Of a stretch of DNA of 64,000 nucleotides, positions 1 to 64,000 are shown piece by piece. Source of the DNA: Jeotgalicoccus saudimassiliensis (GTDB lineage: Bacteria; Bacillota; Bacilli; Staphylococcales; Salinicoccaceae). The translations under genes were made by a program, and so were the position numbers. The notes beneath the pieces are model-generated. The model was given only the letters and a program-made list of their open reading frames with translations, did no database searches and had not been told where the DNA came from. Where the stretch lies: positions 1,518,001-1,582,000 of the forward strand of contig NZ_CCSE01000001.1 in NCBI RefSeq assembly GCF_000756715.1. Reading direction: 5' to 3'. Positions within the stretch are counted from its first letter, which is position 1; every line of letters begins with the position of its first letter.

Positions 1-823
1 CCGACAGCTTGTCACTGATTATCATCCAGGTAATGCCGTCTATGACCAGCATCAGGCCGGTCATCAATACGAAGGTCAGTATCATAAATGACTTGTAGGA
101 ATACTTCATAAACGTAAATCTGACACCTGCTCCACCGACGGTTTCACGTGTAACAAAGTCGAATGTAAAAATGGTAATAATCAGCGTAATATAGGCCCAT
201 ACCGCCCATGGGTTTAAACCTGTCTGTTCCTCTGTGTCCGTCCGTTCACCGTGGAAATAAAACACCTGTTGCACGAGATTTGTACCGGTCTCAATACGCT
301 CGCGTTCAGCAGCAATTTCCTCACCCGACACTTCATTTTCAGCAAGCATCTCTTCCTGCATATTCATTACAAAATCAACTGTGCCGTATGCTCCCATCCG
401 TTCCTGGATGACCGATGCCGCAAGTTCTTTTGCCGGTTCATAATAAATCGAACGATCTGTAAAATACGTCTCTATTAAGTTTCTCCGCTTTACGTCACGC
501 ACTTTTTCTTCATAGTCTTCCGGTAAGATGAATACACTGTCCAGCTGATATTGTTCAAGCTCTCTTAACACAGCCTGACTTTCTGTGTCATCAAATACTT
601 CAACGTCCATAAACTCGCTGCCGGCAAGTCCTTCTGCAAAATAATCCGCTTCAGCACTCTGTTCATGGACAATAACCGCAACAGGCACCCTGAAATCATC
701 GCTGGTATTATTAAATACTGCTGATGCTGCAAGCGTCAAAAAGAGTGGCAGTGTAAGCCATATCAGTATTTTCGGCAGCCGGCGTTTTATAAGCAGCCAT
801 CTTGCATAGATCATATCAGTCAT
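1..823 (-). CDS. ABC-2 type transporter permease, C-terminally cut by the window edge
   Basis: This is the N-terminal part (about 274 codons) of an ABC-2 membrane permease reading off the left edge. It begins MTDMIYARWLLIKRRL. A transmembrane helix follows at about residues 17-37, then a long charged extracytoplasmic domain, and the first of the C-terminal helices (WAVWAYITLIITIF). This topology is typical of exporter permeases of the LnrM/LnrN or YhgE type. The start codon overlaps the stop of the upstream permease in an ATGA junction, so the two are translationally coupled and probably form a heterodimer. No ATPase is visible, so it should lie beyond the edge. The exported substrate is unknown. 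Confidence 0.8.
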   Translation of the reverse strand, partial: MTDMIYARWLLIKRRLPKILIWLTLPLFLTLAASAVFNNTSDDFRVPVAVIVHEQSAEADYFAEGLAGSEFMDVEVFDDTESQAVLRELEQYQLDSVFILPEDYEEKVRDVKRRNLIETYFTDRSIYYEPAKELAASVIQERMGAYGTVDFVMNMQEEMLAENEVSGEEIAAERERIETGTNLVQQVFYFHGERTDTEEQTGLNPWAVWAYITLIITIFTFDFVTRETVGGAGVRFTFMKYSYKSFMILTFVLMTGLMLVIDGITWMIISDKLS

Positions 824-2040
824 AATAATCCACGCTCCTTTAAGACAGCCAGTACTAAAAATAAGCCCGAAACACCAGCAAGTGTCAGTATCATAACGTC
901 AGTTTCCATCGTAAACCGGCCGTTTAAAATAATCTCTTCCATCCACGATAATCCCTGGTAGCTGTACATATATTCAAATATCCGGTCCATATACAACGGG
1001 AAATAGATTCTGGGAATAATGCTCCCTGCAAATAATATAATCAATATCTGGAATGCCAGCTGTGCAACGATACCCAGTTTAAACGACGGAATGAGCCAGT
1101 CGATAATAACCATAATGATTACCGTCGTATATATATGGAGCACAATTAAAACGAGCAGCCGTATCATATTTTCAAAATCCAGTTCAATACCGCCGAAAAA
1201 CAGAACCCAAAATGTTATAAAGGCTGATGCAGCCGTGACAAGCGTGCCGACAGTCAGTACTTTTGCTGCACCGCGGGAGAGGTAAGTGACACCGAACACT
1301 TGCATGCGGTCTTCGAGATTGCTGCTCACGTCACGCATTAACGCTGTATAGAGCATATACACCCAGAGTGTCATAATGATAAACAGCGCATTTACGATAA
1401 AATACAGATTCCCCGCACTGACATTCTGGGTTCTCTCATGTTCATCCATTAAGGTTCCACTTGAAAGCACCTGAATAAACTGGCTGACAAACTCCTGAAA
1501 AATCAATTCATGACGCTCTTCATCATTCATACCAAATTCTTTTGCGTAGTGGTTAATTGTTAATATTCCCGCCTGTGAGTTTCTGATATGCCTCACGACC
1601 GTGTCAATCACGCTGCTGATGACATAACTTTCAAGCTTCATATCGGGATTACCAACGACAACCAATTCACTGGATTCCCCCTGCATCATTCTTTCCGTAA
1701 ATTTCCCGGGGAATATTATATAAGAGACCAGCTCATTATTTTCGATCATCATTTCTGCATCCGCTTCTGACAGTACCGTCATCTCAAATCCGTCTGCAAC
1801 ATCGGCCGAATCGGCAAGTGCAGATACAATCATTTCCGTCTCTTCGCTGTCATCTAAATTGACGAGACCGACAGACATTTTATCCGGATCATCAAACGAC
1901 AGAAATGAACTCAGCATCCAGATCACAAGACTCAGAAAAATGACCGGTGAAATGAAAATAAGAGGAAGTGTCAGCCACTTCCTCCTAAGTCTGCTGATGT
2001 CGTTAGCGATGAATACAAATATATGCTTCATTTTTCTCAT
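820..2040 (-). CDS. ABC-2 type transporter permease
   Basis: This 406-residue protein has one N-terminal helix (about 23-45), a roughly 160-residue extracytoplasmic domain and five or six hydrophobic helices in the C-terminal half. That is the ABC2_membrane_3 layout. It resembles its downstream neighbour in design, so the pair probably makes the membrane channel of one exporter. An AAAGGATG ribosome site sits about 8 nt before the ATG. The gene is 25 bp downstream of the anchored protein at 2066-3622 and overlaps the next permease by 4 nt. The operon therefore reads anchored protein, permease, permease. The family is clear but the substrate is not. Confidence 0.82.
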   Translation of the reverse strand: MRKMKHIFVFIANDISRLRRKWLTLPLIFISPVIFLSLVIWMLSSFLSFDDPDKMSVGLVNLDDSEETEMIVSALADSADVADGFEMTVLSEADAEMMIENNELVSYIIFPGKFTERMMQGESSELVVVGNPDMKLESYVISSVIDTVVRHIRNSQAGILTINHYAKEFGMNDEERHELIFQEFVSQFIQVLSSGTLMDEHERTQNVSAGNLYFIVNALFIIMTLWVYMLYTALMRDVSSNLEDRMQVFGVTYLSRGAAKVLTVGTLVTAASAFITFWVLFFGGIELDFENMIRLLVLIVLHIYTTVIIMVIIDWLIPSFKLGIVAQLAFQILIILFAGSIIPRIYFPLYMDRIFEYMYSYQGLSWMEEIILNGRFTMETDVMILTLAGVSGLFLVLAVLKERGLL

Positions 2041-2065
2041 CGCTGACGCATCCTTTCATGTTTAA

Positions 2066-3622
2066 TTAGAATCCTGACGGTGCTCCGAAGTTTTCTGTCA
2101 CCCATTCTTCGAATTGCGGACCGACTTCATCGTTAAAGTATGAGTTCAGTTCATCCTCACTCATCTGACCGATATTTTTCTCGTTATCCTCACCCGGCAG
2201 TTCAATTTCACTTACCGTCTCACTATCACTGGCAAGATTCAGTACGAACGTATCTTTCGTAACATTCATGCCGTCTTCAGCATAAAATGTCATATCCCCG
2301 GTCGCCTGATCATCGTTATAAACAGAATTGCTTTCAACATATAACGTTAATGGTGAACCGAACAACTCTTCGTTAAAACTGATATCTGCATTCCAGATTT
2401 CATTGTCTTCTTCTTCAGATTTAACCGAATTGATTATTACAAGGTCACCTGAAATATCGTCAGCATCGGCTCTTAAAGTGATTGTATCTTCATAGCCTGT
2501 TTCAGTTTCGTTTAAATCTGCAGTGTAGCCGAATACTGTTTCCATACTATCATCTGACACAGCAATATCGTAGTTAGTCACTCTGCTGTTTTCTTTAACT
2601 TCAGTCGTACCATCGACTGCAATCTGACCTGTAGAGTCGTCAATCGTCAGGGCAGTATCCATATCGCGCTGTATAATATTGTCGTCGCCGTCTGTCCAGA
2701 TTATTGAAGTCAGACCATCAGGGAAACCAAGATCTTCAACATTTTCTGCAGCTTCTTTTAATGAATCGTTAAACTCCGTCGCTGCTTCTTCACCCGTCGG
2801 CGCTTCCGGATTACCCACATTTGCTGCCATCATCTGCGTTTCTATAATGTTGGCAAGTTCTTCGTCTTCAGCCATCTTATTGAATAAATCTCTCAGGAAC
2901 GTATGAATCTGTTCCTCGGTTAAAGTCATAGTCAGCTTATCTGCATTGACCGTATTATCTCCAACAGTAATTTCTTCACTTTCTGATTCAAAAGCTTCAT
3001 CAGGAAGATTTTCTCTGATGAATGAAGAATACTCATCTTTAAAGTATTCGCGCTGTGTTTCTGTCATTGCACTGGATTCAAAGAAGACCGAGTAGTCAAT
3101 ATCTTCTTCACCGGTAAATGTTTCCGGATCCAGCTTATGCAGGAATGAAGCTGCATCTTCTTCGTTAACCACCATATACTCTTCGACAAACGGCAGTGTT
3201 ACACCTGCTTTTTCACCTGTAATGTATGCATGTACGTCTGAAATGGAGAACCCTGCAACATCGGCGTTAAGTCCTAATGTACTGACTTCATTCGCCACAT
3301 CCTGTCCGACATCCAATTTAATATTAGAGTTGTTAATCATGTCTGTCATCCCCATTTCCTGGAATGACGGATCGTTTGTCTCAGCTGTAATATCCACTGT
3401 TGACTGAATCGCATTTTCCTGAGCATGTTCATACCAGTCCAGCTCGCTCTCAAAGCGCTCTTCAAACAAACCGAAAGAATCCTCCACACTGTCGAGCTCA
3501 GCCAACAGGTAGTTGTTTTTCGGGTTGTTCACCATCGTTTGAAACAGAATGTATGCCCCGATTGCCAGTACCGCAATGACCCCGACGGACACACCTAAAA
3601 TTGTTAAACCTTTCTTCCCCAT
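2066..3622 (-). CDS. membrane-anchored extracytoplasmic protein, possibly DUF6583-like
   Basis: This 518-residue protein has a short cytoplasmic start (MGKKG), one transmembrane helix at about 7-29 and a very acidic extracytoplasmic remainder with no cysteines and no enzyme motif that I recognise. From memory it resembles a family of unknown function (DUF6583) encoded beside ABC-2 exporters; this was not checked. It is the first gene of the exporter operon. A strong GAGGAGG ribosome site lies just before its ATG, and AT-rich promoter-like sequence fills the gap towards the divergent SDR gene. A role as an accessory or substrate-binding partner of the exporter is inferred from position only. 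Confidence 0.6.
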   Translation of the reverse strand: MGKKGLTILGVSVGVIAVLAIGAYILFQTMVNNPKNNYLLAELDSVEDSFGLFEERFESELDWYEHAQENAIQSTVDITAETNDPSFQEMGMTDMINNSNIKLDVGQDVANEVSTLGLNADVAGFSISDVHAYITGEKAGVTLPFVEEYMVVNEEDAASFLHKLDPETFTGEEDIDYSVFFESSAMTETQREYFKDEYSSFIRENLPDEAFESESEEITVGDNTVNADKLTMTLTEEQIHTFLRDLFNKMAEDEELANIIETQMMAANVGNPEAPTGEEAATEFNDSLKEAAENVEDLGFPDGLTSIIWTDGDDNIIQRDMDTALTIDDSTGQIAVDGTTEVKENSRVTNYDIAVSDDSMETVFGYTADLNETETGYEDTITLRADADDISGDLVIINSVKSEEEDNEIWNADISFNEELFGSPLTLYVESNSVYNDDQATGDMTFYAEDGMNVTKDTFVLNLASDSETVSEIELPGEDNEKNIGQMSEDELNSYFNDEVGPQFEEWVTENFGAPSGF

Positions 3623-3791
3623 AAAAAATCCTCCTCTGCTTGCGCTAATTTACTCTAATATTATACTTAGTAATATTATAACATATAATGTGTCTGAAAA
3701 GTGTCGGTTCCCGAAATTTCATCCAATGTTATAATGTTGGGATGAAATGATAAAATAAGGGTCAGAGGAACAGGGAAAGGATGGTTATCAG

Positions 3792-4577
3792 ATGAGACTT
3801 AAAAATAAAGTCGCTGTAATTACCGGAGGCAGTCAGGGAATCGGCCGCGGAGTGGCACAGGTTTTTGCTGAAGAAGGGGCAAAAATAGTGATTGCTGACA
3901 TCGATGCAGAATCAGCGGAGAAGACTGTAAAAGAGCTTTCTGATAAAGATCTCGATGTCCGCTTCTGCAAGACGGATGTCAGCAGGGAAGCAGATGTTCA
4001 AAACTTAATCGCGTTCACGATTGAAGAATTCGGCAGATTAGATGTGCTGGTCAACAATGCAGCGGTGAATTTCCGTAAAGCTCTGCATGAAACGTCTCTG
4101 GAAGAATGGAACAATTTAATGGGTATTAATTTAACCGGGCCGTTTCTTTGCAGCAAGTATGCGATTCCTGAAATGCAGAAACAGGATACATCATCGATTA
4201 TCAATATGGTGTCATGGCATGCTGAAACGACGATTACAAGACTCGCAGCATATGCGAGTGCAAAAGGCGGGCTGACTGCTTTAACACGTCAGATGGCACT
4301 GGATTACGGACAACATCAGATCCGTGTTAATGCTGTCGGGCCGAGTTCGGTGGATACACCGCTTCTCCATAAAACATTTGCAGGTCTTGAAAATCCGGAT
4401 AAGTCATTTGAAGAGTCTCTTGCTTTCAATCCGATGGGGCGGGTGGGCACCGTAGATGATATCGCAAAAGCATGCCTTTTCCTGGCATCGGATGATTCAA
4501 CCTATGTCAGCGGTCAGACGATACTTGTCGATGGCGGCCAGAGCAACAAAATTGCACGTCCGATTGAATTTGACTAA
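3792..4577 (+). CDS. short-chain dehydrogenase/reductase (SDR, glucose-1-dehydrogenase-like)
   Basis: This is a classical 261-residue NAD(P)-dependent SDR. The nucleotide motif TGGSQGIG is at 11-18, NNA at 88-90, and the catalytic set is Ser141, Tyr154 and Lys158 (YASAK). The C-terminal YVSGQTILVDGG is typical of the glucose-1-dehydrogenase and FabG-like branch. Residue D36 after the second strand (IADID) suggests NAD rather than NADP. The ATG follows an AAAGGATGG ribosome site. The gene stands alone, divergent from the exporter operon and ended by a hairpin at 4581-4618. The substrate cannot be told from sequence. Confidence 0.88.
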   Translation: MRLKNKVAVITGGSQGIGRGVAQVFAEEGAKIVIADIDAESAEKTVKELSDKDLDVRFCKTDVSREADVQNLIAFTIEEFGRLDVLVNNAAVNFRKALHETSLEEWNNLMGINLTGPFLCSKYAIPEMQKQDTSSIINMVSWHAETTITRLAAYASAKGGLTALTRQMALDYGQHQIRVNAVGPSSVDTPLLHKTFAGLENPDKSFEESLAFNPMGRVGTVDDIAKACLFLASDDSTYVSGQTILVDGGQSNKIARPIEFD

Positions 4578-4580
4578 ACA

Positions 4581-4618
4581 AAAAGCTCAGAATTCCTGAA
4601 TCAGGATTCTGAGCTTTT
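4581..4618. terminator. bidirectional intrinsic terminator
   Basis: Near-perfect hairpin with arms AAAAGCTCAGAATT.. and ..ATTCTGAGCTTTT and one bulged base. It has A and T runs on both sides, between the convergent SDR gene and the small membrane protein. Confidence 0.85.
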
Positions 4619-4621
4619 CTG

Positions 4622-5014
4622 TTATTTATCTGCGGGCTTATACATAATTGCCTGCACGAAGAATGCCACATAGCTTAAAAGGAGACCCACACCGCCTCCA
4701 ATATAAATCACAAGCGTTATTCCTTCTGGCAGACCAAGTGATGCAACATTCGTTAAGAACATACCGGTAACAAGTCCCGTTGTTCCGAGAATTGCAGACC
4801 AGACATGGAATTTCGATAATGCATTGTACTTCACTTCGAATGCTTTATAAAATACTGCCCAGGCGAATAAGCTCAGCCATCCTACAACTAAAATATGTGC
4901 ATGAATCGGTCTCAGTGCATATGAACCCGAACCTGCCATATGTGAGCCTATTACAGCTCCGAGCAATCCAAAGAATGCTGAAAAGACTAATAAAAGTTTA
5001 ACGGGATTTTTCAT
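4622..5014 (-). CDS. small membrane protein related to haem-copper oxidase subunit I
   Basis: This 130-residue protein has four predicted helices. The segment RPIHAHILVVGWLSLF resembles the haem-ligand helix region of cytochrome oxidase or nitric oxide reductase subunit I, with a His-x-His pair. Full-length subunit I has at least twelve helices, so this is a miniature relative or a haem-binding sensor, not an oxidase. Such small proteins are often annotated as cytochrome-c oxidase in Bacilli, from memory. It is monocistronic and divergent from the UvrA-like gene. The function is unknown. Confidence 0.55.
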   Translation of the reverse strand: MKNPVKLLLVFSAFFGLLGAVIGSHMAGSGSYALRPIHAHILVVGWLSLFAWAVFYKAFEVKYNALSKFHVWSAILGTTGLVTGMFLTNVASLGLPEGITLVIYIGGGVGLLLSYVAFFVQAIMYKPADK

Positions 5015-5105
5015 AATAACTTCCTTTCGATAACTGTTTATTTTATATATTACACTTTTAATATGAATGGAGTATGAACAGATTATAATTTAAGACATAA
5101 TTAAA

Positions 5106-5128
5106 GCCGTGTACAGCCTGTACACGGC
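5106..5128. promoter_or_regulatory. perfect 10-bp inverted repeat between divergent genes
   Basis: Arms GCCGTGTACA (5106-5115) and TGTACACGGC (5119-5128) with a 3-nt spacer lie between the divergent start sites of the small membrane protein (5014) and the UvrA-like gene (5235). No T-run follows on the plus strand, so an operator fits better than a terminator. Confidence 0.5.
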
Positions 5129-5234
5129 GCTTCACTAAATATTTTATCTTCCGGCCCGATTTCATAACATGGGAACAGGGTATTGTTAACAGTATAATTA
5201 ATTACAGATCAATATAAATACAGAGGTGGATTTA

Positions 5235-7493
5235 ATGTCACATATACGCGTTCATGGTGCAAATCAAAACAACTTAAAAAATGTGAGTGTTGATATTCCA
5301 AAACACCGCCTGACGGTCTTTACCGGGCGCTCGGGTTCAGGCAAGTCTTCACTCGTGTTCAGCGTGCTGGCTGCCGAATCGGAGCGGCTGTTAAATGAAA
5401 CATACTCAAGCTACATTCAGCATCAGCTGACACAATACGAGAAGCCCGATGTGGACCGTATTGAAAATCTGCCGGTCGCAATGGTAATCAATCAGAAAAA
5501 GCTCGGCGGAAATTCACGGTCCACAGTTGGAACAATTTCCGATATCTACTCGTCAGTCCGTTTATTATGGTCACGCATCGGCACACCGTTTGTTGGCTAT
5601 TCCAATGTCTTTTCATTTAATAACCCTAGCGGTATGTGCGAACGCTGCCACGGACTCGGCTATGTTGAAGATATCGATTTAAATGAACTGCTCGATTTTG
5701 ACAGATCCTTAAACGAAGATGCCATTAATTTTCCGTCATTCAGACCCGACAGCTGGAGAGGCAAGCGCTATTTATACAGCGGTCTGTTTGATAATGATAA
5801 AAAGCTGAAGGATTATACGACAGAGGAAATGGATACGTTCCTGTATACAAAACCGAGAAAAATTAAAAATCCGCCGGATAACTGGCCGCGTACAGCTAAG
5901 TTTGAAGGATTGATTCACCGCTTCCGCCGTTCATTTCTGTTAAATGACAACTTCGAAAAGAAACGTTTCCGAAAAGATGTTGAACGCGTTGTGACGAACC
6001 GGAAATGTCCGGACTGCAAAGGTAAACGCCTCAATGATAAAGTGCTGAGCTGTAAAATCAACGGATTCAGTATCGCTGATTTTACGTCATTATCCGTCGA
6101 TGATGCGATTGAGTTTCTAACACAGCTTGATGACGAGAAGGCGAAGTTTATCGTTAAGCCGCTGCTCGAACAAATGAAGGCTCTCGCGTATATCGGTTTA
6201 AATTATTTAACTCTGGACCGTGAGACACCGACACTGTCCGGCGGGGAATCCCAGCGCATTAAACTGATCCGTCATCTGAACAGTCCGCTGACAGATCTCG
6301 TTTATATTATCGATGAGCCGAGTGTCGGACTCCATCCTGAAGATATTGAAAAAATAAATGAAATTATGCGCTCCATTCGTGACAAAGGCAACACCGTGCT
6401 GATTGTCGAACATGATCCGGACGTCATTCATATCGCAGACCACGTTATCGATATCGGTCCCGGTGCCGGACAGCACGGCGGGGAAATTATTTTTAACGGC
6501 ACATATGAAGAACTGATGCAGACAGATACCCCGACAAGTACAGCATTGAACAGACAACACAAGCTGAAACAGAGTCCCCGTAAACCGAAGGCATTTATCG
6601 GACTTAACAACATTACAAGAAACAACTTAAAAGATGTTTCTGTCGATATCCCGAAAGGGGTGTTGTCAGTCGTTACCGGAGTCGCAGGATCAGGTAAAAG
6701 CACACTGATTAAAACAGGTTTTTCCAAGTCGGAAGAGGCGGTCTTTATCGACCAGAAATCCGTACAGGCAACGAACCGTTCAAATCTGCTGACGTATATG
6801 GACTTGTTTGATGAGGTCCGGACTTTCTTCAGCAAACAGACCGGGTTAAAAAAGAGTATGTTCAGTTATAACTCCGAAGGGGCATGTTCTGAATGTAACG
6901 GTAAAGGCGTTATTAAGACGGAACTTGCCTTTATGGCGGACTTTTCACAGATCTGTGAAGTGTGTAACGGTACGCGTTATAAAAAAGAAGTACTTGATGC
7001 AACAGTGAACGGCTACTCAATCGCAAATGTACTGGCGCTTACTGTGGAGGAAGGTGCGGAACTGTTTAAAAATAACGGAATCGTTGCTTCACGGCTTAAA
7101 AACCTGGAGGCAACAGGACTGCATTATATGACGCTTGGCCAGTCCCTCGATACTTTGTCCGGCGGGGAAATACAGCGCTTAAAACTCAGCCGTTATTTAG
7201 ACAGCGATGCACAGAATAAAGTATTCATTTTTGACGAGCCGACAACGGGACTGCACGAAGATGATATACCTGCACTGTTGTCGTGTTTCGAACAGCTGAT
7301 TGAACAGAATAACACCGTTATTCTTATAGAACATAACCTGACGATGATGACCCATGCGGACTGGTTTATCGATGTCGGTCCGGGTCCCGGAATGAAAGGC
7401 GGTAAAATTTTATACAGCGGCAAACCAAACGGACTGATCGATGTGAAGGAGTCCGTAACGGCAAATCATCTGAAGCGTTACACCAAGAAATAA
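5235..7493 (+). CDS. UvrA-like ABC ATPase (UvrA2 class, lacks UvrB-binding region)
   Basis: This 752-residue protein has two ABC ATPase halves. Walker A motifs are GRSGSGKSSL at about 31-40 and GVAGSGKSTL in the second half. Signatures are LSGGESQRIKL and LSGGEIQRLKL, and Walker B motifs are IIDEPSVGLH and IFDEPTTGLH. Four CxxC pairs (CERC, CPDC, CSEC, CEVC) form the UvrA zinc modules. Housekeeping UvrA is about 940 residues. The missing length fits the UvrA2/DrrC class, which lacks the UvrB-interaction domain and is linked to damage or drug tolerance. I chose the ATG at 5235 because AGAGGTGG at 5222-5229 is its ribosome site; the in-frame GTG at 5226 lies within that site. It stands alone. 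Confidence 0.85.
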   Translation: MSHIRVHGANQNNLKNVSVDIPKHRLTVFTGRSGSGKSSLVFSVLAAESERLLNETYSSYIQHQLTQYEKPDVDRIENLPVAMVINQKKLGGNSRSTVGTISDIYSSVRLLWSRIGTPFVGYSNVFSFNNPSGMCERCHGLGYVEDIDLNELLDFDRSLNEDAINFPSFRPDSWRGKRYLYSGLFDNDKKLKDYTTEEMDTFLYTKPRKIKNPPDNWPRTAKFEGLIHRFRRSFLLNDNFEKKRFRKDVERVVTNRKCPDCKGKRLNDKVLSCKINGFSIADFTSLSVDDAIEFLTQLDDEKAKFIVKPLLEQMKALAYIGLNYLTLDRETPTLSGGESQRIKLIRHLNSPLTDLVYIIDEPSVGLHPEDIEKINEIMRSIRDKGNTVLIVEHDPDVIHIADHVIDIGPGAGQHGGEIIFNGTYEELMQTDTPTSTALNRQHKLKQSPRKPKAFIGLNNITRNNLKDVSVDIPKGVLSVVTGVAGSGKSTLIKTGFSKSEEAVFIDQKSVQATNRSNLLTYMDLFDEVRTFFSKQTGLKKSMFSYNSEGACSECNGKGVIKTELAFMADFSQICEVCNGTRYKKEVLDATVNGYSIANVLALTVEEGAELFKNNGIVASRLKNLEATGLHYMTLGQSLDTLSGGEIQRLKLSRYLDSDAQNKVFIFDEPTTGLHEDDIPALLSCFEQLIEQNNTVILIEHNLTMMTHADWFIDVGPGPGMKGGKILYSGKPNGLIDVKESVTANHLKRYTKK

Positions 7494-7510
7494 CTGCTCT
7501 TTTAAAAAAA

Positions 7511-7544
7511 GAAGTCCCCCGGAAAAATTCCGGGGGACTTCTTC
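7511..7544. terminator. intrinsic terminator between convergent genes
   Basis: Perfect 14-bp stem GAAGTCCCCCGGAA with a 3-nt loop. The long T-run is on the minus strand (plus A7 just before the stem), so it serves the EamA gene best and the UvrA-like gene less well. Confidence 0.85.
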
Positions 7545-7547
7545 TGC

Positions 7548-8474
7548 TTAAAACTCATTCTTTTTATTGCGCTTACGCCACGTATATTCAATATAACCTG
7601 TCCCGAACAAGACGCCGATTACTACGAGAACAAATCCCGCTATTTGCGCATTCGTAATCGTTTCATTTAAAAAGATCATCGAAAAGATAACGCCGAAAAA
7701 CGGAACGAAGTTATTAAAAATAACCGTCTGTCCTGCACCGATTTCTTTAATAGCGGAATTATAAACCATGTAGCCGAAGCCGGTGACGATAATACCGGAC
7801 AATACAAACAGTACATACACATACGGTTCAGCCGAAAACATTTCCTTAATTCCGCCGGGCTCAACTATAAAACTTACAATGACCAGACCGAGAGATCCCG
7901 TTAAAAACATCATGGCCGTCGTTTGAGTCGGACTCAGCGTCATCGTAACTTTTCTTATAAAAATAAAACTTAATGCCTGCGTAAACATCGATATAAATAT
8001 CAGGATCTCACCCAGCGAAAAAGTAAAACTTGTAAACGATTCATCCTGAATGAAAAACACACCTGTCAGTGCAATCAGGATACCGAGCGTCCTTGCCGGC
8101 GTCAGTTTTTCACCGAGAAATATAACTGCCATTACTGCCGTTGTTAACGGCACAAGTGCCAGAATCAATGCTGCACTCGAAGCATCGATCATCGTCAGAG
8201 ATATCGCGAGCAAAGCGTGGTGGAGTATCACACCGAAAACCATTCCGAGAAGCATGTACTTCCATTCGTAACCCGTTATTTTCCGTATCGAACTCGACAG
8301 TATTAAAATGGTCATCGTCGTAATCCCGGCGAGCATCACCCGGAAAGCTGTCATCGTCGCCGGAGGCAGCTCTGTTACGAGTACTTTAAGAATCACAATA
8401 TTAATTCCCCATAAAACCATTATTGTAAAGATTAATGAATAGATGATTATCTGTCTTTTCTGATTCACCTGCAT
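7548..8474 (-). CDS. EamA/DMT-family membrane exporter
   Basis: This 308-residue protein has ten predicted helices in two EamA repeats of about 140 residues each and a short basic C-terminus (WRKRNKKN). This is the drug/metabolite transporter superfamily, whose members mostly export amino acids, amines or metabolites. Nothing in the sequence names the substrate. It is monocistronic. Upstream, at 8547-8583, sit a palindrome and a repeated half-site that match a pair of palindromes in front of the BCCT osmolyte transporter at 23.3 kb, suggesting a shared regulator. Confidence 0.85.
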   Translation of the reverse strand: MQVNQKRQIIIYSLIFTIMVLWGINIVILKVLVTELPPATMTAFRVMLAGITTMTILILSSSIRKITGYEWKYMLLGMVFGVILHHALLAISLTMIDASSAALILALVPLTTAVMAVIFLGEKLTPARTLGILIALTGVFFIQDESFTSFTFSLGEILIFISMFTQALSFIFIRKVTMTLSPTQTTAMMFLTGSLGLVIVSFIVEPGGIKEMFSAEPYVYVLFVLSGIIVTGFGYMVYNSAIKEIGAGQTVIFNNFVPFFGVIFSMIFLNETITNAQIAGFVLVVIGVLFGTGYIEYTWRKRNKKNEF

Positions 8475-8546
8475 CCCTCCGGGTCCGTTTAATTTATTTA
8501 ATTTCAGTATGCCATAAAGCGATGCGATCTCTTGACTTTACGCTTT

Positions 8547-8583
8547 GCAACGCATAGCGTTATTTTGTAATCCATAGCGTTAT
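8547..8583. promoter_or_regulatory. candidate operator: AACGC-N3-GCGTT palindrome plus repeated half-site
   Basis: GCAACGCATAGCGTTAT at 8547-8563 is a 5-bp-arm palindrome. The 11-mer CATAGCGTTAT recurs at 8553-8563 and 8573-8583, exactly 20 bp apart. It lies about 75-110 bp before the EamA gene start and just past the stop of the MutS-like gene. The core matches the two palindromes at 23271-23287 and 23336-23352. Confidence 0.5.
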
Positions 8584-8592
8584 ACTTTGATG

Positions 8593-10254
8593 TTATATAG
8601 TTCCTGACACTTTACTCCTGGCATTTTTATAAACAGCTTCAGGAAATCCGTATAATCGTAACAGCTCAATAGCATTCGAACTCGTCGCAATACCAGGTTT
8701 AATTTTGTAATCAAATTCAATATCATCATCAATAAGTGTTTCACTGAAATGATAGAAATCGAGTTCACCGTTCAGAAGATTTGTCAGTTCCATATCGTGA
8801 GTGGCAGCAATTAAATCCACATTTTTCTGGTCGTGCAGATAACGTAAAAATGATTCTCCTGCAGCCAGTCTTTCAATCGTATTTGTACCTTTGAAAATTT
8901 CATCGATAATACAGTACACTCTGCCCTCAAAGTCTTCTATCTCTTCGACAATACGTTTTAAAGATTTCACCTCACTGATGAAGTAACTGTCCCCTTCAAT
9001 CACGCTGTCCGTAATTTCCATCGATGATGTTACTTTCCCCGGAGTGTATTTAAATGTTGAAGCGGTTGACGTATTCAGCCCGTTACTCAATATCACATTC
9101 ACACCAAGAGCTTTCATAAATGTTGATTTCCCGGCGGCATTGGAACCGGTAAGCAGTATATCGTTATTGAAACTGAAATCATTATCCACTGCACTTTCTA
9201 CCAGCGGATGATACAGGCCTTCCGTTACTAAATATTTTTCTGAAGCCGGTGTCGTGTAATAGGGCAGTGTTTCCCGCCACATAGCGAGACTGTAATGCAG
9301 ATCCAAATCAGCCGTATAACGCCAGCCCGCTTTATATAAATCATAATTTTTTCTGAGTGAACCGTGAGCAATGTGAAACAGATGATAATCAATCAGAAAC
9401 ATCAGCTTGAAAGCTGCAAACATCTGAACGCCGACATTCATTTCTTTTGCACTGTCATCATTTACAAACAGTGGACTTAAAATTGACAGCCGCTTCAGTC
9501 CTTTACTGTTATATTTTTTGTTCAGTCGGCCCGCAGTCACAATAATATTAATCGCATAGAATATATCTGTGTAATCCAGTCCTGTTGTACTTTTATGCTT
9601 AGTTGAAAAATATGCATTAAGGCTGAAACCCGTCAGAATTAACAACAGTGATATATACGGATTTACGAAAAAGAGCAGTGCACCGGCAATCGGCATAATC
9701 GAACAAAGGAGCAGCAGCGGATTATATTTTCTCACCGGTCTAAATTCGTACATAAATTTACTTGTGTTTGTATTGCCGGATCTGCCGAGCTCCGCCATCC
9801 GGTATGATATATCTCTTCTGAATTCTTCATCATTTTTTATTTTAATAATCAGCTCTTCATCAATGCTGTCTGTTTCATGTGCATTGCGCAGGGCGGCGTA
9901 CAGATTTTCGGCTCCGATTGTCGTAAATGTATAATTCATTTTCTCGAGCAGTCTGGCCATATCCAGATCTTTCCACGTTTCATCATCAACCACATGACGA
10001 TGGTCCGTATCTTCATTTTCCATCATATTTACGAAATAATTATGATGATGAATATAGTACTCCTGTCTGTTTTCATACTTTTGTTTTCTGTTCCATAAAT
10101 CCTTTACATCCTTCTTCAGTTTAAATTGTTCAAGAATCTTTATGATCAGTGAAACAATCATGATTAAAAACATGACAATAATTAGGATATACAACGTCTG
10201 AATGACAATCACCTTTCTCTCAAATGCACAATTATTTATTAATAATTTTATCAT
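8593..10254 (-). CDS. membrane-anchored MutS-family ATPase
   Basis: This protein of about 553 residues has a hydrophobic N-terminal helix (about 19-40), a second hydrophobic stretch at about 178-212, and a C-terminal MutS ATPase domain. Walker A is TGSNAAGKST at 369-378 and Walker B is CIIDEIFKGTNTIERL. The mismatch-recognition domain of MutS1 and the Smr nuclease domain of MutS2 are both absent. It belongs to the poorly studied short MutS homologues of Firmicutes. The start is uncertain: the best ribosome site (AGAAAGGTG) lies inside the reading frame about 12 codons in, with no ATG at good distance. Its role in DNA metabolism is unproven. Confidence 0.75.
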   Translation of the reverse strand: MIKLLINNCAFERKVIVIQTLYILIIVMFLIMIVSLIIKILEQFKLKKDVKDLWNRKQKYENRQEYYIHHHNYFVNMMENEDTDHRHVVDDETWKDLDMARLLEKMNYTFTTIGAENLYAALRNAHETDSIDEELIIKIKNDEEFRRDISYRMAELGRSGNTNTSKFMYEFRPVRKYNPLLLLCSIMPIAGALLFFVNPYISLLLILTGFSLNAYFSTKHKSTTGLDYTDIFYAINIIVTAGRLNKKYNSKGLKRLSILSPLFVNDDSAKEMNVGVQMFAAFKLMFLIDYHLFHIAHGSLRKNYDLYKAGWRYTADLDLHYSLAMWRETLPYYTTPASEKYLVTEGLYHPLVESAVDNDFSFNNDILLTGSNAAGKSTFMKALGVNVILSNGLNTSTASTFKYTPGKVTSSMEITDSVIEGDSYFISEVKSLKRIVEEIEDFEGRVYCIIDEIFKGTNTIERLAAGESFLRYLHDQKNVDLIAATHDMELTNLLNGELDFYHFSETLIDDDIEFDYKIKPGIATSSNAIELLRLYGFPEAVYKNARSKVSGTI

Positions 10255-10320
10255 TAATATGAAAATATACTACGATACAAATTAATTATGTAAAGTTATA
10301 ACATAAACACTATATTTATA

Positions 10321-10351
10321 AACTATCCAACTATTCCGGATAGTTGTTTTT
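10321..10351 (+). terminator. terminator-like hairpin in a gene-free leader
   Basis: Perfect 8-bp stem (AACTATCC with GGATAGTT, 9-nt loop) followed by GTTTTT. No gene precedes it on the plus strand; the MutS-like gene is divergent. It therefore ends either antisense transcripts or a leader of the DUF554 gene. An alternative 6-bp stem (AACTAT with ATAGTT) shares the 3' arm. Confidence 0.6.
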
Positions 10352-10359
10352 ATATATAA

Positions 10360-10408
10360 CCCCCGTGGCCGTTATGATATATTTAGTTAGAATTTATGGA
10401 TACGGGGG
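10360..10408 (+). promoter_or_regulatory. possible ribosome-site-masking pairing before the DUF554 gene
   Basis: CCCCCGT at 10360-10366 is exactly complementary to ACGGGGG at 10402-10408. The latter contains the GGGGGA ribosome site of the ATG at 10417. If both are on one transcript, the pairing would hide the ribosome site. A TATATT box at about 10376 could start transcription inside the loop and abolish the effect. Confidence 0.4.
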
Positions 10409-10416
10409 AATTGGCC

Positions 10417-11151
10417 ATGGCGCTGTTTGGAACTATCGTAGATGCTCTTGCTATTATTTTGGGCAGCATCATCGGTCTTTTTTGGAGAAATATTAAAGAG
10501 AATATGAAATCTACTATTCTTCAGGCACTATCTATTACAGTACTGGTTATCGGGATTGATATGGCACTCGAGTCAGGGGATATACTGATTATAGTTGTTG
10601 CCAGTCTCGCGCTCGGCTCCATGCTCGGTGAAAAGTGGGATATTGAAGATAAGATGAACCATTTCGGTATATGGCTTGAAACGAAAACAGGGGCAACAGA
10701 AGGCGGTGCTGCTGCTGCATTCGTAACCGCGACACTCGTTTACGTCGTCGGTGCAGTCAGTATCATCGGTGCACTCGACAGCGGTCTCAGAAATGATCAC
10801 ACCGTGTTATTAACGAAAGCATTAATCGACGGCGTGCTTGCTATTTTCCTGACATCCACGATGGGAATCGGCATTATGTTTTCAGCAATTTCCGTATTAC
10901 TGTTCCAGGGTACAATTGCGCTGTCAGCATCCCAGATTAACCGTTTCATTCAGCCTGATCTGATGGATCATATTATTATCGCAATTACCGGTACAGGTGG
11001 AGTAATGATTATTGCCATCGGTATCCGGCTCCTCGGTCTAATGAATATAAGAGTAGCGAATATGCTGCCGGCACTGTTATTTGCTGTACTGTTTATAGTC
11101 ATTCAGTATTACTGGGAAACAATCAGCTTATTCTTTGTACAAATGTTCTAG
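10417..11151 (+). CDS. DUF554 integral membrane protein (YdfK/YqgA family)
   Basis: This 244-residue protein has about seven hydrophobic helices. The start MALFGTIVDALAIILGSIIG is characteristic of DUF554, a putative channel or carrier family of unknown function. I chose the ATG at 10417 over the in-frame ATG at 10396 because GGGGGA at 10404-10409 is well placed for it and family members begin MxLxGTxVNxxxII. The gene is followed 22 nt later by the Nudix gene, so they may be co-transcribed. The leader shows an orphan terminator-like hairpin and a possible ribosome-site mask. Confidence 0.85.
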   Translation: MALFGTIVDALAIILGSIIGLFWRNIKENMKSTILQALSITVLVIGIDMALESGDILIIVVASLALGSMLGEKWDIEDKMNHFGIWLETKTGATEGGAAAAFVTATLVYVVGAVSIIGALDSGLRNDHTVLLTKALIDGVLAIFLTSTMGIGIMFSAISVLLFQGTIALSASQINRFIQPDLMDHIIIAITGTGGVMIIAIGIRLLGLMNIRVANMLPALLFAVLFIVIQYYWETISLFFVQMF

Positions 11152-11173
11152 CTTCAAAGGAGATGCATTGATT

Positions 11174-11758
11174 ATGGAAGAAGAACTGCTTAATATATTT
11201 GACGCACAGGGCAATTTAACAGGTACAGCGTCCCGTACCTCCGCTCATCAGCTGGGGCTGTGGCACGAAACGTTTCACTGCTGGTTCGTCAGTAAAGAAC
11301 GCGGACGGAAATATGTCCATTTCCAGCTTCGCAGTCCGGATAAAAAAGATTTTCCAAATCAGCTGGATATAACCGCGGCCGGCCATTTAAGCTCCGATGA
11401 AGACGTTAATGACGGCGTCCGGGAAATTAAAGAAGAACTCGGTATTGAACTGACTCCGGATGATTTAACTTACACCGGTACAGTACGTGACGAAATTATC
11501 ATCGGTAATTTTATCGACAAAGAATTATGTCATGTGTTTTTATATAACATTCCGGAAAATACCGTACCTGATTACGTGTTTATGGATAATGAAGTATCCG
11601 GCGTATTTAAAATTGAGCTGTCTGCATTTGAAGAACTGTGGTCTGAAGAAGCAGACTCAATCACTGTTAACGATATACAGATCAGCAAAACTGATTTTGT
11701 ACCACATGAAAACAGTTATATAAATGCTGTTATAGCAAGCATTAAGCAGCATACTTAA
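11174..11758 (+). CDS. Nudix hydrolase
   Basis: This 194-residue protein has a Nudix box reading GHLSSDEDVNDGVREIKEEL followed by GI. It has the REUxEExGU core and Gly and Glu at the expected places, with six residues instead of the usual seven before the RE. The flanking segments (LWHETFHCWF, KKDFPNQLDITAAGHL) resemble the isopentenyl-diphosphate-isomerase-like branch. The enzyme probably hydrolyses a nucleoside diphosphate-linked compound, with the substrate unknown. The ATG at 11174 follows AAAGGAGATG. The frame also opens at an ATG at 11135, but that would overlap the DUF554 gene and lacks a ribosome site. Confidence 0.85.
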   Translation: MEEELLNIFDAQGNLTGTASRTSAHQLGLWHETFHCWFVSKERGRKYVHFQLRSPDKKDFPNQLDITAAGHLSSDEDVNDGVREIKEELGIELTPDDLTYTGTVRDEIIIGNFIDKELCHVFLYNIPENTVPDYVFMDNEVSGVFKIELSAFEELWSEEADSITVNDIQISKTDFVPHENSYINAVIASIKQHT

Positions 11759-11790
11759 ATAGTCACTTTGAAATTAATTTTAATTTTATG

Positions 11791-11819
11791 TTGACATTAA
11801 ATCTGCGCTGCTCTATAGT
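11791..11819 (+). promoter_or_regulatory. sigma-A promoter of the SAM riboswitch-metNPQ operon
   Basis: TTGACA at 11791-11796, a 17-nt spacer and TATAGT at 11814-11819. The distance to the riboswitch start is about 32 nt. Confidence 0.8.
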
Positions 11820-11850
11820 TAGTTTAAATCAAATATTCAAATAACTTAAT

Positions 11851-11950
11851 TTCTTATCAAGAGAGATGGAGGGACTGGCCCTGTGAAATCTCGGCAACAG
11901 ACTTAATTGTACTGTGCCAAATCCTGTAGCATTACGCTAAAAGATGAGAA
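11851..11950 (+). ncRNA. SAM-I (S-box) riboswitch of metNPQ
   Basis: It has the S-box conserved blocks: AAGAGAGATGGAGGGACTGG, the CTGTGAAA segment and CGGCAAC. It is closed by a P1 stem TTCTTATC (11852-11859) with GATGAGAA (11943-11950). In this class S-adenosylmethionine binding stabilises P1 and allows the following terminator to form, turning methionine genes off when SAM is plentiful. Confidence 0.93.
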
Positions 11951-11969
11951 GAGCGACTATACATATCGG

Positions 11970-12003
11970 CCTCTTCTTATATTTTAAGAAGAGGTTATTT
12001 CTT
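11970..12003 (+). terminator. riboswitch expression-platform terminator
   Basis: Perfect 10-bp stem CCTCTTCTTA with TAAGAAGAGG, 5-nt loop and a T-rich tail. The left arm can compete with the GAAGAG just after the P1 stem, as expected for an antiterminator switch. Confidence 0.85.
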
Positions 12004-12036
12004 TATTCAAAAGAATGTATAGCTGGTTTTTAAAAA

Positions 12037-12065
12037 ACACCGGTCTTATACTGGTGTATTTTTAT
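12037..12065 (+). terminator. second terminator-like hairpin before metN
   Basis: ACACCGGT pairs with ACTGGTGT (one G-U) around a 5-nt loop, followed by ATTTTTATT. It lies between the riboswitch terminator and metN, so any read-through meets a second barrier or an internal regulatory hairpin. Confidence 0.65.
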
Positions 12066-12113
12066 TACATTTTTTAATTCATACTATTTAACTATGTTTA
12101 AGGAGCGTTTTAC

Positions 12114-13145
12114 ATGATTGAGTTTATCGGTGTAGATAAAACGTATCAGGGCAGCGATGCAGAAATTCATGCCCTTGATAATATTAACTTCAAAGTCGAT
12201 ACCGGCGAAATATACGGTGTCGTCGGATACAGCGGAGCAGGTAAAAGCACATTAATACGCTGCGTCAATCAGCTGGAACGCGTCTCCGCAGGACAGGTCA
12301 TCGTCGATGACAAAGATTTAACTGCGCTGACACCGGCTGAACTGCGTATCACAAAGAAGCGTATCGGAATGATATTCCAGCACTTTAATTTATTAAATTC
12401 AAAAACGATTTATACGAATGTCGCAATGCCGCTTATTTTAAATAAAACGCCGAAGAGCGAAATTAAGGAGCGCGTCACGGAGCTGCTTGAGTTCGTCGGT
12501 CTGTCGGATAAAGCATCCCAATATCCCGATCAGCTGTCAGGCGGTCAGAAACAACGTGTCGGCATTGCCCGGGCACTTGCGACGAATCCGTCGATTCTTT
12601 TGTGCGATGAAGCCACGTCAGCACTCGATCCTGATACAACAGAGTCGATTCTGAAACTTCTAAAGAAGATAAATAAAGAGTACAACATAACAATTCTGCT
12701 GATTACTCATGAAATGTCTGTCATCCGCGATATCTGTCATAAAGTAGCTGTAATGGAGAAAGGAAAAATAATTGAACGCGGTTCAGTCTTCGATGTGTTC
12801 TCCAGTCCGCAGACAGAAACGGGCAGACGATTCGTCAACACCGTTATGCAGACAGAACTGCCGAATTACGTCCGGGAACTGATTGATGACAGCAGCAGCA
12901 GCCAGTTTATTTACAGAATTAACTTTATCAGTCAGCTCGCTGTAAAACCGTATCTGTCTCAAATCAGCAAGCTTTATAATCTCGACGTCAATGTCCTTTT
13001 CGGCAATATAACAGAACTGCAGGGTGTGCCTTTCGGCAATTTAATCGTTCAGTTTGACGGTGAGGCTGAGGAACTCAAAAAAGCACTGCTTTATTTAACG
13101 GAAAACAATGTTCAGTACAGTGAGGTGAATACATATGCTGGTTAG
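12114..13145 (+). CDS. metN: methionine ABC transporter ATP-binding protein
   Basis: This 343-residue ABC ATPase has Walker A GYSGAGKST at about 37-45, the Q-loop FQHFNLL, the signature LSGGQKQRVGIARAL, Walker B ILLCDEATSALD and a switch His in LLITHEM. The C-terminal 80 residues form the NIL domain that binds methionine and gives feedback inhibition of MetNI-type importers. It is the first gene of metNPQ and overlaps the permease gene by 11 nt. The upstream SAM riboswitch shows how the operon is controlled. Confidence 0.95.
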   Translation: MIEFIGVDKTYQGSDAEIHALDNINFKVDTGEIYGVVGYSGAGKSTLIRCVNQLERVSAGQVIVDDKDLTALTPAELRITKKRIGMIFQHFNLLNSKTIYTNVAMPLILNKTPKSEIKERVTELLEFVGLSDKASQYPDQLSGGQKQRVGIARALATNPSILLCDEATSALDPDTTESILKLLKKINKEYNITILLITHEMSVIRDICHKVAVMEKGKIIERGSVFDVFSSPQTETGRRFVNTVMQTELPNYVRELIDDSSSSQFIYRINFISQLAVKPYLSQISKLYNLDVNVLFGNITELQGVPFGNLIVQFDGEAEELKKALLYLTENNVQYSEVNTYAG

Positions 13146-13785
13146 CTGGAGTACGATATTCGAAGCATTTTTGGAAACTGTCCAGATGGTCAGTATTTCA
13201 TTTATTTTTTCAGTCCTGCTCGGACTGCCGCTCGGGATTATGTTATATGTCACACGTCCCGGTCAGATTTTAGAAAACAAAGCAGTTTTCACAATATTAA
13301 ACGGCATCATTAACATATTCCGATCGCTGCCTTTCATCATCCTGCTCGTAGCGATTATACCGGTCACTAAGTTCATCGTCGGTACTTCAATCGGTACAGA
13401 GGCGGCAATTGTCCCAATGGTATTCTTCGCCGGTCCGTATATTTCCAGACTGGTTGAGAGTTCACTCCTTGAAGTGGATGACGGCGTGCTGGAAGCTGCA
13501 GATGCAATGGGTGCAACACCGATGCAGACGATTATCAAATTCGTGCTGCCTGAAGCATTCGGGTCACTCATCGTAAACTTCACGATATCCATCATCGGAC
13601 TCGTCGGTGCTTCTGCAATGGCCGGCACAGTCGGCGGCGGCGGAATTGGTGATTTAGCGATTACTTACGGTTATCAGAGATTCGATACGATTACAATGCT
13701 GATCACAGTCGTGATATTAATCATCATGGTTCAGGGTCTGCAGTCAGCAGGTAACAAGTTCGCAAGAGTTGTAAGAAGAAAATAA
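13135..13785 (+). CDS. metP: methionine ABC transporter permease
   Basis: This 216-residue permease has five predicted helices and the EAA-loop segment EAADAMGATPMQTIIKFVLPEA, which docks to MetN. It is the MetI/MetP family, which moves L- or D-methionine inward. It overlaps metN by 11 nt and has its own ribosome site GTGAGGTG within metN. It is followed 19 nt later by metQ. Confidence 0.95.
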   Translation: MLVSWSTIFEAFLETVQMVSISFIFSVLLGLPLGIMLYVTRPGQILENKAVFTILNGIINIFRSLPFIILLVAIIPVTKFIVGTSIGTEAAIVPMVFFAGPYISRLVESSLLEVDDGVLEAADAMGATPMQTIIKFVLPEAFGSLIVNFTISIIGLVGASAMAGTVGGGGIGDLAITYGYQRFDTITMLITVVILIIMVQGLQSAGNKFARVVRRK

Positions 13786-13804
13786 AAATTGGAGGAAATA
13801 TATT

Positions 13805-14623
13805 ATGAAAAAAGTTGTATTATTTACGAGTTTACTGTTAATCAGCATTATACTTTCAGCGTGCGGTGACGGCGGAAAAGAAGAAGTTAAGATCGGTATC
13901 AGCGGTACCGACACAGTCGTATGGGATTACGTGGCGGAAAAAGCTGCGAAAGAGAATATAGAGATTGAAATCGTTTCTTTTAATGATTACGTTCAGCCGA
14001 ATACAGCACTTGCTGACGGTGAAATAGATTTAAACTCATTCCAGACTGTAGCGTATTTCGATGAATTTATCGAAGAGAGAAACCTGGATTTAGTTCCAAT
14101 CGCTACGACTAACCTGGCACCGATGGGCATTTATTCCGATTCACTGACAGATGTAAATGACATTCCGGACGGCGGTACAATCGCTCTGCCTAACGATGTA
14201 TCAAACCAAGGCCGAGCATTAATGCTGCTTGAAGATGCCGGACTGATTACACTCGTTGAAGACTATGACGGTCTCGGTTCAATCGAAAATGCAGTAGTTG
14301 AAAATCCAAATGATTATAAATTTGAAGAAGTTGCACCTGCACAGATTCCGCGTGCCCTTGGTGATGTGGATCTCGGTATTATTAATAACGGCATAGCAAA
14401 AGATGCCGGACTTCATCCGATCCACGATTCAATTTACCGCGAAGATGATACAGCAACGGATTACGTAAACATCATCGCTTCAAACGCTGAAGATGCAGAT
14501 AATGAAACATACAACAGAATTGCCGAACTGTATCAGGAAGCTGATACTGCTGAATTTATCGAAGAAGAGTACGACGGTGCTTTAATTCCGACAGTACTTG
14601 AACTGAGCGAAATCGGCTGGTAA
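13805..14623 (+). CDS. metQ: methionine-binding lipoprotein
   Basis: This 272-residue NlpA/MetQ-family lipoprotein has a signal peptide ending in lipobox LSAC with acylated Cys20. The mature part starts with KIGISGTDTVVWDYVAEKA and includes NDYVQPNTALADGEIDLNSFQ, both typical of MetQ. It delivers methionine to the MetNP transporter at the outer face of the membrane. A GGAGG ribosome site precedes the ATG. The operon ends at a hairpin at 14627-14656. Confidence 0.95.
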   Translation: MKKVVLFTSLLLISIILSACGDGGKEEVKIGISGTDTVVWDYVAEKAAKENIEIEIVSFNDYVQPNTALADGEIDLNSFQTVAYFDEFIEERNLDLVPIATTNLAPMGIYSDSLTDVNDIPDGGTIALPNDVSNQGRALMLLEDAGLITLVEDYDGLGSIENAVVENPNDYKFEEVAPAQIPRALGDVDLGIINNGIAKDAGLHPIHDSIYREDDTATDYVNIIASNAEDADNETYNRIAELYQEADTAEFIEEEYDGALIPTVLELSEIGW

Positions 14624-14626
14624 ATA

Positions 14627-14656
14627 AAAGGAGCTCCCTTCGGGGAGCCTTTATTT
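14627..14656 (+). terminator. terminator of metNPQ
   Basis: AAAGG.GCTCCC pairs with GGGAGCCTTT around TTCG, with an AG bulge in the left arm. The T-run TTATTTTT follows. Confidence 0.8.
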
Positions 14657-14947
14657 TTACAATGATTCTATAAATTTTTCTTCTGCGTCACTTTCAGGAT
14701 TAAAAGTAATATCCTCGCTGATATTATGCGTCATAAATAACTCATACATCTGTTTTGCCACAGGTTCATTGAAGTCGTTCACAAATCCGTAGTGCACATT
14801 AATTTCATTATCCACCTCACTGCTTATGCCGGCAAGATAGGCGATAATACCTTCCTCTGTACAAAGCGTTAAATACTTTACATTCTCAAGCTGCAGCTCA
14901 TTCTCAAAGTCGGTGATCGCCGAAGGTTCAATATTTTTAATTTCCAT
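14657..14947 (-). CDS. small acidic hypothetical protein
   Basis: This 96-residue soluble acidic protein has no recognised domain. The alternation of beta-like (VKYLTLCTEEGIIAYLAGI) and helical segments suggests a small alpha/beta fold. GGAAGGAGC precedes the ATG at 14947; an in-frame TTG lies directly before it and is less likely the start. It is convergent with metNPQ and divergent from the PLP enzyme. The function is unknown. Confidence 0.6.
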   Translation of the reverse strand: MEIKNIEPSAITDFENELQLENVKYLTLCTEEGIIAYLAGISSEVDNEINVHYGFVNDFNEPVAKQMYELFMTHNISEDITFNPESDAEEKFIESL

Positions 14948-15095
14948 CAAAAAGCTCCTTCCGGTGTTTCTAAACAGATACCCTTTTTCACGGGAAACAA
15001 TCGTTTGTATTCATAGTCTATTTGTCTGAATTTATAGATAATTTGAATAGTGAGATGTATACTGAATCATATAAACTAGAAAAAGAGGGATAAAT

Positions 15096-16229
15096 ATGCG
15101 TTTTGAAACGAAAGCAATTCATGCCGGCAGACAGGTCGATCCCGTGACAGGTGCGGTAACAACACCGCTTCACCTGTCTACAACATACGAGAGAGCTGCT
15201 GACGGTTCTTATACTGACGGCTTTATGTACAGCAGGGGAGATAACCCCAATCGCCGTTCACTGGAAGAATGTCTCACAGCACTTGAGGAAGGTCATGACT
15301 GTGTCGCTTTTTCATCCGGCATGGCTGCAATTTCGTCAGTCATTGAAGCACTGCCGGCGGATATGCCGCAGCGTATTATTTTACCGGACGATATGTATTT
15401 CGGCGTTTTAACTCTACTGAATGAAACAGATATCGGCAGACGCTTTGAAATCGTCACTGCAAATATGAGCGACCCCGATGAGCTGAAAGCTGTTGTGAGT
15501 GAAAAGGCACCCGGTTTGTTTTGGATTGAAACACCATCCAACCCACAAATTAAAATCATCGATATTGCAGCAGTGGCTGAAATTGCAAAAAAAGCAGGCG
15601 CCGTTACTGTCGTGGACAACACTACAGCTACACCGGTTCTTCAGAATCCGCTTCAGCTGGGAGCAGATTTCTCGCTGCATTCGGTAACTAAATATATCGG
15701 CGGGCACAGTGATCTGCTGCTCGGGGCAGTCGTTGCGAAAAAGGACAGCCGGATGCTTCAGAACGTACGTACATGGCAGCACGCCAAAGGCGCTGTGCCA
15801 TCATCATTCGATTGCTGGCTTGCACTTCGCGGCGTTCAGACTTTATCTGCCAGAATGTCAGTTCACTGCCAGAGTGCCCGTACGATTGCAGACTTTCTGA
15901 ATGCACATGAGAAAGTTGAAACTGTATTCTACCCCGGCTTAACCGGTCACCCCGGTCATGACATCGCAGCATCACAAATGAGCGACTTCGGCGGACTGCT
16001 GTCGTTTAAAGTAAAAGGCAATGCAGAAGATGCGCTGAAAATTGCCAACACCGTAAAAATATTTACCCAGGCGACGAGTCTCGGTGGTACACACAGTTAC
16101 ATCGAACACCGTGCTTCTGTGGAAAAGGAACTGACGAAAGCACCGGATACACTGCTCCGATTATCCATCGGACTTGAAAATGCTGACGATCTTATAGAAG
16201 ATCTGGAACAGGCATTAGCAGAAATTTAA
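15096..16229 (+). CDS. Cys/Met-metabolism PLP enzyme (cystathionine gamma-synthase/lyase family)
   Basis: This 377-residue fold-type-I PLP enzyme has the Schiff-base lysine at Lys199 in SVTKYIGGHSD, the phosphate-binding SSGMAAI at about 73-79, YSRGDNP at 45-51 and VDNTTATP with the cofactor Asp. These mark the trans-sulfuration family (cystathionine gamma-synthase, cystathionine gamma-lyase, methionine gamma-lyase). Sequence alone does not separate these activities. Its position between metNPQ and a sulfide:quinone oxidoreductase makes a lyase or H2S-generating role attractive, but that is an inference. No SAM riboswitch precedes it. Confidence 0.88.
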   Translation: MRFETKAIHAGRQVDPVTGAVTTPLHLSTTYERAADGSYTDGFMYSRGDNPNRRSLEECLTALEEGHDCVAFSSGMAAISSVIEALPADMPQRIILPDDMYFGVLTLLNETDIGRRFEIVTANMSDPDELKAVVSEKAPGLFWIETPSNPQIKIIDIAAVAEIAKKAGAVTVVDNTTATPVLQNPLQLGADFSLHSVTKYIGGHSDLLLGAVVAKKDSRMLQNVRTWQHAKGAVPSSFDCWLALRGVQTLSARMSVHCQSARTIADFLNAHEKVETVFYPGLTGHPGHDIAASQMSDFGGLLSFKVKGNAEDALKIANTVKIFTQATSLGGTHSYIEHRASVEKELTKAPDTLLRLSIGLENADDLIEDLEQALAEI

Positions 16230-16257
16230 GTAAAAAGAATAAATGATATTATGAGTA

Positions 16258-16297
16258 ACCTCTGTGTAAACGGGAATATTTCCAGTAACACGGAGGT
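16258..16297 (+). promoter_or_regulatory. 5' hairpin covering the ribosome site of the sulfide:quinone oxidoreductase gene
   Basis: ACCTCTGTGT (16258-16267) pairs with ACACGGAGGT (16288-16297) over 10 bp with one G-U. An inner stem GGAA/TTCC lies within the loop. The right arm holds the CGGAGGTG ribosome site of the ATG at 16304. A TATTAT -10-like box at 16246-16251 would place the transcript start at the hairpin base. Confidence 0.55.
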
Positions 16298-16303
16298 GTT
16301 CTT

Positions 16304-17488
16304 ATGAAAAAGCACTATAAACTAGTTATTCTCGGCGGAGGTGCAGGCGGGATTTCGACAGCCAGCCGTGTACTGTCAAAAAAGAAGGATTTAAAAGATG
16401 ACGTCTTAATTATAGAGCCTGGTGACTATCATTATTTCCAGCCCGCATGGCCGTTAGTTGGAAGCGGTGTGGAAAAACTGCGGTCCACAAAGAAACCTAC
16501 TGAAAAAGTAATCCCGAAAGGCGCCCGCTGGCTGCAGGCCTCTGTTAAAAATGCAGACCCGGTTAAAAGGGAAATTACAGCTGACAGCACTGTTATCAGC
16601 TACGAGTATTTAATCGTCGCGCTCGGTATTGAATTAAACTACGATGCCATCAAAGGGGCGAAAGAGTTTATCGGCAAAAACAGTGTCTGTACAAACTATC
16701 TGTATGACTTTGTTGAATACACTTATGAATCACTGAAAAACACCAAGACCGGAAATATACTGGTGACAAAGCCAAAATCTAAAATTAAGGGCGGTGTATC
16801 TGCTGAGAACTCGCTGTTTACGATGGATGATTTCGTAAAACAGCATGACCGCCATGTTGATATTATATTCCGGAGCGGCCGGGATGAAATATTTGAAGTG
16901 AAGAAATATAACGACAGTCTGATCAGCCAGATGGAAGAAAAACATATCGATTATATGCTGAATGAGGAACTTGTTGAAGTCAACGGTGATGAAAAAATTG
17001 CCGTCTTTAAAAATACAGTGAACGGTGATATTCATACCGTACCTTTTGAAATGATTGTAATCACACCGCCGATGCACGGCCCAAGAGTACTGGAAAATTC
17101 AGGACTGCTCGACGACGAAGGCTGGGTCGACGTTGATAAGCATACGATGATGCACAAAAAGTATACGACGGTATTTTCACTTGGAGACGCATCAAGCCTG
17201 CCGACAGTAAAAATGGGAGCAGCCGTAAGACAGCAGCTGCCCGTACTCGTTGATAATCTGATTGAACGTATGAACGATAAAGAACCGTCCCATAAATACG
17301 ACGGCAAGACTGCATGCCCGATTGCTACTGAATACGGTGAGCTGATACTCGCTGAGTTCGGCTATGACAGAATCCCGTCAGAAACGACATTCCTCAATCA
17401 GGCAGATGATAAGAAGATATTTTATCAGTTTAAAAAGAATATGCTGCCGATTATGTACTGGCATGCCATGCTGAAAGGGAAAGGTTAG
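16304..17488 (+). CDS. sulfide:quinone oxidoreductase-like flavoprotein
   Basis: This 394-residue FAD protein has GGGAGG at 11-16 and the SQR-type DYHYFQPAWPLVGSG at about 41-55, VALGIELNYD and SLGDASSLPTVKMGAAVR. SQR oxidises sulfide at the membrane face and feeds electrons to quinone. Only two cysteines are present (129 and 338). The usual third one in KCAGAP is replaced (PKSKIKGG). This fits two-cysteine SQR types, but another disulfide or persulfide reductase cannot be excluded. It is monocistronic with a 5' hairpin over the ribosome site and a terminator at 17498-17530. Confidence 0.8.
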   Translation: MKKHYKLVILGGGAGGISTASRVLSKKKDLKDDVLIIEPGDYHYFQPAWPLVGSGVEKLRSTKKPTEKVIPKGARWLQASVKNADPVKREITADSTVISYEYLIVALGIELNYDAIKGAKEFIGKNSVCTNYLYDFVEYTYESLKNTKTGNILVTKPKSKIKGGVSAENSLFTMDDFVKQHDRHVDIIFRSGRDEIFEVKKYNDSLISQMEEKHIDYMLNEELVEVNGDEKIAVFKNTVNGDIHTVPFEMIVITPPMHGPRVLENSGLLDDEGWVDVDKHTMMHKKYTTVFSLGDASSLPTVKMGAAVRQQLPVLVDNLIERMNDKEPSHKYDGKTACPIATEYGELILAEFGYDRIPSETTFLNQADDKKIFYQFKKNMLPIMYWHAMLKGKG

Positions 17489-17497
17489 ATTTATGAA

Positions 17498-17530
17498 AAA
17501 CGACGTTACCGGATAACCGGAAACGTCGTT
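17498..17530. terminator. bidirectional terminator
   Basis: AACGACGTT.CCGG pairs with CCGG.AACGTCGTT around ATAA. It lies between the convergent SQR gene and the peptide-binding lipoprotein gene, with A/T runs on both sides. Confidence 0.8.
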
Positions 17531-17534
17531 TGGT

Positions 17535-19202
17535 TTATTTAAAAGTAAGATTCTCCAATCTGATATAGCCTGCTGCATCGAGTTCAACACCATCAATCTG
17601 TACAGTGTTATATGCAAGACTCATATTCGTATGAACCAGTGGTGCATACGGTACATCTTCACGAAGCATATTATGAATATTTGTATACTCAGCCAATCTT
17701 TCATCATCCTCTGTCGCACTTCTTGCTGTCTCAAGTACTGTATCCACTTCATCATTTGTATAGAATGCCCGATTACCTCCGAAACCTCTGTTAGTACTCA
17801 GTGTCAGCGCAGAAATCAGGTAGTCCGCATCACCCGTTGAAGCAGTAAAACTCAGCAGGAACATGTCATGCTGTCCCTGTCCTAAACGTTCCATAAATGT
17901 AGCCATTTCAAATTGTTCAATCGTTATATTAATATTCAGTGCTTTCAGCTGTTCCTGAATATATACCGCCGAATCAATCAGATCCTGACTGTCATTTACC
18001 CAAATCGTCGCATCAAAACCGTCTGAGTGATTCGATTCTGCAAGTGCCGCTTCAGCTTTTTCCATATCCTGTCCGACTTCAGGCAGTTCCGCATCATGAC
18101 CAAATACCTGTGCAGATATCATACTGTTTGGAATTGACGCCTGTCCATTGTAAATACCTTCTTTTAACTCTTCTCTGTCGATAGCAAAATCAATCGCCTG
18201 ACGGACTTTAACATCATTGAAAGGTTCTTGTTCTGTATTAAAACCGAGATAGTTTGTTCTGAGAGACTCTGATTCAACAAACTCTGTACTGTCGCTGCTG
18301 TTCACTCTGTCCATCATTGCCATATCGACAGGTGTTGTTATATTCACACCGCCGGATTCAAGTTCAGCCATCATCGACCCAGATTCCGGAATAATCACAA
18401 ACGTGAGATTATCGATATTACTTTCACCTTTATAATCTTCAAAACGTTCGAACTCTATGTTCTGACCGGGTGCTCTCGCTTTAAATTTAACGTAGTTTGT
18501 ACCATCCGGATGCTCTGATAAATAAGCACTTGTATGCTCAGCGATTTGTTCCGAAACCTCTGTAAATGGTTCACCGCCGGCATCTCTTAACTCATAATAA
18601 TCTTCCACAGTCAAATCAAGACCCGCCTGCTCAATTGCATTCTGGTAATCTGCATCAATACTTTCCTTACTCATAATGCTTGCTGCTGTATGCGCCAGAT
18701 TATCAGGCAGCGGGGCGAATGGATAAGCAGTTGTGATATTCAATTCATAATCACCGACTACCTCAATATCTTCAATCATTTCGAAAAGGAAGACGGTAGG
18801 GGCACTGATGCTCGGATCCTGCACGCGTTCAAGCGAAGCTTTCACATCATCCGCTGTAAACTCAGAACCATTATGGAAGGTTACACCTTCAGCCAGCTTA
18901 AAGTTCCATGTCGTTTCATCCACCTGATTCCATTCAGTCGCCAGTCCCGGTTTATGAGACATATCAATTTCACGTGCAACAAGCGTCTGATACAGATGTC
19001 TTCTGATTTGAATTGCATTCACATCATTCGTTCCGTGTGGATCAACAGTTGATAAATCCTGATCAAAACCGACCACAACATCACCGGTTTTGGTACTTTC
19101 AGCACTCTCATTTTCAGTGGTCTCAACAGCCTCATCATTCGAGCAGGCTGCAGCCACTAACAGGAGAATTATCATCAATAACAAACAATACTTTCTACGC
19201 AT
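17535..19202 (-). CDS. peptide/nickel-type ABC substrate-binding lipoprotein
   Basis: This 555-residue family-5 solute-binding protein has a lipobox VAAAC with acylated Cys20 and a Glu/Thr-rich linker. The domain begins VGFDQDLSTVDPHGTNDVNA and contains WNFKLAEGVTFHNGSEFTADDV, a family-5 hallmark. It should capture peptides or another solute at the cell surface for an Opp/Dpp-type importer. No permease or ATPase genes are nearby, so it is an orphan that must work with a transporter elsewhere. It is monocistronic, with a GGGGG-rich ribosome site before the ATG. Confidence 0.88.
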   Translation of the reverse strand: MRRKYCLLLMIILLLVAAACSNDEAVETTENESAESTKTGDVVVGFDQDLSTVDPHGTNDVNAIQIRRHLYQTLVAREIDMSHKPGLATEWNQVDETTWNFKLAEGVTFHNGSEFTADDVKASLERVQDPSISAPTVFLFEMIEDIEVVGDYELNITTAYPFAPLPDNLAHTAASIMSKESIDADYQNAIEQAGLDLTVEDYYELRDAGGEPFTEVSEQIAEHTSAYLSEHPDGTNYVKFKARAPGQNIEFERFEDYKGESNIDNLTFVIIPESGSMMAELESGGVNITTPVDMAMMDRVNSSDSTEFVESESLRTNYLGFNTEQEPFNDVKVRQAIDFAIDREELKEGIYNGQASIPNSMISAQVFGHDAELPEVGQDMEKAEAALAESNHSDGFDATIWVNDSQDLIDSAVYIQEQLKALNINITIEQFEMATFMERLGQGQHDMFLLSFTASTGDADYLISALTLSTNRGFGGNRAFYTNDEVDTVLETARSATEDDERLAEYTNIHNMLREDVPYAPLVHTNMSLAYNTVQIDGVELDAAGYIRLENLTFK

Positions 19203-19366
19203 AGCAGTACCCCCAAAAATTGTTTTATTTATATCCTTTTTAAATAGTAAGAATATTTAAAATTATATAATGAAATAATAATAATAGCTATTTTTATTTT
19301 AGAAGCCGGGCGGCACTGCTGTGACAATAAGGTTGCTTCAATGTCTAACGTCTCCCAAATTCAAAA

Positions 19367-19394
19367 AAGCCGGGACTTGAATCAGTCCCGGCTT
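19367..19394 (-). terminator. terminator of mqo
   Basis: Perfect 11-bp stem AAGCCGGGACT/AGTCCCGGCTT. The run of six A before it on the plus strand gives the T-run for the minus-strand mqo transcript. Confidence 0.85.
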
Positions 19395-19398
19395 CTCT

Positions 19399-20880
19399 TT
19401 ATTTCAATTCCAGTTCTTTTGCCGTCATTTCTCTGATCTCATACAGCAGTTTACTGTTCTCGATTAATGACTGCCCGTATGATGGAATCATTTCTTTCAA
19501 TTTTGTTTCCCACGTTTCCCGGTATTCCGGGAAGCTCTGCTTAAATACCTCGAGTGCCACTGATACCGATACTGATGCGCCCGGTGATTCTCCAAGCAGT
19601 GCGATTACAGTGTTATCTTCTGAACTGACCACTTCCGTTCCGAACTGAATGAATCCTTTTCCGTGTTCTTCACTATCTTTAATGACCTGAACACGTTTAC
19701 CTGCAATATGAATATCCCAGTCTTCATCTTTTGCATCCGGCACAAATTTTCTAAGCTCTGCCATTCTGTCTGATTTACGCATCATTACCTGCTGAATTGA
19801 ATATTTCACCAGCGGCATGTTTTTAATACCCGCAGATACGAGTGTCAGCATATTGTCCGGTTTAATCGATTTGAACATATCCATATTCGAACCGTATTTT
19901 AAAAACTTCGGTCCGATGGCAGCAAACGGCCCAAACAGCAGACTTTCTTGTCCCTGAATATAACGTCTGTCCAGATGCGGCACTGTCATCGGCGGTGTAC
20001 CATATGGTTCTTTGCCGTATACTTTTGCGTTATGTCTCCCGACAACTTCAGGATTGTTACATACCAGGAAGGCACCGCTGATTGGAAACCCTCCAAGGTG
20101 CTTACTTTCAGGTATCCCTGTTTTCTGCAGCAGCGGAATGGCATGTCCGCCGGCACCGATAAAAATATAGTCCGCTGCATGATATTCTATTTTGCTTTCC
20201 TTTATATTATGAACCTTAACTTCCCATTTGCCGTCTTCAAGCTGTCTGAAATCCTGTACTTCGTGACGGTAATGAATTGATGCATTTTTATGGCCATCAA
20301 TACTGCGCGCCATCTTACGTGTTAATTCACCGAAGTTCACATCTGTACCGTCGTCAATTTTACTTGCTGCAACAGATTCCTCCGAATTGCGTCCATTCAT
20401 CATTAATGGAATCCAGTTTTTGATTACACTGTTATCCTCTGTGTATTCCAAATCCTGAAACATCGGGTGGGGCGCCAGTGCTTCATAACGGCGTTTCAGA
20501 AAATCCACGTTACCTGCCCCCATCACAAAACTGATATGCGGCAGGGGACGGATAAATTCCTTCGGATTATTTATATGTTTGCTCTTAACAAGATAAGACC
20601 AGAACTGCTTCGAGATTTCAAACTGTTCATTGATTGTTTTGGCTTTCTCAATATCGATGGATCCGTCTTGTTGTTCAACAGTATAGTTCAGCTCACACAA
20701 TGCAGCATGACCTGTACCTGCGTTATTGGTTTCATGTGAACTTTCATTTCCGGATACATCCAGTCTTTCAAACATTTTAATATTCCAGCCGGGCTCCAGA
20801 TTTTTCAAAAATGTGCCCAGTGTTGTACTCATAATTCCCGCACCGATTAATATAATGCTTTTAGAAGAGTTATTATCCAT
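19399..20880 (-). CDS. mqo: malate:quinone oxidoreductase
   Basis: This 493-residue FAD protein has the N-terminal GAGIMSTTLGTFLK nucleotide motif, ESSHETNNAGTGHAALCELNYT and the late LLGESPGASVSVSVALEV, all characteristic of Mqo. It oxidises malate to oxaloacetate at the inner membrane face and reduces quinone, replacing or complementing NAD-malate dehydrogenase in the citric acid cycle. It is monocistronic. The upstream gap (33 nt to the universal stress gene) is short and holds no clear promoter, so read-through from that gene is possible. Confidence 0.95.
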   Translation of the reverse strand: MDNNSSKSIILIGAGIMSTTLGTFLKNLEPGWNIKMFERLDVSGNESSHETNNAGTGHAALCELNYTVEQQDGSIDIEKAKTINEQFEISKQFWSYLVKSKHINNPKEFIRPLPHISFVMGAGNVDFLKRRYEALAPHPMFQDLEYTEDNSVIKNWIPLMMNGRNSEESVAASKIDDGTDVNFGELTRKMARSIDGHKNASIHYRHEVQDFRQLEDGKWEVKVHNIKESKIEYHAADYIFIGAGGHAIPLLQKTGIPESKHLGGFPISGAFLVCNNPEVVGRHNAKVYGKEPYGTPPMTVPHLDRRYIQGQESLLFGPFAAIGPKFLKYGSNMDMFKSIKPDNMLTLVSAGIKNMPLVKYSIQQVMMRKSDRMAELRKFVPDAKDEDWDIHIAGKRVQVIKDSEEHGKGFIQFGTEVVSSEDNTVIALLGESPGASVSVSVALEVFKQSFPEYRETWETKLKEMIPSYGQSLIENSKLLYEIREMTAKELELK

Positions 20881-20912
20881 GTTTAGCCAGCTTTCTGTTT
20901 TTTTGAACTGAA

Positions 20913-21335
20913 TTATTTAATAATCATTACCGGTATGTTCGCGCGTTTTGCCACTTTATGCGTGACATGGCCCAGTACATGTTTAAGCGTTCTTTTCGAG
21001 CGCTTATTACTCATTACGACGAGCTCGTATTCATTGCTTTCGATTTCTTTTTTAAGTTCCGCGATTACACGTCCAGTTCCAAAATAAATTTTGTAGTTCA
21101 GACCATACTCATCGAGCTGTTCTGTGAAGAACTGCATATTTCCTACTCTTTCTTTTGCTATATCGTCAAAATGTTTCCCCTGATATTTCACGTTATCCGC
21201 CATTTCATTTTCTGTGATGACGTTAAAAATTGTTATCGTTGATTCTTTACTGCCGTTCGTCAGTTTTGCAAGTTGAGCAGGCACATTATCAAAAGAGTTC
21301 CCAAAATCAAACGGGACTAAAATACTTTTATACAT
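20913..21335 (-). CDS. universal stress protein, degenerate ATP motif
   Basis: This 140-residue UspA-fold protein begins MYKSILVPFDFGNSFDNVPA. The usual ATP-binding loop G-x2-G-x9-G-S/T is altered to SNKRSK....LGHVTHKVA, so ATP binding is doubtful. It is a close paralogue of the protein at 22673-23095, with the same length, the same GNSFDNVP and IVMSNKRSK-type segments, and the same LGHVTHK.AKR C-terminus. The two paralogues flank the ABC ATPase gene at 21528. USPs act in stress survival; this subtype is not characterised as far as I know. Confidence 0.85.
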   Translation of the reverse strand: MYKSILVPFDFGNSFDNVPAQLAKLTNGSKESTITIFNVITENEMADNVKYQGKHFDDIAKERVGNMQFFTEQLDEYGLNYKIYFGTGRVIAELKKEIESNEYELVVMSNKRSKRTLKHVLGHVTHKVAKRANIPVMIIK

Positions 21336-21527
21336 ACTAAAGCACTTCCTTTCATTTCCATTAATCTATTAATTTAATTTTAAATCTTATCACGATACTT
21401 TTGCAATTCAATACCCTTTTTCCGGTAAAATTGTTTACGGCGTATGGAATACTGCTGTAATTACCCCGCGCACTGTTATAATTGTAATGTAAATATTTTA
21501 TACGGAACATATTTAAGGAGAAATTTT

Positions 21528-22631
21528 ATGGCCCGGTTACATTTTAAAAATATTAAAAAACAATATAATCATTCAGATTCTAATGCTGTAAAAGATTTCA
21601 GTCTGGATATAAAAGAAGGCGAGTTCATCGTTTTTGTCGGACCGTCAGGGTGTGGTAAATCTACTATCCTCCGCATGATAGCCGGTCTTGAAGACATTAC
21701 AGACGGTGAATTTTATATCGGTGATACACTGATGAACAGCATCCCTCCAAAAAAACGCGATATTGCGATGGTTTTTCAGAATTATGCCCTGTATCCGCAT
21801 ATGACTGTATTCGATAATATCGCTTTCGGACTGAAAATGCACAAAGTATCAAAGCATGACATAAAGATAAAAGTCGGGCGGGCTGCAGCAATTCTCGGAT
21901 TGACTGACTATCTCCACAGGAAACCGAAAGCACTGTCCGGCGGACAGAGGCAGCGTGTCGCACTCGGCCGTGCAATCGTCAGAGAAGCCAATGTCTTTCT
22001 AATGGACGAACCGTTGTCGAATCTCGACGCTAAATTACGTGTACAGATGAGAGCTGAAATTATGCAGCTTCATCAGCGCCTGAAAACGACAACTATATAC
22101 GTCACACACGATCAGACTGAAGCAATGACGATGGCATCGAGAATTGTCATTATGAATAACGGTGAAATAATGCAGGTCGGCACACCGGAAGCGGTCTATA
22201 AAACACCGGCCAATCTGTTTACCGCCCAATTTATCGGTTCACCAGCGATGAATATCATAGACTGCAACTTCGATGGAATACACCTGACTGCCGGAAGCAT
22301 AACAATCACTCCGACTGATGCAGCCAGTCACATGCTGAATACGCTCGGGTATAAAGGGAAGCCTGTTAAACTCGGCATCCGTCCGGAAAATGTTATGTTA
22401 TATGACGAAGACAAACATGCCGATGGTACTCCGTTTAAAGCAACAGTCAGAATTTCTGAAATGCCTGGTTCAGAAGTGATTATTTATGCGGAACTTGAAG
22501 GTCAGTCAGTGACAGTGAAAGACGGTCCTGAAAATCAAAGCGAACCGGGCGATACCATTACCGCTGCATTTGATATGAGCAAAGCACATTTATTTAATGC
22601 AGAAACCGGGGAAAGAATTACTGATAAATGA
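21528..22631 (+). CDS. carbohydrate-type ABC transporter ATPase (MsmK/UgpC-like)
   Basis: This 367-residue ABC ATPase has Walker A GPSGCGKST, Q-loop FQNYALYPHMTV, signature LSGGQRQRVALGRA, Walker B VFLMDEPLSNLDAKLR and a C-terminal TOBE region (LGIRPENVML). This is the MsmK/UgpC/MalK group, in which one ATPase can energise several sugar importers. No permease or binding protein is nearby, which fits a shared orphan ATPase. I start it at the ATG at 21528 after AAGGAGAAAT; the frame is open from 21444 but without a ribosome site. Confidence 0.88.
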   Translation: MARLHFKNIKKQYNHSDSNAVKDFSLDIKEGEFIVFVGPSGCGKSTILRMIAGLEDITDGEFYIGDTLMNSIPPKKRDIAMVFQNYALYPHMTVFDNIAFGLKMHKVSKHDIKIKVGRAAAILGLTDYLHRKPKALSGGQRQRVALGRAIVREANVFLMDEPLSNLDAKLRVQMRAEIMQLHQRLKTTTIYVTHDQTEAMTMASRIVIMNNGEIMQVGTPEAVYKTPANLFTAQFIGSPAMNIIDCNFDGIHLTAGSITITPTDAASHMLNTLGYKGKPVKLGIRPENVMLYDEDKHADGTPFKATVRISEMPGSEVIIYAELEGQSVTVKDGPENQSEPGDTITAAFDMSKAHLFNAETGERITDK

Positions 22632-22634
22632 AAG

Positions 22635-22668
22635 ATGCCTGCTGACAACATGAGTGAGCAGGCATTTA
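22635..22668. terminator. bidirectional terminator
   Basis: ATGCCTGCT pairs with AGCAGGCAT around a 13-nt loop. It lies between the convergent ABC ATPase and the second universal stress gene. Confidence 0.75.
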
Positions 22669-22672
22669 TATT

Positions 22673-23095
22673 TTATTTAATAATCATTACAGGCGTGTTT
22701 ACACGCTTCGCAATTTTATGGGTAACGTGGCCAAGTACATGTTTAATATCCATTTTAGACCGTTTATTGCTCATCACAATAATTTCATAATCGTTATTCT
22801 CAATTTCCTTCATAAGCTTGTTAATTACACGACCGGTTTCAAATCGTACTTCGTAATCCAGATTACGTTTCTCCAGTTCATCTGTAAAAGGCTTAAGTTC
22901 ATTTACTTTATCCGCCTGTATCTCATTGAAACGTTTACCGTTGAACTTCACATCACCCGACATTTCCTGTTCAGTAATAACGTTAAATATAGTGATCATG
23001 GCGCCCTCTGTGTCTTCCGTCAGCTTGGTGAGCTGATCGGGTACATTATCGAAAGAGTTCCCGAAATCATACGGCAGTAATATTTTTTTATACAT
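22673..23095 (-). CDS. universal stress protein, paralogue of the 20913-21335 protein
   Basis: This 140-residue USP begins MYKKILLPYDFGNSFDNVPD and shares most motifs with the copy at 20913-21335, including the altered ATP loop (SNKRSKMDIKHVLGHVTHK). I start it at the ATG at 23095 after AAAGGATGTG. A longer frame from 23128 lacks a ribosome site and is absent from the paralogue. The two copies look like a local duplication interrupted by, or enclosing, the ABC ATPase gene. The function is unproven. Confidence 0.85.
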   Translation of the reverse strand: MYKKILLPYDFGNSFDNVPDQLTKLTEDTEGAMITIFNVITEQEMSGDVKFNGKRFNEIQADKVNELKPFTDELEKRNLDYEVRFETGRVINKLMKEIENNDYEIIVMSNKRSKMDIKHVLGHVTHKIAKRVNTPVMIIK

Positions 23096-23270
23096 ACTTA
23101 CACATCCTTTTATATTTTCGTACTTCATATAAAGTTAATGCTCTATTTATTAGTCTTCCCTGTCGTAAAAAGTTTACACATTTTATCTGATGCAGCTGCA
23201 CGTTGAAATAGAAATATAGTTATATACAGTTCCGTTATAATATTCGTTCCTATATTGTCACTTTTAAAAT

Positions 23271-23287
23271 GTAACGCCGGGCGTTAC
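23271..23287. promoter_or_regulatory. candidate operator palindrome 1 of the BCCT gene
   Basis: GTAACGC-CGG-GCGTTAC has perfect 7-bp arms with a 3-nt spacer, about 120 bp before the candidate -35 box of the BCCT gene. Confidence 0.6.
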
Positions 23288-23335
23288 TTCACAAACCTCG
23301 TTAAAACAACGTTATATCCTCCGCATTCACACATA

Positions 23336-23352
23336 GTAACGCTATGCGTTAC
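23336..23352. promoter_or_regulatory. candidate operator palindrome 2 of the BCCT gene
   Basis: GTAACGC-TAT-GCGTTAC has the same 7-bp arms as the copy 65 bp upstream, a centre spacing of about 6 helical turns. Its core also matches the palindrome before the EamA gene. Confidence 0.6.
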
Positions 23353-23382
23353 ATATAATCATTAATTCCACAAAAGCCAAAT

Positions 23383-23410
23383 TGCACTTGAAGTGTAAGT
23401 TTGTTATTAT
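23383..23410 (+). promoter_or_regulatory. candidate sigma-A promoter of the BCCT gene
   Basis: TTGCAC at 23383-23388, a 16-nt spacer and TATTAT at 23405-23410. A small palindrome CACTT-G-AAGTG overlaps the -35 box. Confidence 0.5.
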
Positions 23411-23489
23411 CAATAGGTTATTTATTTAGAAGTTATCGAAATTTAGGGTATGCAGATAATACTCTATTAAACTATAAGGAGCATTATTA

Positions 23490-25103
23490 ATGAAGGATCC
23501 TTCAAACCCAGGTAATAAAAAATTGTCGAAAGTATTTATTTATTCGGTTTTAATCGTCGGACTGCTTGTCGTTATCGGAGCTGTTAATCCCGAGCGTTTT
23601 GGAGCCGTTGCAGGTGCGATATCAAACTGGGTCAGTAACTATTTCGGCTGGTATTACATGATTATTACTTCAGCCACTTTATTCTTTTGTATATTTCTCA
23701 TTTTCAGCCCCATCGGGAAATTAAAACTCGGTAAGCCTCATCACGAGCCTGAGTTCAGTACACGGTCATGGCTGACAATGCTGTTCAGCGCAGGGATGGG
23801 TATCGGGGTTGTGTTTTACAGCACTTCCGAACCAATTGCACACTTCTTTATGCCCGCCACTGCAGAACCCGAGTCACAGGAAGCAATGCTCGAAGCTATT
23901 CGTGCAACAATTTTCCACTGGGGTGCCCACGCATGGGGGATGTACGGTGCAGTTGCTTTAGCGCTTGCCTATTTCCAATTCAGAAAAGGTGAATCCGGAT
24001 TACTGTCAAAAACATTACGTCCCATTTTAGGTGATAAAGTTGACGGTCCAATCGGTATCCTCATCGATGTGTTAACTGTATTTGCGACAGTCATCGGCGT
24101 CGCTGTATCTCTCGGTGTCGGTACAACACAAATTAACGGCGGTCTCAATTATCTTTTCGGAGTCCCTATCAACCTGACAGCCCAGGGACTGATTATTGGA
24201 GCAGTAACGATTCTGTTTCTTGCCAGTGCATGGAGCGGCTTAAGTAAGGGCATTAAATATTTAAGCAATCTTAATATGATTATCGCATCAATTTTACTGC
24301 TGGTTGTACTGTTTCTCGGTCCGACAATGCTCATATTAAATATGCTTCCTACTGCTGCCGGTGAGTACATCAATACATTTGTAGCAAGAACACTGGATGC
24401 GGCCCCGTTAAGCAGTAGTAAAAACAGCTGGCTGCAGTCGTGGACGATTTACTACTGGGCATGGTGGCTCAGCTGGAGTCCTTTTGTCGGCATTTTCATT
24501 GCGCGAGTTTCAAAAGGCCGTACAGTGCGTGAGTTCGTACTGGCACTGCTTACTGTGCCGACAACTATCGGTATAATATGGTTTACCGTCTTCGGTGTTA
24601 CCGGTATAGAAATTGCAAGTTCTGTTTCAGAAGTCATTGGCCACGGTCCCGAAACACAGCTGTTCGCTATATTTAATGAATTGCCGCTCAGCGTACCGCT
24701 GTCAATTCTGGCAATTATACTCGTATCCTCATTCTTTATCACATCAGCCGACTCAGCTACTTTCGTACTCGGTATGCAGACATCATATGGATCACTCCGT
24801 CCCCGGTCGAGTATTAAAATCGTATGGGGCATCAGCTTATCGGCAATTGCTTATGTTCTGCTGCTGTCAGGCGGTGAAACCGGACTTGAGGCGCTTCAGT
24901 CGGCCGCAATTATCGCAGCACTGCCATTCAGCTTTGTCATTATTATGATGATGATTTCATTTTATAAAGATGCCAACGAAGAAAGAAAATATCTCGGTCT
25001 GACTATTACTCCGAATTCAAAACGTATGCAGGAGTATCTTAAAAAAGAAGAACGTGAATATCAGGAACAAAAAAATGCAGGTGTCGACGAAAGAGACCTG
25101 TAA
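23490..25103 (+). CDS. BCCT-family glycine betaine/choline/carnitine transporter
   Basis: This 537-residue protein has twelve predicted helices. It carries the BCCT signature around WTIYYWAWWLSWSPFVGIF with the aromatic box and RxSxGRTxREF, plus ITSADSATFVLGM. BCCT carriers import betaine-type osmolytes with sodium. The basic/acidic C-terminal tail (KKEEREYQEQKN) resembles the osmosensing tails of OpuD/BetP. It is monocistronic, with a TAAGGAGC ribosome site. Two palindromic candidate operators lie upstream, and the terminator is at 25108-25148. Confidence 0.92.
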   Translation: MKDPSNPGNKKLSKVFIYSVLIVGLLVVIGAVNPERFGAVAGAISNWVSNYFGWYYMIITSATLFFCIFLIFSPIGKLKLGKPHHEPEFSTRSWLTMLFSAGMGIGVVFYSTSEPIAHFFMPATAEPESQEAMLEAIRATIFHWGAHAWGMYGAVALALAYFQFRKGESGLLSKTLRPILGDKVDGPIGILIDVLTVFATVIGVAVSLGVGTTQINGGLNYLFGVPINLTAQGLIIGAVTILFLASAWSGLSKGIKYLSNLNMIIASILLLVVLFLGPTMLILNMLPTAAGEYINTFVARTLDAAPLSSSKNSWLQSWTIYYWAWWLSWSPFVGIFIARVSKGRTVREFVLALLTVPTTIGIIWFTVFGVTGIEIASSVSEVIGHGPETQLFAIFNELPLSVPLSILAIILVSSFFITSADSATFVLGMQTSYGSLRPRSSIKIVWGISLSAIAYVLLLSGGETGLEALQSAAIIAALPFSFVIIMMMISFYKDANEERKYLGLTITPNSKRMQEYLKKEEREYQEQKNAGVDERDL

Positions 25104-25107
25104 CGAT

Positions 25108-25148
25108 AAATCTCCCGTAAAAATTCAGCTTTTACGGGGGATTTTTTT
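25108..25148 (+). terminator. terminator of the BCCT gene
   Basis: AAATCTCCCGTAAAA pairs with TTTTACGGGGGATTT, followed by seven T. Confidence 0.88.
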
Positions 25149-25212
25149 AAATTAAAGTGTAATTTTTTTTGATATACTATATAGACACTAAAACAGAAAC
25201 GTGGAGATACAG

Positions 25213-26865
25213 ATGTTCGAACTGTTACTGATTATGCTTGAACGGCTGGGCCTGATTGTAATGCTTGCCTTTATTGCAACACGTCTCAGGTTTTTCAGAG
25301 ATATGCTTTCACCGGCAGCCCCAACGAAAAAGCAGGAATATACTGCAATTTTATTCTTTGGGACTTTCGGGATTATCGGTACATATTCCGGCGTTACTTT
25401 TCAGGCGGAACCATTTCAGCTTGAACGTTTTACAACAGGTATTTTAAATACAGAAGCAATTGCCAACTTCCGCGTCATCGGGGTAGTACTTGCGGGGTTA
25501 TTCGGCGGCTATAAGGTCGGTGGCGCAGCAGGGCTTATGGCCGGCGGCCATCGGATGCTGCTCGGCGGGTTCACAGGATTTGCATGCGGTATTGCAACGA
25601 TTGCAGCAGGTATTTTTGCAGCCTGGTTCCGTTCAAGAAATCCCGGAGTTACCTCCCGTCCTCTCCACGTGTTCGCGATAGGCGGCGCGGCGGAAATGAT
25701 GCAGATGGGGCTGATTGTACTGCTTGCCCGTCCGCTGGCTGACGCTGTAACGCTCGTTCAGCACATTGCAATACCGATGATCCTTGCAAACGGAGTAGGC
25801 TGTGCGCTTTTCCTGTTAATTATTAAAAGTGTCGAAAGAGAAAAAGAGAAAGCAGCAGCTCTGCAGGCTCAAAAAGTACTCCGTATCGCCGAACAGACAC
25901 TCGTTTATTTAAAATCCGGATTGACTGTACAGTCTGCCGGACACGTGTCTTTAATTTTGTATAAAGAATTAAAACTGAAAGGTGTGGTCATTAAAGAAAG
26001 CAGCCGCACACTTGCTGAAATCGGGGGAAAAAGCGATTCAATGGTCACTGAAACACTGAGCAGCAGACTGCACACAATCGGTACTGTCGGGTTTTACTTT
26101 CATTCCAATGTGACAGCTCTTCAGAAAGAAACGCTGTCTGGTCTGGTAAAACTGCTGAACAGCCAGCTTGAACTGGCCGAAGCTGATAAGCTCTATAATC
26201 TGGCACAGGATGCTGAAATCAATGCTTTACAGGCTCAGATAAACCCTCATTTCCTTTTCAACACTTTAAATACCGTGCTGTCGCTCATTCGCATCGATCC
26301 TGAAAAAGCGAGAGCCGCACTGAGATCATTGTCCAAATTTATAAGGCATAATCTGCAGTCCACTACCGAAGATGTTCATACGGTCAGTGACGAGCTCGAA
26401 CATATAAAATCTTATTTATCAATTGAACAAATCCGGTTTGAAGACAGAATTAAAGTCTCATATCATATAGAAGAAAACTGTCTCGACACAGCACTGCCTG
26501 CACTGACTCTCCAGCCGATTATTGAAAATGCAGTAAAACACGGATTTAAAAGAAAAAGCGGACAGTGTGAGCTTCAAATCAACATCCGGCAAAGTAATGA
26601 AGATGTTCACATATATATAGAAGATAACGGCACAGGTGCAGACCCGGAGATGATGGAAACACTGACTTCATGTCCCGGGAATAGTACAGACGGCAATGGT
26701 ATCGCGCTGTATAATATCAACAAAAGACTTATAATGACTTTCGGGCGGAGCTGCGGTCTTCAATTCAGTTCAAAACCGGGGTCCGGCATGACAGTATCTT
26801 TTAAAATACCCAGCACTTTCCACTATATTCGAAAGGATTCGTTTATATATGAAGCAGACGATTAA
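25213..26865 (+). CDS. LytS/BtsS-type sensor histidine kinase
   Basis: This 550-residue kinase has an N-terminal 5-6 helix 5TM-LYT sensor domain (about 1-205), a GAF-like region (about 220-325) and a His_kinase core with the phospho-acceptor His346 in AQINPHFLFNTLNT. The ATPase motifs are IIENAVKHGF and GNGIALYNINKRL. I use the ATG at 25213 because GTGGAGA at 25201-25207 is its ribosome site; the in-frame GTG at 25201 is part of that site. It overlaps the response regulator gene by 17 nt. Relatives sense membrane state or extracellular pyruvate. The downstream CstA gene favours a pyruvate or nutrient signal. Confidence 0.9.
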   Translation: MFELLLIMLERLGLIVMLAFIATRLRFFRDMLSPAAPTKKQEYTAILFFGTFGIIGTYSGVTFQAEPFQLERFTTGILNTEAIANFRVIGVVLAGLFGGYKVGGAAGLMAGGHRMLLGGFTGFACGIATIAAGIFAAWFRSRNPGVTSRPLHVFAIGGAAEMMQMGLIVLLARPLADAVTLVQHIAIPMILANGVGCALFLLIIKSVEREKEKAAALQAQKVLRIAEQTLVYLKSGLTVQSAGHVSLILYKELKLKGVVIKESSRTLAEIGGKSDSMVTETLSSRLHTIGTVGFYFHSNVTALQKETLSGLVKLLNSQLELAEADKLYNLAQDAEINALQAQINPHFLFNTLNTVLSLIRIDPEKARAALRSLSKFIRHNLQSTTEDVHTVSDELEHIKSYLSIEQIRFEDRIKVSYHIEENCLDTALPALTLQPIIENAVKHGFKRKSGQCELQINIRQSNEDVHIYIEDNGTGADPEMMETLTSCPGNSTDGNGIALYNINKRLIMTFGRSCGLQFSSKPGSGMTVSFKIPSTFHYIRKDSFIYEADD

Positions 26866-27568
26866 AACACTCGTTGCAGATGATGAAAAGTACAGCCTTG
26901 AGGAATTAAAATTTTTACTGAAAGAACATCCCTCCATTCAGATTACCGGTGAAGCATCCACCGGACAGGAAGCCCTGTCCAAAATAATTTCCGAGGAGCC
27001 TGAACTGCTGCTTCTCGATATCGACATGCCTGAAATGACCGGCACAGAGCTCGCAGTGATTTTAAAGAAGATGAAAAATCCGCCGCTCATTATTTTTACT
27101 ACTGCCTATTCTGAATACGCAGTGGATGCTTTCAAAGTACAGGCTGCCGGATATTTGCTGAAGCCTGTTGATGAAACAGAACTGGCCGAAGCTGTTCGCC
27201 ACGCCGCTGAACTGTTGGAATCCAGACGCGGTCCGTCGACCGGGAAGCTCGCAGTCGGCATCGATGAAGCAGTAACTTATTTAAACCCCTGCGATATATT
27301 GTTTGCTTCAAGAGAAAATAACACGACATCAGTCATTTCATTAAAGGGAACGTTCAAAAGCAGAATGACTTTAAAGGATCTCGAATCCAGACTCTCGAAT
27401 CATCCATTTTTCCGTGTTCATAAAAGTTATATCGTGAATACCGATATGATAATTGAAATGACACCCTGGTTTAACGGTGCTTTTCAGCTAGCGCTGAGTC
27501 ATACAGATGTTCAAATTCCCGTCAGCAGAAATTACGTAAAAGCGCTGCGGACACAAATAGAATTATAA
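26849..27568 (+). CDS. LytTR-family response regulator
   Basis: This 239-residue protein has an N-terminal receiver domain with acidic pocket (ADDE), phospho-acceptor Asp57 in LLLDIDMPEM and Lys in LLKPVDE. A C-terminal LytTR DNA-binding domain (about 135-239) contains FFRVHKSYIVN and PVSRNYVKAL. It is translated from within the 3' end of the kinase gene, so the pair is coupled. The likely target is the CstA-type gene 130 bp downstream, whose promoter has a good -10 but poor -35 box, as expected for an activated promoter. Confidence 0.92.
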   Translation: MKQTIKTLVADDEKYSLEELKFLLKEHPSIQITGEASTGQEALSKIISEEPELLLLDIDMPEMTGTELAVILKKMKNPPLIIFTTAYSEYAVDAFKVQAAGYLLKPVDETELAEAVRHAAELLESRRGPSTGKLAVGIDEAVTYLNPCDILFASRENNTTSVISLKGTFKSRMTLKDLESRLSNHPFFRVHKSYIVNTDMIIEMTPWFNGAFQLALSHTDVQIPVSRNYVKALRTQIEL

Positions 27569-27597
27569 TAACGGCCTTTTAAGGCCGTTATTTTGCT
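27567..27597 (+). terminator. terminator between regulator and cstA-type gene
   Basis: AATAACGGCCTT pairs with AAGGCCGTTATT over 12 bp with a 2-nt gap at the tip, followed by TTGCTTTT. It separates the two-component operon from the carrier gene. Confidence 0.8.
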
Positions 27598-27612
27598 TTT
27601 CGGAACCGTATT

Positions 27613-27644
27613 TCGACACGATAGCAGAATCCCTACTTTATAAT
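27613..27644 (+). promoter_or_regulatory. weak promoter of the CstA-type gene
   Basis: A consensus TATAAT is at 27639-27644, but the -35 region at normal spacing (ACACGA) is poor; the nearest match TCGACA is 20 bp away. This suggests activator dependence, plausibly on the LytTR regulator just upstream. Confidence 0.45.
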
Positions 27645-27699
27645 CAGTATCTTTTGTAAACTGTTCTATGAAAACGCATTCATAATTAGGGGGAGCAAG

Positions 27700-29166
27700 A
27701 TGATTACATTTATAGGGGCTGTCGCTCTTTTAATAATTGGGTTCTTTACATACGGGAAATTTGTCGAGAAAGTTTTCCAGCCAAAAGAACACAGAGCAAC
27801 ACCCGCGTACACAAAACATGATGGTGTCGATTATCTGCCAATGCATAAAAATAAAAACGCACTGATTCAATTAATCAGTATTGCCGGGGTTGGTCCAATC
27901 TTTGGACCAATTATGGGCGCACTTTACGGTCCGCCGGCATTTATCTGGATTGTCGTGGGCTGTATATTTGCCGGCGGTGTTCATGATTACTTAACAGGTA
28001 TGATTTCTATTCGTAACAATGGGGCGCACTTACCGGAACTTGCGGGCAAATTTTTAGGAAAAGCAATGAAACATGTCGTAAATGCTTTTTCTATCCTGCT
28101 GCTGCTGCTTGTCGGTACAGTATTTGTAGCATCACCTGCAGATTTACTGTATGACCTGTCTAATGGGGCAGTACCGGTCATTATATTTATCGTCCTTATT
28201 TTTATCTATTATCTTTTAGCAACAATATTACCGATCAATAAAATTATCGGGACGATTTATCCGTATCTCGGGGCATTGCTCTTATTCAGCACAGTGGGCA
28301 TCGGATTCGCACTCATTTGGAATCAGGCACCGATTCCTGAACTGTCGTTTACGAATACTCATCCTGCAGGCGCGGCAATATTCCCGCTGCTGTTTTTAAC
28401 AATTTCATGCGGAGCTTTATCAGGCTTCCATGCCACGCAGTCACCGATTATTTCACGCACAACGAAAAATGAAACACAGGGGCGTTCAATTTTCTACGGA
28501 ATGATGATTGCAGAAGGTATTATAGCGATGATCTGGGCCGCTGCTGCAATGAGTCTGTTTGACGGACCGGTTACTTTAAGCGAACTGATTAATACGATTG
28601 GTACCGGCGGTATCGTCAATGAAATCTCAACGATGATGCTCGGCCCAATTTTCGGTACCTTTGCAGTTTTAGGTGTCATTGTTCTGCCGATTACTTCGGG
28701 TGACACTGCATTCAGAAGTGCACGTATGATTATTGCGGACTATATCCGTGTACCTCAGAAAAAAATCATGAGCAGAATCTGGATTGCTGCACCGATATTT
28801 ATCGTGTCAATTATACTGACAAATATGGATTTTACGCTGTTATGGCGATACTTTAACTGGGCCAACCAGTCAACTGCGATGATTGCACTGTGGATTGGAG
28901 CTATGTATCTGTTCATTGGCGGACGAAACTACTGGATAGCTGTTGTACCGGCAGTATTTATGACGATGACGGTAACAACTTATATTATTAATGCACCTAT
29001 CGGTTTGAATATGCCGATGAACATTTCATTAATCATCAGTGCGGTCGTTACTTTGTTCATTACACTGTTATTCTTTAATGCTGCAAGAAAACGCCGCAGC
29101 GAAAAAACACCGCTGGAATCAGATATTTCTTCTTGGAGCAAAGAACAATACGCTTACTCAAAATAA
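27700..29166 (+). CDS. CstA-family carrier (carbon starvation/pyruvate transporter type)
   Basis: This 488-residue protein has many hydrophobic helices. It carries CstA-family segments near the start (ISIAGVGPIFGPIMGALYGP) and in the middle (SGFHATQSPIISRTTKNE and PITSGDTAFRSARMII). E. coli CstA and BtsT of this family import pyruvate or peptides. BtsT is induced by the BtsSR system, which is of the same type as the two-component pair directly upstream here. The arrangement therefore suggests a pyruvate-uptake circuit, as an inference. A strong GGGGGAG ribosome site precedes the ATG. Confidence 0.9.
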   Translation: MITFIGAVALLIIGFFTYGKFVEKVFQPKEHRATPAYTKHDGVDYLPMHKNKNALIQLISIAGVGPIFGPIMGALYGPPAFIWIVVGCIFAGGVHDYLTGMISIRNNGAHLPELAGKFLGKAMKHVVNAFSILLLLLVGTVFVASPADLLYDLSNGAVPVIIFIVLIFIYYLLATILPINKIIGTIYPYLGALLLFSTVGIGFALIWNQAPIPELSFTNTHPAGAAIFPLLFLTISCGALSGFHATQSPIISRTTKNETQGRSIFYGMMIAEGIIAMIWAAAAMSLFDGPVTLSELINTIGTGGIVNEISTMMLGPIFGTFAVLGVIVLPITSGDTAFRSARMIIADYIRVPQKKIMSRIWIAAPIFIVSIILTNMDFTLLWRYFNWANQSTAMIALWIGAMYLFIGGRNYWIAVVPAVFMTMTVTTYIINAPIGLNMPMNISLIISAVVTLFITLLFFNAARKRRSEKTPLESDISSWSKEQYAYSK

Positions 29167-29176
29167 ATAATAACTT

Positions 29177-29225
29177 ATGCCTTAAATGAAGAGTTTAACT
29201 GCTCTTTATTTAGGGCATATTTTAT
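29177..29225 (+). terminator. terminator of the CstA-type gene
   Basis: A long hairpin ATGCC.TAAAT-GAAGAG pairs with CTCTTT-ATTTA-GGGCAT with minor mismatches, followed by ATTTTATAG. Confidence 0.75.
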
Positions 29226-29269
29226 AGTAAGAACCATTTAACCGTGCAATAAGTTAGGAGAGGTTCATT

Positions 29270-30157
29270 ATGAAGAAATGGATAATCTTGTTACTTACGG
29301 TTACGATGATAACTCTCGCAGCATGCAGCACGGACGTACCGGAAGCAGATACTGAAAACGAAACGGACAACACATCAGAAGAAACGGACTCTGAAGCTGA
29401 TAAGCAGGATGACTCTGAAGAACAGACCGGTCAGAGTGACTCGGCTGAGCAGGACGGGGATGATTCAGAAGCAGCAGAAGATGAAGAGAAATCAGAAGAA
29501 AGTACTTCTGACAACGAAAGTAAAGAGGATGATCAGCAGACTGAAACAAATGAGAATACAGTAAATGAGCCGGACTATACAGCTGCAGAACATTGTATTA
29601 TGACGCAGCTTACAGAGTGTGAGAACGTTCCGGAAGCAGATCAGTTCCAGGCATACAGGGACCTTGTTGAAGATGGAACATTGCCGCAGGTACCGGGAAG
29701 CGGCTGCCTGCCATGCGCTGTGAAATATTCATTTGAAGTCAAATATGGTGACTCCAACCAGGTGAATTCAACTGTTCTCCCGCGCTCTGACAAAATGCCG
29801 GCAGATATTGCGAATCCATCAGAATTTGTTCAGCAGTATTTATTCGCACTGCCTTCTTACTTCAATAATGAGGATGAGGTCGCACTCAGTTTCTATCTCC
29901 CGGAATCACCGGGCTATCATGCTCTGTTTGCAAACAGAGCATCAGGGAACTACAGCAACCACATGACGTACTCCGTCTTTATCGATTCTGTAGTGGAGAA
30001 CCCTGACGGCAGCCAATACGTGTATGCAACACGGGAATATTCACATATAAATACAGACAGCGTTTATGAAGTATATGCCCGCTATCAGGTCGTGGAACAG
30101 GACGGCAGGTATTATCTGACAGACTATCAAGAGCTTGAAAACAGACGTGTAGAATAA
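29270..30157 (+). CDS. lipoprotein with acidic linker and C-terminal globular domain
   Basis: This 295-residue lipoprotein has lipobox LAAC with acylated Cys19, a Glu/Asp/Ser/Thr-rich linker of about 80 residues, and a C-terminal domain of about 190 residues with two cysteine pairs (HCIMTQLTEC and GSGCLPCAV). From its overall look it resembles staphylococcal surface lipoproteins of unknown function with a nuclear-transport-factor-2-like C-terminal part (YVYATREYSHIN....RYQVVEQDGRYYLTDYQ). It is monocistronic, with an AGGAGAGG ribosome site. The function is unknown. Confidence 0.75.
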   Translation: MKKWIILLLTVTMITLAACSTDVPEADTENETDNTSEETDSEADKQDDSEEQTGQSDSAEQDGDDSEAAEDEEKSEESTSDNESKEDDQQTETNENTVNEPDYTAAEHCIMTQLTECENVPEADQFQAYRDLVEDGTLPQVPGSGCLPCAVKYSFEVKYGDSNQVNSTVLPRSDKMPADIANPSEFVQQYLFALPSYFNNEDEVALSFYLPESPGYHALFANRASGNYSNHMTYSVFIDSVVENPDGSQYVYATREYSHINTDSVYEVYARYQVVEQDGRYYLTDYQELENRRVE

Positions 30158-30163
30158 AAAAAC

Positions 30164-30206
30164 AAAAAGTTCCGTTCAGCTTCATGCTGAACGGAACTTT
30201 TTTTAT
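30164..30206 (+). terminator. terminator of the lipoprotein gene
   Basis: Perfect 17-bp stem beginning AAAAAGTTCCGTTCAGC, 5-nt loop and T-run. Confidence 0.9.
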
Positions 30207-30493
30207 GTCATATTTCTGTTATATATTACGAAAAAGCCCCTTTATATTACGTAAATATGTCTATTTCATGGTAATAATCAGAAATAATACAGCCAGATGT
30301 CAATATTACAATTCTGCTTTTAATTGTAACGTTCTTCTTATTAGACTGTAACACACGTAAAAAACTTCTGTGTTATATTTGGTCATGTCTTCGGAAAACA
30401 AGACTTTTATTAAGTTTATGTTTACCCTTAATCAAATTAAAAAAACAGTAAATGCATTAATTGCATAATCTTTTTTTGGAGGAATTACAAATT
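30207..30493. other. long upstream region of the sceD-like gene
   Basis: No gene is visible. It holds repeated ATATTAC elements (about 30221, 30242, 30303), the inverted repeat at 30306-30329, a TGTAAC at 30347-30352 and a TTATAT -10-like box at about 30373-30380. These are followed by a leader of roughly 100 nt with a weak hairpin GTCTT/AAGAC at about 30387-30404. Confidence 0.5.
30306..30329. promoter_or_regulatory. inverted repeat with WalR-like half-sites
   Basis: TTACAATT (30306-30313) and AATTGTAA (30322-30329) form a perfect 8-bp-arm repeat with an 8-nt spacer. TGTAAC occurs at 30325-30330 and again at 30347-30352, two helical turns apart. WalR recognises direct TGTWAH repeats 5 nt apart; here the half-sites fit but the spacing does not. 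Confidence 0.4.
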
Positions 30494-31216
30494 ATGAAGA
30501 AAACAATATTAGCGACTACATTAGCATTAGGTTTAGGCGTAACTGGAATTACAGCAGGTCAGGCAGATGCTTCATCATACGATCTTAACAAAGAAGAACT
30601 TGCTTACACGGCACAAAACAATCCTGAAGCTTTAAACGCATCTGCACTTCACGAAGGTGCATATGACTATAACTTCAGCCACAACAACTTTAACTACGAT
30701 TTCAACTCTGATGGTACTTACTATGCATGGGCTTACCAAAGCAATGGTAACGCACAAGCTGAATTACCAGCTCAGGAACAGACAGCTGCACCTGCAGTAA
30801 AAGAAGAAACTCAAACAGTTGAACAAAACAACTACACTTATGAAGAAAACAGCTACACTTACACTGAAGAAGTACAAGAACCGGCACAAAACACACAAAC
30901 ACAAGCTCCGGCAGTAGAAGAAGTTGAAGAGCCGGCAGCACCAGCTCCACAAAACAATACTGCAAGCACAACTAACACAAACAGCGGTTTAAACTGGGGT
31001 TCATTAGCTGCATGTGAATCAGGCGGCAACCCTAACATTGTAAGTGCAAACGGTATGTACCACGGTCTTTACCAGTTTGACGCTCAAACTTGGCAGTCAG
31101 TTGGCGGTTCTGGTGTAGCATCAGATGCATCAGCAGCTGAACAGACTAAAAGAGCACAAATGCTTTACGACCAAAGAGGTTCACAGCCTTGGCCTGTATG
31201 TGGTGCCAACCTGTAA
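30494..31216 (+). CDS. sceD: SceD/IsaA-like secreted transglycosylase
   Basis: This 240-residue secreted protein has a signal peptide (MKKTILATTLALGLGVTG...AQADA), a Gln/Asn/Tyr-rich N-terminal part, a Pro/Glu/Ala/Thr-rich linker, and a C-terminal transglycosylase-like domain of about 75 residues (WGSLAACESGGNPNIVSANG, with the catalytic Glu in CESGG, and LYQFDAQTWQSVGG). SceD and IsaA of staphylococci cleave peptidoglycan and are controlled by WalRK, which is encoded at the other end of this window. I start it at the ATG at 30494 after TTGGAGGAA; an upstream in-frame ATG at 30461 lacks a ribosome site and would spoil the signal peptide. Confidence 0.88.
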   Translation: MKKTILATTLALGLGVTGITAGQADASSYDLNKEELAYTAQNNPEALNASALHEGAYDYNFSHNNFNYDFNSDGTYYAWAYQSNGNAQAELPAQEQTAAPAVKEETQTVEQNNYTYEENSYTYTEEVQEPAQNTQTQAPAVEEVEEPAAPAPQNNTASTTNTNSGLNWGSLAACESGGNPNIVSANGMYHGLYQFDAQTWQSVGGSGVASDASAAEQTKRAQMLYDQRGSQPWPVCGANL

Positions 31217-31236
31217 TAGAATAATAAGTATTTAAG

Positions 31237-31267
31237 GATCGGGATAATAATCCCGATCTTTTTTTTA
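31237..31267 (+). terminator. terminator of the sceD-like gene
   Basis: GATCGGGAT pairs with ATCCCGATC around AATA, followed by nine T. Confidence 0.9.
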
Positions 31268-31405
31268 TGTTTATTTTTACGATATTTCCCGGGCAATTAG
31301 AAATTTCAATTTTTCACCAGGCATTTTGCTGTCTTATAAAAGTTTAAATATCTATAGTTAGGCTATAGGACACAAATACATACAACAAAGAAAGCAGGTT
31401 GAATT

Positions 31406-32362
31406 ATGACTAAAATTTATAGTGCAGTAAAGCTTCCTGAAACTGCAGTAAAAATCATTAAAGACCAAAATATTGAACTGGACATGCACGATGAGTTAAC
31501 GACACCAAAACCTGATGAAATTGCAGAAAAAGTAAAAGATGCTGACGGTTTAATTACAGGTGTTAACGTGCAGGCACCAGCTGAAGTCATACGGGCAAAC
31601 CCTGATCTTAAAGTTATTGCAAATGTCGGTTCAGGATTCAACAACATTGACATTGAGGAAGCAGACAAACACAATATTCCTGTCACGAACACTCCGGTTC
31701 ATGAATCTGTGGCATCCACTGCAGAGCTTGCATTCACGTTGATGCTGGCCTTATCACGACGCGTACTTCCAGGGCATGAGATGGCTGTGAAAAATGAATT
31801 CGACGGGTGGCAGGTTATGGGTTACCTCGGCGGAAATCAGGTTATCGATAAAACACTTGCTGTCGTCGGTTTCGGACAGATTGGCCAGTATATCGGCAAA
31901 CTCGCACTGGCATTTAATATGAAATTGCTATATGTCGATCAGGAAGAAAAAGATACAGACCTCGATGCGAAAAAAGTCAGTCTTGAAGAAGCTTTAAAAG
32001 AAGCTGATTATGTGATTACTCAGGTTAACTACAATGAAACATCACATCATCTCTTCGGTAAAAAAGAATTCGAACAGATGAAAGAGTCTGCATACTTCAT
32101 TAACACTGCACGCGGCGGTGTTGTAGATGAAGCAGCGCTTGCCGATGCTCTTAAAAACAATCAGATTCAGGCTGCAGCGCTCGATGTGCATGAAGAAGAA
32201 CCGCATATCAATGAAACGCTCGCTAAACTTGATAACGTAATTCTGACACCTCATATCGGTAACGACACTTATGAAGCGAGAAATAAAATGGCGGAAGTTG
32301 CTGCGGATCAGGCAGTTAAAGCGCTGAATAAAGAACGATTAGATTATCAGGTAAATAAGTAA
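31406..32362 (+). CDS. D-2-hydroxyacid dehydrogenase (phosphoglycerate dehydrogenase-like)
   Basis: This 318-residue NAD-dependent enzyme has the NAD motif VVGFGQIGQYIGKLA, catalytic Arg in INTARGGVVDE, Glu in DVHEEEP and catalytic His in LTPHIGNDT. This layout matches glyoxylate/hydroxypyruvate reductases and related D-isomer dehydrogenases. There is no C-terminal ACT domain, so it is not a full SerA. It is monocistronic, with an AAAGCAGG ribosome site and a strong terminator at 32371-32408. The substrate is undefined. Confidence 0.88.
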   Translation: MTKIYSAVKLPETAVKIIKDQNIELDMHDELTTPKPDEIAEKVKDADGLITGVNVQAPAEVIRANPDLKVIANVGSGFNNIDIEEADKHNIPVTNTPVHESVASTAELAFTLMLALSRRVLPGHEMAVKNEFDGWQVMGYLGGNQVIDKTLAVVGFGQIGQYIGKLALAFNMKLLYVDQEEKDTDLDAKKVSLEEALKEADYVITQVNYNETSHHLFGKKEFEQMKESAYFINTARGGVVDEAALADALKNNQIQAAALDVHEEEPHINETLAKLDNVILTPHIGNDTYEARNKMAEVAADQAVKALNKERLDYQVNK

Positions 32363-32370
32363 TATACAGG

Positions 32371-32408
32371 CTGCCCATCAGTGATTATATGCTGACGGGC
32401 AGTTTTTT
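32371..32408 (+). terminator. terminator of the dehydrogenase gene
   Basis: CTGCCC.TCAG pairs with CTGA.GGGCAG, 10-nt loop, then TTTTTT. Confidence 0.85.
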
Positions 32409-32516
32409 AACCTCAACTTAACATTGAGTTAACTGATTATTTTTACATTTGTATCCGCTGTCATAGTTTGTTAACCTCTACTAGTACGTTTACTAAATTT
32501 AAAAGGGGTTATATTT

Positions 32517-33926
32517 ATGGAACTTACAAATCAGCCAATGTTAATTTGGTTTGTCGTCGGTTACGGCATTTTTATGCTGATACTCGGCGTCTATTATTCT
32601 AAGAAAGTCACGACGAGTGATGATTTCATTCTCGCAGGAAAGTCACTCGGTCCTATAGTACTGATGGGGACACTTCTCGCTACATGGGTAGGAAGCGGCT
32701 CGGTCACAGGCGGAGAAAACTCCATGGCTTATTCCTTTGGAATCTGGCCGGCATTAATGAGTACTCTTCCATCACTTATCGGTATTACAACAATCTTCAT
32801 TATTTCATCCAAAATTAAACATTACGGCAAACATACAGTTGCTGAAATACTGGAAGTAAAATACGGCAGATGGGCAAGCCTGCTTGCTGCATTTATTATC
32901 ATCCTGGCATTTGTCGGTATTGTATCGTATCAATTCCAGGGACTTGGTTTTATCTTAAGTATTTCGACGGGAATCTCACCTGAAACGGGTACCATTATCG
33001 GTGCTGCGATTATTATTTTCCTGGCATGTATAGGAGGACTGATGTCTGTCGCTCCAACAGATGCTGCGAGTGCTTTTCTTGTAATCATAGGACTCATTAT
33101 TGCATTGCCACTGGCAATCTCTGCTGCCGGAGGCTGGGATCAGATTATCGCCAACGTACCGGACACTCACACTTCATTTACAGGCGGGCTAAGCTTCCTG
33201 CAGTTAATGGGTTATTATCTTCCGACATTATTCCTTCTTCTCGGGGACCAGAATATTTACCAGAGAATGGCTGCATCTAATAACGATAACAGTACAAAGC
33301 GCGGCACAATCGGATGGATTCTTGCACTTGTCATTGTGACACCGATTATTTCTGTTCTTGCTTTCACTTCGCGATCAATTTTCCCGAATATTGATCCGGG
33401 AATGGCAGTTATCGCTTTGACAAGCGTACTTCCAGTAGCAGTAGGCGGTATTCTGATTGCTGCATTAACAGCTTTCATCGTAACTACAGGGAACTCATAT
33501 CTGCTGTCAGCAGCAACAAGTGTAATTTACGATTTCTTCGCTAAATACATAAAGAAAGATATTAATGATAAACAAAAGCTCATCTATACAAGATTACTCA
33601 TTCCGCTGTTAGGTGTGATTGCATTCTTACTGACAATGTATTTCCCGACAGTACTTTCAGTTCAGATGTATTCATACACAGTATACGGTGCGGGCATTAC
33701 ACCAGCGTTACTGGCTGTCTTCCTGTTCCCTCAGGTGACTAAGGCTGCAGGCCTTTCTTCAATGATTACAGGGCTTATTGCAACGTTATTCTGGGAATTT
33801 TTCTATCTGGAATCTACAGGTATAAACTCAGTAATAGTATCTGTGCCGGCTGCAATTATCGTACTGCTTGTTGTCACTGTGTTTACTTATAAAAAAGACA
33901 ACGGCACCTGCACAGCTGCTCAATAA
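32517..33926 (+). CDS. sodium:solute symporter (SSS family)
   Basis: This 469-residue membrane protein has about 13 helices. It shows SSS features: a short N-terminal helix, TSDDFILAGKSLGP, and WVGSGSVTGGENSMAYSFG in the first core helices. LGDQNIYQRMAAS and TGNSYLLSAATSVIYDFF lie around the sodium-site helix. The family imports solutes such as proline, pantothenate, sugars or organic acids with sodium; the substrate is not readable here. No hairpin follows it, so transcripts may run towards the second SAM riboswitch, which has its own -10 box 45 nt downstream. Confidence 0.9.
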   Translation: MELTNQPMLIWFVVGYGIFMLILGVYYSKKVTTSDDFILAGKSLGPIVLMGTLLATWVGSGSVTGGENSMAYSFGIWPALMSTLPSLIGITTIFIISSKIKHYGKHTVAEILEVKYGRWASLLAAFIIILAFVGIVSYQFQGLGFILSISTGISPETGTIIGAAIIIFLACIGGLMSVAPTDAASAFLVIIGLIIALPLAISAAGGWDQIIANVPDTHTSFTGGLSFLQLMGYYLPTLFLLLGDQNIYQRMAASNNDNSTKRGTIGWILALVIVTPIISVLAFTSRSIFPNIDPGMAVIALTSVLPVAVGGILIAALTAFIVTTGNSYLLSAATSVIYDFFAKYIKKDINDKQKLIYTRLLIPLLGVIAFLLTMYFPTVLSVQMYSYTVYGAGITPALLAVFLFPQVTKAAGLSSMITGLIATLFWEFFYLESTGINSVIVSVPAAIIVLLVVTVFTYKKDNGTCTAAQ

Positions 33927-33970
33927 GGAAGATTTCAGGCAAAAGGGAAGAAATTCACTTTTGAATGTAG

Positions 33971-33976
33971 TATAAT
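33971..33976 (+). promoter_or_regulatory. -10 box for the second SAM riboswitch
   Basis: Consensus TATAAT, about 20 nt before the riboswitch P1 stem. No good -35 box is seen at 16-18 nt. Confidence 0.5.
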
Positions 33977-33995
33977 ATGAATTAAATAAAATAGT

Positions 33996-34100
33996 TCTCT
34001 TATTAAGAGCGAGTGGAGGGATTTGGCCCTGTGAAACTCCGGCAACAGCTGTAAAGCGATGTGCTAATTCCAACAGTTTATTTAAACTGGATGATAAGAA
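33996..34100 (+). ncRNA. second SAM-I (S-box) riboswitch
   Basis: Conserved S-box blocks are present: AAGAGCGAGTGGAGGGATTT, GGCCCTGTGAAA and CTCCGGCAAC. They end in GGATGATAAGAAG, with a P1 stem pairing 33998-34003 with 34094-34099. It shares the architecture of the metNPQ riboswitch at 11851-11950 but differs in the P3/P4 loops. It precedes a 57-codon gene rather than a known methionine gene. Confidence 0.92.
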
Positions 34101-34109
34101 GTCGGGTAA

Positions 34110-34145
34110 AGCTCTTCTTAATTCAGGAAGAGCTATTTTATTTGA
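34110..34145 (+). terminator. expression-platform terminator of the second SAM riboswitch
   Basis: AGCTCTTC pairs with GAAGAGCT (8 bp, 9-nt loop) followed by ATTTTATTT. It is placed exactly as in other S-box leaders and just before the 57-codon gene. Confidence 0.85.
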
Positions 34146-34169
34146 AAAAATAAAAAAGGTGGTAATAAT

Positions 34170-34343
34170 ATGAAGACCGTACGCGAACTATTTGCAGAAC
34201 TGGATTACTGGAAAGAATACAAACCGAACAGCACGATGAGTAATATCGCAAAAGTAAATCACATAGGCAGAGTCAAAAACGAAATCAAACAGCGCATTGA
34301 TGTTGAAGAGTACAGAGAATATATACTGTCAAAAGAAGCATAG
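34170..34343 (+). CDS. SAM-riboswitch-controlled 57-residue protein of unknown function
   Basis: This is a short gene with ribosome site AAGGTGG (34157-34163) and ATG at 34170. It encodes 57 residues beginning MKTVRELFAELDYWKEYKP and ending EYREYILSKEA. The product is highly charged and mostly helical, with no cysteine, no signal peptide, no membrane segment, and methionines only at 1 and 23. The middle (NIAKVNHIGRVKNEIKQRID) might be helix-turn-helix-like. It is the only gene between the SAM riboswitch and a strong terminator, so it should be made when SAM is low. I recognise no family. Adaptor or regulator of methionine metabolism is a guess. Confidence 0.75.
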   Translation: MKTVRELFAELDYWKEYKPNSTMSNIAKVNHIGRVKNEIKQRIDVEEYREYILSKEA

Positions 34344-34346
34344 GCA

Positions 34347-34388
34347 AAAAGTCCCGTATACTGACTGTCAGTATACGGGACTTTTTTA
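34347..34388. terminator. bidirectional terminator after the 57-codon gene
   Basis: Perfect 18-bp stem starting AAAAGTCCCGTATACTGA with a 3-nt loop. A and T runs on both sides serve the small gene and the convergent NAD(P)-binding protein gene. Confidence 0.92.
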
Positions 34389-34392
34389 CTAA

Positions 34393-35010
34393 TCACGTCG
34401 CAAGGCCGATTGACGAGTTTTCATATTTAGAATCCGTTAATGCTTTAACGATAAAGTGTGCAACGTCTGCACGCGGAATCGAACTTGATTTAGGCGGCAC
34501 ACCTGAAACCTCTTCTCGGTATTTACCTGTGAACTCTTTATCCGTTAAGCCCATCGGACGGACGATTGTATAGTTCAATCCTGCGTCCTGAATATAACCG
34601 ACTGCTGCACGATGATCGATTAATGCATTCTTAAGCAGCTGCATAATGACTTTTCCCATGATGCCTTTTAATTCGTTATGAACACCTGCTGATGCTGTGT
34701 AAACGATACGGTCGACGTTATTGTCTTTCATACCTTCGACGATATTTTTCGTCATACTCCGAATCTCTTCCGACTGTTTCATGCCTTTCTTCGAGCCGAC
34801 ACATGACACGACCGCATCATGTCCGGCAATGGCTGCACTGACTGCTTCCTTGTCAAATGCATCACCTTTCACTACATTTAACTTCTCGTGTGTCATACCA
34901 AGTTTTGATGGTGTACGTACAAATGCAGTCACTTCAAGTCCTGCATCGAGGCTTTGGCGTACTGTGGATTTCCCGACACCGCCTGTTGCTCCAAATACTA
35001 TAATCTTCAT
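34393..35010 (-). CDS. NAD(P)-binding atypical SDR (NmrA-like)
   Basis: This 205-residue Rossmann protein has the N-terminal motif FGATGGVGKSTV, VVKGDAFD, VVSCVGSKKG and YTIVRPMGL. It belongs to the NAD(P)H-binding SDR_a5/NmrA-like group, which includes flavin or quinone reductase-like proteins and redox sensors. The classical SDR catalytic YxxxK is not evident. It is divergent from the membrane protein gene at 35116 and monocistronic. The cellular role is unknown. Confidence 0.8.
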   Translation of the reverse strand: MKIIVFGATGGVGKSTVRQSLDAGLEVTAFVRTPSKLGMTHEKLNVVKGDAFDKEAVSAAIAGHDAVVSCVGSKKGMKQSEEIRSMTKNIVEGMKDNNVDRIVYTASAGVHNELKGIMGKVIMQLLKNALIDHRAAVGYIQDAGLNYTIVRPMGLTDKEFTGKYREEVSGVPPKSSSIPRADVAHFIVKALTDSKYENSSIGLAT

Positions 35011-35115
35011 AATAATTCCCCTGTTCTTTACGAATATTTAAATATCCATTCTCAATTATTATTCTACCCTTTTTGCTATACTATATGTAATATTTTCCAT
35101 AAAGGCGGTAATTTT

Positions 35116-35763
35116 ATGTTCAGCTTCAAAAGTATTGTTTTTACAATACTATTTCTGCTTCCTATAGTACTTAATGTTGTTTACTTAATACATCGCAGGA
35201 TGACACAAAAAAGATATACAAATAAAGTGCAGAAACCGGGAATGTTTGTGACATTTTTTAAACGCGTCATGATTGCTGTCACTATTATTTGTGCATTATT
35301 TTCTGTACTCGGCAGTCTTATAAATGAATTGGAAATGGCAATTGTTTTTGCTGTTGTTATGCTGATCTGCTTATTGATTACTGTAGGGATTCAACGCAAG
35401 TATGATATCACTTATCAGGAAACCGATGAGTATTTTATACTGACAGTCAAAGGTAACGAGTATAAAGTTTTTTATGATGATATTGCACACTGGCAGTGGG
35501 GGACCGGTGAGATTTTCGTACAGGAAAAAGGCTGGGAAGAAGGTCAGTATACGGCAGTCAGCTGCATATTGTTCAGACCGGAAATTCTGATTACCAGAAT
35601 TGCAGAAATGACTTTTGCAGGTAAATTCAAAAGAGTCGACGGCGTATATCCCGATGAGAGCGTCTATCCGAATGATTCAACGAGAGAGAAGGAGCTGATA
35701 CGGATGATGAAAAAACAGCGGTATTACTATTTAATTGAAGACAAGGTGAATGACGGCAGGTAA
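35116..35763 (+). CDS. membrane protein with C-terminal soluble domain, hypothetical
   Basis: This 215-residue protein has a first helix at about 5-25, two more at about 50-90 (VMIAVTIICALFSVLGSLI, IVFAVVMLICLLITVGI), and a C-terminal domain of about 120 residues. That domain resembles the PH-like YcxB-type fold in its pattern (YDITYQETDEYFILTVKGNE..FYDDIAHW). I start it at the ATG at 35116 after AAAGGCGG. The frame is open further upstream, but without a ribosome site and through the divergent gene. No function can be assigned. Confidence 0.65.
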   Translation: MFSFKSIVFTILFLLPIVLNVVYLIHRRMTQKRYTNKVQKPGMFVTFFKRVMIAVTIICALFSVLGSLINELEMAIVFAVVMLICLLITVGIQRKYDITYQETDEYFILTVKGNEYKVFYDDIAHWQWGTGEIFVQEKGWEEGQYTAVSCILFRPEILITRIAEMTFAGKFKRVDGVYPDESVYPNDSTREKELIRMMKKQRYYYLIEDKVNDGR

Positions 35764-35778
35764 CAGCTTAAAGATTGC

Positions 35779-35818
35779 AATGATAGACCGGGATTCATAG
35801 TATCCCGGTCCATCATTT
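35779..35818. terminator. bidirectional terminator
   Basis: AATGATAGACCGGGAT pairs with ATCCCGGTC.ATCATT with a bulge. It lies between the convergent membrane-protein and HD-domain genes. Confidence 0.8.
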
Positions 35819-36466
35819 TTATAGTTCTCCATTCCATTCTTTGAAAAATGTATCGAGGAAATTTTTCATAAATGTCTCACGTTCCTCAGCCATTTTAACT
35901 GCTGCCGGTGTGTTCATTTTATCTTTTAATAACAACAGCTTTTCGTAGAAGTGATTAATCGATGTGGATTCACCGTTCCGGTATTCCTCAAAGTTCATTT
36001 TGTCTCTTACGGGAATATCCGGATCGTACATCGCCTGTCCTTTGGCACCGCCGTACTGAAACGTTCTTGCAATACCGATTGCACCCAGTGCATCCAGACG
36101 GTCTGCGTCCTGCACGATTTGAGCTTCGATATACGTCAGTTTTCTCCCTGTACCGCCTTTAAATGACATCGTCGTAATAATATCGATAATTGTGTCAACA
36201 GTGTCTTCAGACACTTCATTATTTCCAAGAAGAGTTTTAATGCGGTCCAGTGCAGCATCGACATTCGATGTGATTTTATCATCTGCAATATCGTGCAGCA
36301 GTGATGCTGCAGTCACGGTAAAAGCATCCGCCTCTTCGTGTTTTAACAATTCCTTTGCGATATCTGTCACTCTCTTTATGTGGTACCAGTCATGACCGCT
36401 CTTTTCATTTTGCAGTTCGGCTCTGACCCATTCTTCGATATTCTGTATTACTTTTTCTTTATTCAT
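35819..36466 (-). CDS. HD-domain phosphohydrolase
   Basis: This 215-residue YedJ-like HD protein has HDWYHIKRV at about 24-32 (first His), AASLLHDIAD (the HD pair) and a later QDADRLDALGAIGIARTF with the fourth metal-ligand Asp. These residues form the metal site of HD hydrolases acting on nucleotides or phosphate esters. It is monocistronic. The substrate is unknown. Confidence 0.88.
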   Translation of the reverse strand: MNKEKVIQNIEEWVRAELQNEKSGHDWYHIKRVTDIAKELLKHEEADAFTVTAASLLHDIADDKITSNVDAALDRIKTLLGNNEVSEDTVDTIIDIITTMSFKGGTGRKLTYIEAQIVQDADRLDALGAIGIARTFQYGGAKGQAMYDPDIPVRDKMNFEEYRNGESTSINHFYEKLLLLKDKMNTPAAVKMAEERETFMKNFLDTFFKEWNGEL

Positions 36467-36550
36467 AAAAAGATGCCTCCATCAGTTATCTTAATCTTAC
36501 TTTCATTATACGTTGATTCTCCCGTATTTAACAAAAATGAAATAAAAACA

Positions 36551-36577
36551 TTGACATAAAGACATATTATATATTAT
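36551..36577 (+). promoter_or_regulatory. promoter of tRNA-Leu
   Basis: TTGACA at 36551-36556 with TATTAT at 36572-36577 (15 bp), about 22 nt before the mature tRNA. The spacer is shorter than ideal, and an overlapping -10 choice two bases on is possible. Confidence 0.55.
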
Positions 36578-36598
36578 TGTTAATTAGTATTATATTAC

Positions 36599-36680
36599 GC
36601 GGGTATGGCGGAACTGGCAGACGCACTAGACTTAGGATCTAGCGCCTCACGGCGTGGGGGTTCGACTCCCTTTACCCGCA
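36599..36680 (+). tRNA. tRNA-Leu (anticodon TAG)
   Basis: 82 nt with acceptor stem GCGGGTA/TACCCGC and discriminator A. The anticodon stem is CTAGA/TCTAG with loop CTTAGGA, giving anticodon TAG. A variable arm typical of class II tRNA and the T-loop TTCGACT are present. CCA is not encoded. Confidence 0.95.
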
Positions 36681-36693
36681 CTAATGAATGAGA

Positions 36694-36725
36694 GACCACT
36701 AATTTACTTTAGTGGTCTTTTTTTA
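36694..36725 (+). terminator. terminator of tRNA-Leu
   Basis: GACCACTAA pairs with TTAGTGGTC, 6-nt loop, then eight T. Confidence 0.9.
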
Positions 36726-36807
36726 TGCTCCAAAAAATTAGAAAACGAAGTAATATTTCATTTAAAATTATTGGGAATAGTATTTGAGTTTTATAATCAT
36801 CTGGAGT

Positions 36808-36921
36808 AAGATATACACTATCTTGTATAAAATATCATTATTAAAGAAATTTACTATTTAAGATATCCGGTCTTATTTCATTTCCGGAATAAGATGAAAG
36901 CTTTAATTGTAAGCGTTTCCC
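36808..36921. promoter_or_regulatory. upstream region of the HcnABC-like operon with repeats and a cre-like site
   Basis: Elements seen are AAGATA-N5-TATCTT (about 36808-36824), TCTTATT-N10-AATAAGA (about 36872-36895) and TGTAAGCGTTTCCC at 36908-36921. The last matches the CcpA cre consensus at 12 of 14 positions. They suggest substrate induction plus catabolite control, as an inference. Confidence 0.4.
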
Positions 36922-36967
36922 AGGTTTATTTTGAAATTTAATATGTATCAGATACGGAGGATTGATC

Positions 36968-37228
36968 ATGAATAACGACGACTTAATAGTATGCAGATGC
37001 GAGGAAGTCAGCTATAAGACTTTAAAAGACACTGCCGAAAAATTCCAGTGCAGTTCAAGAGAGCTGAAATTGCGTACGCGTGCAGCGATGGGATACTGCG
37101 GCGGACGTTCATGCAGACCGGTGATTGATCAGATTGCGAACGACGATGTTCAAAGCAAAGAGACTGTTGCATTAAAATATCAGCCGCCTGTCCGGCCGAT
37201 CAGTTTTGGCAGTCTGGGAGGAGAGTAA
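36968..37228 (+). CDS. BFD-like [2Fe-2S]-binding protein
   Basis: This 86-residue protein has four cysteines in the BFD-type pattern CRCE..(x~30)..YCGGRSC, binding a [2Fe-2S] cluster. In related dehydrogenases this domain is often fused to the FAD subunit; here it is a separate small protein. I use the ATG at 36968 because ACGGAGGA at 36954-36961 is its ribosome site. It is the first gene of a tight four-gene operon (1 nt to the next gene) encoding a multi-subunit amino-acid or opine dehydrogenase. It probably carries electrons between the flavin subunits. Confidence 0.85.
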   Translation: MNNDDLIVCRCEEVSYKTLKDTAEKFQCSSRELKLRTRAAMGYCGGRSCRPVIDQIANDDVQSKETVALKYQPPVRPISFGSLGGE

Positions 37229-37229
37229 C

Positions 37230-37547
37230 ATGGCAGAAAGAATTACAGAGCATCCGGTACTTGGCAAGATCGACAAAAGCAGGTATGTTGATTTTCAGTT
37301 TGACGGTGTTACATATCAGGCAATAGAAAATGAATCATTGGCCGCCGCTTTACTAGCCAATAACATCAGAACACTCCGCCGGCACGAAAAGAGCGGCACT
37401 CCAAGAGGAATATACTGCAACATCGGACACTGCTTTGAATGCAGAGTAACCGTGAACGGAAAATCAGGAGTCAGAGCCTGTTTAACATGTGTTGAAGAAG
37501 GCATGGTCGTTGAAAGCGGCAAAATCATTCCGGAAGGTGAGGATTAA
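37230..37547 (+). CDS. [2Fe-2S] ferredoxin-like subunit (HcnA-like)
   Basis: This 105-residue protein has a cluster motif CNIGHCFEC...RACLTC, as in HcnA of hydrogen cyanide synthase, opine oxidases and D-hydroxyproline dehydrogenases. The segment YQAIENESLAAALLANNIRTLR is typical of the N-terminal part. It should bind a [2Fe-2S] cluster and link two FAD subunits. Ribosome site GGGAGGAGAG lies within the preceding gene's end. The next gene begins 2 nt after its stop. Confidence 0.88.
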   Translation: MAERITEHPVLGKIDKSRYVDFQFDGVTYQAIENESLAAALLANNIRTLRRHEKSGTPRGIYCNIGHCFECRVTVNGKSGVRACLTCVEEGMVVESGKIIPEGED

Positions 37548-37549
37548 TT

Positions 37550-38761
37550 ATGTATGATTCCATCATCATAGGGGCAGGTCCTGCGGGACTCACGGCTGCC
37601 TCGACCTGTGCCGGGCATGGCATGAAAGTTCTTGTAATTGATGAATACATGAAAGCCGGCGGCAGACTGCTCGGTCAGTTGTATGAAGAACCGGGCGGCG
37701 GCTGGTGGAACGGTATTGAAGAATCGCAGAAACTCTTTGCAGATGCCGTTAATCATGGTGCAGAAGTTATGTTGAGCACGCCGGTAAATGATATCGAAAA
37801 CAATGATGATCTATGGACGGTCTATACCGAAAAAGGTACATTCCAGACTAAAAAGCTGCTGCTTGCCACAGGTGCCGCTGAATCACCGGTCGCTGTACCG
37901 GGCTGGACATTACCCGGCGTAATGTCGGTCGGTGCTGCACAGGTCATGACGAACGTCCATCGTGTAAAACCCGGTAACCGCGGGATTATTATCGGCGTAA
38001 ATGTATTGTCCGCTGCGATTGCCATGGAATTAAAAATGGCGGATGTAGAAGTTGCCGGATTAACATTACCCGAAAAAAATATGATAACGAAAGATGCCGG
38101 CGATCCGAAAGCAGTGATTAAATCACTGCTCCACGTTTCTCATATGGCGCCGTCAATGTTTGTAAAATACGGCAGCAAGTTAATGAAAAATAACTTCATG
38201 CAGAATATGGGTGTGAAGTTTTATCCGAAAGACGGTGTGAAGATGTGGGGGATTCCAATCCAGCTGCGTAAAGCTGTCACTGAAATTTACGGTGACGGAC
38301 AAGTCGAGGGTGTTAAGCTCGCTTCTATTAATGCAGACGGTAGAGTCATACCGGGGAGCGAGAAGAGGGTTGCACTGGATTTCGTCTGTATCGCGGGTGG
38401 TCTGTACCCGTTAACAGAACTGGCCGGTGTCGCAGGATGTCCGTTTTATCTCGTTGAGGAACTCGGCGGATATATTCCACTGCACAATGACAATATGGAA
38501 ACTCCGCTTCCGGGACTTTATGTCGCAGGCAACATTACTGGTATCGAAGGCGCCAAAGTGGCTGCTGCACAGGGTAGAACAGCAGGATTATCGATGGCTG
38601 GTGACTTTACCGGTAAAGATATTGAAAAAGAGATTCAGGAATCAGTCAGTGAAACGGCAAATATCAGAGCGAATGCATACATACAGTTCCACCCCGATAT
38701 TAATGCCGGCAGAGAGAAGTTAAAAGAACAGTGGAAGCAGTATCAGCTGACAAATGAATAA
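37550..38761 (+). CDS. FAD/NAD(P)-binding dehydrogenase subunit (HcnB-like)
   Basis: This 403-residue protein has the FAD-binding GAGPAGLTAASTCAGHG at about 8-24, GGGWWNGIEESQ, ATGAAESPVAVPGWTLPGVMS, a second Rossmann region (GIIIGVNVLSAAIAME, with the usual GxGxxG altered) and GLYVAGNITGIEGAKVAAAQG near the end. It matches the alpha subunit of opine oxidase, hydrogen cyanide synthase B or the D-hydroxyproline dehydrogenase subunit. No cysteine-rich BFD domain is fused at its C-terminus; that part is the separate gene at 36968. The next gene follows 28 nt later. Confidence 0.88.
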   Translation: MYDSIIIGAGPAGLTAASTCAGHGMKVLVIDEYMKAGGRLLGQLYEEPGGGWWNGIEESQKLFADAVNHGAEVMLSTPVNDIENNDDLWTVYTEKGTFQTKKLLLATGAAESPVAVPGWTLPGVMSVGAAQVMTNVHRVKPGNRGIIIGVNVLSAAIAMELKMADVEVAGLTLPEKNMITKDAGDPKAVIKSLLHVSHMAPSMFVKYGSKLMKNNFMQNMGVKFYPKDGVKMWGIPIQLRKAVTEIYGDGQVEGVKLASINADGRVIPGSEKRVALDFVCIAGGLYPLTELAGVAGCPFYLVEELGGYIPLHNDNMETPLPGLYVAGNITGIEGAKVAAAQGRTAGLSMAGDFTGKDIEKEIQESVSETANIRANAYIQFHPDINAGREKLKEQWKQYQLTNE

Positions 38762-38789
38762 TTCATCAATATATACAGGAGGGAATACT

Positions 38790-39956
38790 ATGACAAAGAC
38801 GCACTGTGACGTTGTGGTCATCGGCGGCGGTATTATCGGTGCCGCCATTGCCTACTACGGTTCAAAAAGCGGTCTGGATATTACGATGCTTGAAAGAGGA
38901 GATGTCGCAAGCGGAACTTCTTCAAAATGTGACGGCGATATTTTGGCAGTAGACAAAGATCCCGGATTCGACAGCAAGATGTCTTTTGAGAGTCAGAAAC
39001 TGGTCAGCGAATTAAGCAGAGAACTCGATATTCCATTTGAATACCGCAGTCCCGGCAGTGTTATGGTCTGTGAAAATGAAGTGGAGCTGGAAGCCGCAGA
39101 GCGCTGGGTTAACCAGCAGCAAAAAGCGGGACTGGACTTTAAAATGCTAAACCGTGAAGATCTGCGCAATGAATCACCGTATCTCGCAGATAATCTGTAC
39201 GGCGGGCTGGAGTGCAGCACCGACTCCATCGTCAATCCGTATCTGCTGACTTTTTCGATGGTGGATAAAGCAAAGCAGTACGGTACCAAAATACATACGC
39301 ATACCGAAGTGACAAATCTTCATAAAAATCCGGACGGTACGTTTAATATCGAAACTTCGAACGGCATGTACACAGCAAACAAAGTTGTAAATGCATGCGG
39401 CGCCTGGGCACCGTTTATCTGTAATATGCTCGGACTCGACATTCCGATTAAACCGCGTAAAGGCCATGTTCTTGTCGCTTCCAGACAACAGCAGGTGGCT
39501 TCCAGAAACATTATGGAGTTCGGCTATTTGATTTCCAAATTCGGCGGGGAACGCCAGGTTGATCCCGTAACTGAGAAGTACGGTGTCGCACTCGTTATGG
39601 AACCGACTGAAAGTCAGAACTTCCTCGTCGGAAGCAGCCGTCAGTTTTTAGGATACGATACGAAAGTCAGCCACGATGTCGTCAAACACATTGCCAAAAG
39701 AGCTGTAAGATTCTTTCCAAAAATTGATGACATGTCCGTTATCAGAGCATACGCAGGACTTCGTCCGTGGACAGAGGACCACCTGCCGTTTATTTCACAT
39801 GTAGAAAAAGTACCCGGTTTTTATGTTGCAGCTGGTCACGAAGGGGACGGGATCAGTTTAGCCGCAGTCACGGGCAAACTTATTGCAGAAATGATTAACG
39901 GTACAGAAACGACTGTACCGGTTGAGCCGCTCCGCTTTGAGCGTTTTAATGCTTAA
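38790..39956 (+). CDS. FAD-dependent amino-acid dehydrogenase subunit (DAO family, HcnC-like)
   Basis: This 388-residue D-amino-acid-oxidase-fold protein has VVVIGGGIIGAAIAYYG at the start, GTSSKCDGDI, NACGAWAP and the C-terminal GLRPWTEDHLPFI and AAGHEGDGISLAAVTGKLIA. This is the catalytic subunit that oxidises an amine, in the glycine/D-amino-acid/opine class. I start it at the ATG at 38790 after ACAGGAGGGA; the frame opens earlier at 38754 without a ribosome site. With the three preceding genes it makes a complete membrane-linked dehydrogenase. The substrate is unknown. Confidence 0.88.
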   Translation: MTKTHCDVVVIGGGIIGAAIAYYGSKSGLDITMLERGDVASGTSSKCDGDILAVDKDPGFDSKMSFESQKLVSELSRELDIPFEYRSPGSVMVCENEVELEAAERWVNQQQKAGLDFKMLNREDLRNESPYLADNLYGGLECSTDSIVNPYLLTFSMVDKAKQYGTKIHTHTEVTNLHKNPDGTFNIETSNGMYTANKVVNACGAWAPFICNMLGLDIPIKPRKGHVLVASRQQQVASRNIMEFGYLISKFGGERQVDPVTEKYGVALVMEPTESQNFLVGSSRQFLGYDTKVSHDVVKHIAKRAVRFFPKIDDMSVIRAYAGLRPWTEDHLPFISHVEKVPGFYVAAGHEGDGISLAAVTGKLIAEMINGTETTVPVEPLRFERFNA

Positions 39957-39994
39957 AATTTCATAACTCAAACAATCTAAGGGGGATTTAATGA

Positions 39995-41347
39995 ATGAAC
40001 AATAAACTGCCATTCTCAAAAATATTAATCATTGGTCTTATGTTATTCGCTATGTTTTTAGGTGCAGGAAACGTCATTTTTGCACCAATCGTCGGTCAGC
40101 AGGCAGGAACAAATACATGGGTGGCAATGGGAGGCTTCCTGATTACAGGTGTTGGTCTTGTACTGCTTGCTATCATGGCACTGACAAGAGGGGGAGGTAC
40201 AGTGGAAAAACTGGCAGGCAGAGTTCATCCGAAGTTTGCTCTGGTATTTTCAGTTTTACTGTTTCTGGCACTTGGACCGTTCTATGTCATTCCAAGAACG
40301 ACTTCTGTCGTATACGAAATTGCGATTAAACCGGTTGTAGGCTCCGACAATACATCGCTTTACCTGTTTATTTTCTCGGTGATATTTATCGGACTGACAA
40401 TACTGTTATCGTGGAACACGACAAAATTTGTAGACCGTCTGGGTAAAATGATTACACCGGTATTCAGCATTCTGTTGCTCGTACTGGTAGTTACATCAAT
40501 CGTTAATCCGATGGGAGAAATCGGCGCGCCGCAGGACGAGTATACGCGCGGTGTATTCCTAAAAGGCTTTACACAGGGGTATCTGACAATGGATGTGCTT
40601 GCGGCCTTTGTCTTCGGGGGAATATTCATTAAATCGATTAAAGGTTACGGTATTAAATCCGAAAAAGAAGTATCTAAACTATTCATTAAAGCAGGACTGA
40701 TTACTACAGCGGGACTTGTTGCACTGCAGGTATCGATGGCATGGATTGGTGCGACGAGTGTCGATGCAATCGGCTTTAAGGAAAACGGCGGGGAAATACT
40801 CGCACAGAGTTCCGAATTCCTGCTCGGTCCTGTTGGGATCTATATGATTGGACTGGTTATAATGCTGACGGGTATTACGACTAACGTTGCGTGTCTCGGG
40901 GCTGTGTCAGAGTACTTCGGACGTATTCAATCATCTGTGTCCTATAAAAAATGGATTATAGTATTTGCCATTCTCAGTCTGATTTTTACAAACTTCGGCC
41001 TGAATACTATTTTAACAATGGCTGCACCGGTACTGCTCTTACTGTATCCGCTGGCTATTGCACTGATTGTGTTAATATTTGCAAATAACCTGTTCAACGG
41101 CCGCCAGTCAGTCTATGTTGGCACCATTATCGGTGTCGGTATCGTTGCCGTACTGGATGCGCTGAAAGAAGCGGGTATCGCGCCTGACGCTATTAACAGC
41201 ATCTTCGGTTTCATTCCGCTGTTTACCAGCGGGGCAGGCTGGATTATTACCGGAATCATAGGATTCATCCTTGGCTTCGTCGTTGCGAAAGTTAAAAAAG
41301 AAACCGGCACTCTGATTAACAATGCCGGTCAGGAAGTTGCTGAATAA
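39995..41347 (+). CDS. brnQ: branched-chain amino-acid:cation symporter
   Basis: This 450-residue protein has about 12 helices. It shows LIVCS features: LMLFAMFLGAGNVIFAPIVGQQAG near the start, GPFYVIPRTTSVVYE and FGGIFIKSIKGYG. BrnQ proteins import Leu, Ile and Val with sodium or protons. It starts 38 nt after the dehydrogenase operon, with ribosome site GGGGGA at 39981-39986. Co-transcription and a link between the transported and the oxidised amino acid are likely but inferred. A terminator follows at 41358-41389. Confidence 0.92.
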   Translation: MNNKLPFSKILIIGLMLFAMFLGAGNVIFAPIVGQQAGTNTWVAMGGFLITGVGLVLLAIMALTRGGGTVEKLAGRVHPKFALVFSVLLFLALGPFYVIPRTTSVVYEIAIKPVVGSDNTSLYLFIFSVIFIGLTILLSWNTTKFVDRLGKMITPVFSILLLVLVVTSIVNPMGEIGAPQDEYTRGVFLKGFTQGYLTMDVLAAFVFGGIFIKSIKGYGIKSEKEVSKLFIKAGLITTAGLVALQVSMAWIGATSVDAIGFKENGGEILAQSSEFLLGPVGIYMIGLVIMLTGITTNVACLGAVSEYFGRIQSSVSYKKWIIVFAILSLIFTNFGLNTILTMAAPVLLLLYPLAIALIVLIFANNLFNGRQSVYVGTIIGVGIVAVLDALKEAGIAPDAINSIFGFIPLFTSGAGWIITGIIGFILGFVVAKVKKETGTLINNAGQEVAE

Positions 41348-41357
41348 CTTCATATTT

Positions 41358-41389
41358 AAAAAGCCGCATCTGAAAAGATGGGGCTTTTT
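41358..41389. terminator. bidirectional terminator after brnQ
   Basis: AAAAAGCC.CATCT pairs with AGATG.GGCTTTTT around GAAA. The convergent recombinase-like gene ends directly beside it. Confidence 0.85.
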
Positions 41390-41390
41390 G

Positions 41391-41933
41391 TTATCTCTCC
41401 AAATGTCTGTAAAGGGTCGCTCTGCTGATATTAGTCTGTTCTCTAATTTCATCCAGCGTATATTCTTTAGTCATATACATTTCAACTGCCCGTTTTATAT
41501 TATCATCACTTCGTTTAGGTCTCCCCATTTTCTTCCCGCTTTTTGCCGCTTTGTTCATACCAAGCTGTGTTCTGAATCTCACAACATCACTTTGAAAGTT
41601 GGAGATTTCATTCAACACATTCTGAAAGGTGTATTCAGAACTTGATGAGACTGTAATATCCGGATTAATAATATATATATTCACAGATTTCTTGCTGCAT
41701 ACATCAATAATGTCCACCAGGTGTTTTGTTGAATCTGCAAGAATGCATATATCGGTAATAATAATCTGATCATTTTCTTTTAGCGTCTGCTCCAGCAATA
41801 TGTCCAGCTGGTGTCTTCTTTTATTTTCCGCATGTTCTTCTGTATAAATTTCATCCGTATATTTTTCTATTTTAAGTTTTTGATTTTTAAGATCATCATA
41901 TAATTCTAAAGGCCTGACATAACCATATTTCAT
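41391..41933 (-). CDS. serine-recombinase-like protein lacking catalytic residues
   Basis: This 180-residue protein has the fold and length of small serine resolvases: GYVRPLE at the start, a middle ITDICILADSTKHLVDII segment, the E-helix MNKAAKSGKKMGRPKRS and a C-terminal helix-turn-helix (TLDEIREQTNISRATLYRHL). The catalytic serine of GYARVS is Leu, and the LDRLGR arginines are absent (DICILAD). It should still be able to dimerise and bind DNA. It lies divergent from the SulP gene with only 129 bp between starts, so a role as transcription factor for SulP-Usp is an inference. Confidence 0.75.
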   Translation of the reverse strand: MKYGYVRPLELYDDLKNQKLKIEKYTDEIYTEEHAENKRRHQLDILLEQTLKENDQIIITDICILADSTKHLVDIIDVCSKKSVNIYIINPDITVSSSSEYTFQNVLNEISNFQSDVVRFRTQLGMNKAAKSGKKMGRPKRSDDNIKRAVEMYMTKEYTLDEIREQTNISRATLYRHLER

Positions 41934-42062
41934 TTAACTCCACTCCAGTCTTTATAATATTATAACACGATAAACGACCCTCTGAATTCTCATAATGGGG
42001 TATACATATGAAACTTTTCTGTTATACTTGCTTTAGAAAAATAAAAGAACAGGATGTGACTT

Positions 42063-43514
42063 ATGACAGAAAAATTTAAAAAGGAGTGGCTGACGGACCC
42101 CAGTACAAATATTATGGCTGGACTTGTTGTTGCTTTGGCTCTAATCCCTGAAGCAATTGCCTTTTCAATCATTGCCGGTGTAAACCCCATGGTTGGTTTA
42201 TATGCATCATTTCTTATAGCAGTAATTATTTCATTCGTCGGCGGCCGTCCGGCTATGATTTCAGCTGCTACAGGTGCTATCGCTTTGCTCGTTGTACCGC
42301 TGGTTAAAGAACACGGTGTCGATTATTTACTTGCAGCGACTATACTCATGGGGATTATTCAAATTATCCTTGGAATACTCAAAGTAGGAAAACTGATGAA
42401 GTTTATTCCAAACTCAGTAATGATCGGCTTCGTCAATGCACTTGCGATAATGATATTCATGGCTCAGATTGAGCATATATTTGGTATATCAATTCATACT
42501 TATATTTATGTTATTGCAACATTAATCATATTATACGGGCTGCCGAAGTTCTTTAAGAAAATACCAGCGCCGTTAATCGCGCTCGTAATTCTGACTGGTG
42601 TGTATATGATGTTCGGATCTAATGTCGGTACAGTAGGGGATCTCGGTCATATCGAGCGTTCATTACCCAGTTTCTTCATTCCCGATGTTCCAATTACGAT
42701 GGAGACACTGATGATTATTTTGCCTTATTCATTATCAATGGCCATTGTCGGGCTCGTAGAAAGTCTTTTAACTGCAAGAATTGTCGATAATGCAACTGAT
42801 ACGTTCAGCAGTAAAAACAAAGAATCCCGTGGTCAGGGTATTGCAAACTTTGTGACAGGATTTTTTGGCGGCATGGGCGGATGTGCGATGATTGGACAAT
42901 CGGTTATTAACGTGAGATCCGGTGCTACAACGCGGTTATCTACTTTCACTGCCGGTGTCGTGCTGATGTTTCTGATTATCGTGCTCGGTGAATGGGTTGT
43001 CCAGATTCCAATGCCGATACTTGCCGGTATCATGGTGATGGTATCTATTGGAACATTCGATTGGAGTTCATTCCGGTACGTTAAAAAAGCACCGCGCACA
43101 GATGCATTTGTCATGCTGATTACCGTAACAATCGTATTGTTTACACATAATTTGGCAATCGGTGTTATCATTGGAGTAATTTTCAGTGCATTGTTCTTTG
43201 CAACGAAGATTTCAAAAGTCGACGTTCATTTGGAACAGAAAACAGACGCGACAGTACTGCATTTCGAAGGACAGATCTTCTTCGCATCAATCGATACGAC
43301 AATTGAGCAAATTGAATTTAAGAAGTATGAAAAACCGGTTAAACTGGATTTTTCTAAAGCTCATTTATGGGATGATTCAGCAGTGGATGCAGTCGATACA
43401 ATAGTGAGGAAGTTTGAAGAAACAGGGAATACTGTTTATATCGAAGCAATGAATACAGACAGCCGTAAAATTGTTAAAGAACTGAGTCAGCTGAACGAAC
43501 AGCATCTGACTTAA
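42063..43514 (+). CDS. SulP-family anion transporter with STAS domain
   Basis: This 483-residue protein has 10-12 helices. The SulP signature is near the start ([30 protein letters not shown]), with [18 protein letters not shown] and the core [17 protein letters not shown]-terminal STAS domain (about 390-480) is shortened but clear ([14 protein letters not shown]-like, [18 protein letters not shown]). The family moves sulfate, bicarbonate or other anions. A universal stress gene follows 19 nt later, a common SulP-Usp pairing. The divergent dead-recombinase gene may regulate it. Confidence 0.9.
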
Positions 43515-43533
43515 TTAAAGAGGGGGAAGGTTA

Positions 43534-43947
43534 ATGTATAAATCAATACTGCTTGCTGCAGATGGTTCTGAAAACAGTATGAGAGCAGCAGAAGAAACAT
43601 TAAATTTCATTAATGAAAATACAGAAGTCACGATACTCAATGTCATCGATCCTGCAGATGCCAAAAATGACGTGCTGCACAGCGGACCTGCGGAAAGCAC
43701 TGTTCACAAACGGAAAGAAAAACTTTCGAAAATTATTGAAGTATATGAGAAAAACAATATCCCTTACAAAGTTCATTATGAGCAGGGCACGCCCAATGAA
43801 ACAGTAGTCTCTTTTGCAAATAAAGGGACATTCCAACTGGTGGTCCTCGGCAGCAGGGGATTAAACAGCCTTCAGGAAATGGTGATGGGAAGTGTCAGTC
43901 ATAAAGTTGCTAAACGCTCAGAGATTCCGGTAATGATTGTTAAATAG
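43534..43947 (+). CDS. universal stress protein with intact ATP motif
   Basis: This 137-residue UspA-family protein begins MYKSILLAADGSENSMRAAEE. The ATP-binding loop is intact (GSRGLNSLQEMVMGSVSHKV, fitting G-x2-G-x9-G-S), in contrast to the two USPs at 20.9 and 22.7 kb. It forms an operon with the SulP transporter (19 nt gap, GAGGGGGAAGG ribosome site). Such Usp partners are thought to regulate the transporter with ATP or stress; that is an inference here. A strong terminator follows. Confidence 0.9.
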   Translation: MYKSILLAADGSENSMRAAEETLNFINENTEVTILNVIDPADAKNDVLHSGPAESTVHKRKEKLSKIIEVYEKNNIPYKVHYEQGTPNETVVSFANKGTFQLVVLGSRGLNSLQEMVMGSVSHKVAKRSEIPVMIVK

Positions 43948-43951
43948 ATTT

Positions 43952-43990
43952 AAGAAACCGTCCGTAGGAAATCTCTACGGACGGTTTCTT
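43952..43990 (+). terminator. terminator of the SulP-Usp operon
   Basis: Perfect 16-bp stem AAGAAACCGTCCGTAG with a 7-nt loop. It could also act for a minus-strand transcript. Confidence 0.85.
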
Positions 43991-44082
43991 TGTACATACT
44001 GCCTATCATTTACCACTTGCGGTAAATTTCAGACCGCTCACGGAAGCAGTGAGATTTAATAAAACTTTTCAGTCTTCTATTA

Positions 44083-45084
44083 TTAGAACCACAGTTCTGC
44101 CAGCAGTTCCATTGATTGTTTTCTCTTTTCAGGATCGTAAGCATAAGTCACAATAATCAGCTCATCCGCTCCTGTTTCCTCCGTAAATTCTTCAAGTCTT
44201 TTACGGACTGTTTCAGGTGAGCCGACAGCTTTAATACTGAACATCGATTCCATCATTTTTCTTTGTTCTGCTGAGCCTAATTCTTCAGGGTCTACAGGCG
44301 GCTGAAGTTTACGCTGCTGACCGGTCTGCATATCCATCATCATCTGTATTGTTGTCGTCCATATTTTCTCCGCCTCTTCATCAGTCGGTGCTACAACGAC
44401 ATTGATCCCCGCCATAACGTATGGTTTATCTATTTGGGCAGTCGGTGCCTCTGTTGAGAATGATGAACGGTACATATCAATTTTTTGTGTATAGTCATCA
44501 GGCGTAAAGTGTGTGGCAATAGAGTAGGGCAGTCCGAGCTGGCCGGCAATTGATGCGCCGTTCATGCTTGAACCCAACACCCAGATTGGGATATTCGTGC
44601 CTGTACCCACCGTAGAAGTCACAGGTACGCTGTGGCCCAGTCCTTCGTCGCTGAACCAGCCCATGAGGTCATAAATAGAATTTGCAAAGTTTTGAGCGTC
44701 GCTGCTTGTGCGTGTAATCAGCTGGGATGTTCTTTGATCGGTACCCGGGGCACGTCCAAGTCCTAAATCAATTCTGTCCGGATGCATTTGAGCAATCGTA
44801 CCGAAGCTCTCTGCCACCTGCAGCGGCGAATGGTTCGGCAGCATGATACCGCCAGAGCCGACACGAATATTTTTTGTACGTGCTGCAGCCATCTGAATCA
44901 GCTGGGATGTTGCAGCAGATGCGAGGCTCTTTGTATTATGATGCTCGGCAAACCACAGTCTCTTAAATCCAAGCTTATCAATCAGCTCGGCATTTTCCAT
45001 CGATGCTTCAATCGCTTCCCTGATTGTCTGGTTGTCAGAAATGCCCACCAGTTCAAGGACATTTAATGGTATATGTTTTGTCAT
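44083..45084 (-). CDS. luciferase-like (LLM) flavin-dependent monooxygenase
   Basis: This 333-residue protein has the bacterial luciferase fold. Segments GFKRLWFAEHHNTKSLASAATSQLI, RIRVGSGGIMLPNHSPL-type and RIDLGLGRAPGTDQRT mark the MsnO8-like group of LLM oxidoreductases. It probably uses FMNH2 or F420-like cofactor; in this family in Bacilli the substrate is usually unknown. It is monocistronic, with a gap of 135 bp before its stop-side neighbour. Confidence 0.88.
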   Translation of the reverse strand: MTKHIPLNVLELVGISDNQTIREAIEASMENAELIDKLGFKRLWFAEHHNTKSLASAATSQLIQMAAARTKNIRVGSGGIMLPNHSPLQVAESFGTIAQMHPDRIDLGLGRAPGTDQRTSQLITRTSSDAQNFANSIYDLMGWFSDEGLGHSVPVTSTVGTGTNIPIWVLGSSMNGASIAGQLGLPYSIATHFTPDDYTQKIDMYRSSFSTEAPTAQIDKPYVMAGINVVVAPTDEEAEKIWTTTIQMMMDMQTGQQRKLQPPVDPEELGSAEQRKMMESMFSIKAVGSPETVRKRLEEFTEETGADELIIVTYAYDPEKRKQSMELLAELWF

Positions 45085-45204
45085 TTAAATGAGTACTCCT
45101 TTATGTATCTTATTAAGTTCTGATGTAATGTTTTTCATTACAATGAGATACTCTCATCATAAAACACCCCGGAACATAAAGATAATGAACTGTTTCAAAT
45201 CATT

Positions 45205-45477
45205 TCATCCCGTATTTTTCAAATTAAAAACATCCAACCCATTTTGGTCAGATGTTTTTTGTTCTTCGGTATTAATAAGAAATTCAGATGAAGCAGCGGG
45301 AATTTCATAAATACTGAGCTGCTCCTCAGTCACAGGATGGATTTCCGAAGTTGCTCCTTTTCTTTCTTCAAGATTATCTACTGCCATAAAAATAAATACA
45401 AGCAGCAATGTGATACTGATCAACATCAAAATGAAAAGGATTATTACAGTCATTTTAGATTTGTTCATGTTTTTCAT
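45205..45477 (-). CDS. small single-pass membrane protein, hypothetical
   Basis: This 90-residue protein has a basic start (MKNMNKSK), one transmembrane helix at about 9-32 (MTVIILFILMLISITLLLVFIF) and an acidic outward tail. I start it at the ATG at 45477 after GGGAGATA; longer frames lack a ribosome site. No family is recognised. Orientation with the tail outside follows the positive-inside rule. Confidence 0.55.
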   Translation of the reverse strand: MKNMNKSKMTVIILFILMLISITLLLVFIFMAVDNLEERKGATSEIHPVTEEQLSIYEIPAASSEFLINTEEQKTSDQNGLDVFNLKNTG

Positions 45478-45688
45478 AAAAATATCTCCCAATCTGTTTG
45501 TTACAATTCTCCGTATCAGTTTACTATAAAGTTTCAACGGCTTAAACAACTATTGATGTATTAGGGTTCTCTATCAGATTAAAAAGGGAAATCTGTTTCT
45601 TTTTAATAATGTCACGGTTAAAGTTAAATAGAGTGTATAGTTCTATATCATCTAATTTTAAATAAAGTTTCAGGAAAGGGGAAGTATA

Positions 45689-46366
45689 ATGAGTTCAAAT
45701 AAATTTACAGACGCGTTTTCTCTGCGTTCAATAATTTCCCTGCTGACTTTAATAGCGTTCATCGGCCTGTTAATCTGGTTGAGTTTTAATGTCAATGTCC
45801 CGGAACCCGAGGTCCTGAAAGAGATAATTCAAGGATACGGCTGGGCCGGGTGGCTGATTTTCATCGTTATTACAGCCCTGATTGCGATAACTCCAATTCC
45901 TGTCACCATACCAGCGTTCGTCGCAGGGTCACTATACGGCGTCATAGCCGGCAGTCTGTTTTCTTTTGTGGGCGTATTAGCCGGTTCCTGGATCGGATAC
46001 TGGTTGGCCCGGTTTACCGGTCAGGATCTGACATTCAAAATCCTTGGCCGTCACGGTCCGACTGTTAAAGAGTTTCTCGGGAATGCAGGTTTTCTGACAA
46101 TGTGTACAGCCAGACTGATGCCGGGTCTGCCATACTGGCCGGTCAATTACGGTGCAGGTGCCCTCGGTGTCAGTCAGCATACCTTTTTATCAGCAACATT
46201 TGTTGCTTCTATACCGGGACAGGTATCGCTCGTTGCCCTTGGCGCTTTCGCAGTCAATCAGTCGATCTTTAACGGAATTATACTTATCACTTCCTGGATT
46301 ACGGTGCTCGTATCCACCATCGTCTCATACCGTTATTGGCGAAACACACATAAGAGAAATCAGTAA
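45689..46366 (+). CDS. TVP38/TMEM64 (VTT domain) membrane protein
   Basis: This 225-residue protein has five to six helices and the VTT/DedA-like motif region GVLAGSWIGYWLARFTGQD...RLMPGLPYWPVNYGAGALGV, including the re-entrant G-x-x-x-[V/I/A/M] elements. VTT proteins are lipid scramblase- or transporter-like; the bacterial role is often unclear. It is monocistronic, with an AGGAAAGGGGAAG ribosome site. Confidence 0.85.
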   Translation: MSSNKFTDAFSLRSIISLLTLIAFIGLLIWLSFNVNVPEPEVLKEIIQGYGWAGWLIFIVITALIAITPIPVTIPAFVAGSLYGVIAGSLFSFVGVLAGSWIGYWLARFTGQDLTFKILGRHGPTVKEFLGNAGFLTMCTARLMPGLPYWPVNYGAGALGVSQHTFLSATFVASIPGQVSLVALGAFAVNQSIFNGIILITSWITVLVSTIVSYRYWRNTHKRNQ

Positions 46367-46460
46367 TTATGTATGACAGCAATCTGGTTTATTTTCACTT
46401 ATTTCGCATAGAAAGACATCGTAATAAAATAATCATTCATTCTTACTCCGATTATATTAA

Positions 46461-46502
46461 AAAAGCCGCGATTTCCATCATTGGACGGAAATCGTGGCTT
46501 TC
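46461..46502 (-). terminator. terminator of the acidic-repeat protein gene
   Basis: AAAAAGCC.CGATTTCC pairs with GGAAATCG.GGCTTT. The plus-strand A-run before it provides the minus-strand T-run. Confidence 0.8.
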
Positions 46503-46566
46503 GTACTTTTTCAGTGGCCACATAGCGGACCACTCCATCTTTAATTTATATTCCATTCAACCTTTA

Positions 46567-47214
46567 TTATTGTGCAGCATTTACTTCTTCAGGTGTGTCG
46601 TCTGCAGGAGCTTCCTCTACTGGAGTGTCATCTGCAGGAGTATCGTCCTCTTCTGGAGCGTCGTCCTCTTCTGGAGCATCGTCCTCTTCTGGAGTGTCGT
46701 CCTCTTCTGGAGCATCGTCCTCTTCTGGAGTGTCGTCTTCTTCTGGAGCGTCGTCCTCTTCTGGAGCAACTTCATTTAACAGCTCTTGCGTATCAAGTAC
46801 AAGTGTCGCTGTCGCATCGATACTGCTGTCAACTTCTACAACTTCGGGTGCATCATCGTCATATTTATTTGTAACTGCTGCCAACTGGTTGGTAGATGCG
46901 TTAATGCCCCCAAGTAACGATTCCAACTCTGATTGGTATGCTTCATATTGTTCAGATGTTAATGTTTCAACACTCTCAAGCTCAGAGGAAAGGATATTTA
47001 CCTCATTTTCCACTGATTGAATCTTACGAATTACCGGGCTCAGGCGGTGTTCCAAACCGGGACCATTCTGTTGAGAAACTTGGGCATTTGAATTCACTTG
47101 TCCGTTAATATTTGCGTTCGGGCTCGCTGCCTCTGCTTCTCCTGTCGCGGATACTGCCAGTCCAAGTGCTAAAGATGAAACTGTAAGTCTCATAAGTGAT
47201 CTTCTCATCTTCAT
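46567..47214 (-). CDS. secreted protein with acidic hexapeptide repeats
   Basis: This 215-residue protein has a signal peptide (MKMRRSLMRLTVSSLALGLAVSATGEAEA) and a helical region of about 100 residues (VENEVNILSSELESVETLTS). The C-terminal third is nearly pure repeat: seven or eight copies of a PEEDDA/PEEDDT hexapeptide followed by PADDTPVEEAPADDTPEE. There is no LPXTG anchor or other wall-binding motif. The strong ribosome site is AAGGAGGA. The repeat tail could bind cations or act as a spacer. The function is unknown. Confidence 0.75.
   Translation of the reverse strand: MKMRRSLMRLTVSSLALGLAVSATGEAEAASPNANINGQVNSNAQVSQQNGPGLEHRLSPVIRKIQSVENEVNILSSELESVETLTSEQYEAYQSELESLLGGINASTNQLAAVTNKYDDDAPEVVEVDSSIDATATLVLDTQELLNEVAPEEDDAPEEDDTPEEDDAPEEDDTPEEDDAPEEDDAPEEDDTPADDTPVEEAPADDTPEEVNAAQ
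46610..46770. repeat. 18-bp tandem repeat encoding PEEDD(A/T)
   Basis: The unit TCGTCCTCTTCTGGAGCG and its A/T variants (GAGCA, GAGTG) are repeated about seven times in tandem with few changes, within the gene at 46567-47214. The near identity at the DNA level implies recent slippage or recombination. Confidence 0.85.
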
Positions 47215-47708
47215 AATATATTCCTCCTTGAGTATTGTGCTGGTGTTGCATGGATTGTCTACCCGGCAGCCAGGAATTTATTCTTCATTTTAGAATAATT
47301 AATACAATTGCAAAACAATCGTAAAGTTATCGGAATATTCTTAACTTTAAATTATTAATCATAATTTTCAAATGTATCAGTTCATGATGCGGTTGATTTA
47401 CTATGTATGGTTTGAAGATACTCTATATAGATATTATGAAGATATTGGATTCAATGCTTTTGAAGCGTATGATAATTATCTTTAGAAAAGATGGTTGATA
47501 TGAAGATTCCATAGGTCCCGGTGTCTGTGTTTAATCAGAATTTGAAACGAAGTGATTGTGACTGTAAAATAGGGCGGTCACATACTTCTGTTAATATCGA
47601 GAGGTCTCAATGAAGGTTCACCAGAACATCAAAAAAAGACCGGAAATATCCGGTCTTTTTGTTTAATAATCTATTGAAAAATTATGCTGAATACCTTGAG
47701 GTTACTGA
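47215..47708. other. 494-bp gap with no supported gene
   Basis: It holds the promoter region of the acidic-repeat gene, AT-rich sequence, a 37-codon open frame at 47372-47485 without a ribosome site, and the terminator at 47631-47660. I see no RNA gene. Confidence 0.5.
47631..47660. terminator. terminator downstream of the DoxX gene
   Basis: AAAAAGACCGGA pairs with TCCGGTCTTTTT around a short loop, with A and T runs on both sides. It lies about 50 bp past the DoxX stop on the minus strand. Confidence 0.85.
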
Positions 47709-48110
47709 TCAGTTGCTTTCAGCACTTGAAAATTTCGCATCCAGTGAAAATTTAGATGTATCGGCAAGAATCAGATACACAGCCATAGCAAACAATGCTA
47801 GATCAAGTTCATAACCTGCTCCCGCGCCATCTCCAAGAAATCCTCCCTGCAGTTTTGCAGTGAATATTGCTCCGACTAAAAGTATTGCCATTAATACAGA
47901 CACAATTTTAGTACCAAGACCGAGTATCAATGCAATGCCACCAATAACTTCCACAACAGCAACAATATATGCTAGAAATCCAGGCAGTCCGATCATATCA
48001 AACCATGCTGCTGTGTTTGACAGGCCACCCTGAAACTTCACAAGACCGTGTAAGAGAAATGTTAAACCTAATACCACTCTTAAAATAACCTTACCTACTT
48101 CTTGTTTCAT
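47709..48110 (-). CDS. DoxX-family membrane protein
   Basis: This 133-residue protein has four helices. It begins LRVVLGLTFLLHGLVKFQGG and contains AYIVAVVEVIGGIALILGLGTK, both typical of DoxX. Family members are linked to quinone or thiosulfate oxidation and to redox stress. It is monocistronic. It lies just outside the SCC-like junction at 48.5 kb. Confidence 0.9.
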   Translation of the reverse strand: MKQEVGKVILRVVLGLTFLLHGLVKFQGGLSNTAAWFDMIGLPGFLAYIVAVVEVIGGIALILGLGTKIVSVLMAILLVGAIFTAKLQGGFLGDGAGAGYELDLALFAMAVYLILADTSKFSLDAKFSSAESN

Positions 48111-48262
48111 TCTAATAAATCCTCCTATGACTACTTTATGTAACTGAGTTTATATTAGCAACCTGTTATTGTTAAGTAAGTATTTAAAGTTTTTTATACA
48201 ATATACATACTTCGGATGATTTTCCTGAGTTTTGTGGAAGAAGAAAGTCATATACTCCTTAA

Positions 48263-48397
48263 AATAAAGCAGTAGAAAACACACTGAAGGCGTCATCAAC
48301 TCAAGGTGATGGAAAAGATGGGGTAGATTGGGAGGGCTCGTTAAAAGTCAAAGTGGTTTCGTATAGAGAATTTGGCCGGCCCGGTGCCAAGGGTTAA
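48263..48397 (+). pseudogene. possible gene fragment without start
   Basis: An open frame of about 44 codons after an in-frame stop, with no ATG, reads NKAVENTLKASSTQGDGKDG then VDWEGSLKVKVVSYREFGRP. The composition is protein-like rather than random. It could be the end of a decayed gene at an island border. No family is recognised. Confidence 0.3.
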
Positions 48398-48498
48398 AAC
48401 GTTAGCTAAAGATATAACAGGGTATTTTGAAACAAGTCATAAAGCTGTAAATGTAAAGAGATGATTCACTTCCGTTTATCTGAATGTAGTATCATTAA

Positions 48499-48556
48499 AA
48501 AAACGCATCATTTATGATACGCTTCGGCATATCGCTTTACGATGCGGTTTTTACAA
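48499..48556. repeat. imperfect inverted repeat around the SCC-att-like core
   Basis: AAACGCATC on the left pairs with GATGCGGTTT on the right, and the centre holds the att-like core plus a second degenerate core on the plus strand (GGCATATCGCTTTACGATGCGG). It looks like two SCC ends back to back; it could also act as a terminator. Confidence 0.5.
48508..48525 (-). mobile_element. SCC-type attachment site core (putative)
   Basis: Read on the minus strand it is GAAGCGTATCATAAATGA followed by TGCGTTTTTTT. From memory this differs by one base from the attachment core at the 3' end of S. aureus rlmH and includes the conserved TATCATAA. It is a direct repeat, in the same orientation, of the rlmH 3' end at 56369-56386 (10-mer TATCATAAAT shared). 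It marks the possible far end of an SCC-like element covering about 48.5-56.4 kb. Confidence 0.6.
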
Positions 48557-48671
48557 AAAGGAATGAAAATAAATTTACAGAATTTTTACGATTAAAATTC
48601 AGATTTTCAAGTTTTTTAAAAAAATTATAGGCTATACTTAAATATAAGTATAAATTTACAAGGAGGTAATG

Positions 48672-50114
48672 ATGAGAACATTTATTCTTATGGCACTTTT
48701 TATCATACTTACCGCGTGCAGCACAACGGAAGAAAGCCCAGATGAATCAAATCAAAAAATAGAGGATACAGAGGAAGGTACTGAGGACAAATCAACAGAA
48801 GCAGAGGCTACTTCAGATGAAGATCCGGATGAATCAAATACTAACTCTGAAGAAAATGAAACGACAGAAGAAGAGACAGCATTAAATGAATCAGAAGATA
48901 TTGAGATAGAGATTTCTTTAGAATCTGTTCTTGAGGAAGAACAAGGAACAATGATAAACGCCTCAAGGCAGGAAATTGAAGATGAGCTAACATCATTCAT
49001 TGAAGATAATAATGGTGATGTCACAGATGAGATGGTCTATGAGAAATTACTGGAAATGTTAGGTGGTCACCCTGACATGCTGGAAGGAATTAAGTACTTT
49101 CAAGACTTCTCTGCTGAGTTAGTTGATTTAACTGACCAGCCCGGAGGCTTAAAGGTTGAGGATGGTGAGTTGTCGCTTAGAAACAATGTCTATATTTTAA
49201 TGGATAACAGTGGCAGCATGGCTGATGAAATAGATGGACAGACTAAGATGGACGCGGCAAAAGAATCAGTGAATCAATTTGTTGAAGATATGCCAAATGG
49301 TACTCAAGTAAGTCTGATTAACTATGGCTTCAGTAAAGACAGCGATGAGGAAAGTGATTCATGTTCTGCAGTTGAAGAGACCTTCCCAATTGGTGAATAT
49401 GAAGAGAATGAATTTAATGAAGCTCTAAATCAATATGGTAGTGAAGGTTTCACACCCTTAGCACTTGCGATTGAAGAAGTAGGTAAGGTAATTGAGAATA
49501 GTGAATCTACTGGTAGTCATACAATTTACGTTGTCAGCGATGGACAGGAGACTTGTAATGGAGATCCTGTGGCAGCTGTCCAAGACCTTCCAGAAGATGA
49601 GAATATCGAAACAGTTCTAAATATCATTGGTTTTGACATTCAAGACGATGAAGTGCAATCATTAGTGGATATTACAGAAGCTAATGGTGGAGAGTACTTG
49701 TCAGCAACAAATCCAGATGAATTATCCAGAATATTAAAACGTGAGAAACTAAACTTATTTAATAAGTACCGTGATTGGTCAAATGAGAATCTTAAAAATA
49801 TAACTCAAGCAAGTAACGACCAGCATCTTGATCGAACTGGGGTGGTTAATGCAGCAAATACAGCGAACCGTCAGACAGATAATAGCATTGATGGTGTCTT
49901 AAATGATGTATCGATGAATAGTTCACAAGAGTTCCGCTACCCTAAAGCCAGAGAATGGGCAGAAGAGAGATACCTGATTGTTAGAGACTTCTTAAGTGAG
50001 AACTATGAAGACGCTGGAGATGATATTGATTCAGAGAAAGAAAAACTCCGTGATTCTGTGAACCAGGAGTTTGATGAAATTGAAAGTGATTATAAGGAAG
50101 ATATTGAAGAATAA
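48672..50114 (+). CDS. von Willebrand factor A domain lipoprotein
   Basis: This 480-residue lipoprotein has lipobox LTAC with acylated Cys16, a Glu/Thr/Ser-rich linker to about residue 80 and a vWA domain (about 170-350). The metal site is DNSGS, with the third-loop Thr in EGFTPLALA and Asp in VVSDGQET. A helical C-terminal region of about 120 residues follows. AGGAGG at 48661-48666 suits the ATG at 48672 better than the adjacent one at 48669. Codon choice is more A/T-rich than in most neighbours. It may act as a surface adhesion or assembly factor. It is the first gene inside the SCC-like segment. Confidence 0.82.
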   Translation: MRTFILMALFIILTACSTTEESPDESNQKIEDTEEGTEDKSTEAEATSDEDPDESNTNSEENETTEEETALNESEDIEIEISLESVLEEEQGTMINASRQEIEDELTSFIEDNNGDVTDEMVYEKLLEMLGGHPDMLEGIKYFQDFSAELVDLTDQPGGLKVEDGELSLRNNVYILMDNSGSMADEIDGQTKMDAAKESVNQFVEDMPNGTQVSLINYGFSKDSDEESDSCSAVEETFPIGEYEENEFNEALNQYGSEGFTPLALAIEEVGKVIENSESTGSHTIYVVSDGQETCNGDPVAAVQDLPEDENIETVLNIIGFDIQDDEVQSLVDITEANGGEYLSATNPDELSRILKREKLNLFNKYRDWSNENLKNITQASNDQHLDRTGVVNAANTANRQTDNSIDGVLNDVSMNSSQEFRYPKAREWAEERYLIVRDFLSENYEDAGDDIDSEKEKLRDSVNQEFDEIESDYKEDIEE

Positions 50115-50418
50115 TTGAAGTTTCCCTTGAGCTAGAACTATCCGGTTTTCCCGGATAGTTCTATTTTTTGTAAGGGCATATTCATCATGAATATATTTAA
50201 TGTGTTCTATTTATGGTAATTCTCATCGTATCGTCTTTTTATTAGAATGGTCGAGTTAAGGGTATGCAGTCTATACATGTTAAAATAGTAATTTAAGGCT
50301 GCACAATTCGTTAAGCTTGTATTTAAGTAAATATATGTACGCAAAACTTTTCTTTTGTTATAGATTCAAAGTAATATAATAGTACTCTAATGAATGAGAA
50401 TCATATAAGGATGATTTT
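50115..50418. other. 304-bp gap between the vWA and glycosyltransferase genes
   Basis: It holds the terminator at 50134-50169 and, near the end, a TATAAT at 50375-50380 as likely -10 box of the transferase operon. The remainder is AT-rich with no supported gene. Confidence 0.5.
50134..50169 (+). terminator. terminator of the vWA lipoprotein gene
   Basis: AGAACTATCCGG pairs with CCGGATAGTTCT around TTTTC, then ATTTTTTG. The stem resembles the orphan hairpin at 10321-10351. Confidence 0.9.
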
Positions 50419-51990
50419 ATGAAACCCAGGATTATTATTCTACTTAATTCCATAGACGTAAATAAGGGCGGGCTTACGCACGCATCTCTGAGGCAGGCCA
50501 GTACTTTTGCTGATGCCGGCTATGATACCCAGATACTGACATTCCACTATGAACCACGTTTCCCGATAATCTGTAAAAAGCTCAAAGAAATGGGTAAGGT
50601 CAGCGAAAAAGTTGTTATACGTAATATGTTTGAGGAACTGGCATTATACACTGATAAAGATAAGGTTAATATCCGTAAATTGAAAGTAAACCTTTCCGAT
50701 TATGAAAAAAGCTATGCCATAACCCAGAGGAAGAACTACAATGCTTATAGACTATACAACAATGGGATATATGAAAAATATATCGCTCTTCGGGATGATA
50801 ACACTCTCGATTTCATAGACTACTTCAATGAAAACCGCTACAGGATGAGACGAGAGAATTATAACTATTACGGTCAGGTAAGCAGAGTACAGTATTTCAG
50901 CTATGAAGACAACAAGTTCAAGCAGCAAGTGTTCTTTGACAAAAGAGGAAAGGCCATCTTTAGTTTCTGGCGCGAGTCTTCCACTGGGAAAATTAGCCGG
51001 GTTATCCATTTCGGTTCAAATAATGAAGTCATCAGTGAAACAACTGGCAACACTGTGCCCCATAAACTCTACTGGTTAAAAAGTGTATTGAACGAATCGA
51101 AGTCAAGAGTAATGGCCATTTCTGATACACGCAGCACCGACGAACTGCTTGTTAAACTGAAACATTCATACACAACAAAAGCACTGCGTATGCACAGCAA
51201 CCACCTTAAAAATCCAGATAATCCTGATTCCGAACTGAATAAACGAAACGGCTTTGCAATAGAAAATATACAAAGTGTCGATGCACTTATCGTTCTTACA
51301 GAAAAACAGAAACATGATATAGTCAGCCGTTATGGACATGAAGACAAAGTTTATGTGATTCCAAACTATTATGATCCGAATGTCTCTAAAATCAAAGGAT
51401 TAAAATCTATTTTTACCACTGTAAAGCAAAACAGCAGTCAAAGTGAAAGAGACATGTCTAAAGTTGTCATCGTATCAAGATTTTCAGGAATCAAAAATAT
51501 AGACCATATCATCCAGGCATTCAAAAAAGTCATCGCGGAAGTACCGGAAGCTAAATTAGAAATTTGGGGCTCGGGGGATAAAGAAAAAGAATATGCAGGC
51601 ATGATAGAATCATTGGAGCTCGATGATAACGTGCTGATTAAGGGATATACTCAGAATCCAGGAAAAATATACCAAAGCGGTGCTTTATCCGTCCTGACTT
51701 CCAACGCTGAAGGTTTCTCCCTTGCGGTCATGGAAAGCATGGCAAATAAAACACCAGTCGTCAGTTATAATATAAGGTATGGCCCATCTGACATGATTGA
51801 AGATGGTGTAAATGGTTTTCTCATAGAAAAAAATGACATAGAAGCATTATCAGAAAGAATCATACAAATGCTGAAAAACCCTGAAAAAACAAGAGATATG
51901 GGCAATGAAGCAGATAAAACAATACAAACGAAATTTAGCAAAGAAATCTATCAGAAACTATGGTTTTCTCTCGCAGATAAACTGCTTTAA
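50419..51990 (+). CDS. GT4-type glycosyltransferase, TarM/TagE-like
   Basis: This 523-residue protein has an N-terminal half with the extended beta-rich insert (NGIYEKYIALRDDNTLDFIDYF, RVQYFSYEDNKFKQQVFFD) seen in TagE/TarM-type teichoic-acid glucosyltransferases. The C-terminal GT-B half contains VIVSRFSGIKNIDHIIQAF, IWGSGDKEKEY and EGFSLAVMESM with the paired Glu residues. Such enzymes add sugars to wall teichoic acid or glycosylate surface proteins from UDP-sugars. It forms an operon with the next gene (22 nt gap). The sugar and acceptor are not known. Confidence 0.82.
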   Translation: MKPRIIILLNSIDVNKGGLTHASLRQASTFADAGYDTQILTFHYEPRFPIICKKLKEMGKVSEKVVIRNMFEELALYTDKDKVNIRKLKVNLSDYEKSYAITQRKNYNAYRLYNNGIYEKYIALRDDNTLDFIDYFNENRYRMRRENYNYYGQVSRVQYFSYEDNKFKQQVFFDKRGKAIFSFWRESSTGKISRVIHFGSNNEVISETTGNTVPHKLYWLKSVLNESKSRVMAISDTRSTDELLVKLKHSYTTKALRMHSNHLKNPDNPDSELNKRNGFAIENIQSVDALIVLTEKQKHDIVSRYGHEDKVYVIPNYYDPNVSKIKGLKSIFTTVKQNSSQSERDMSKVVIVSRFSGIKNIDHIIQAFKKVIAEVPEAKLEIWGSGDKEKEYAGMIESLELDDNVLIKGYTQNPGKIYQSGALSVLTSNAEGFSLAVMESMANKTPVVSYNIRYGPSDMIEDGVNGFLIEKNDIEALSERIIQMLKNPEKTRDMGNEADKTIQTKFSKEIYQKLWFSLADKLL

Positions 51991-52012
51991 GGATTAGAAA
52001 GGAACAATAATC

Positions 52013-54142
52013 ATGAATAACCTAATTTCCGTAATCACTCCAGCAGAAAAAAATGAAAAATATATAAATACTGCTTTAGAATCATTAAAAAACCAGAAAT
52101 ACACAAATTTTGAAGTACTGGTACTCCACTCGGATATAGATGCATTGAAAAGAGTCGTTAATGATGAATACCTGGATGATGACAGATACAGATTTATTAA
52201 TACTCCCGCAGATATTTATGTAGGTGCTGCACGCAATATCGGTATTGAAGAAGCAAAAGGCGATTATGTATACTTCCTCGACAGCGACGATTATGTATCC
52301 GAAAACATACTGCAGCTGCTGCATGATAATATCGGAGAATTTCCGATAATACGGGGGAGAATGAAATCGACGGATTTCAGCACCAGCTTTGCCATCGTAC
52401 TGCCTGGTACAAATGAAATAAAAATGTATTCAGACAAAAGACACGACTTACTCAGAACAGAGTCAGCAATTAACTACCTGATTTCAAAAAAATTCATAGA
52501 CAGCATGAATCTAAGGTTTTCCGAACAATTCAAAACTTATTCTGATCTTACATTCATGATTCCATTAATGGAAGAAGTTGAGGTAATACCTTATTCTTAC
52601 GAAGCAATCTATTTCAGAAGAAGAGGAAACGACCCAATTAATAACCCCTCTCTTAGACAGTCTTCCCTAAAACAGCTCGCACCTGATCTCTTTGGTGTCT
52701 ATAACCAGCTGAGAACAGATGATTTGAGTGAGGAAGGACAAAAATATCTGGATGACAAACTCCTGAACTTCTATAGAAAACGTTTGGTGACCGAATTTAA
52801 AGCTGATGCCACCATCGATTATTATTTTTCCGGCCTTGTGGAAAGTATAAATAAAATTGACCCGGATCGACTGAGTAACAAAGATTTTATCCTGAAAAAT
52901 GATGTCAAAGCAATAAAATCAAACAAGATAAACAACTTCCGGAAACTAAGCAATTTCAACCATTTTCTGAGAGACATTAAAAATGGTATTACTTCCAGGA
53001 AAGGCCGAAAAGAATTACTTTATAAACGTGTATTTAATAACTTAGATATCAAAGATAATCTTGTTCTTTTTGAAAGTTTCCAGGGTAAAGCTTATTCTGA
53101 CAGTCCTAAATATATCTATGAATACATGCTTAAGAACAAAAGTAACTATAAATTCGTATGGGTTATGAACGAGTCGTACAAGATACCAGGAAACCCTGAA
53201 ACTGTTAAACGATTCTCACTCAAATATTATTACTATCTTGCAAGAGCAAAATATATCGTCAGCAATGTAAGAATGCCAAACAAATACATCAAAAGGGAAG
53301 AACAATCATATCTCCAGACTTGGCATGGTACGCCGCTTAAAAGACTTGCCGGCGACATGGACGATGTCCATATGCCAGGTACCAATGCTGAACGGTATAA
53401 GAAAAACTTTAACCATGAAACTGATAAATGGGACTATTTGATTGCACCTAACCAGTATTCTGCTGAAATCTTCAGAAGAGCGTTTTGGTTCAATAACACA
53501 ATGCTTCCAACCGGGTATCCAAGAAATGATATTTTAACAAACCATAATGATAAAGAAACCATCAACGGACTGAAAAGAATAAACCAGATACCAACTAATA
53601 AGAAAGTCATTCTATACGCACCTACATGGCGCGATGATGAATATTTCAAAGTTGGGAAGTACAAATTCAATCTGAAACTCGATCTTCACAGGATGAAAGA
53701 ACAATTTGGAGATGAGTACATCGTCCTGCTCAGAATGCATTACCTTGTTGCCTCCAACATCGACTTAACAGGCTTAGAAGATTTTGCATACGATGTTTCA
53801 AAATACAGTGATGTCAGTGAACTGTACTTGATGTCTGATATTCTCATCACTGACTATTCATCAGTATTCTTTGATTATGCCAACCTGAAACGTCCGATAT
53901 TGTTCTTTACTTATGACATTAAAAAATATCAGGGACAACTGCGCGGTTTTTACATCGACATGGAGACGGAACTGCCAGGCCCATTGCTCATGAACAATGA
54001 TGACATAATGAATGCGATTGAAAATATCGATGAAGTTACTGAGAAATACAAAGAGCGGTATAACGAATTTTATGAAAGATTCTGCAGCTGGGATGATGGA
54101 AGATCATCAGAAAAAGTTGTTGATGCAGTATTCGAAAAATAA
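52013..54142 (+). CDS. GT2 glycosyltransferase fused to CDP-glycerol glycerophosphotransferase (TagF/TarF-like)
   Basis: This 709-residue bifunctional protein has residues 1 to about 220 as a GT2/GT-A domain (LISVITPAEKNEKYINTALE; metal motif FLDSDDY). From about 360 a TagB/TagF polyglycerol-phosphate domain follows, with TWHGTPLKRLAGDM, APTWRDDEYF and ITDYSSVFFDYA. The second domain transfers glycerol phosphate from CDP-glycerol. The fusion suggests a wall polymer with alternating or branched sugar and glycerol phosphate. A terminator follows. SCC elements of staphylococci often carry tagF-like genes, which fits the location. Confidence 0.88.
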   Translation: MNNLISVITPAEKNEKYINTALESLKNQKYTNFEVLVLHSDIDALKRVVNDEYLDDDRYRFINTPADIYVGAARNIGIEEAKGDYVYFLDSDDYVSENILQLLHDNIGEFPIIRGRMKSTDFSTSFAIVLPGTNEIKMYSDKRHDLLRTESAINYLISKKFIDSMNLRFSEQFKTYSDLTFMIPLMEEVEVIPYSYEAIYFRRRGNDPINNPSLRQSSLKQLAPDLFGVYNQLRTDDLSEEGQKYLDDKLLNFYRKRLVTEFKADATIDYYFSGLVESINKIDPDRLSNKDFILKNDVKAIKSNKINNFRKLSNFNHFLRDIKNGITSRKGRKELLYKRVFNNLDIKDNLVLFESFQGKAYSDSPKYIYEYMLKNKSNYKFVWVMNESYKIPGNPETVKRFSLKYYYYLARAKYIVSNVRMPNKYIKREEQSYLQTWHGTPLKRLAGDMDDVHMPGTNAERYKKNFNHETDKWDYLIAPNQYSAEIFRRAFWFNNTMLPTGYPRNDILTNHNDKETINGLKRINQIPTNKKVILYAPTWRDDEYFKVGKYKFNLKLDLHRMKEQFGDEYIVLLRMHYLVASNIDLTGLEDFAYDVSKYSDVSELYLMSDILITDYSSVFFDYANLKRPILFFTYDIKKYQGQLRGFYIDMETELPGPLLMNNDDIMNAIENIDEVTEKYKERYNEFYERFCSWDDGRSSEKVVDAVFEK

Positions 54143-54150
54143 ACACTTAG

Positions 54151-54187
54151 AAAAGACGGGGCTAATTTAGATTAGCCCCGTCTTTTT
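54151..54187 (+). terminator. terminator of the transferase operon
   Basis: Perfect 15-16-bp stem AAAAGACGGGGCTAAT with TTAG loop and T-run. Confidence 0.9.
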
Positions 54188-54418
54188 GCTACAGTATTCA
54201 ACAAGAGTCATCTCATCTACAATCCTAACTCTTGCTGTGTTAATTAAAATCGCATTTTCTTATTAGTTTAAATTCTACAAATATTGTTCCTGCTTTATCG
54301 TTTAGCATAGGTGCATGCTCGGACTAATAATGTATATCAGCGTGATTAATGTTTCTCTACATTCATTTCCTGTATGATAAAAATAAATACAGTTTTAATT
54401 TAGAGAGGAAGGTAATTG

Positions 54419-56224
54419 ATGAACTACAAAGAAAAATGGGATATGGAGAGTATATTTCCTGGTGGAAGTGGATCTGAAGCTTTCCAAAAACGATTATCAG
54501 AAGTAAGAGATAGTATTACAGCTTTTTCTCACGAACTCGATAATTGGGAGCTGGACGAACATTCAAATGATTTTACGTCACTGAAAGGAATCTTACAAAA
54601 CTATGAAAAAATTTCAAACGCGCTTGGTGAGATGGGGAGTTTTGCGAATGGTTTAGTATCTGCAGATGTTACCGATCAAAAAGCAATGCAGAATTTAAAT
54701 GCGGTTGCGAACTTACGTAAAGACCTCTCATCACAGAATATTATTTTAAATAAAAAGATCAGTGCACTGACTGAAGATCAATTTAGCAAGCTGTTAGAGG
54801 AAGATTTCTTTAAACCGATGCATTTCCCGTTAGAAGAAATACGACAAAAAGAAAAAGATTTACTATCAACTCAAGAAGAAACAATCATCAATCATTTGTC
54901 ACTAGACGGCTTACAGGGCTGGAATAATATGTACAATCAACTCGTCGCTTCTATTCAAATTCCGGTAACTGAAGATAATGAAACCGTTTATTATTCAGCT
55001 GGTCAATTTGAAAACAAGATGAAGTCAGAAGAAAATCCAAAACATCGTGAAAAACTTTTAAAAACTTGGGAAGAAACATGGAAGAAAAAAGCTGATTTAT
55101 TCTCTACAACGCTAAATCATTTATCAGGATTCCGTTTAAACGACTATGAACTTCACGACTATAAAGATTATATGAAAGTACCACTAGACTACAACCGTAT
55201 GGAAGAAGAAACACTCGATACGATGTGGGATACTATTACAAAAAATAAAGCACCTTTCAAAAAGTACTTTGAACGAAAGGCGCAACTAATTGGTGTTGAT
55301 CAATTAGGATGGCTTGATGTTACAGCAAGTGTTGACGTAGGTGATTATACGAACAAGCGGTATACTTACAATGAAGCAGCAACGTTTATTATCGATAACT
55401 TTAAATCATTCAGTCCAAAAATGGCAGAGATGGCACATCGAGCTTTTGAAGAGCAGTGGATTGAAGCGGAAGATCGTCCAGGAAAACGTCCTGGTGGATA
55501 CTGTTCAAATCTTCCTGAATCTAAACAGTCACGTATTTTTATGACGTTTGCCGGTAGCACAAGCAACGTGTCAACACTCGCACATGAACTCGGACACGCA
55601 TTCCATAGTTATGTCCTGCGTGATTTACCACTATTTAACCAACGTTACGCAATGAACGTTGCAGAAACAGCTTCTACATTTGCAGAACTTGTCGTTTCAA
55701 ACGCAACGATTGAAAATGCAAGATCCAATGCAGAAAAAATCAACTTACTAGATGAAAAAATTGCTAGAAGTGCGACTTTTATGATGAATATCCATGCACG
55801 CTATATCTTTGAACGCAATTTATATAATGAACGCCAACAAGGAACTGTAGACAGCAACAGACTGCAAGAACTGATGGAAGAAGCACAGAAAGAAGCCTAT
55901 CAAGATGCACTTCGTTCATACCATCCAATGTTCTGGGCAACAAAGTTACATTTTCATATTACAGGTGTACCATTCTATAACTTCCCCTATACATTTGGAT
56001 ACTTTTTCAGCTTAGGTATATACAACCGTTTCTTAGAAGACGAAACGTTACTTGAAGATGACTATATTGCACTTCTTCGCGATACTGCGAGCATGACTAC
56101 TGAAGACCTTGCTGAAAAGCACTTAAATGTTGACCTGAGAAAACCAGACTTCTGGCAGGAAGCACTGGATTCAGTGCATAAAGATATTGAAGAATTTTTA
56201 GAGCTAACAGAATCATATGTTTAA
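54419..56224 (+). CDS. pepF: oligoendopeptidase F
   Basis: This 601-residue M3-family metallopeptidase has the zinc motif HELGHAFHSY and a downstream Glu in MNVAETASTFAE. Upstream are RPGGYCSNLPESKQSRIF and MTFAGSTSNVSTLA, and near the C-terminus FYNFPYTFGYFFSLGIYNRF. PepF cleaves peptides of 7-17 residues in the cytoplasm. I use the ATG at 54419, with GAGAGGAAGG just upstream and an in-frame TTG directly before it. Its codon use is visibly more A/T-rich (CAA, GTA, ACG-poor third positions) than the core genes, consistent with acquisition. It lies directly next to rlmH. Confidence 0.9.
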   Translation: MNYKEKWDMESIFPGGSGSEAFQKRLSEVRDSITAFSHELDNWELDEHSNDFTSLKGILQNYEKISNALGEMGSFANGLVSADVTDQKAMQNLNAVANLRKDLSSQNIILNKKISALTEDQFSKLLEEDFFKPMHFPLEEIRQKEKDLLSTQEETIINHLSLDGLQGWNNMYNQLVASIQIPVTEDNETVYYSAGQFENKMKSEENPKHREKLLKTWEETWKKKADLFSTTLNHLSGFRLNDYELHDYKDYMKVPLDYNRMEEETLDTMWDTITKNKAPFKKYFERKAQLIGVDQLGWLDVTASVDVGDYTNKRYTYNEAATFIIDNFKSFSPKMAEMAHRAFEEQWIEAEDRPGKRPGGYCSNLPESKQSRIFMTFAGSTSNVSTLAHELGHAFHSYVLRDLPLFNQRYAMNVAETASTFAELVVSNATIENARSNAEKINLLDEKIARSATFMMNIHARYIFERNLYNERQQGTVDSNRLQELMEEAQKEAYQDALRSYHPMFWATKLHFHITGVPFYNFPYTFGYFFSLGIYNRFLEDETLLEDDYIALLRDTASMTTEDLAEKHLNVDLRKPDFWQEALDSVHKDIEEFLELTESYV

Positions 56225-56291
56225 TTTATAAATGATAAGCCCATCTATAAGCTGACACCATGAATTTAAAAAATAGTTTTAGATAACTTCT

Positions 56292-56332
56292 AAGGTTTGA
56301 GTTCGGTAGAATACCGAGCTCAAATCTTATAT
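56292..56332 (+). terminator. terminator-like hairpin after pepF
   Basis: AAGGTTTGAGTTCGGTA pairs with TACCGAGCTCAAATCTT including two G-U pairs. The T-run is weak. Confidence 0.6.
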
Positions 56333-56368
56333 ATATCATGATAATATTATTAAATAGTTATATTTTAT

Positions 56369-56848
56369 CTATTTATGATAATTTTCATTCCTCAATATCT
56401 TATTCACTCTGAACAGCTGCTCCAGCATCATCACTTTCATCATCTGATGCGGGTAGGTGAGGGTGCCAAAACTGATTTCCTGATTGCTTCGCTTTTTCAC
56501 CGTATTTCCGATACCGTTACTCCCGCCGATCACAAACACGACATCACTTTTCCCCGTATTCATCCAGCGCTGATATTCCTGCGCCAGTTTTTCACTCGTA
56601 TACTGCTTGCCGTGTATTTCCAAAGTCACGACATGCTGCGTATCTTTTATTTTCGATAAAATTCTCTCTGCTTCTTTATCTTTGATCTGCTCCAGATCTT
56701 TCGCTCCCGCATTATTCGGTTCTTTCTCATCCGCGACTTCTATCAGCTCTATTTTTGCATATTTACTTATTCTCTTTTTATATTCCTTAACTGCTTCCAG
56801 CCAGTATTTTTCTTTCAGTTTTCCTACTGTAATCATTGTCAGTTTCAT
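56369..56848 (-). CDS. rlmH: 23S rRNA (pseudouridine1915-N3)-methyltransferase
   Basis: This 159-residue SPOUT methyltransferase begins MKLTMITVGKLKEKYWLEAV. It contains FVIGGSNGIG for SAM binding and ends SFGTLTYPHQMMKVMMLEQ ... NENYHK. RlmH methylates pseudouridine 1915 of 23S rRNA. The start is the ATG at 56848, matching the usual length; the frame extends upstream without support. Its last codons (GAAAATTATCATAAATAG) are the SCC attachment position of staphylococci, retaining the TATCATAAAT core. Confidence 0.95.
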   Translation of the reverse strand: MKLTMITVGKLKEKYWLEAVKEYKKRISKYAKIELIEVADEKEPNNAGAKDLEQIKDKEAERILSKIKDTQHVVTLEIHGKQYTSEKLAQEYQRWMNTGKSDVVFVIGGSNGIGNTVKKRSNQEISFGTLTYPHQMMKVMMLEQLFRVNKILRNENYHK

Positions 56849-56931
56849 CTGTTTCACCCTTACTTTTGAAGTATTATTTCCAATTATACAGAACTGTGGA
56901 CAAATTCGTATAATTACTGCAATTTTATTAG

Positions 56932-57101
56932 TTATACACCAGTTATCCACAGGCTGTTGATAACTTTTTAATCATAAACCGCACCATTATCCCCTTTTTT
57001 CACTCTGATTTCTGCATAATTCATGTATTTTCCCACAATCCACACACTTATCAACGGTTTCATCCAACTTATACACATCTTATCACCAAACCTGTGGATA
57101 A
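56932..57101. promoter_or_regulatory. cluster of DnaA boxes between walJ and rlmH
   Basis: Perfect TTATNCACA boxes lie at 56943-56951 (+), 57069-57077 (+) and 57093-57101 (-). Close variants lie at 56932-56940 (TTATACACC), 56955-56963 (- strand TTATCAACA) and 57048-57056 (TTATCAACG). The block is AT-rich and free of genes. Confidence 0.7.
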
Positions 57102-57163
57102 CTTGTTTAAAACCACAAAAATAGACCAAATTGCGATGATTTTCCCACAATTTGGTCTTCTTA

Positions 57164-57961
57164 TTAAAGCTGATATATTTCCGTCGGAACTGCCTTATCT
57201 GTATCGCATATCATTATATCGTTGTGCGTATCGATGTCGTACTGATTCAGAATCTGTTCAACACTCATACGTGCCAGCTCTTTAATGTTATTATCCAGAC
57301 TTAAATGTCCTAAATAAATACGTTTTGTATTGCCCGTTATAACGTCTTTCATCGCATGTGCTGCATCTTCGTTTGATACGTGACCGACGTCAGAAAGTAT
57401 TCTCTGCTTCGTATTCCACGGATATCTTCCCATACGGAGCATATCCACGTCGTGGTTCGATTCAAACAGAAACACATCACTTTCCTTGATAATACCCTTC
57501 ATCGTGTCTGAGACGTATCCTGTATCCGTTATAAGCGATATTTTCTTGCTGTCTTTCGTGAATGTATAGAACTGCGGATCTATCGCATCGTGCGATACGT
57601 TAAATGACTGGACGTTCAAACCGAGTATTTCTTTTTCTTCAAGCGGATTGAAGTGGAATTTCTGGTCCGTGTTGATAATGATATCTTTACGCTCAATAGC
57701 ATTCCATGTCTTCTCATTGGCATAAATAGGTATATCGTATTTCTTGGCAATCACTTTTAAGCCTTTAATATGGTCTACATGCTCATGTGTAATGAAAATC
57801 GCATTTATATCCTGGAGTGATTTACCTATTTGATTGAGCGTTTCATCAGTTTTCTTACATGACAGCCCGACGTCTACAAGTACACTTCCTTTTTCTGTTT
57901 CAATGAATGTACTGTTGCCTGTTGAGCCGCTTGCTAATACGCTCATCTTCATTCCGTTCAC
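57164..57961 (-). CDS. walJ: MBL-fold exonuclease-like protein WalJ/YycJ
   Basis: This 265-residue metallo-beta-lactamase-fold protein has the metal motif THEHVDH at about 57-63 and later [10 protein letters not shown] and YLGHLS, as in YycJ/WalJ. YycJ is a 5'-3' DNA exonuclease implicated in mismatch repair and coordination with cell division. It is the last gene of the wal operon and overlaps yycI by 4 nt (ATGA). Confidence 0.93.
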
Positions 57962-58695
57962 TCTCTTTCAATAATATCTTCTGTCTGACTCAGTGCATCG
58001 ACATACAGTATACGTTCAATGTCCTCATCAGTAATTTCAAACTGCCATTTCGGACGCATCATCACCCGGTCGTTTTCTTCCAAAATGATGTAGTAGCCGA
58101 GCTTCGCGCTTTCTATTACTGCGTTATCAGTAATATTGCCCTGCAGATAAAGTTCTTCCACTATGATTTTCGGATGGCGCACATGCTGTTCCACAGCATA
58201 GTCGCTTTTCTCGATATTCTCTACATAACCCTGAGTCACTGTTGCTGATTCTTCGCTGAAGTACAGCCGTGCTGCTTCGTGGCTGAATATCGGATATCCA
58301 TCATAATACTGATTAAATGTTATCGTATCCGGCTGACTCATTACTTCATCATAATGGTATTCGCCGCCTCTGTAAATTGAATTGTCTTTGTAAGTCTTTA
58401 AGCCTTCCGGTGCAAAAGTCACCGGCTCTTCAATCGGCAGTGTCAGCACCATTTCTTCTTCGGACATATCGTCTTCGTGATCAAGTTCCTCGGGTTCACC
58501 GATAATAATCTTCATTTTCACATTTTCAAAACCGTCGAGAGCACCCGTATCAATATTCGTTTCCGACAGTGCATTCGTCGTATCCGACAACTCCCTGACT
58601 TCATCGTTTGATTCGTTATACAAAATATACACAAGCACCGCATTCATCAGCAGGAAGGCTGCTATAAAAAGGGATTTAGCTAATCTCCAATCCAT
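57958..58695 (-). CDS. yycI: WalK accessory protein YycI
   Basis: This 245-residue protein has one N-terminal helix (about 8-26) and an extracytoplasmic YycI/YycH domain. With YycH it forms a membrane complex that modulates the WalK kinase (repressing in Bacillus, activating in S. aureus). It overlaps yycH by 1 nt and walJ by 4 nt, so the operon is translationally coupled. Confidence 0.92.
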
Positions 58696-60020
58696 CAGGA
58701 CAGTCCTCCTTCGTTGAATTTCATCCAGACACCGTCATATTTCACGTACCATTGAGGCGTGTAATCGATAAATTCGACATCCGTTTGATCGTCAGCATAA
58801 GTCATATCATAACCGAGTACAATCTTCGATACTTTCTGCAGATCGAACTTATCGTGCAGCGCAATCTGGTAGCGGACTGTTTCAATATCCAGCAGTTCCA
58901 CTTCTTCTTCATCCGATACTTTCGCATTCGTACGGATCAGCGGGCGCGTATATTCATAAACCGCATTTCTGCCGTACTTCACAGTAATTGCACTGCTCAG
59001 TCCTTCACTGAAAATAACGCGTCCATTTAAAGTAGAGCGGAATGTTGCTGCATTTTCTCCAGCATCGTAATCGAACAGTACGTTGCTGGTCGACAGTCCG
59101 TTATGCGAGTTCAGGAAGTAGTATATATCCTGAATCGTCTGGTGATTATTACCGCTTGATGCGCTCGATTCATTCAGATTCGTATAATTGTACTGATACG
59201 TCTCCGAATTGTATGTTGCGATATGGTTCTCATCTTCGTAAATAGCCACATCACCTGATGACGGGCTTTCTTCCGGCGAATTCAAAAACAGTATACGGTT
59301 CAAAACATCAGCATTTACCTGACTGATCATGAAGCGCTCCGTTCTGCTCGAGCCCGGTGATGACGGACCATAAATTGCCGTCTTATTGTTCGATGTCCGC
59401 TGATTGGTAATAATCGGCGTGTATGCTTCAAAGATGTCGCTGTACGATTCGACGTGTCCTTTCAGGAAGTCTGCAGTAATACTCGTTTCAACGACTGCAA
59501 CTCTCGAACGGTTTTCATCGATTAAGTTAAAGACAACATTTCCTTCCTTCATATCCACCACAATGCGGTCGAAAGTAAAGTCCGGGAGTGTCGGTTCGTG
59601 AGACAGTCCGAGCATCATAAACAGTGACTTCGAAGGGACGTCCGAGTAATAATCGATTAAGAGGAATTCCTCATCATTACTCTCTTCACCCCTGACATCC
59701 AGCCTGTTCAGATTGTTGTAGACGTTCATACTGACAACACTTGAACCGTCGAGATGCTCACGGATCCCGATTAATGCCCGTGGATCCGTCGTGCCTCTCG
59801 TATTGTTCTCACCCTGTATCCAGACCATCTGGTACGTACTCATCACCTGTTCGAACGACACGCGTTCTCCCTGACTGATGTTCGTCGTGCCTTCGATTGT
59901 CGTATCGATCTGGGAGAACTCAGGCTCATAGCTCCAGACGAGGTAGGTGAGTATCGCACTCGAAGCGACAATAGCGATTAACAGGATGGATTTAAACCAT
60001 TCTTTATACATCCCACTCAT
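58695..60020 (-). CDS. yycH: WalK accessory protein YycH
   Basis: This 441-residue protein has an N-terminal helix (about 9-29) and a large extracytoplasmic region with the YycH three-domain layout ([19 protein letters not shown] near the start). It partners YycI to tune WalK activity. The start lies within the 3' end of walK (17-nt overlap). Confidence 0.92.
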
Positions 60021-61854
60021 CCTCCTCTATCACTTCACACGGTAAGTTGATAAAGATAGTTGTCCCTTCATTTTCTACGCTGTTCGCCCAGATTTTACCA
60101 TTATGCGCTTCGATAATTTCCTTGGAAATCGCAAGTCCGAGACCGGTACCGCCCATCTTACGTGCACGGCCTTTATCCACGCGGTAAAAGCGGTCAAAAA
60201 TACGGTCAACTTTATTATTCGGTATGCCGAGCCCGTAGTCTTTAATACGGATAGTCATACGATTGTACAATGTGTTTTGTTTTAAATGAATATCAACGCG
60301 TTTCGGATCTCCGTGCTGATATTTAATTGCATTCGACAGGACGTTATCCAGCACCTGACCCATTTTATCCACAGAAATATCAGTGAACAGGGGAGCGTCC
60401 GGAATGTGACGTGTAAACACAACCTCGTCCTTATGCGTCATTTCAAAACGGTCGATAATACGGTTAATGAAGAGCTTGAAATCCACGACTTCTTTTTGAA
60501 TTTCTTCCGCATCGTTATCCATACGTGACAGCTGCAGCAGATCCTCAACTAAACGGCCCATGCGGTCCGTCTCTGCACGGGTAACGCTTAAGAACTTCGG
60601 CGCAATCTCTTCATCCTGCCATGCACCTTCTTGCAGCGCTTCAATATAACTCCGCATCGACGTCAGCGGAGTACGCAGCTCGTGCGATACGTTCGCAACG
60701 AACTCACGGCGTTCCGCATCGATTCTTTCCTGTTCTGTAACGTCATGCAGTACAGCGATATAACCGTTGATAAATCCGGTGTCTGTAACGATAGTGGAGA
60801 AGTTCACACGTAACGTCGTTCTTTCATCTGCAGTATCGATAAAGATTAAATGGCTGTCGTTTGCTTCCTGAATAATGTCTTCAAGGTTCAGCTCTTCACC
60901 GAGACGCAGCAGTTCCAGCATGTTTTTACCGTGCAGTTCGTCCGACTGCAGATCGAGGTTCAGCATACCGACCGCCATTTCGTTGACGATGCGGATACGT
61001 CCTTTTCTGTCAGTCGCAATGATTCCGTCCGACATGTGGGTAATTACCGAATCGAGACGTTTTTTCTCACTTTCAGTATTGGCCTGGGCTTCCTGCACTC
61101 TTTTTGACAGAATGTTGAAGCTGCCTGCCAGCTGACCGATTTCATCATCGCTGTAGATCTGTACACGCGATGTATAGTCACCTTCAGACATCAGAAGCGC
61201 CTGGTTTCTCATATCCGTAATCGGCTTCGTAATCGTTCGCGCGACAAAGATACCGAGTATACTCGTAATCACTAATGAGAACAGCGTTGCGATAATAAAT
61301 GTATTATTAATCGCTTCAAGCTGCATGTATATACTTTCGACATTTGACTCAACGTAAATAACACCAGCCACTTCATCATTTACTACGACCGGCTGGTTCA
61401 TTATCCATACTCGCTGATTGTCTTTGTCGACGTTAACAAAAATTTCATCGTTTGCAATACCGGACTCCAGTGCGTCCTGTGACATTGGTTCATTAATGCG
61501 TGAACCGACGAGCGATTCATTCGAAATTCTGCTCGTGCCGACGAGAATATTATCCGCGTTAATATAACGGATCTCGTCTATTTCAGGACGGTTGCCGTAA
61601 TCAGCCAGCAGATTTTGAATCTCTGCTCTCATCTGTTCACGGTCATCACCCGTTTCCTGAAAAATCTCCTGAATACGTGTATCGATCAGAGTGACCTGGG
61701 AATCGATATTATTTTTAAAGTTCCCCGTTAAATCCCGCTCCAGACTGTTCGTAAAGTAAAGTCCGATAATCTGCATACCGATAATAATCAGCAGCATGTA
61801 TATCATGACCAGCTTAAACTGGAGCGACTGCAGGTTTTTTAAAAACTGCTTCAT
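60004..61854 (-). CDS. walK: cell-wall sensor histidine kinase
   Basis: This 616-residue kinase has transmembrane helices at about 14-34 and 184-204 flanking an extracytoplasmic PAS-like domain. A HAMP domain (about 205-255), a PAS domain (about 262-370) and the kinase core with His391 in [13 protein letters not shown] follow. ATPase motifs are NAIKYQ, DYGLGIP and GTGLGLAI. WalK phosphorylates WalR to control peptidoglycan hydrolases, including SceD-like proteins such as that at 30494. It follows walR without a gap. Confidence 0.96.
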
Positions 61855-62556
61855 CTAGTCATCACCTTTAATAAAATACCCGACGCCGCGGCGTGTCATG
61901 ATGTACTCCGGATGACTTGGATCATCTTCGATTTTTTCCCTCAGGCGTCGTACAGTAACATCGACTGTACGCACATCACCAAAGTAGTCATAGCCCCATA
62001 CAGTTTCAAGCAGATGCTCGCGCGTCATTACCTGCGATTTGTGTTTAGCCAGGTACAGGAACAGCTCAAACTCGCGATGTGTCAAATCGATATCTTTACC
62101 GAACTTTTTAATCGCGTAAGAGTCGGGGATAACAGTAATATCCCTGATATATATATTTTTATCTTCCGGCTCGTCTTCTTTCGTACTTACCGTATTATTG
62201 CGTCTTAAATTCACTTTCACACGTGCGATTAATTCGCGCGTTGAGAAAGGTTTTGTTACATAATCATCTGCACCAAGTTCAAGACCCAGCACTTTATCTA
62301 TTTCGGAATCTTTGGCAGTAAGCATAATAATCGGCATATCGTGTTTCTTACGAACTTCACGGCATACTTCCATACCGTCGATGCCCGGCAGCATAATGTC
62401 CAGCAGAACAAGATCCGGCACTATGTCCAGTATCAGGTCCAGTGCATCATTACCGTCGTAGGCACAGTGAACTTCGTAACCTTCTTTTTCTAAATTAAAC
62501 TCGAGTATATCTGCAATTGGTTTTTCATCATCAACAACAACTATTTTCTTGGCCAT
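61855..62556 (-). CDS. walR: cell-wall response regulator
   Basis: This 233-residue OmpR/PhoB-type regulator has a receiver domain with acidic pair at 9-10, phospho-acceptor Asp53 (LLDIMLPG), Lys in VTKPFS and Thr101, the residue that Ser/Thr kinases modify in relatives. The C-terminal winged helix ends [20 protein letters not shown]. WalR is essential in related Firmicutes and binds direct TGTWAH repeats. It is the first gene of walRKHIJ. Confidence 0.97.
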
Positions 62557-62637
62557 TTAGATGTCCCTCATTTCGCGTGTACATATTTTGTACATAAACT
62601 TATCCATCTTTAAATGTATCACTTTTTGGACAAATAA

Positions 62638-62669
62638 AAAAGTCTGCCAGCATAAATGCTGGAGACTTT
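62638..62669 (-). terminator. terminator of the tRNA-Glu/tRNA-Asp transcript
   Basis: CCAGCAT pairs with ATGCTGG, extended by AGTCT/GACTT. Plus-strand A6 gives the minus-strand T-run. Confidence 0.8.
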
Positions 62670-62675
62670 ATCAGA

Positions 62676-62748
62676 CGGTCCCGACGGGAATCGAACCCGC
62701 GATCTCCTGCGTGACAGGCAGGCATGTTAACCGCTACACCACGGGACC
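62676..62748 (-). tRNA. tRNA-Asp (anticodon GTC)
   Basis: 73 nt with acceptor GGTCCCG/CGGGACC and discriminator G. The anticodon loop CTGTCAC within CCTGC/GCAGG gives GTC. The T-loop is TTCGATT. CCA is not encoded. Confidence 0.96.
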
Positions 62749-62782
62749 AGTTTATATACAATTGTAATGCTGAAAAGAAAAG

Positions 62783-62854
62783 TGACCCGTACGGGACTCG
62801 AACCCGTGTTACCGCCGTGAAAGGGCGGTGTCTTAACCGCTTGACCAACGGGCC
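62783..62854 (-). tRNA. tRNA-Glu (anticodon TTC)
   Basis: 72 nt with acceptor GGCCCGT/ACGGGTC (one G-U) and discriminator A. The anticodon loop CTTTCAC within ACCGCC/GGCGGT gives TTC. It lies 34 nt before tRNA-Asp in the same transcript. Confidence 0.96.
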
Positions 62855-62967
62855 ATAATGACTAATATGCGTTTTGCACAAGATTTATTATAACATGATT
62901 GTGAATTTGAATACAAGACTTTTTTGCAATATTTGTCTGGTATGCAGAATTATGGGGAGTAGGGTGA

Positions 62968-63286
62968 TCATTGCGGAGAAACACGCGCTTGCTCGGGAAT
63001 GAGAGGCGCTCATTGCGGAGGAAACGCGCTTATCCGGGAATGAGGGGCGCTCATTGCGGACAAAACGCGCTTGCCCATGAATGAGGGGCGCTCATTGCGG
63101 AGAAACACGCGCTTATCCGGGAATGAGCAGCGTTCATTGCGGAGAAAAACGCGCTTGCCCGGGAATGAGAGGCGCTCATTGCGGACAAAACGCGCTTGCC
63201 CATGAATGAGGGGCGCTCATTGCGGAGAAAACGTGCTTGCTCGGGAATGACAACCGCTCATTGCGGACAAAACGCACTGACCCGAC
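62968..63286. repeat. eight-copy 41/42-bp tandem repeat
   Basis: Units begin TCATTGCGGA at 62968, 63010, 63051, 63092, 63134, 63176, 63217 and 63258 (lengths 42, 41, 41, 42, 42, 41, 41; the last is partial). Each has AACGCGCTT in the middle and ends GAATGAGNGGCGC. GAATGAG and the next CTCATT form an inverted repeat at every junction. Copies differ by a few bases. Mixed 41/42-bp spacing excludes a coding repeat. Confidence 0.92.
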
Positions 63287-63291
63287 AAAAA

Positions 63292-63320
63292 AACACCGGA
63301 CATCAAAAATGTCCGGTGTT
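63292..63320. terminator. terminator of purA
   Basis: Perfect 12-bp stem AACACCGGACAT with 5-nt loop. Plus-strand A7 before it makes the T-run for minus-strand purA. Confidence 0.88.
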
Positions 63321-63342
63321 CCAATTGCCTCATGCAATAATA

Positions 63343-64000
63343 TTATTTTCCGTTCCAGAAATTCTTCAGCAGGTTTGTCTGGTTTCTGTCCGGTCCGACT
63401 GAGAAGATCGATGCTTTCACACCGCACAGCTTCTCAATTTCACGCAGGTAGTTATATGCGTTTTCCGGAAGTTCTTCGAGTGTTTTAACACCTGTGATGT
63501 CTTCTGACCAGCCGGGCATTTCTTTATAGATTGGCTTCGCGCGTTTTAAGTCTTCCAGCGTCGCCGGGTACTCTGTAATTTCCTTGCCGTCGATTTCATA
63601 AGCTGTACAGATTTTAACTGTTTTCAGTCCGCTCATTACATCGATTGAGTTCAGTGACAGGTCCGTAATTCCGCTTACGCGTCTTGAGTGGCGGACTACA
63701 ACTGAGTCAAACCAGCCGACACGTCTCGGCCGGCCTGTTGTCGTACCGTATTCGCGGCCGACTTCACGGATATGGTGACCGTCTTCGTCAAACAGTTCAG
63801 TAGGGAACGGGCCGTCTCCAACGCGTGATGTATATGCTTTACATACACCTACAACGTTTTTAACGTGTGACGGGCCGACACCGCAGCCGACAGTAACGTT
63901 TCCGGCTACCGGGTTGCTCGATGTAACGAACGGGTATGTTCCGTGGTCAACGTCCAGCATAACGCCCTGAGCGCCTTCAAACAGTACATTTTCGCCTGCT
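63343..64000 (-). CDS. purA: adenylosuccinate synthetase, N-terminally cut by the window edge
   Basis: These are the C-terminal 218-219 codons. The visible part opens with [24 protein letters not shown], the IMP-binding region, and contains [21 protein letters not shown] and the C-terminal SVGPDRNQT nucleotide-binding motif. PurA joins IMP and aspartate with GTP on the way to AMP. The gene extends beyond position 64000. Its place before tRNA-Glu/Asp and walR is the conserved staphylococcal order. Confidence 0.96.

Follow-up and report, generated by a model that had tools for sequence, protein, structure and literature searches.

What does an S-box do when it controls nothing larger than a 57-codon gene? 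The S-box targets known so far are sulfur genes of normal size, whereas the sole target here belongs to an unnamed family; and since the genes under S-boxes are taken to belong to methionine/SAM metabolism, these riboswitches have been used for the assignment of function. The locus lies in a window of 64,000 nucleotides from Jeotgalicoccus saudimassiliensis, the whole stretch of DNA analysed here.

The SAM-I (S-box) aptamer occupies positions 33997-34100 of the forward strand and matches the Rfam family RF00162 over its full length (model positions 1-108 of 108), with a score of 75.9 bits against a gathering cut-off of 44.4 and an E value of 4.9e-16. An earlier note on this DNA had let the S-box start at 33971; that position belongs instead to a TATAAT-like -10 element (33971-33976, forward strand), read from the sequence as the candidate promoter of the S-box unit. 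No good consensus -35 box was found for it, and the promoter scan lists nothing there. Terminator scan and folding place an intrinsic terminator of 10 pairs, followed by the T-rich tail ATTTTATTT, at 34110-34134 of the same strand. The sequence TAAGAAG at 34095-34101, mostly the 3′ side of the aptamer stem P1, is exactly complementary over its 7 nt to CTTCTTA (34114-34120), which lies in the terminator's 5′ arm. It was read as the 5′ strand of an antiterminator (forward strand) overlapping the 3′ strand of P1, and the exact complementarity renders antiterminator and terminator mutually exclusive. Folding of the leader returned both the aptamer and the terminator (z -2.49), and the terminator by itself gave z -3.65. 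The full S-box with its own terminator described in the earlier note is thus recovered. Judged from these pairings, the arrangement is the usual S-box one, sharing with SAM-I riboswitches the aptamer, a P1 stem that competes with the antiterminator, the terminator and the downstream gene. By eye, the antiterminator layout is similar in the leaders of relatives and the terminator is kept in the 33 leaders compared, with 66-75 nt from aptamer to start codon, so that the expression platform looks retained across them.

Transcription-terminating S-boxes allow read-through when SAM is low. At high SAM, the aptamer would bind its ligand, P1 would keep nucleotides 34093-34100, and the terminator at 34110-34134 would end transcription. 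At low SAM, 34095-34101 would pair with 34114-34120, the terminator would be blocked, and a short mRNA encoding the 57-residue protein alone would be made. Synthesis of the protein under SAM shortage would therefore follow from the known mechanism of this riboswitch class.

The gene itself extends from an ATG at 34170 to 34343 on the forward strand, preceded by the ribosome-binding site AGGTGG at 34157-34162 (forward strand, read from the sequence); the open-reading-frame call, its relatives, dN/dS ratios and the structural model described below bear on its assignment as a small helical-hairpin protein dedicated to an S-box. Behind it, folding places a terminator acting on both strands at 34346-34386, a 19-bp hairpin flanked by A and T runs; the stretch 34340-34392 has a folding energy of -31.1 kcal/mol (z -10.2). 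The next gene, at 34393-35010, runs on the opposite strand and the S-box unit therefore looks monocistronic. The claims that the 57-codon gene is the sole target and that a strong bidirectional terminator closes the unit both held, as the frame stands alone between the S-box and the 19-pair hairpin.

Conservation of this reading frame in relatives, which had been proposed as a check, was then assessed from substitution ratios. The dN/dS values were 0.07-0.15 between the window gene and five other Jeotgalicoccus-group sequences, and 0.06-0.14 between the window gene and the neighbouring genus g2. Over the defined pairs compared, which leave aside one identical pair and one with saturated dS, they were 0.05-0.19, bar one close pair at 0.35. 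The frame is kept, and by these ratios the 57-codon frame is a real gene under purifying selection. These values also bear on the idea that the active product is the transcript, which the S-box would release to act in trans, as is reported for Listeria SreA. Although a short transcript is indeed expected between two strong terminators, the low dN/dS in all defined pairs but one, the conserved start and Shine-Dalgarno sequence, and the similarity between distant groups at the protein level argue for a translated product, and we hold a regulatory RNA to be very unlikely.

The distribution of the family was determined by successively broader searches. A search with the single sequence found relatives in 16 of 60 genomes, its own included, with an S-box ahead of each. 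Profile A1 matched 62/157 genomes of the order and 19/398 of the class; the core profile A3 (42 columns) matched 71/157 and 26/398, respectively, the latter including 6 genomes from another Bacilli family. Of the 28 sequences in A2, 24 were used to build A3: L054, L057 and L061 were dropped as close to retained ones, and L064 because its S-box is not adjacent. This last locus was nevertheless re-found by A3 (in genome G039) and is counted among the 83 distinct loci obtained by pooling the A3 matches of the order and class searches at E <= 0.01. The matches in the other Bacilli family are weak (E 2e-5 to 8e-4), but since A3 scores protein only, the S-box present at every one of them supports them independently. 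The weakest matches (E 3e-5 to 0.006) within genus g8, a set of 84 genomes that is probably Staphylococcus as judged from sau-13 matches, correspond to the operon, S-box-less and fragment loci described below. Profile-profile comparison joined the main group to a tailed group (E 8e-14) and, by hhalign, to the group of operon and S-box-less paralogs (E 6e-8), both being one-against-one values; these matches therefore support the unity of the family. Profile A8, made from longer members, matched 15/388 genomes of the class, of which 6 were the already-known genomes of one other family. Of the remaining nine matches (E 1e-4 to 0.006), two fall in genomes already holding the family, and seven, inside long frames of 305-806 codons, were taken as chance. 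A phage or plasmid origin of the small gene was dropped: plasmid and phage searches with the window protein, a plasmid search with two other members, and one search pattern in viral contigs gave no match. A3 had no match in 86/157 genomes of the order, including 3 of the 9 of the window's own genus, and the small gene changes state 10 times on the metK tree of the 84 g8 genomes. By this distribution the gene is dispensable.

How strictly the gene is tied to the riboswitch was evaluated by scanning all 83 loci against Rfam at the gathering cut-off. An S-box lies directly upstream at 75/83. At three others (G039, G057 and G047) the small gene is second, immediately after a gene of the Cys/Met PLP-enzyme type that is itself led by an S-box. 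NCBIfam identifies this gene as an O-acetylhomoserine sulfhydrylase, over the cut-off, in G039; in G057 it matches Pfam PF01053, and in G047 it was assigned by eye. The remaining five, without S-box, comprise the degraded copy of G106, the fragment of G110 and three copies of one divergent paralog, in G038, G134 and G143; these copies each lie 3′ of a small gene that is tautomerase-like by eye, and that of G038 lies upstream of a DJ-1/PfpI gene. The expectation that an S-box always precedes the gene is thus correct for the 75 direct cases, extends to the three genes within S-box-led operons, and fails for these five. With six S-boxes in 2.19 Mb, as in this genome, an S-box would by chance fall on the correct strand and no more than 250 nt away at about 3 in 10,000 loci. 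A near-obligate pairing of S-box and small gene is well supported by these counts. As side observations, the divergent members at L086 (1468-1629), L090 and L091 stand behind an S-box-led gene of the O-acetylhomoserine sulfhydrylase type. A DJ-1/PfpI-like gene lies downstream in L086, and reading by eye places one in L090 and L091 too; at L093 the S-box-less paralog is likewise followed by a DJ-1/PfpI gene.

The other S-boxes provide the context of this pairing. The 2.19-Mb genome has five S-boxes besides the one studied here. Three stand before ATPase genes of the MetN type, for which TIGR02314 is the best NCBIfam model, below its cut-off; the other two precede an NhaC-type antiporter gene (PF03553, over the Pfam cut-off) and metK (TIGR01034, over its cut-off). 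One of the five (88.2 bits) falls inside the window, at 11851-11950, where it leads a gene for a methionine transporter of the MetN type. Among 77 S-boxes from 12 genomes of the same family where the small gene had no match, 75 stand, by eye, ahead of a long open frame; one of these frames (L099) is interrupted, and many are recognisable sulfur genes as judged by eye, not sorted by models. The two exceptions are L130 and L152. L130 (G014) is an orphan riboswitch, an S-box with no gene within several hundred bases. At L152 (G011) the leader is 80% identical to that of the window, the next best of the 77 being 68% and the median 61%, and it is followed by a 25-codon frame, probably a remnant, in a genome with no match to the family.

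This last locus could be read as a sign that the window gene is itself a selfish or decaying leftover, in which the front part of a formerly larger S-box gene has persisted by chance after truncation. Broken copies point the same way: those of G043 (L019/L055) and G319 (L084) are interrupted by an in-frame TAG and TAA, respectively, that of G106 (L195) is degraded with no S-box match, and that of G110 (L222) is a fragment lying about 6 kb away from an intact one. Purifying selection and the presence of the family in 71 of the 157 genomes of the order are, however, at odds with decay, and none of the 62 aligned members exceeds 100 residues, so that no large parent gene is seen; we give this possibility hardly any credence.

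The anatomy of the protein was then considered. AlphaFold2, run with six sequences, predicted helices at residues 4-16, 22-43 and 46-56 (pLDDT 84.6, pTM 0.67), the C-terminal part being less sure (69 and 72 for the last two ten-residue blocks). The window protein is accordingly modelled as a helical hairpin with a third helix; by eye it has no transmembrane stretch and is soluble. Conservation was read from an alignment of 62 of the 83 loci, in which the reading of the L087 row begins one codon ahead of its start; the other 21 are broken or paralogous copies, copies that start off the matched stretch, and others not added. Within it, L11 is conserved in 59/62 sequences, P19 in 51/62 and S/G24 in 61/62, and three positions (M/I/V/L26, K/R28 and I/L39) are conserved in 62/62. 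The loop and the start of helix 2 follow the pattern P-x-[SN]-x-x-[SG]-small-[MI]-x-[KR]. The aligned members measure 53-100 residues, and such a conserved core in proteins of so variable a length would suit an adaptor better than an enzyme. By eye, the branch beginning MRTR (L059, L061-L063, L066, L203, L205-L208, L210-L219) carries varied tails, many of them beta-hairpin-like, and a second branch (L065, L084, L085, L087-L089) carries a long coiled coil with FG near its end. These branch-specific tails hint at lineage-specific partners.

The protein could not be placed in any named family: its best E values were 0.094 in Pfam, 0.019 in NCBIfam and 0.052 in PHROGs, far below the cut-offs where these are given. 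Other members scanned reached 0.0019 in Pfam, a match of the coiled-coil type, and 0.015 in NCBIfam. A search of PDB sequences gave no credible relative (best E 0.017), and Foldseek with the model gave 0 matches at E <= 0.001. The description of a small, charged, helical and unrecognised protein therefore stands. VIA-align returned middling hairpin matches, among them several short chains of large ribosomal subunits, such as 6v39_X (Z 6.0, rmsd 1.3, 45 aligned) and 4wf9_V from S. aureus (Z 5.4, rmsd 1.9, 47 aligned), beside unrelated rows such as 2a26_A (Z 6.9) and Ufd2 (Z 6.6); the protein was assigned to no fold family. From their length we presume the ribosomal chains to be ribosomal protein L29. 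This likeness of overall shape, at Z of about 5.4-6.0 to chains whose identity is presumed, and the basic residue K/R28, invariant in the 62 sequences, would suit a protein that binds the ribosome or another RNA and tunes translation as methionine, and with it the charging of initiator tRNA, declines. However, VIA-align Z values below about 13 are common for helical bundles, the unrelated 2a26_A and Ufd2 score above the ribosomal chains, and there is no credible sequence relation to L29 among the PDB entries; the resemblance lies within the background for helical hairpins. The net charge (+0.6 for the window protein, family median -0.2) is moreover atypical of a small RNA-binding protein. We regard such a role as quite unlikely.

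A gene that mostly stands free under a metabolite sensor, and a loop that combines the invariant basic residue with small ones, might also specify a protein that binds or buffers a small ligand (methionine, SAM, homocysteine or a metal) and is no protein adaptor. A two-helix hairpin with some 40 conserved residues nevertheless leaves little room for a pocket, conserved polar side chains are few, and Cys and non-initiator Met are rare in the family; ligand binding is in our view unlikely. Because the S-box is near-obligate, three loci follow a sulfhydrylase-type gene and the protein bears no catalytic signature, we favour an adaptor or regulator that would act post-translationally on the methionine/SAM machinery through the conserved loop and start of helix 2, a proposal to which we assign about an even chance. 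This segment would dock onto one of the proteins in the methionine/SAM network, whose activity or stability would be altered during shortage. Candidate partners in this genome would be the products of the other S-box genes, namely the three MetN-type transporters, the NhaC-type antiporter and MetK; that these genes are of the methionine-uptake type or metK supports an adaptor of the methionine network. Further candidates, from relatives, would be O-acetylhomoserine sulfhydrylase and the family of B12-independent methionine synthases. The lack of a match in 86 of the 157 genomes, the three S-box-less paralogs, the neighbours that vary by genus and the failure of the synthase association, described next, to withstand correction for relatedness count against the adaptor.

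The methionine synthase was followed across genus g8. The small gene and a gene resembling B12-independent methionine synthase (PF01717) were both present in 31 of the 84 genomes, the small gene only in 3, the synthase only in 11, and neither in 39. The synthase thus occurs in 31/34 genomes with the small gene against 11/50 without it (Fisher p 2.7e-10, uncorrected for relatedness). Counted among the 34 genomes are G106, with its degraded copy, and G043, with its broken one; G039, G047, G057 and G143, which hold divergent paralogs only, were left out. The synthase-positive set includes two broken genes, with an in-frame stop in G099 and in two pieces in G115. On the metK tree of the 84 genomes the synthase changes state 7 times, and a test on five independent pairs along well-supported branches gave about 2 concordant, 0 discordant and 3 uninformative pairs, which is not significant. 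The raw association may be explained by relatedness, and the functional link, which does not survive this correction, is kept only as a lead. Within the window's own genus the trend is opposite, an S-box-controlled synthase subtype being confined to three genomes without the small gene; G025, G017 and G033, from other genera, hold both. In eight g8 genomes, which form a single clade on the metK tree, the synthase follows the small gene at a distance of about 0.5-2 kb and on the same strand, sometimes with other open reading frames between. A T-box leader precedes the synthase in all five of these genomes examined, and it is probably methionine-specific since AUG is present in the specifier region in four alignments of the L227-L231 set, the loci at which the S-box/small-gene unit was seen near a T-box-led gene of the methionine synthase type.

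We then compared this system with those already described. SgrT is a small post-translational regulator made on nutrient stress. The S-box product resembles it in its very small size, its conditional synthesis and its presumed action on a partner already present. It differs from regulators of that type in that these have identified partners and are not known to be controlled by riboswitches. The switch is an ordinary S-box and its target is not an ordinary one, the riboswitch being dedicated to a small-protein family that most likely has a post-translational role. Published work on staphylococcal methionine control covers, in its accessible parts, metICFE-mdh and SA0011 (PMC3771891, PMC3386247), and the S. 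aureus S-box target SA0011 is a homoserine O-acetyltransferase (PMC3386247). A survey of riboswitch regulons mentions 'novel genes' under SAM riboswitches in Bacillales in general terms, and its accessible main text names no such small family (PMC3766115). A literature search over available main texts, PMC6848492 included, found no paper on the small-protein family.

That so widespread a family mostly has an S-box to itself points strongly to a missing component of methionine/SAM metabolism, here in a well-studied bacterial order, the Staphylococcales, and the small protein is likely a new player in it. If the adaptor proposal is true, the S-box would regulate through a protein that tunes existing enzymes or transporters, rather than through an enzyme or transporter gene. 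The fuller version of this proposal, an unnamed family of small adaptors dedicated to SAM shortage that retune existing methionine enzymes or transporters, and thereby form a second, post-translational layer of S-box control in the Staphylococcales and some other Bacilli, is more tentative, and we place it somewhat short of an even chance.

The genomic surroundings were also inspected. In 20 neighbourhoods of the small gene viewed by eye, the flanking genes differ between genera; in the window and at the Jeotgalicoccus loci L023-L027, the unit lies 3′ of a gene for a D-2-hydroxyacid dehydrogenase. Neighbouring genes were rejected as a clue to function, as the flanks vary by genus and the dehydrogenase has no evident sulfur link. 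Further along the window, positions 36962-39956 hold two small Cys-containing frames and two FAD-type oxidoreductases, the last of which is nearest to glycine/D-amino-acid oxidases, below the cut-off; we presume this cluster to encode a multi-subunit amino-acid dehydrogenase.
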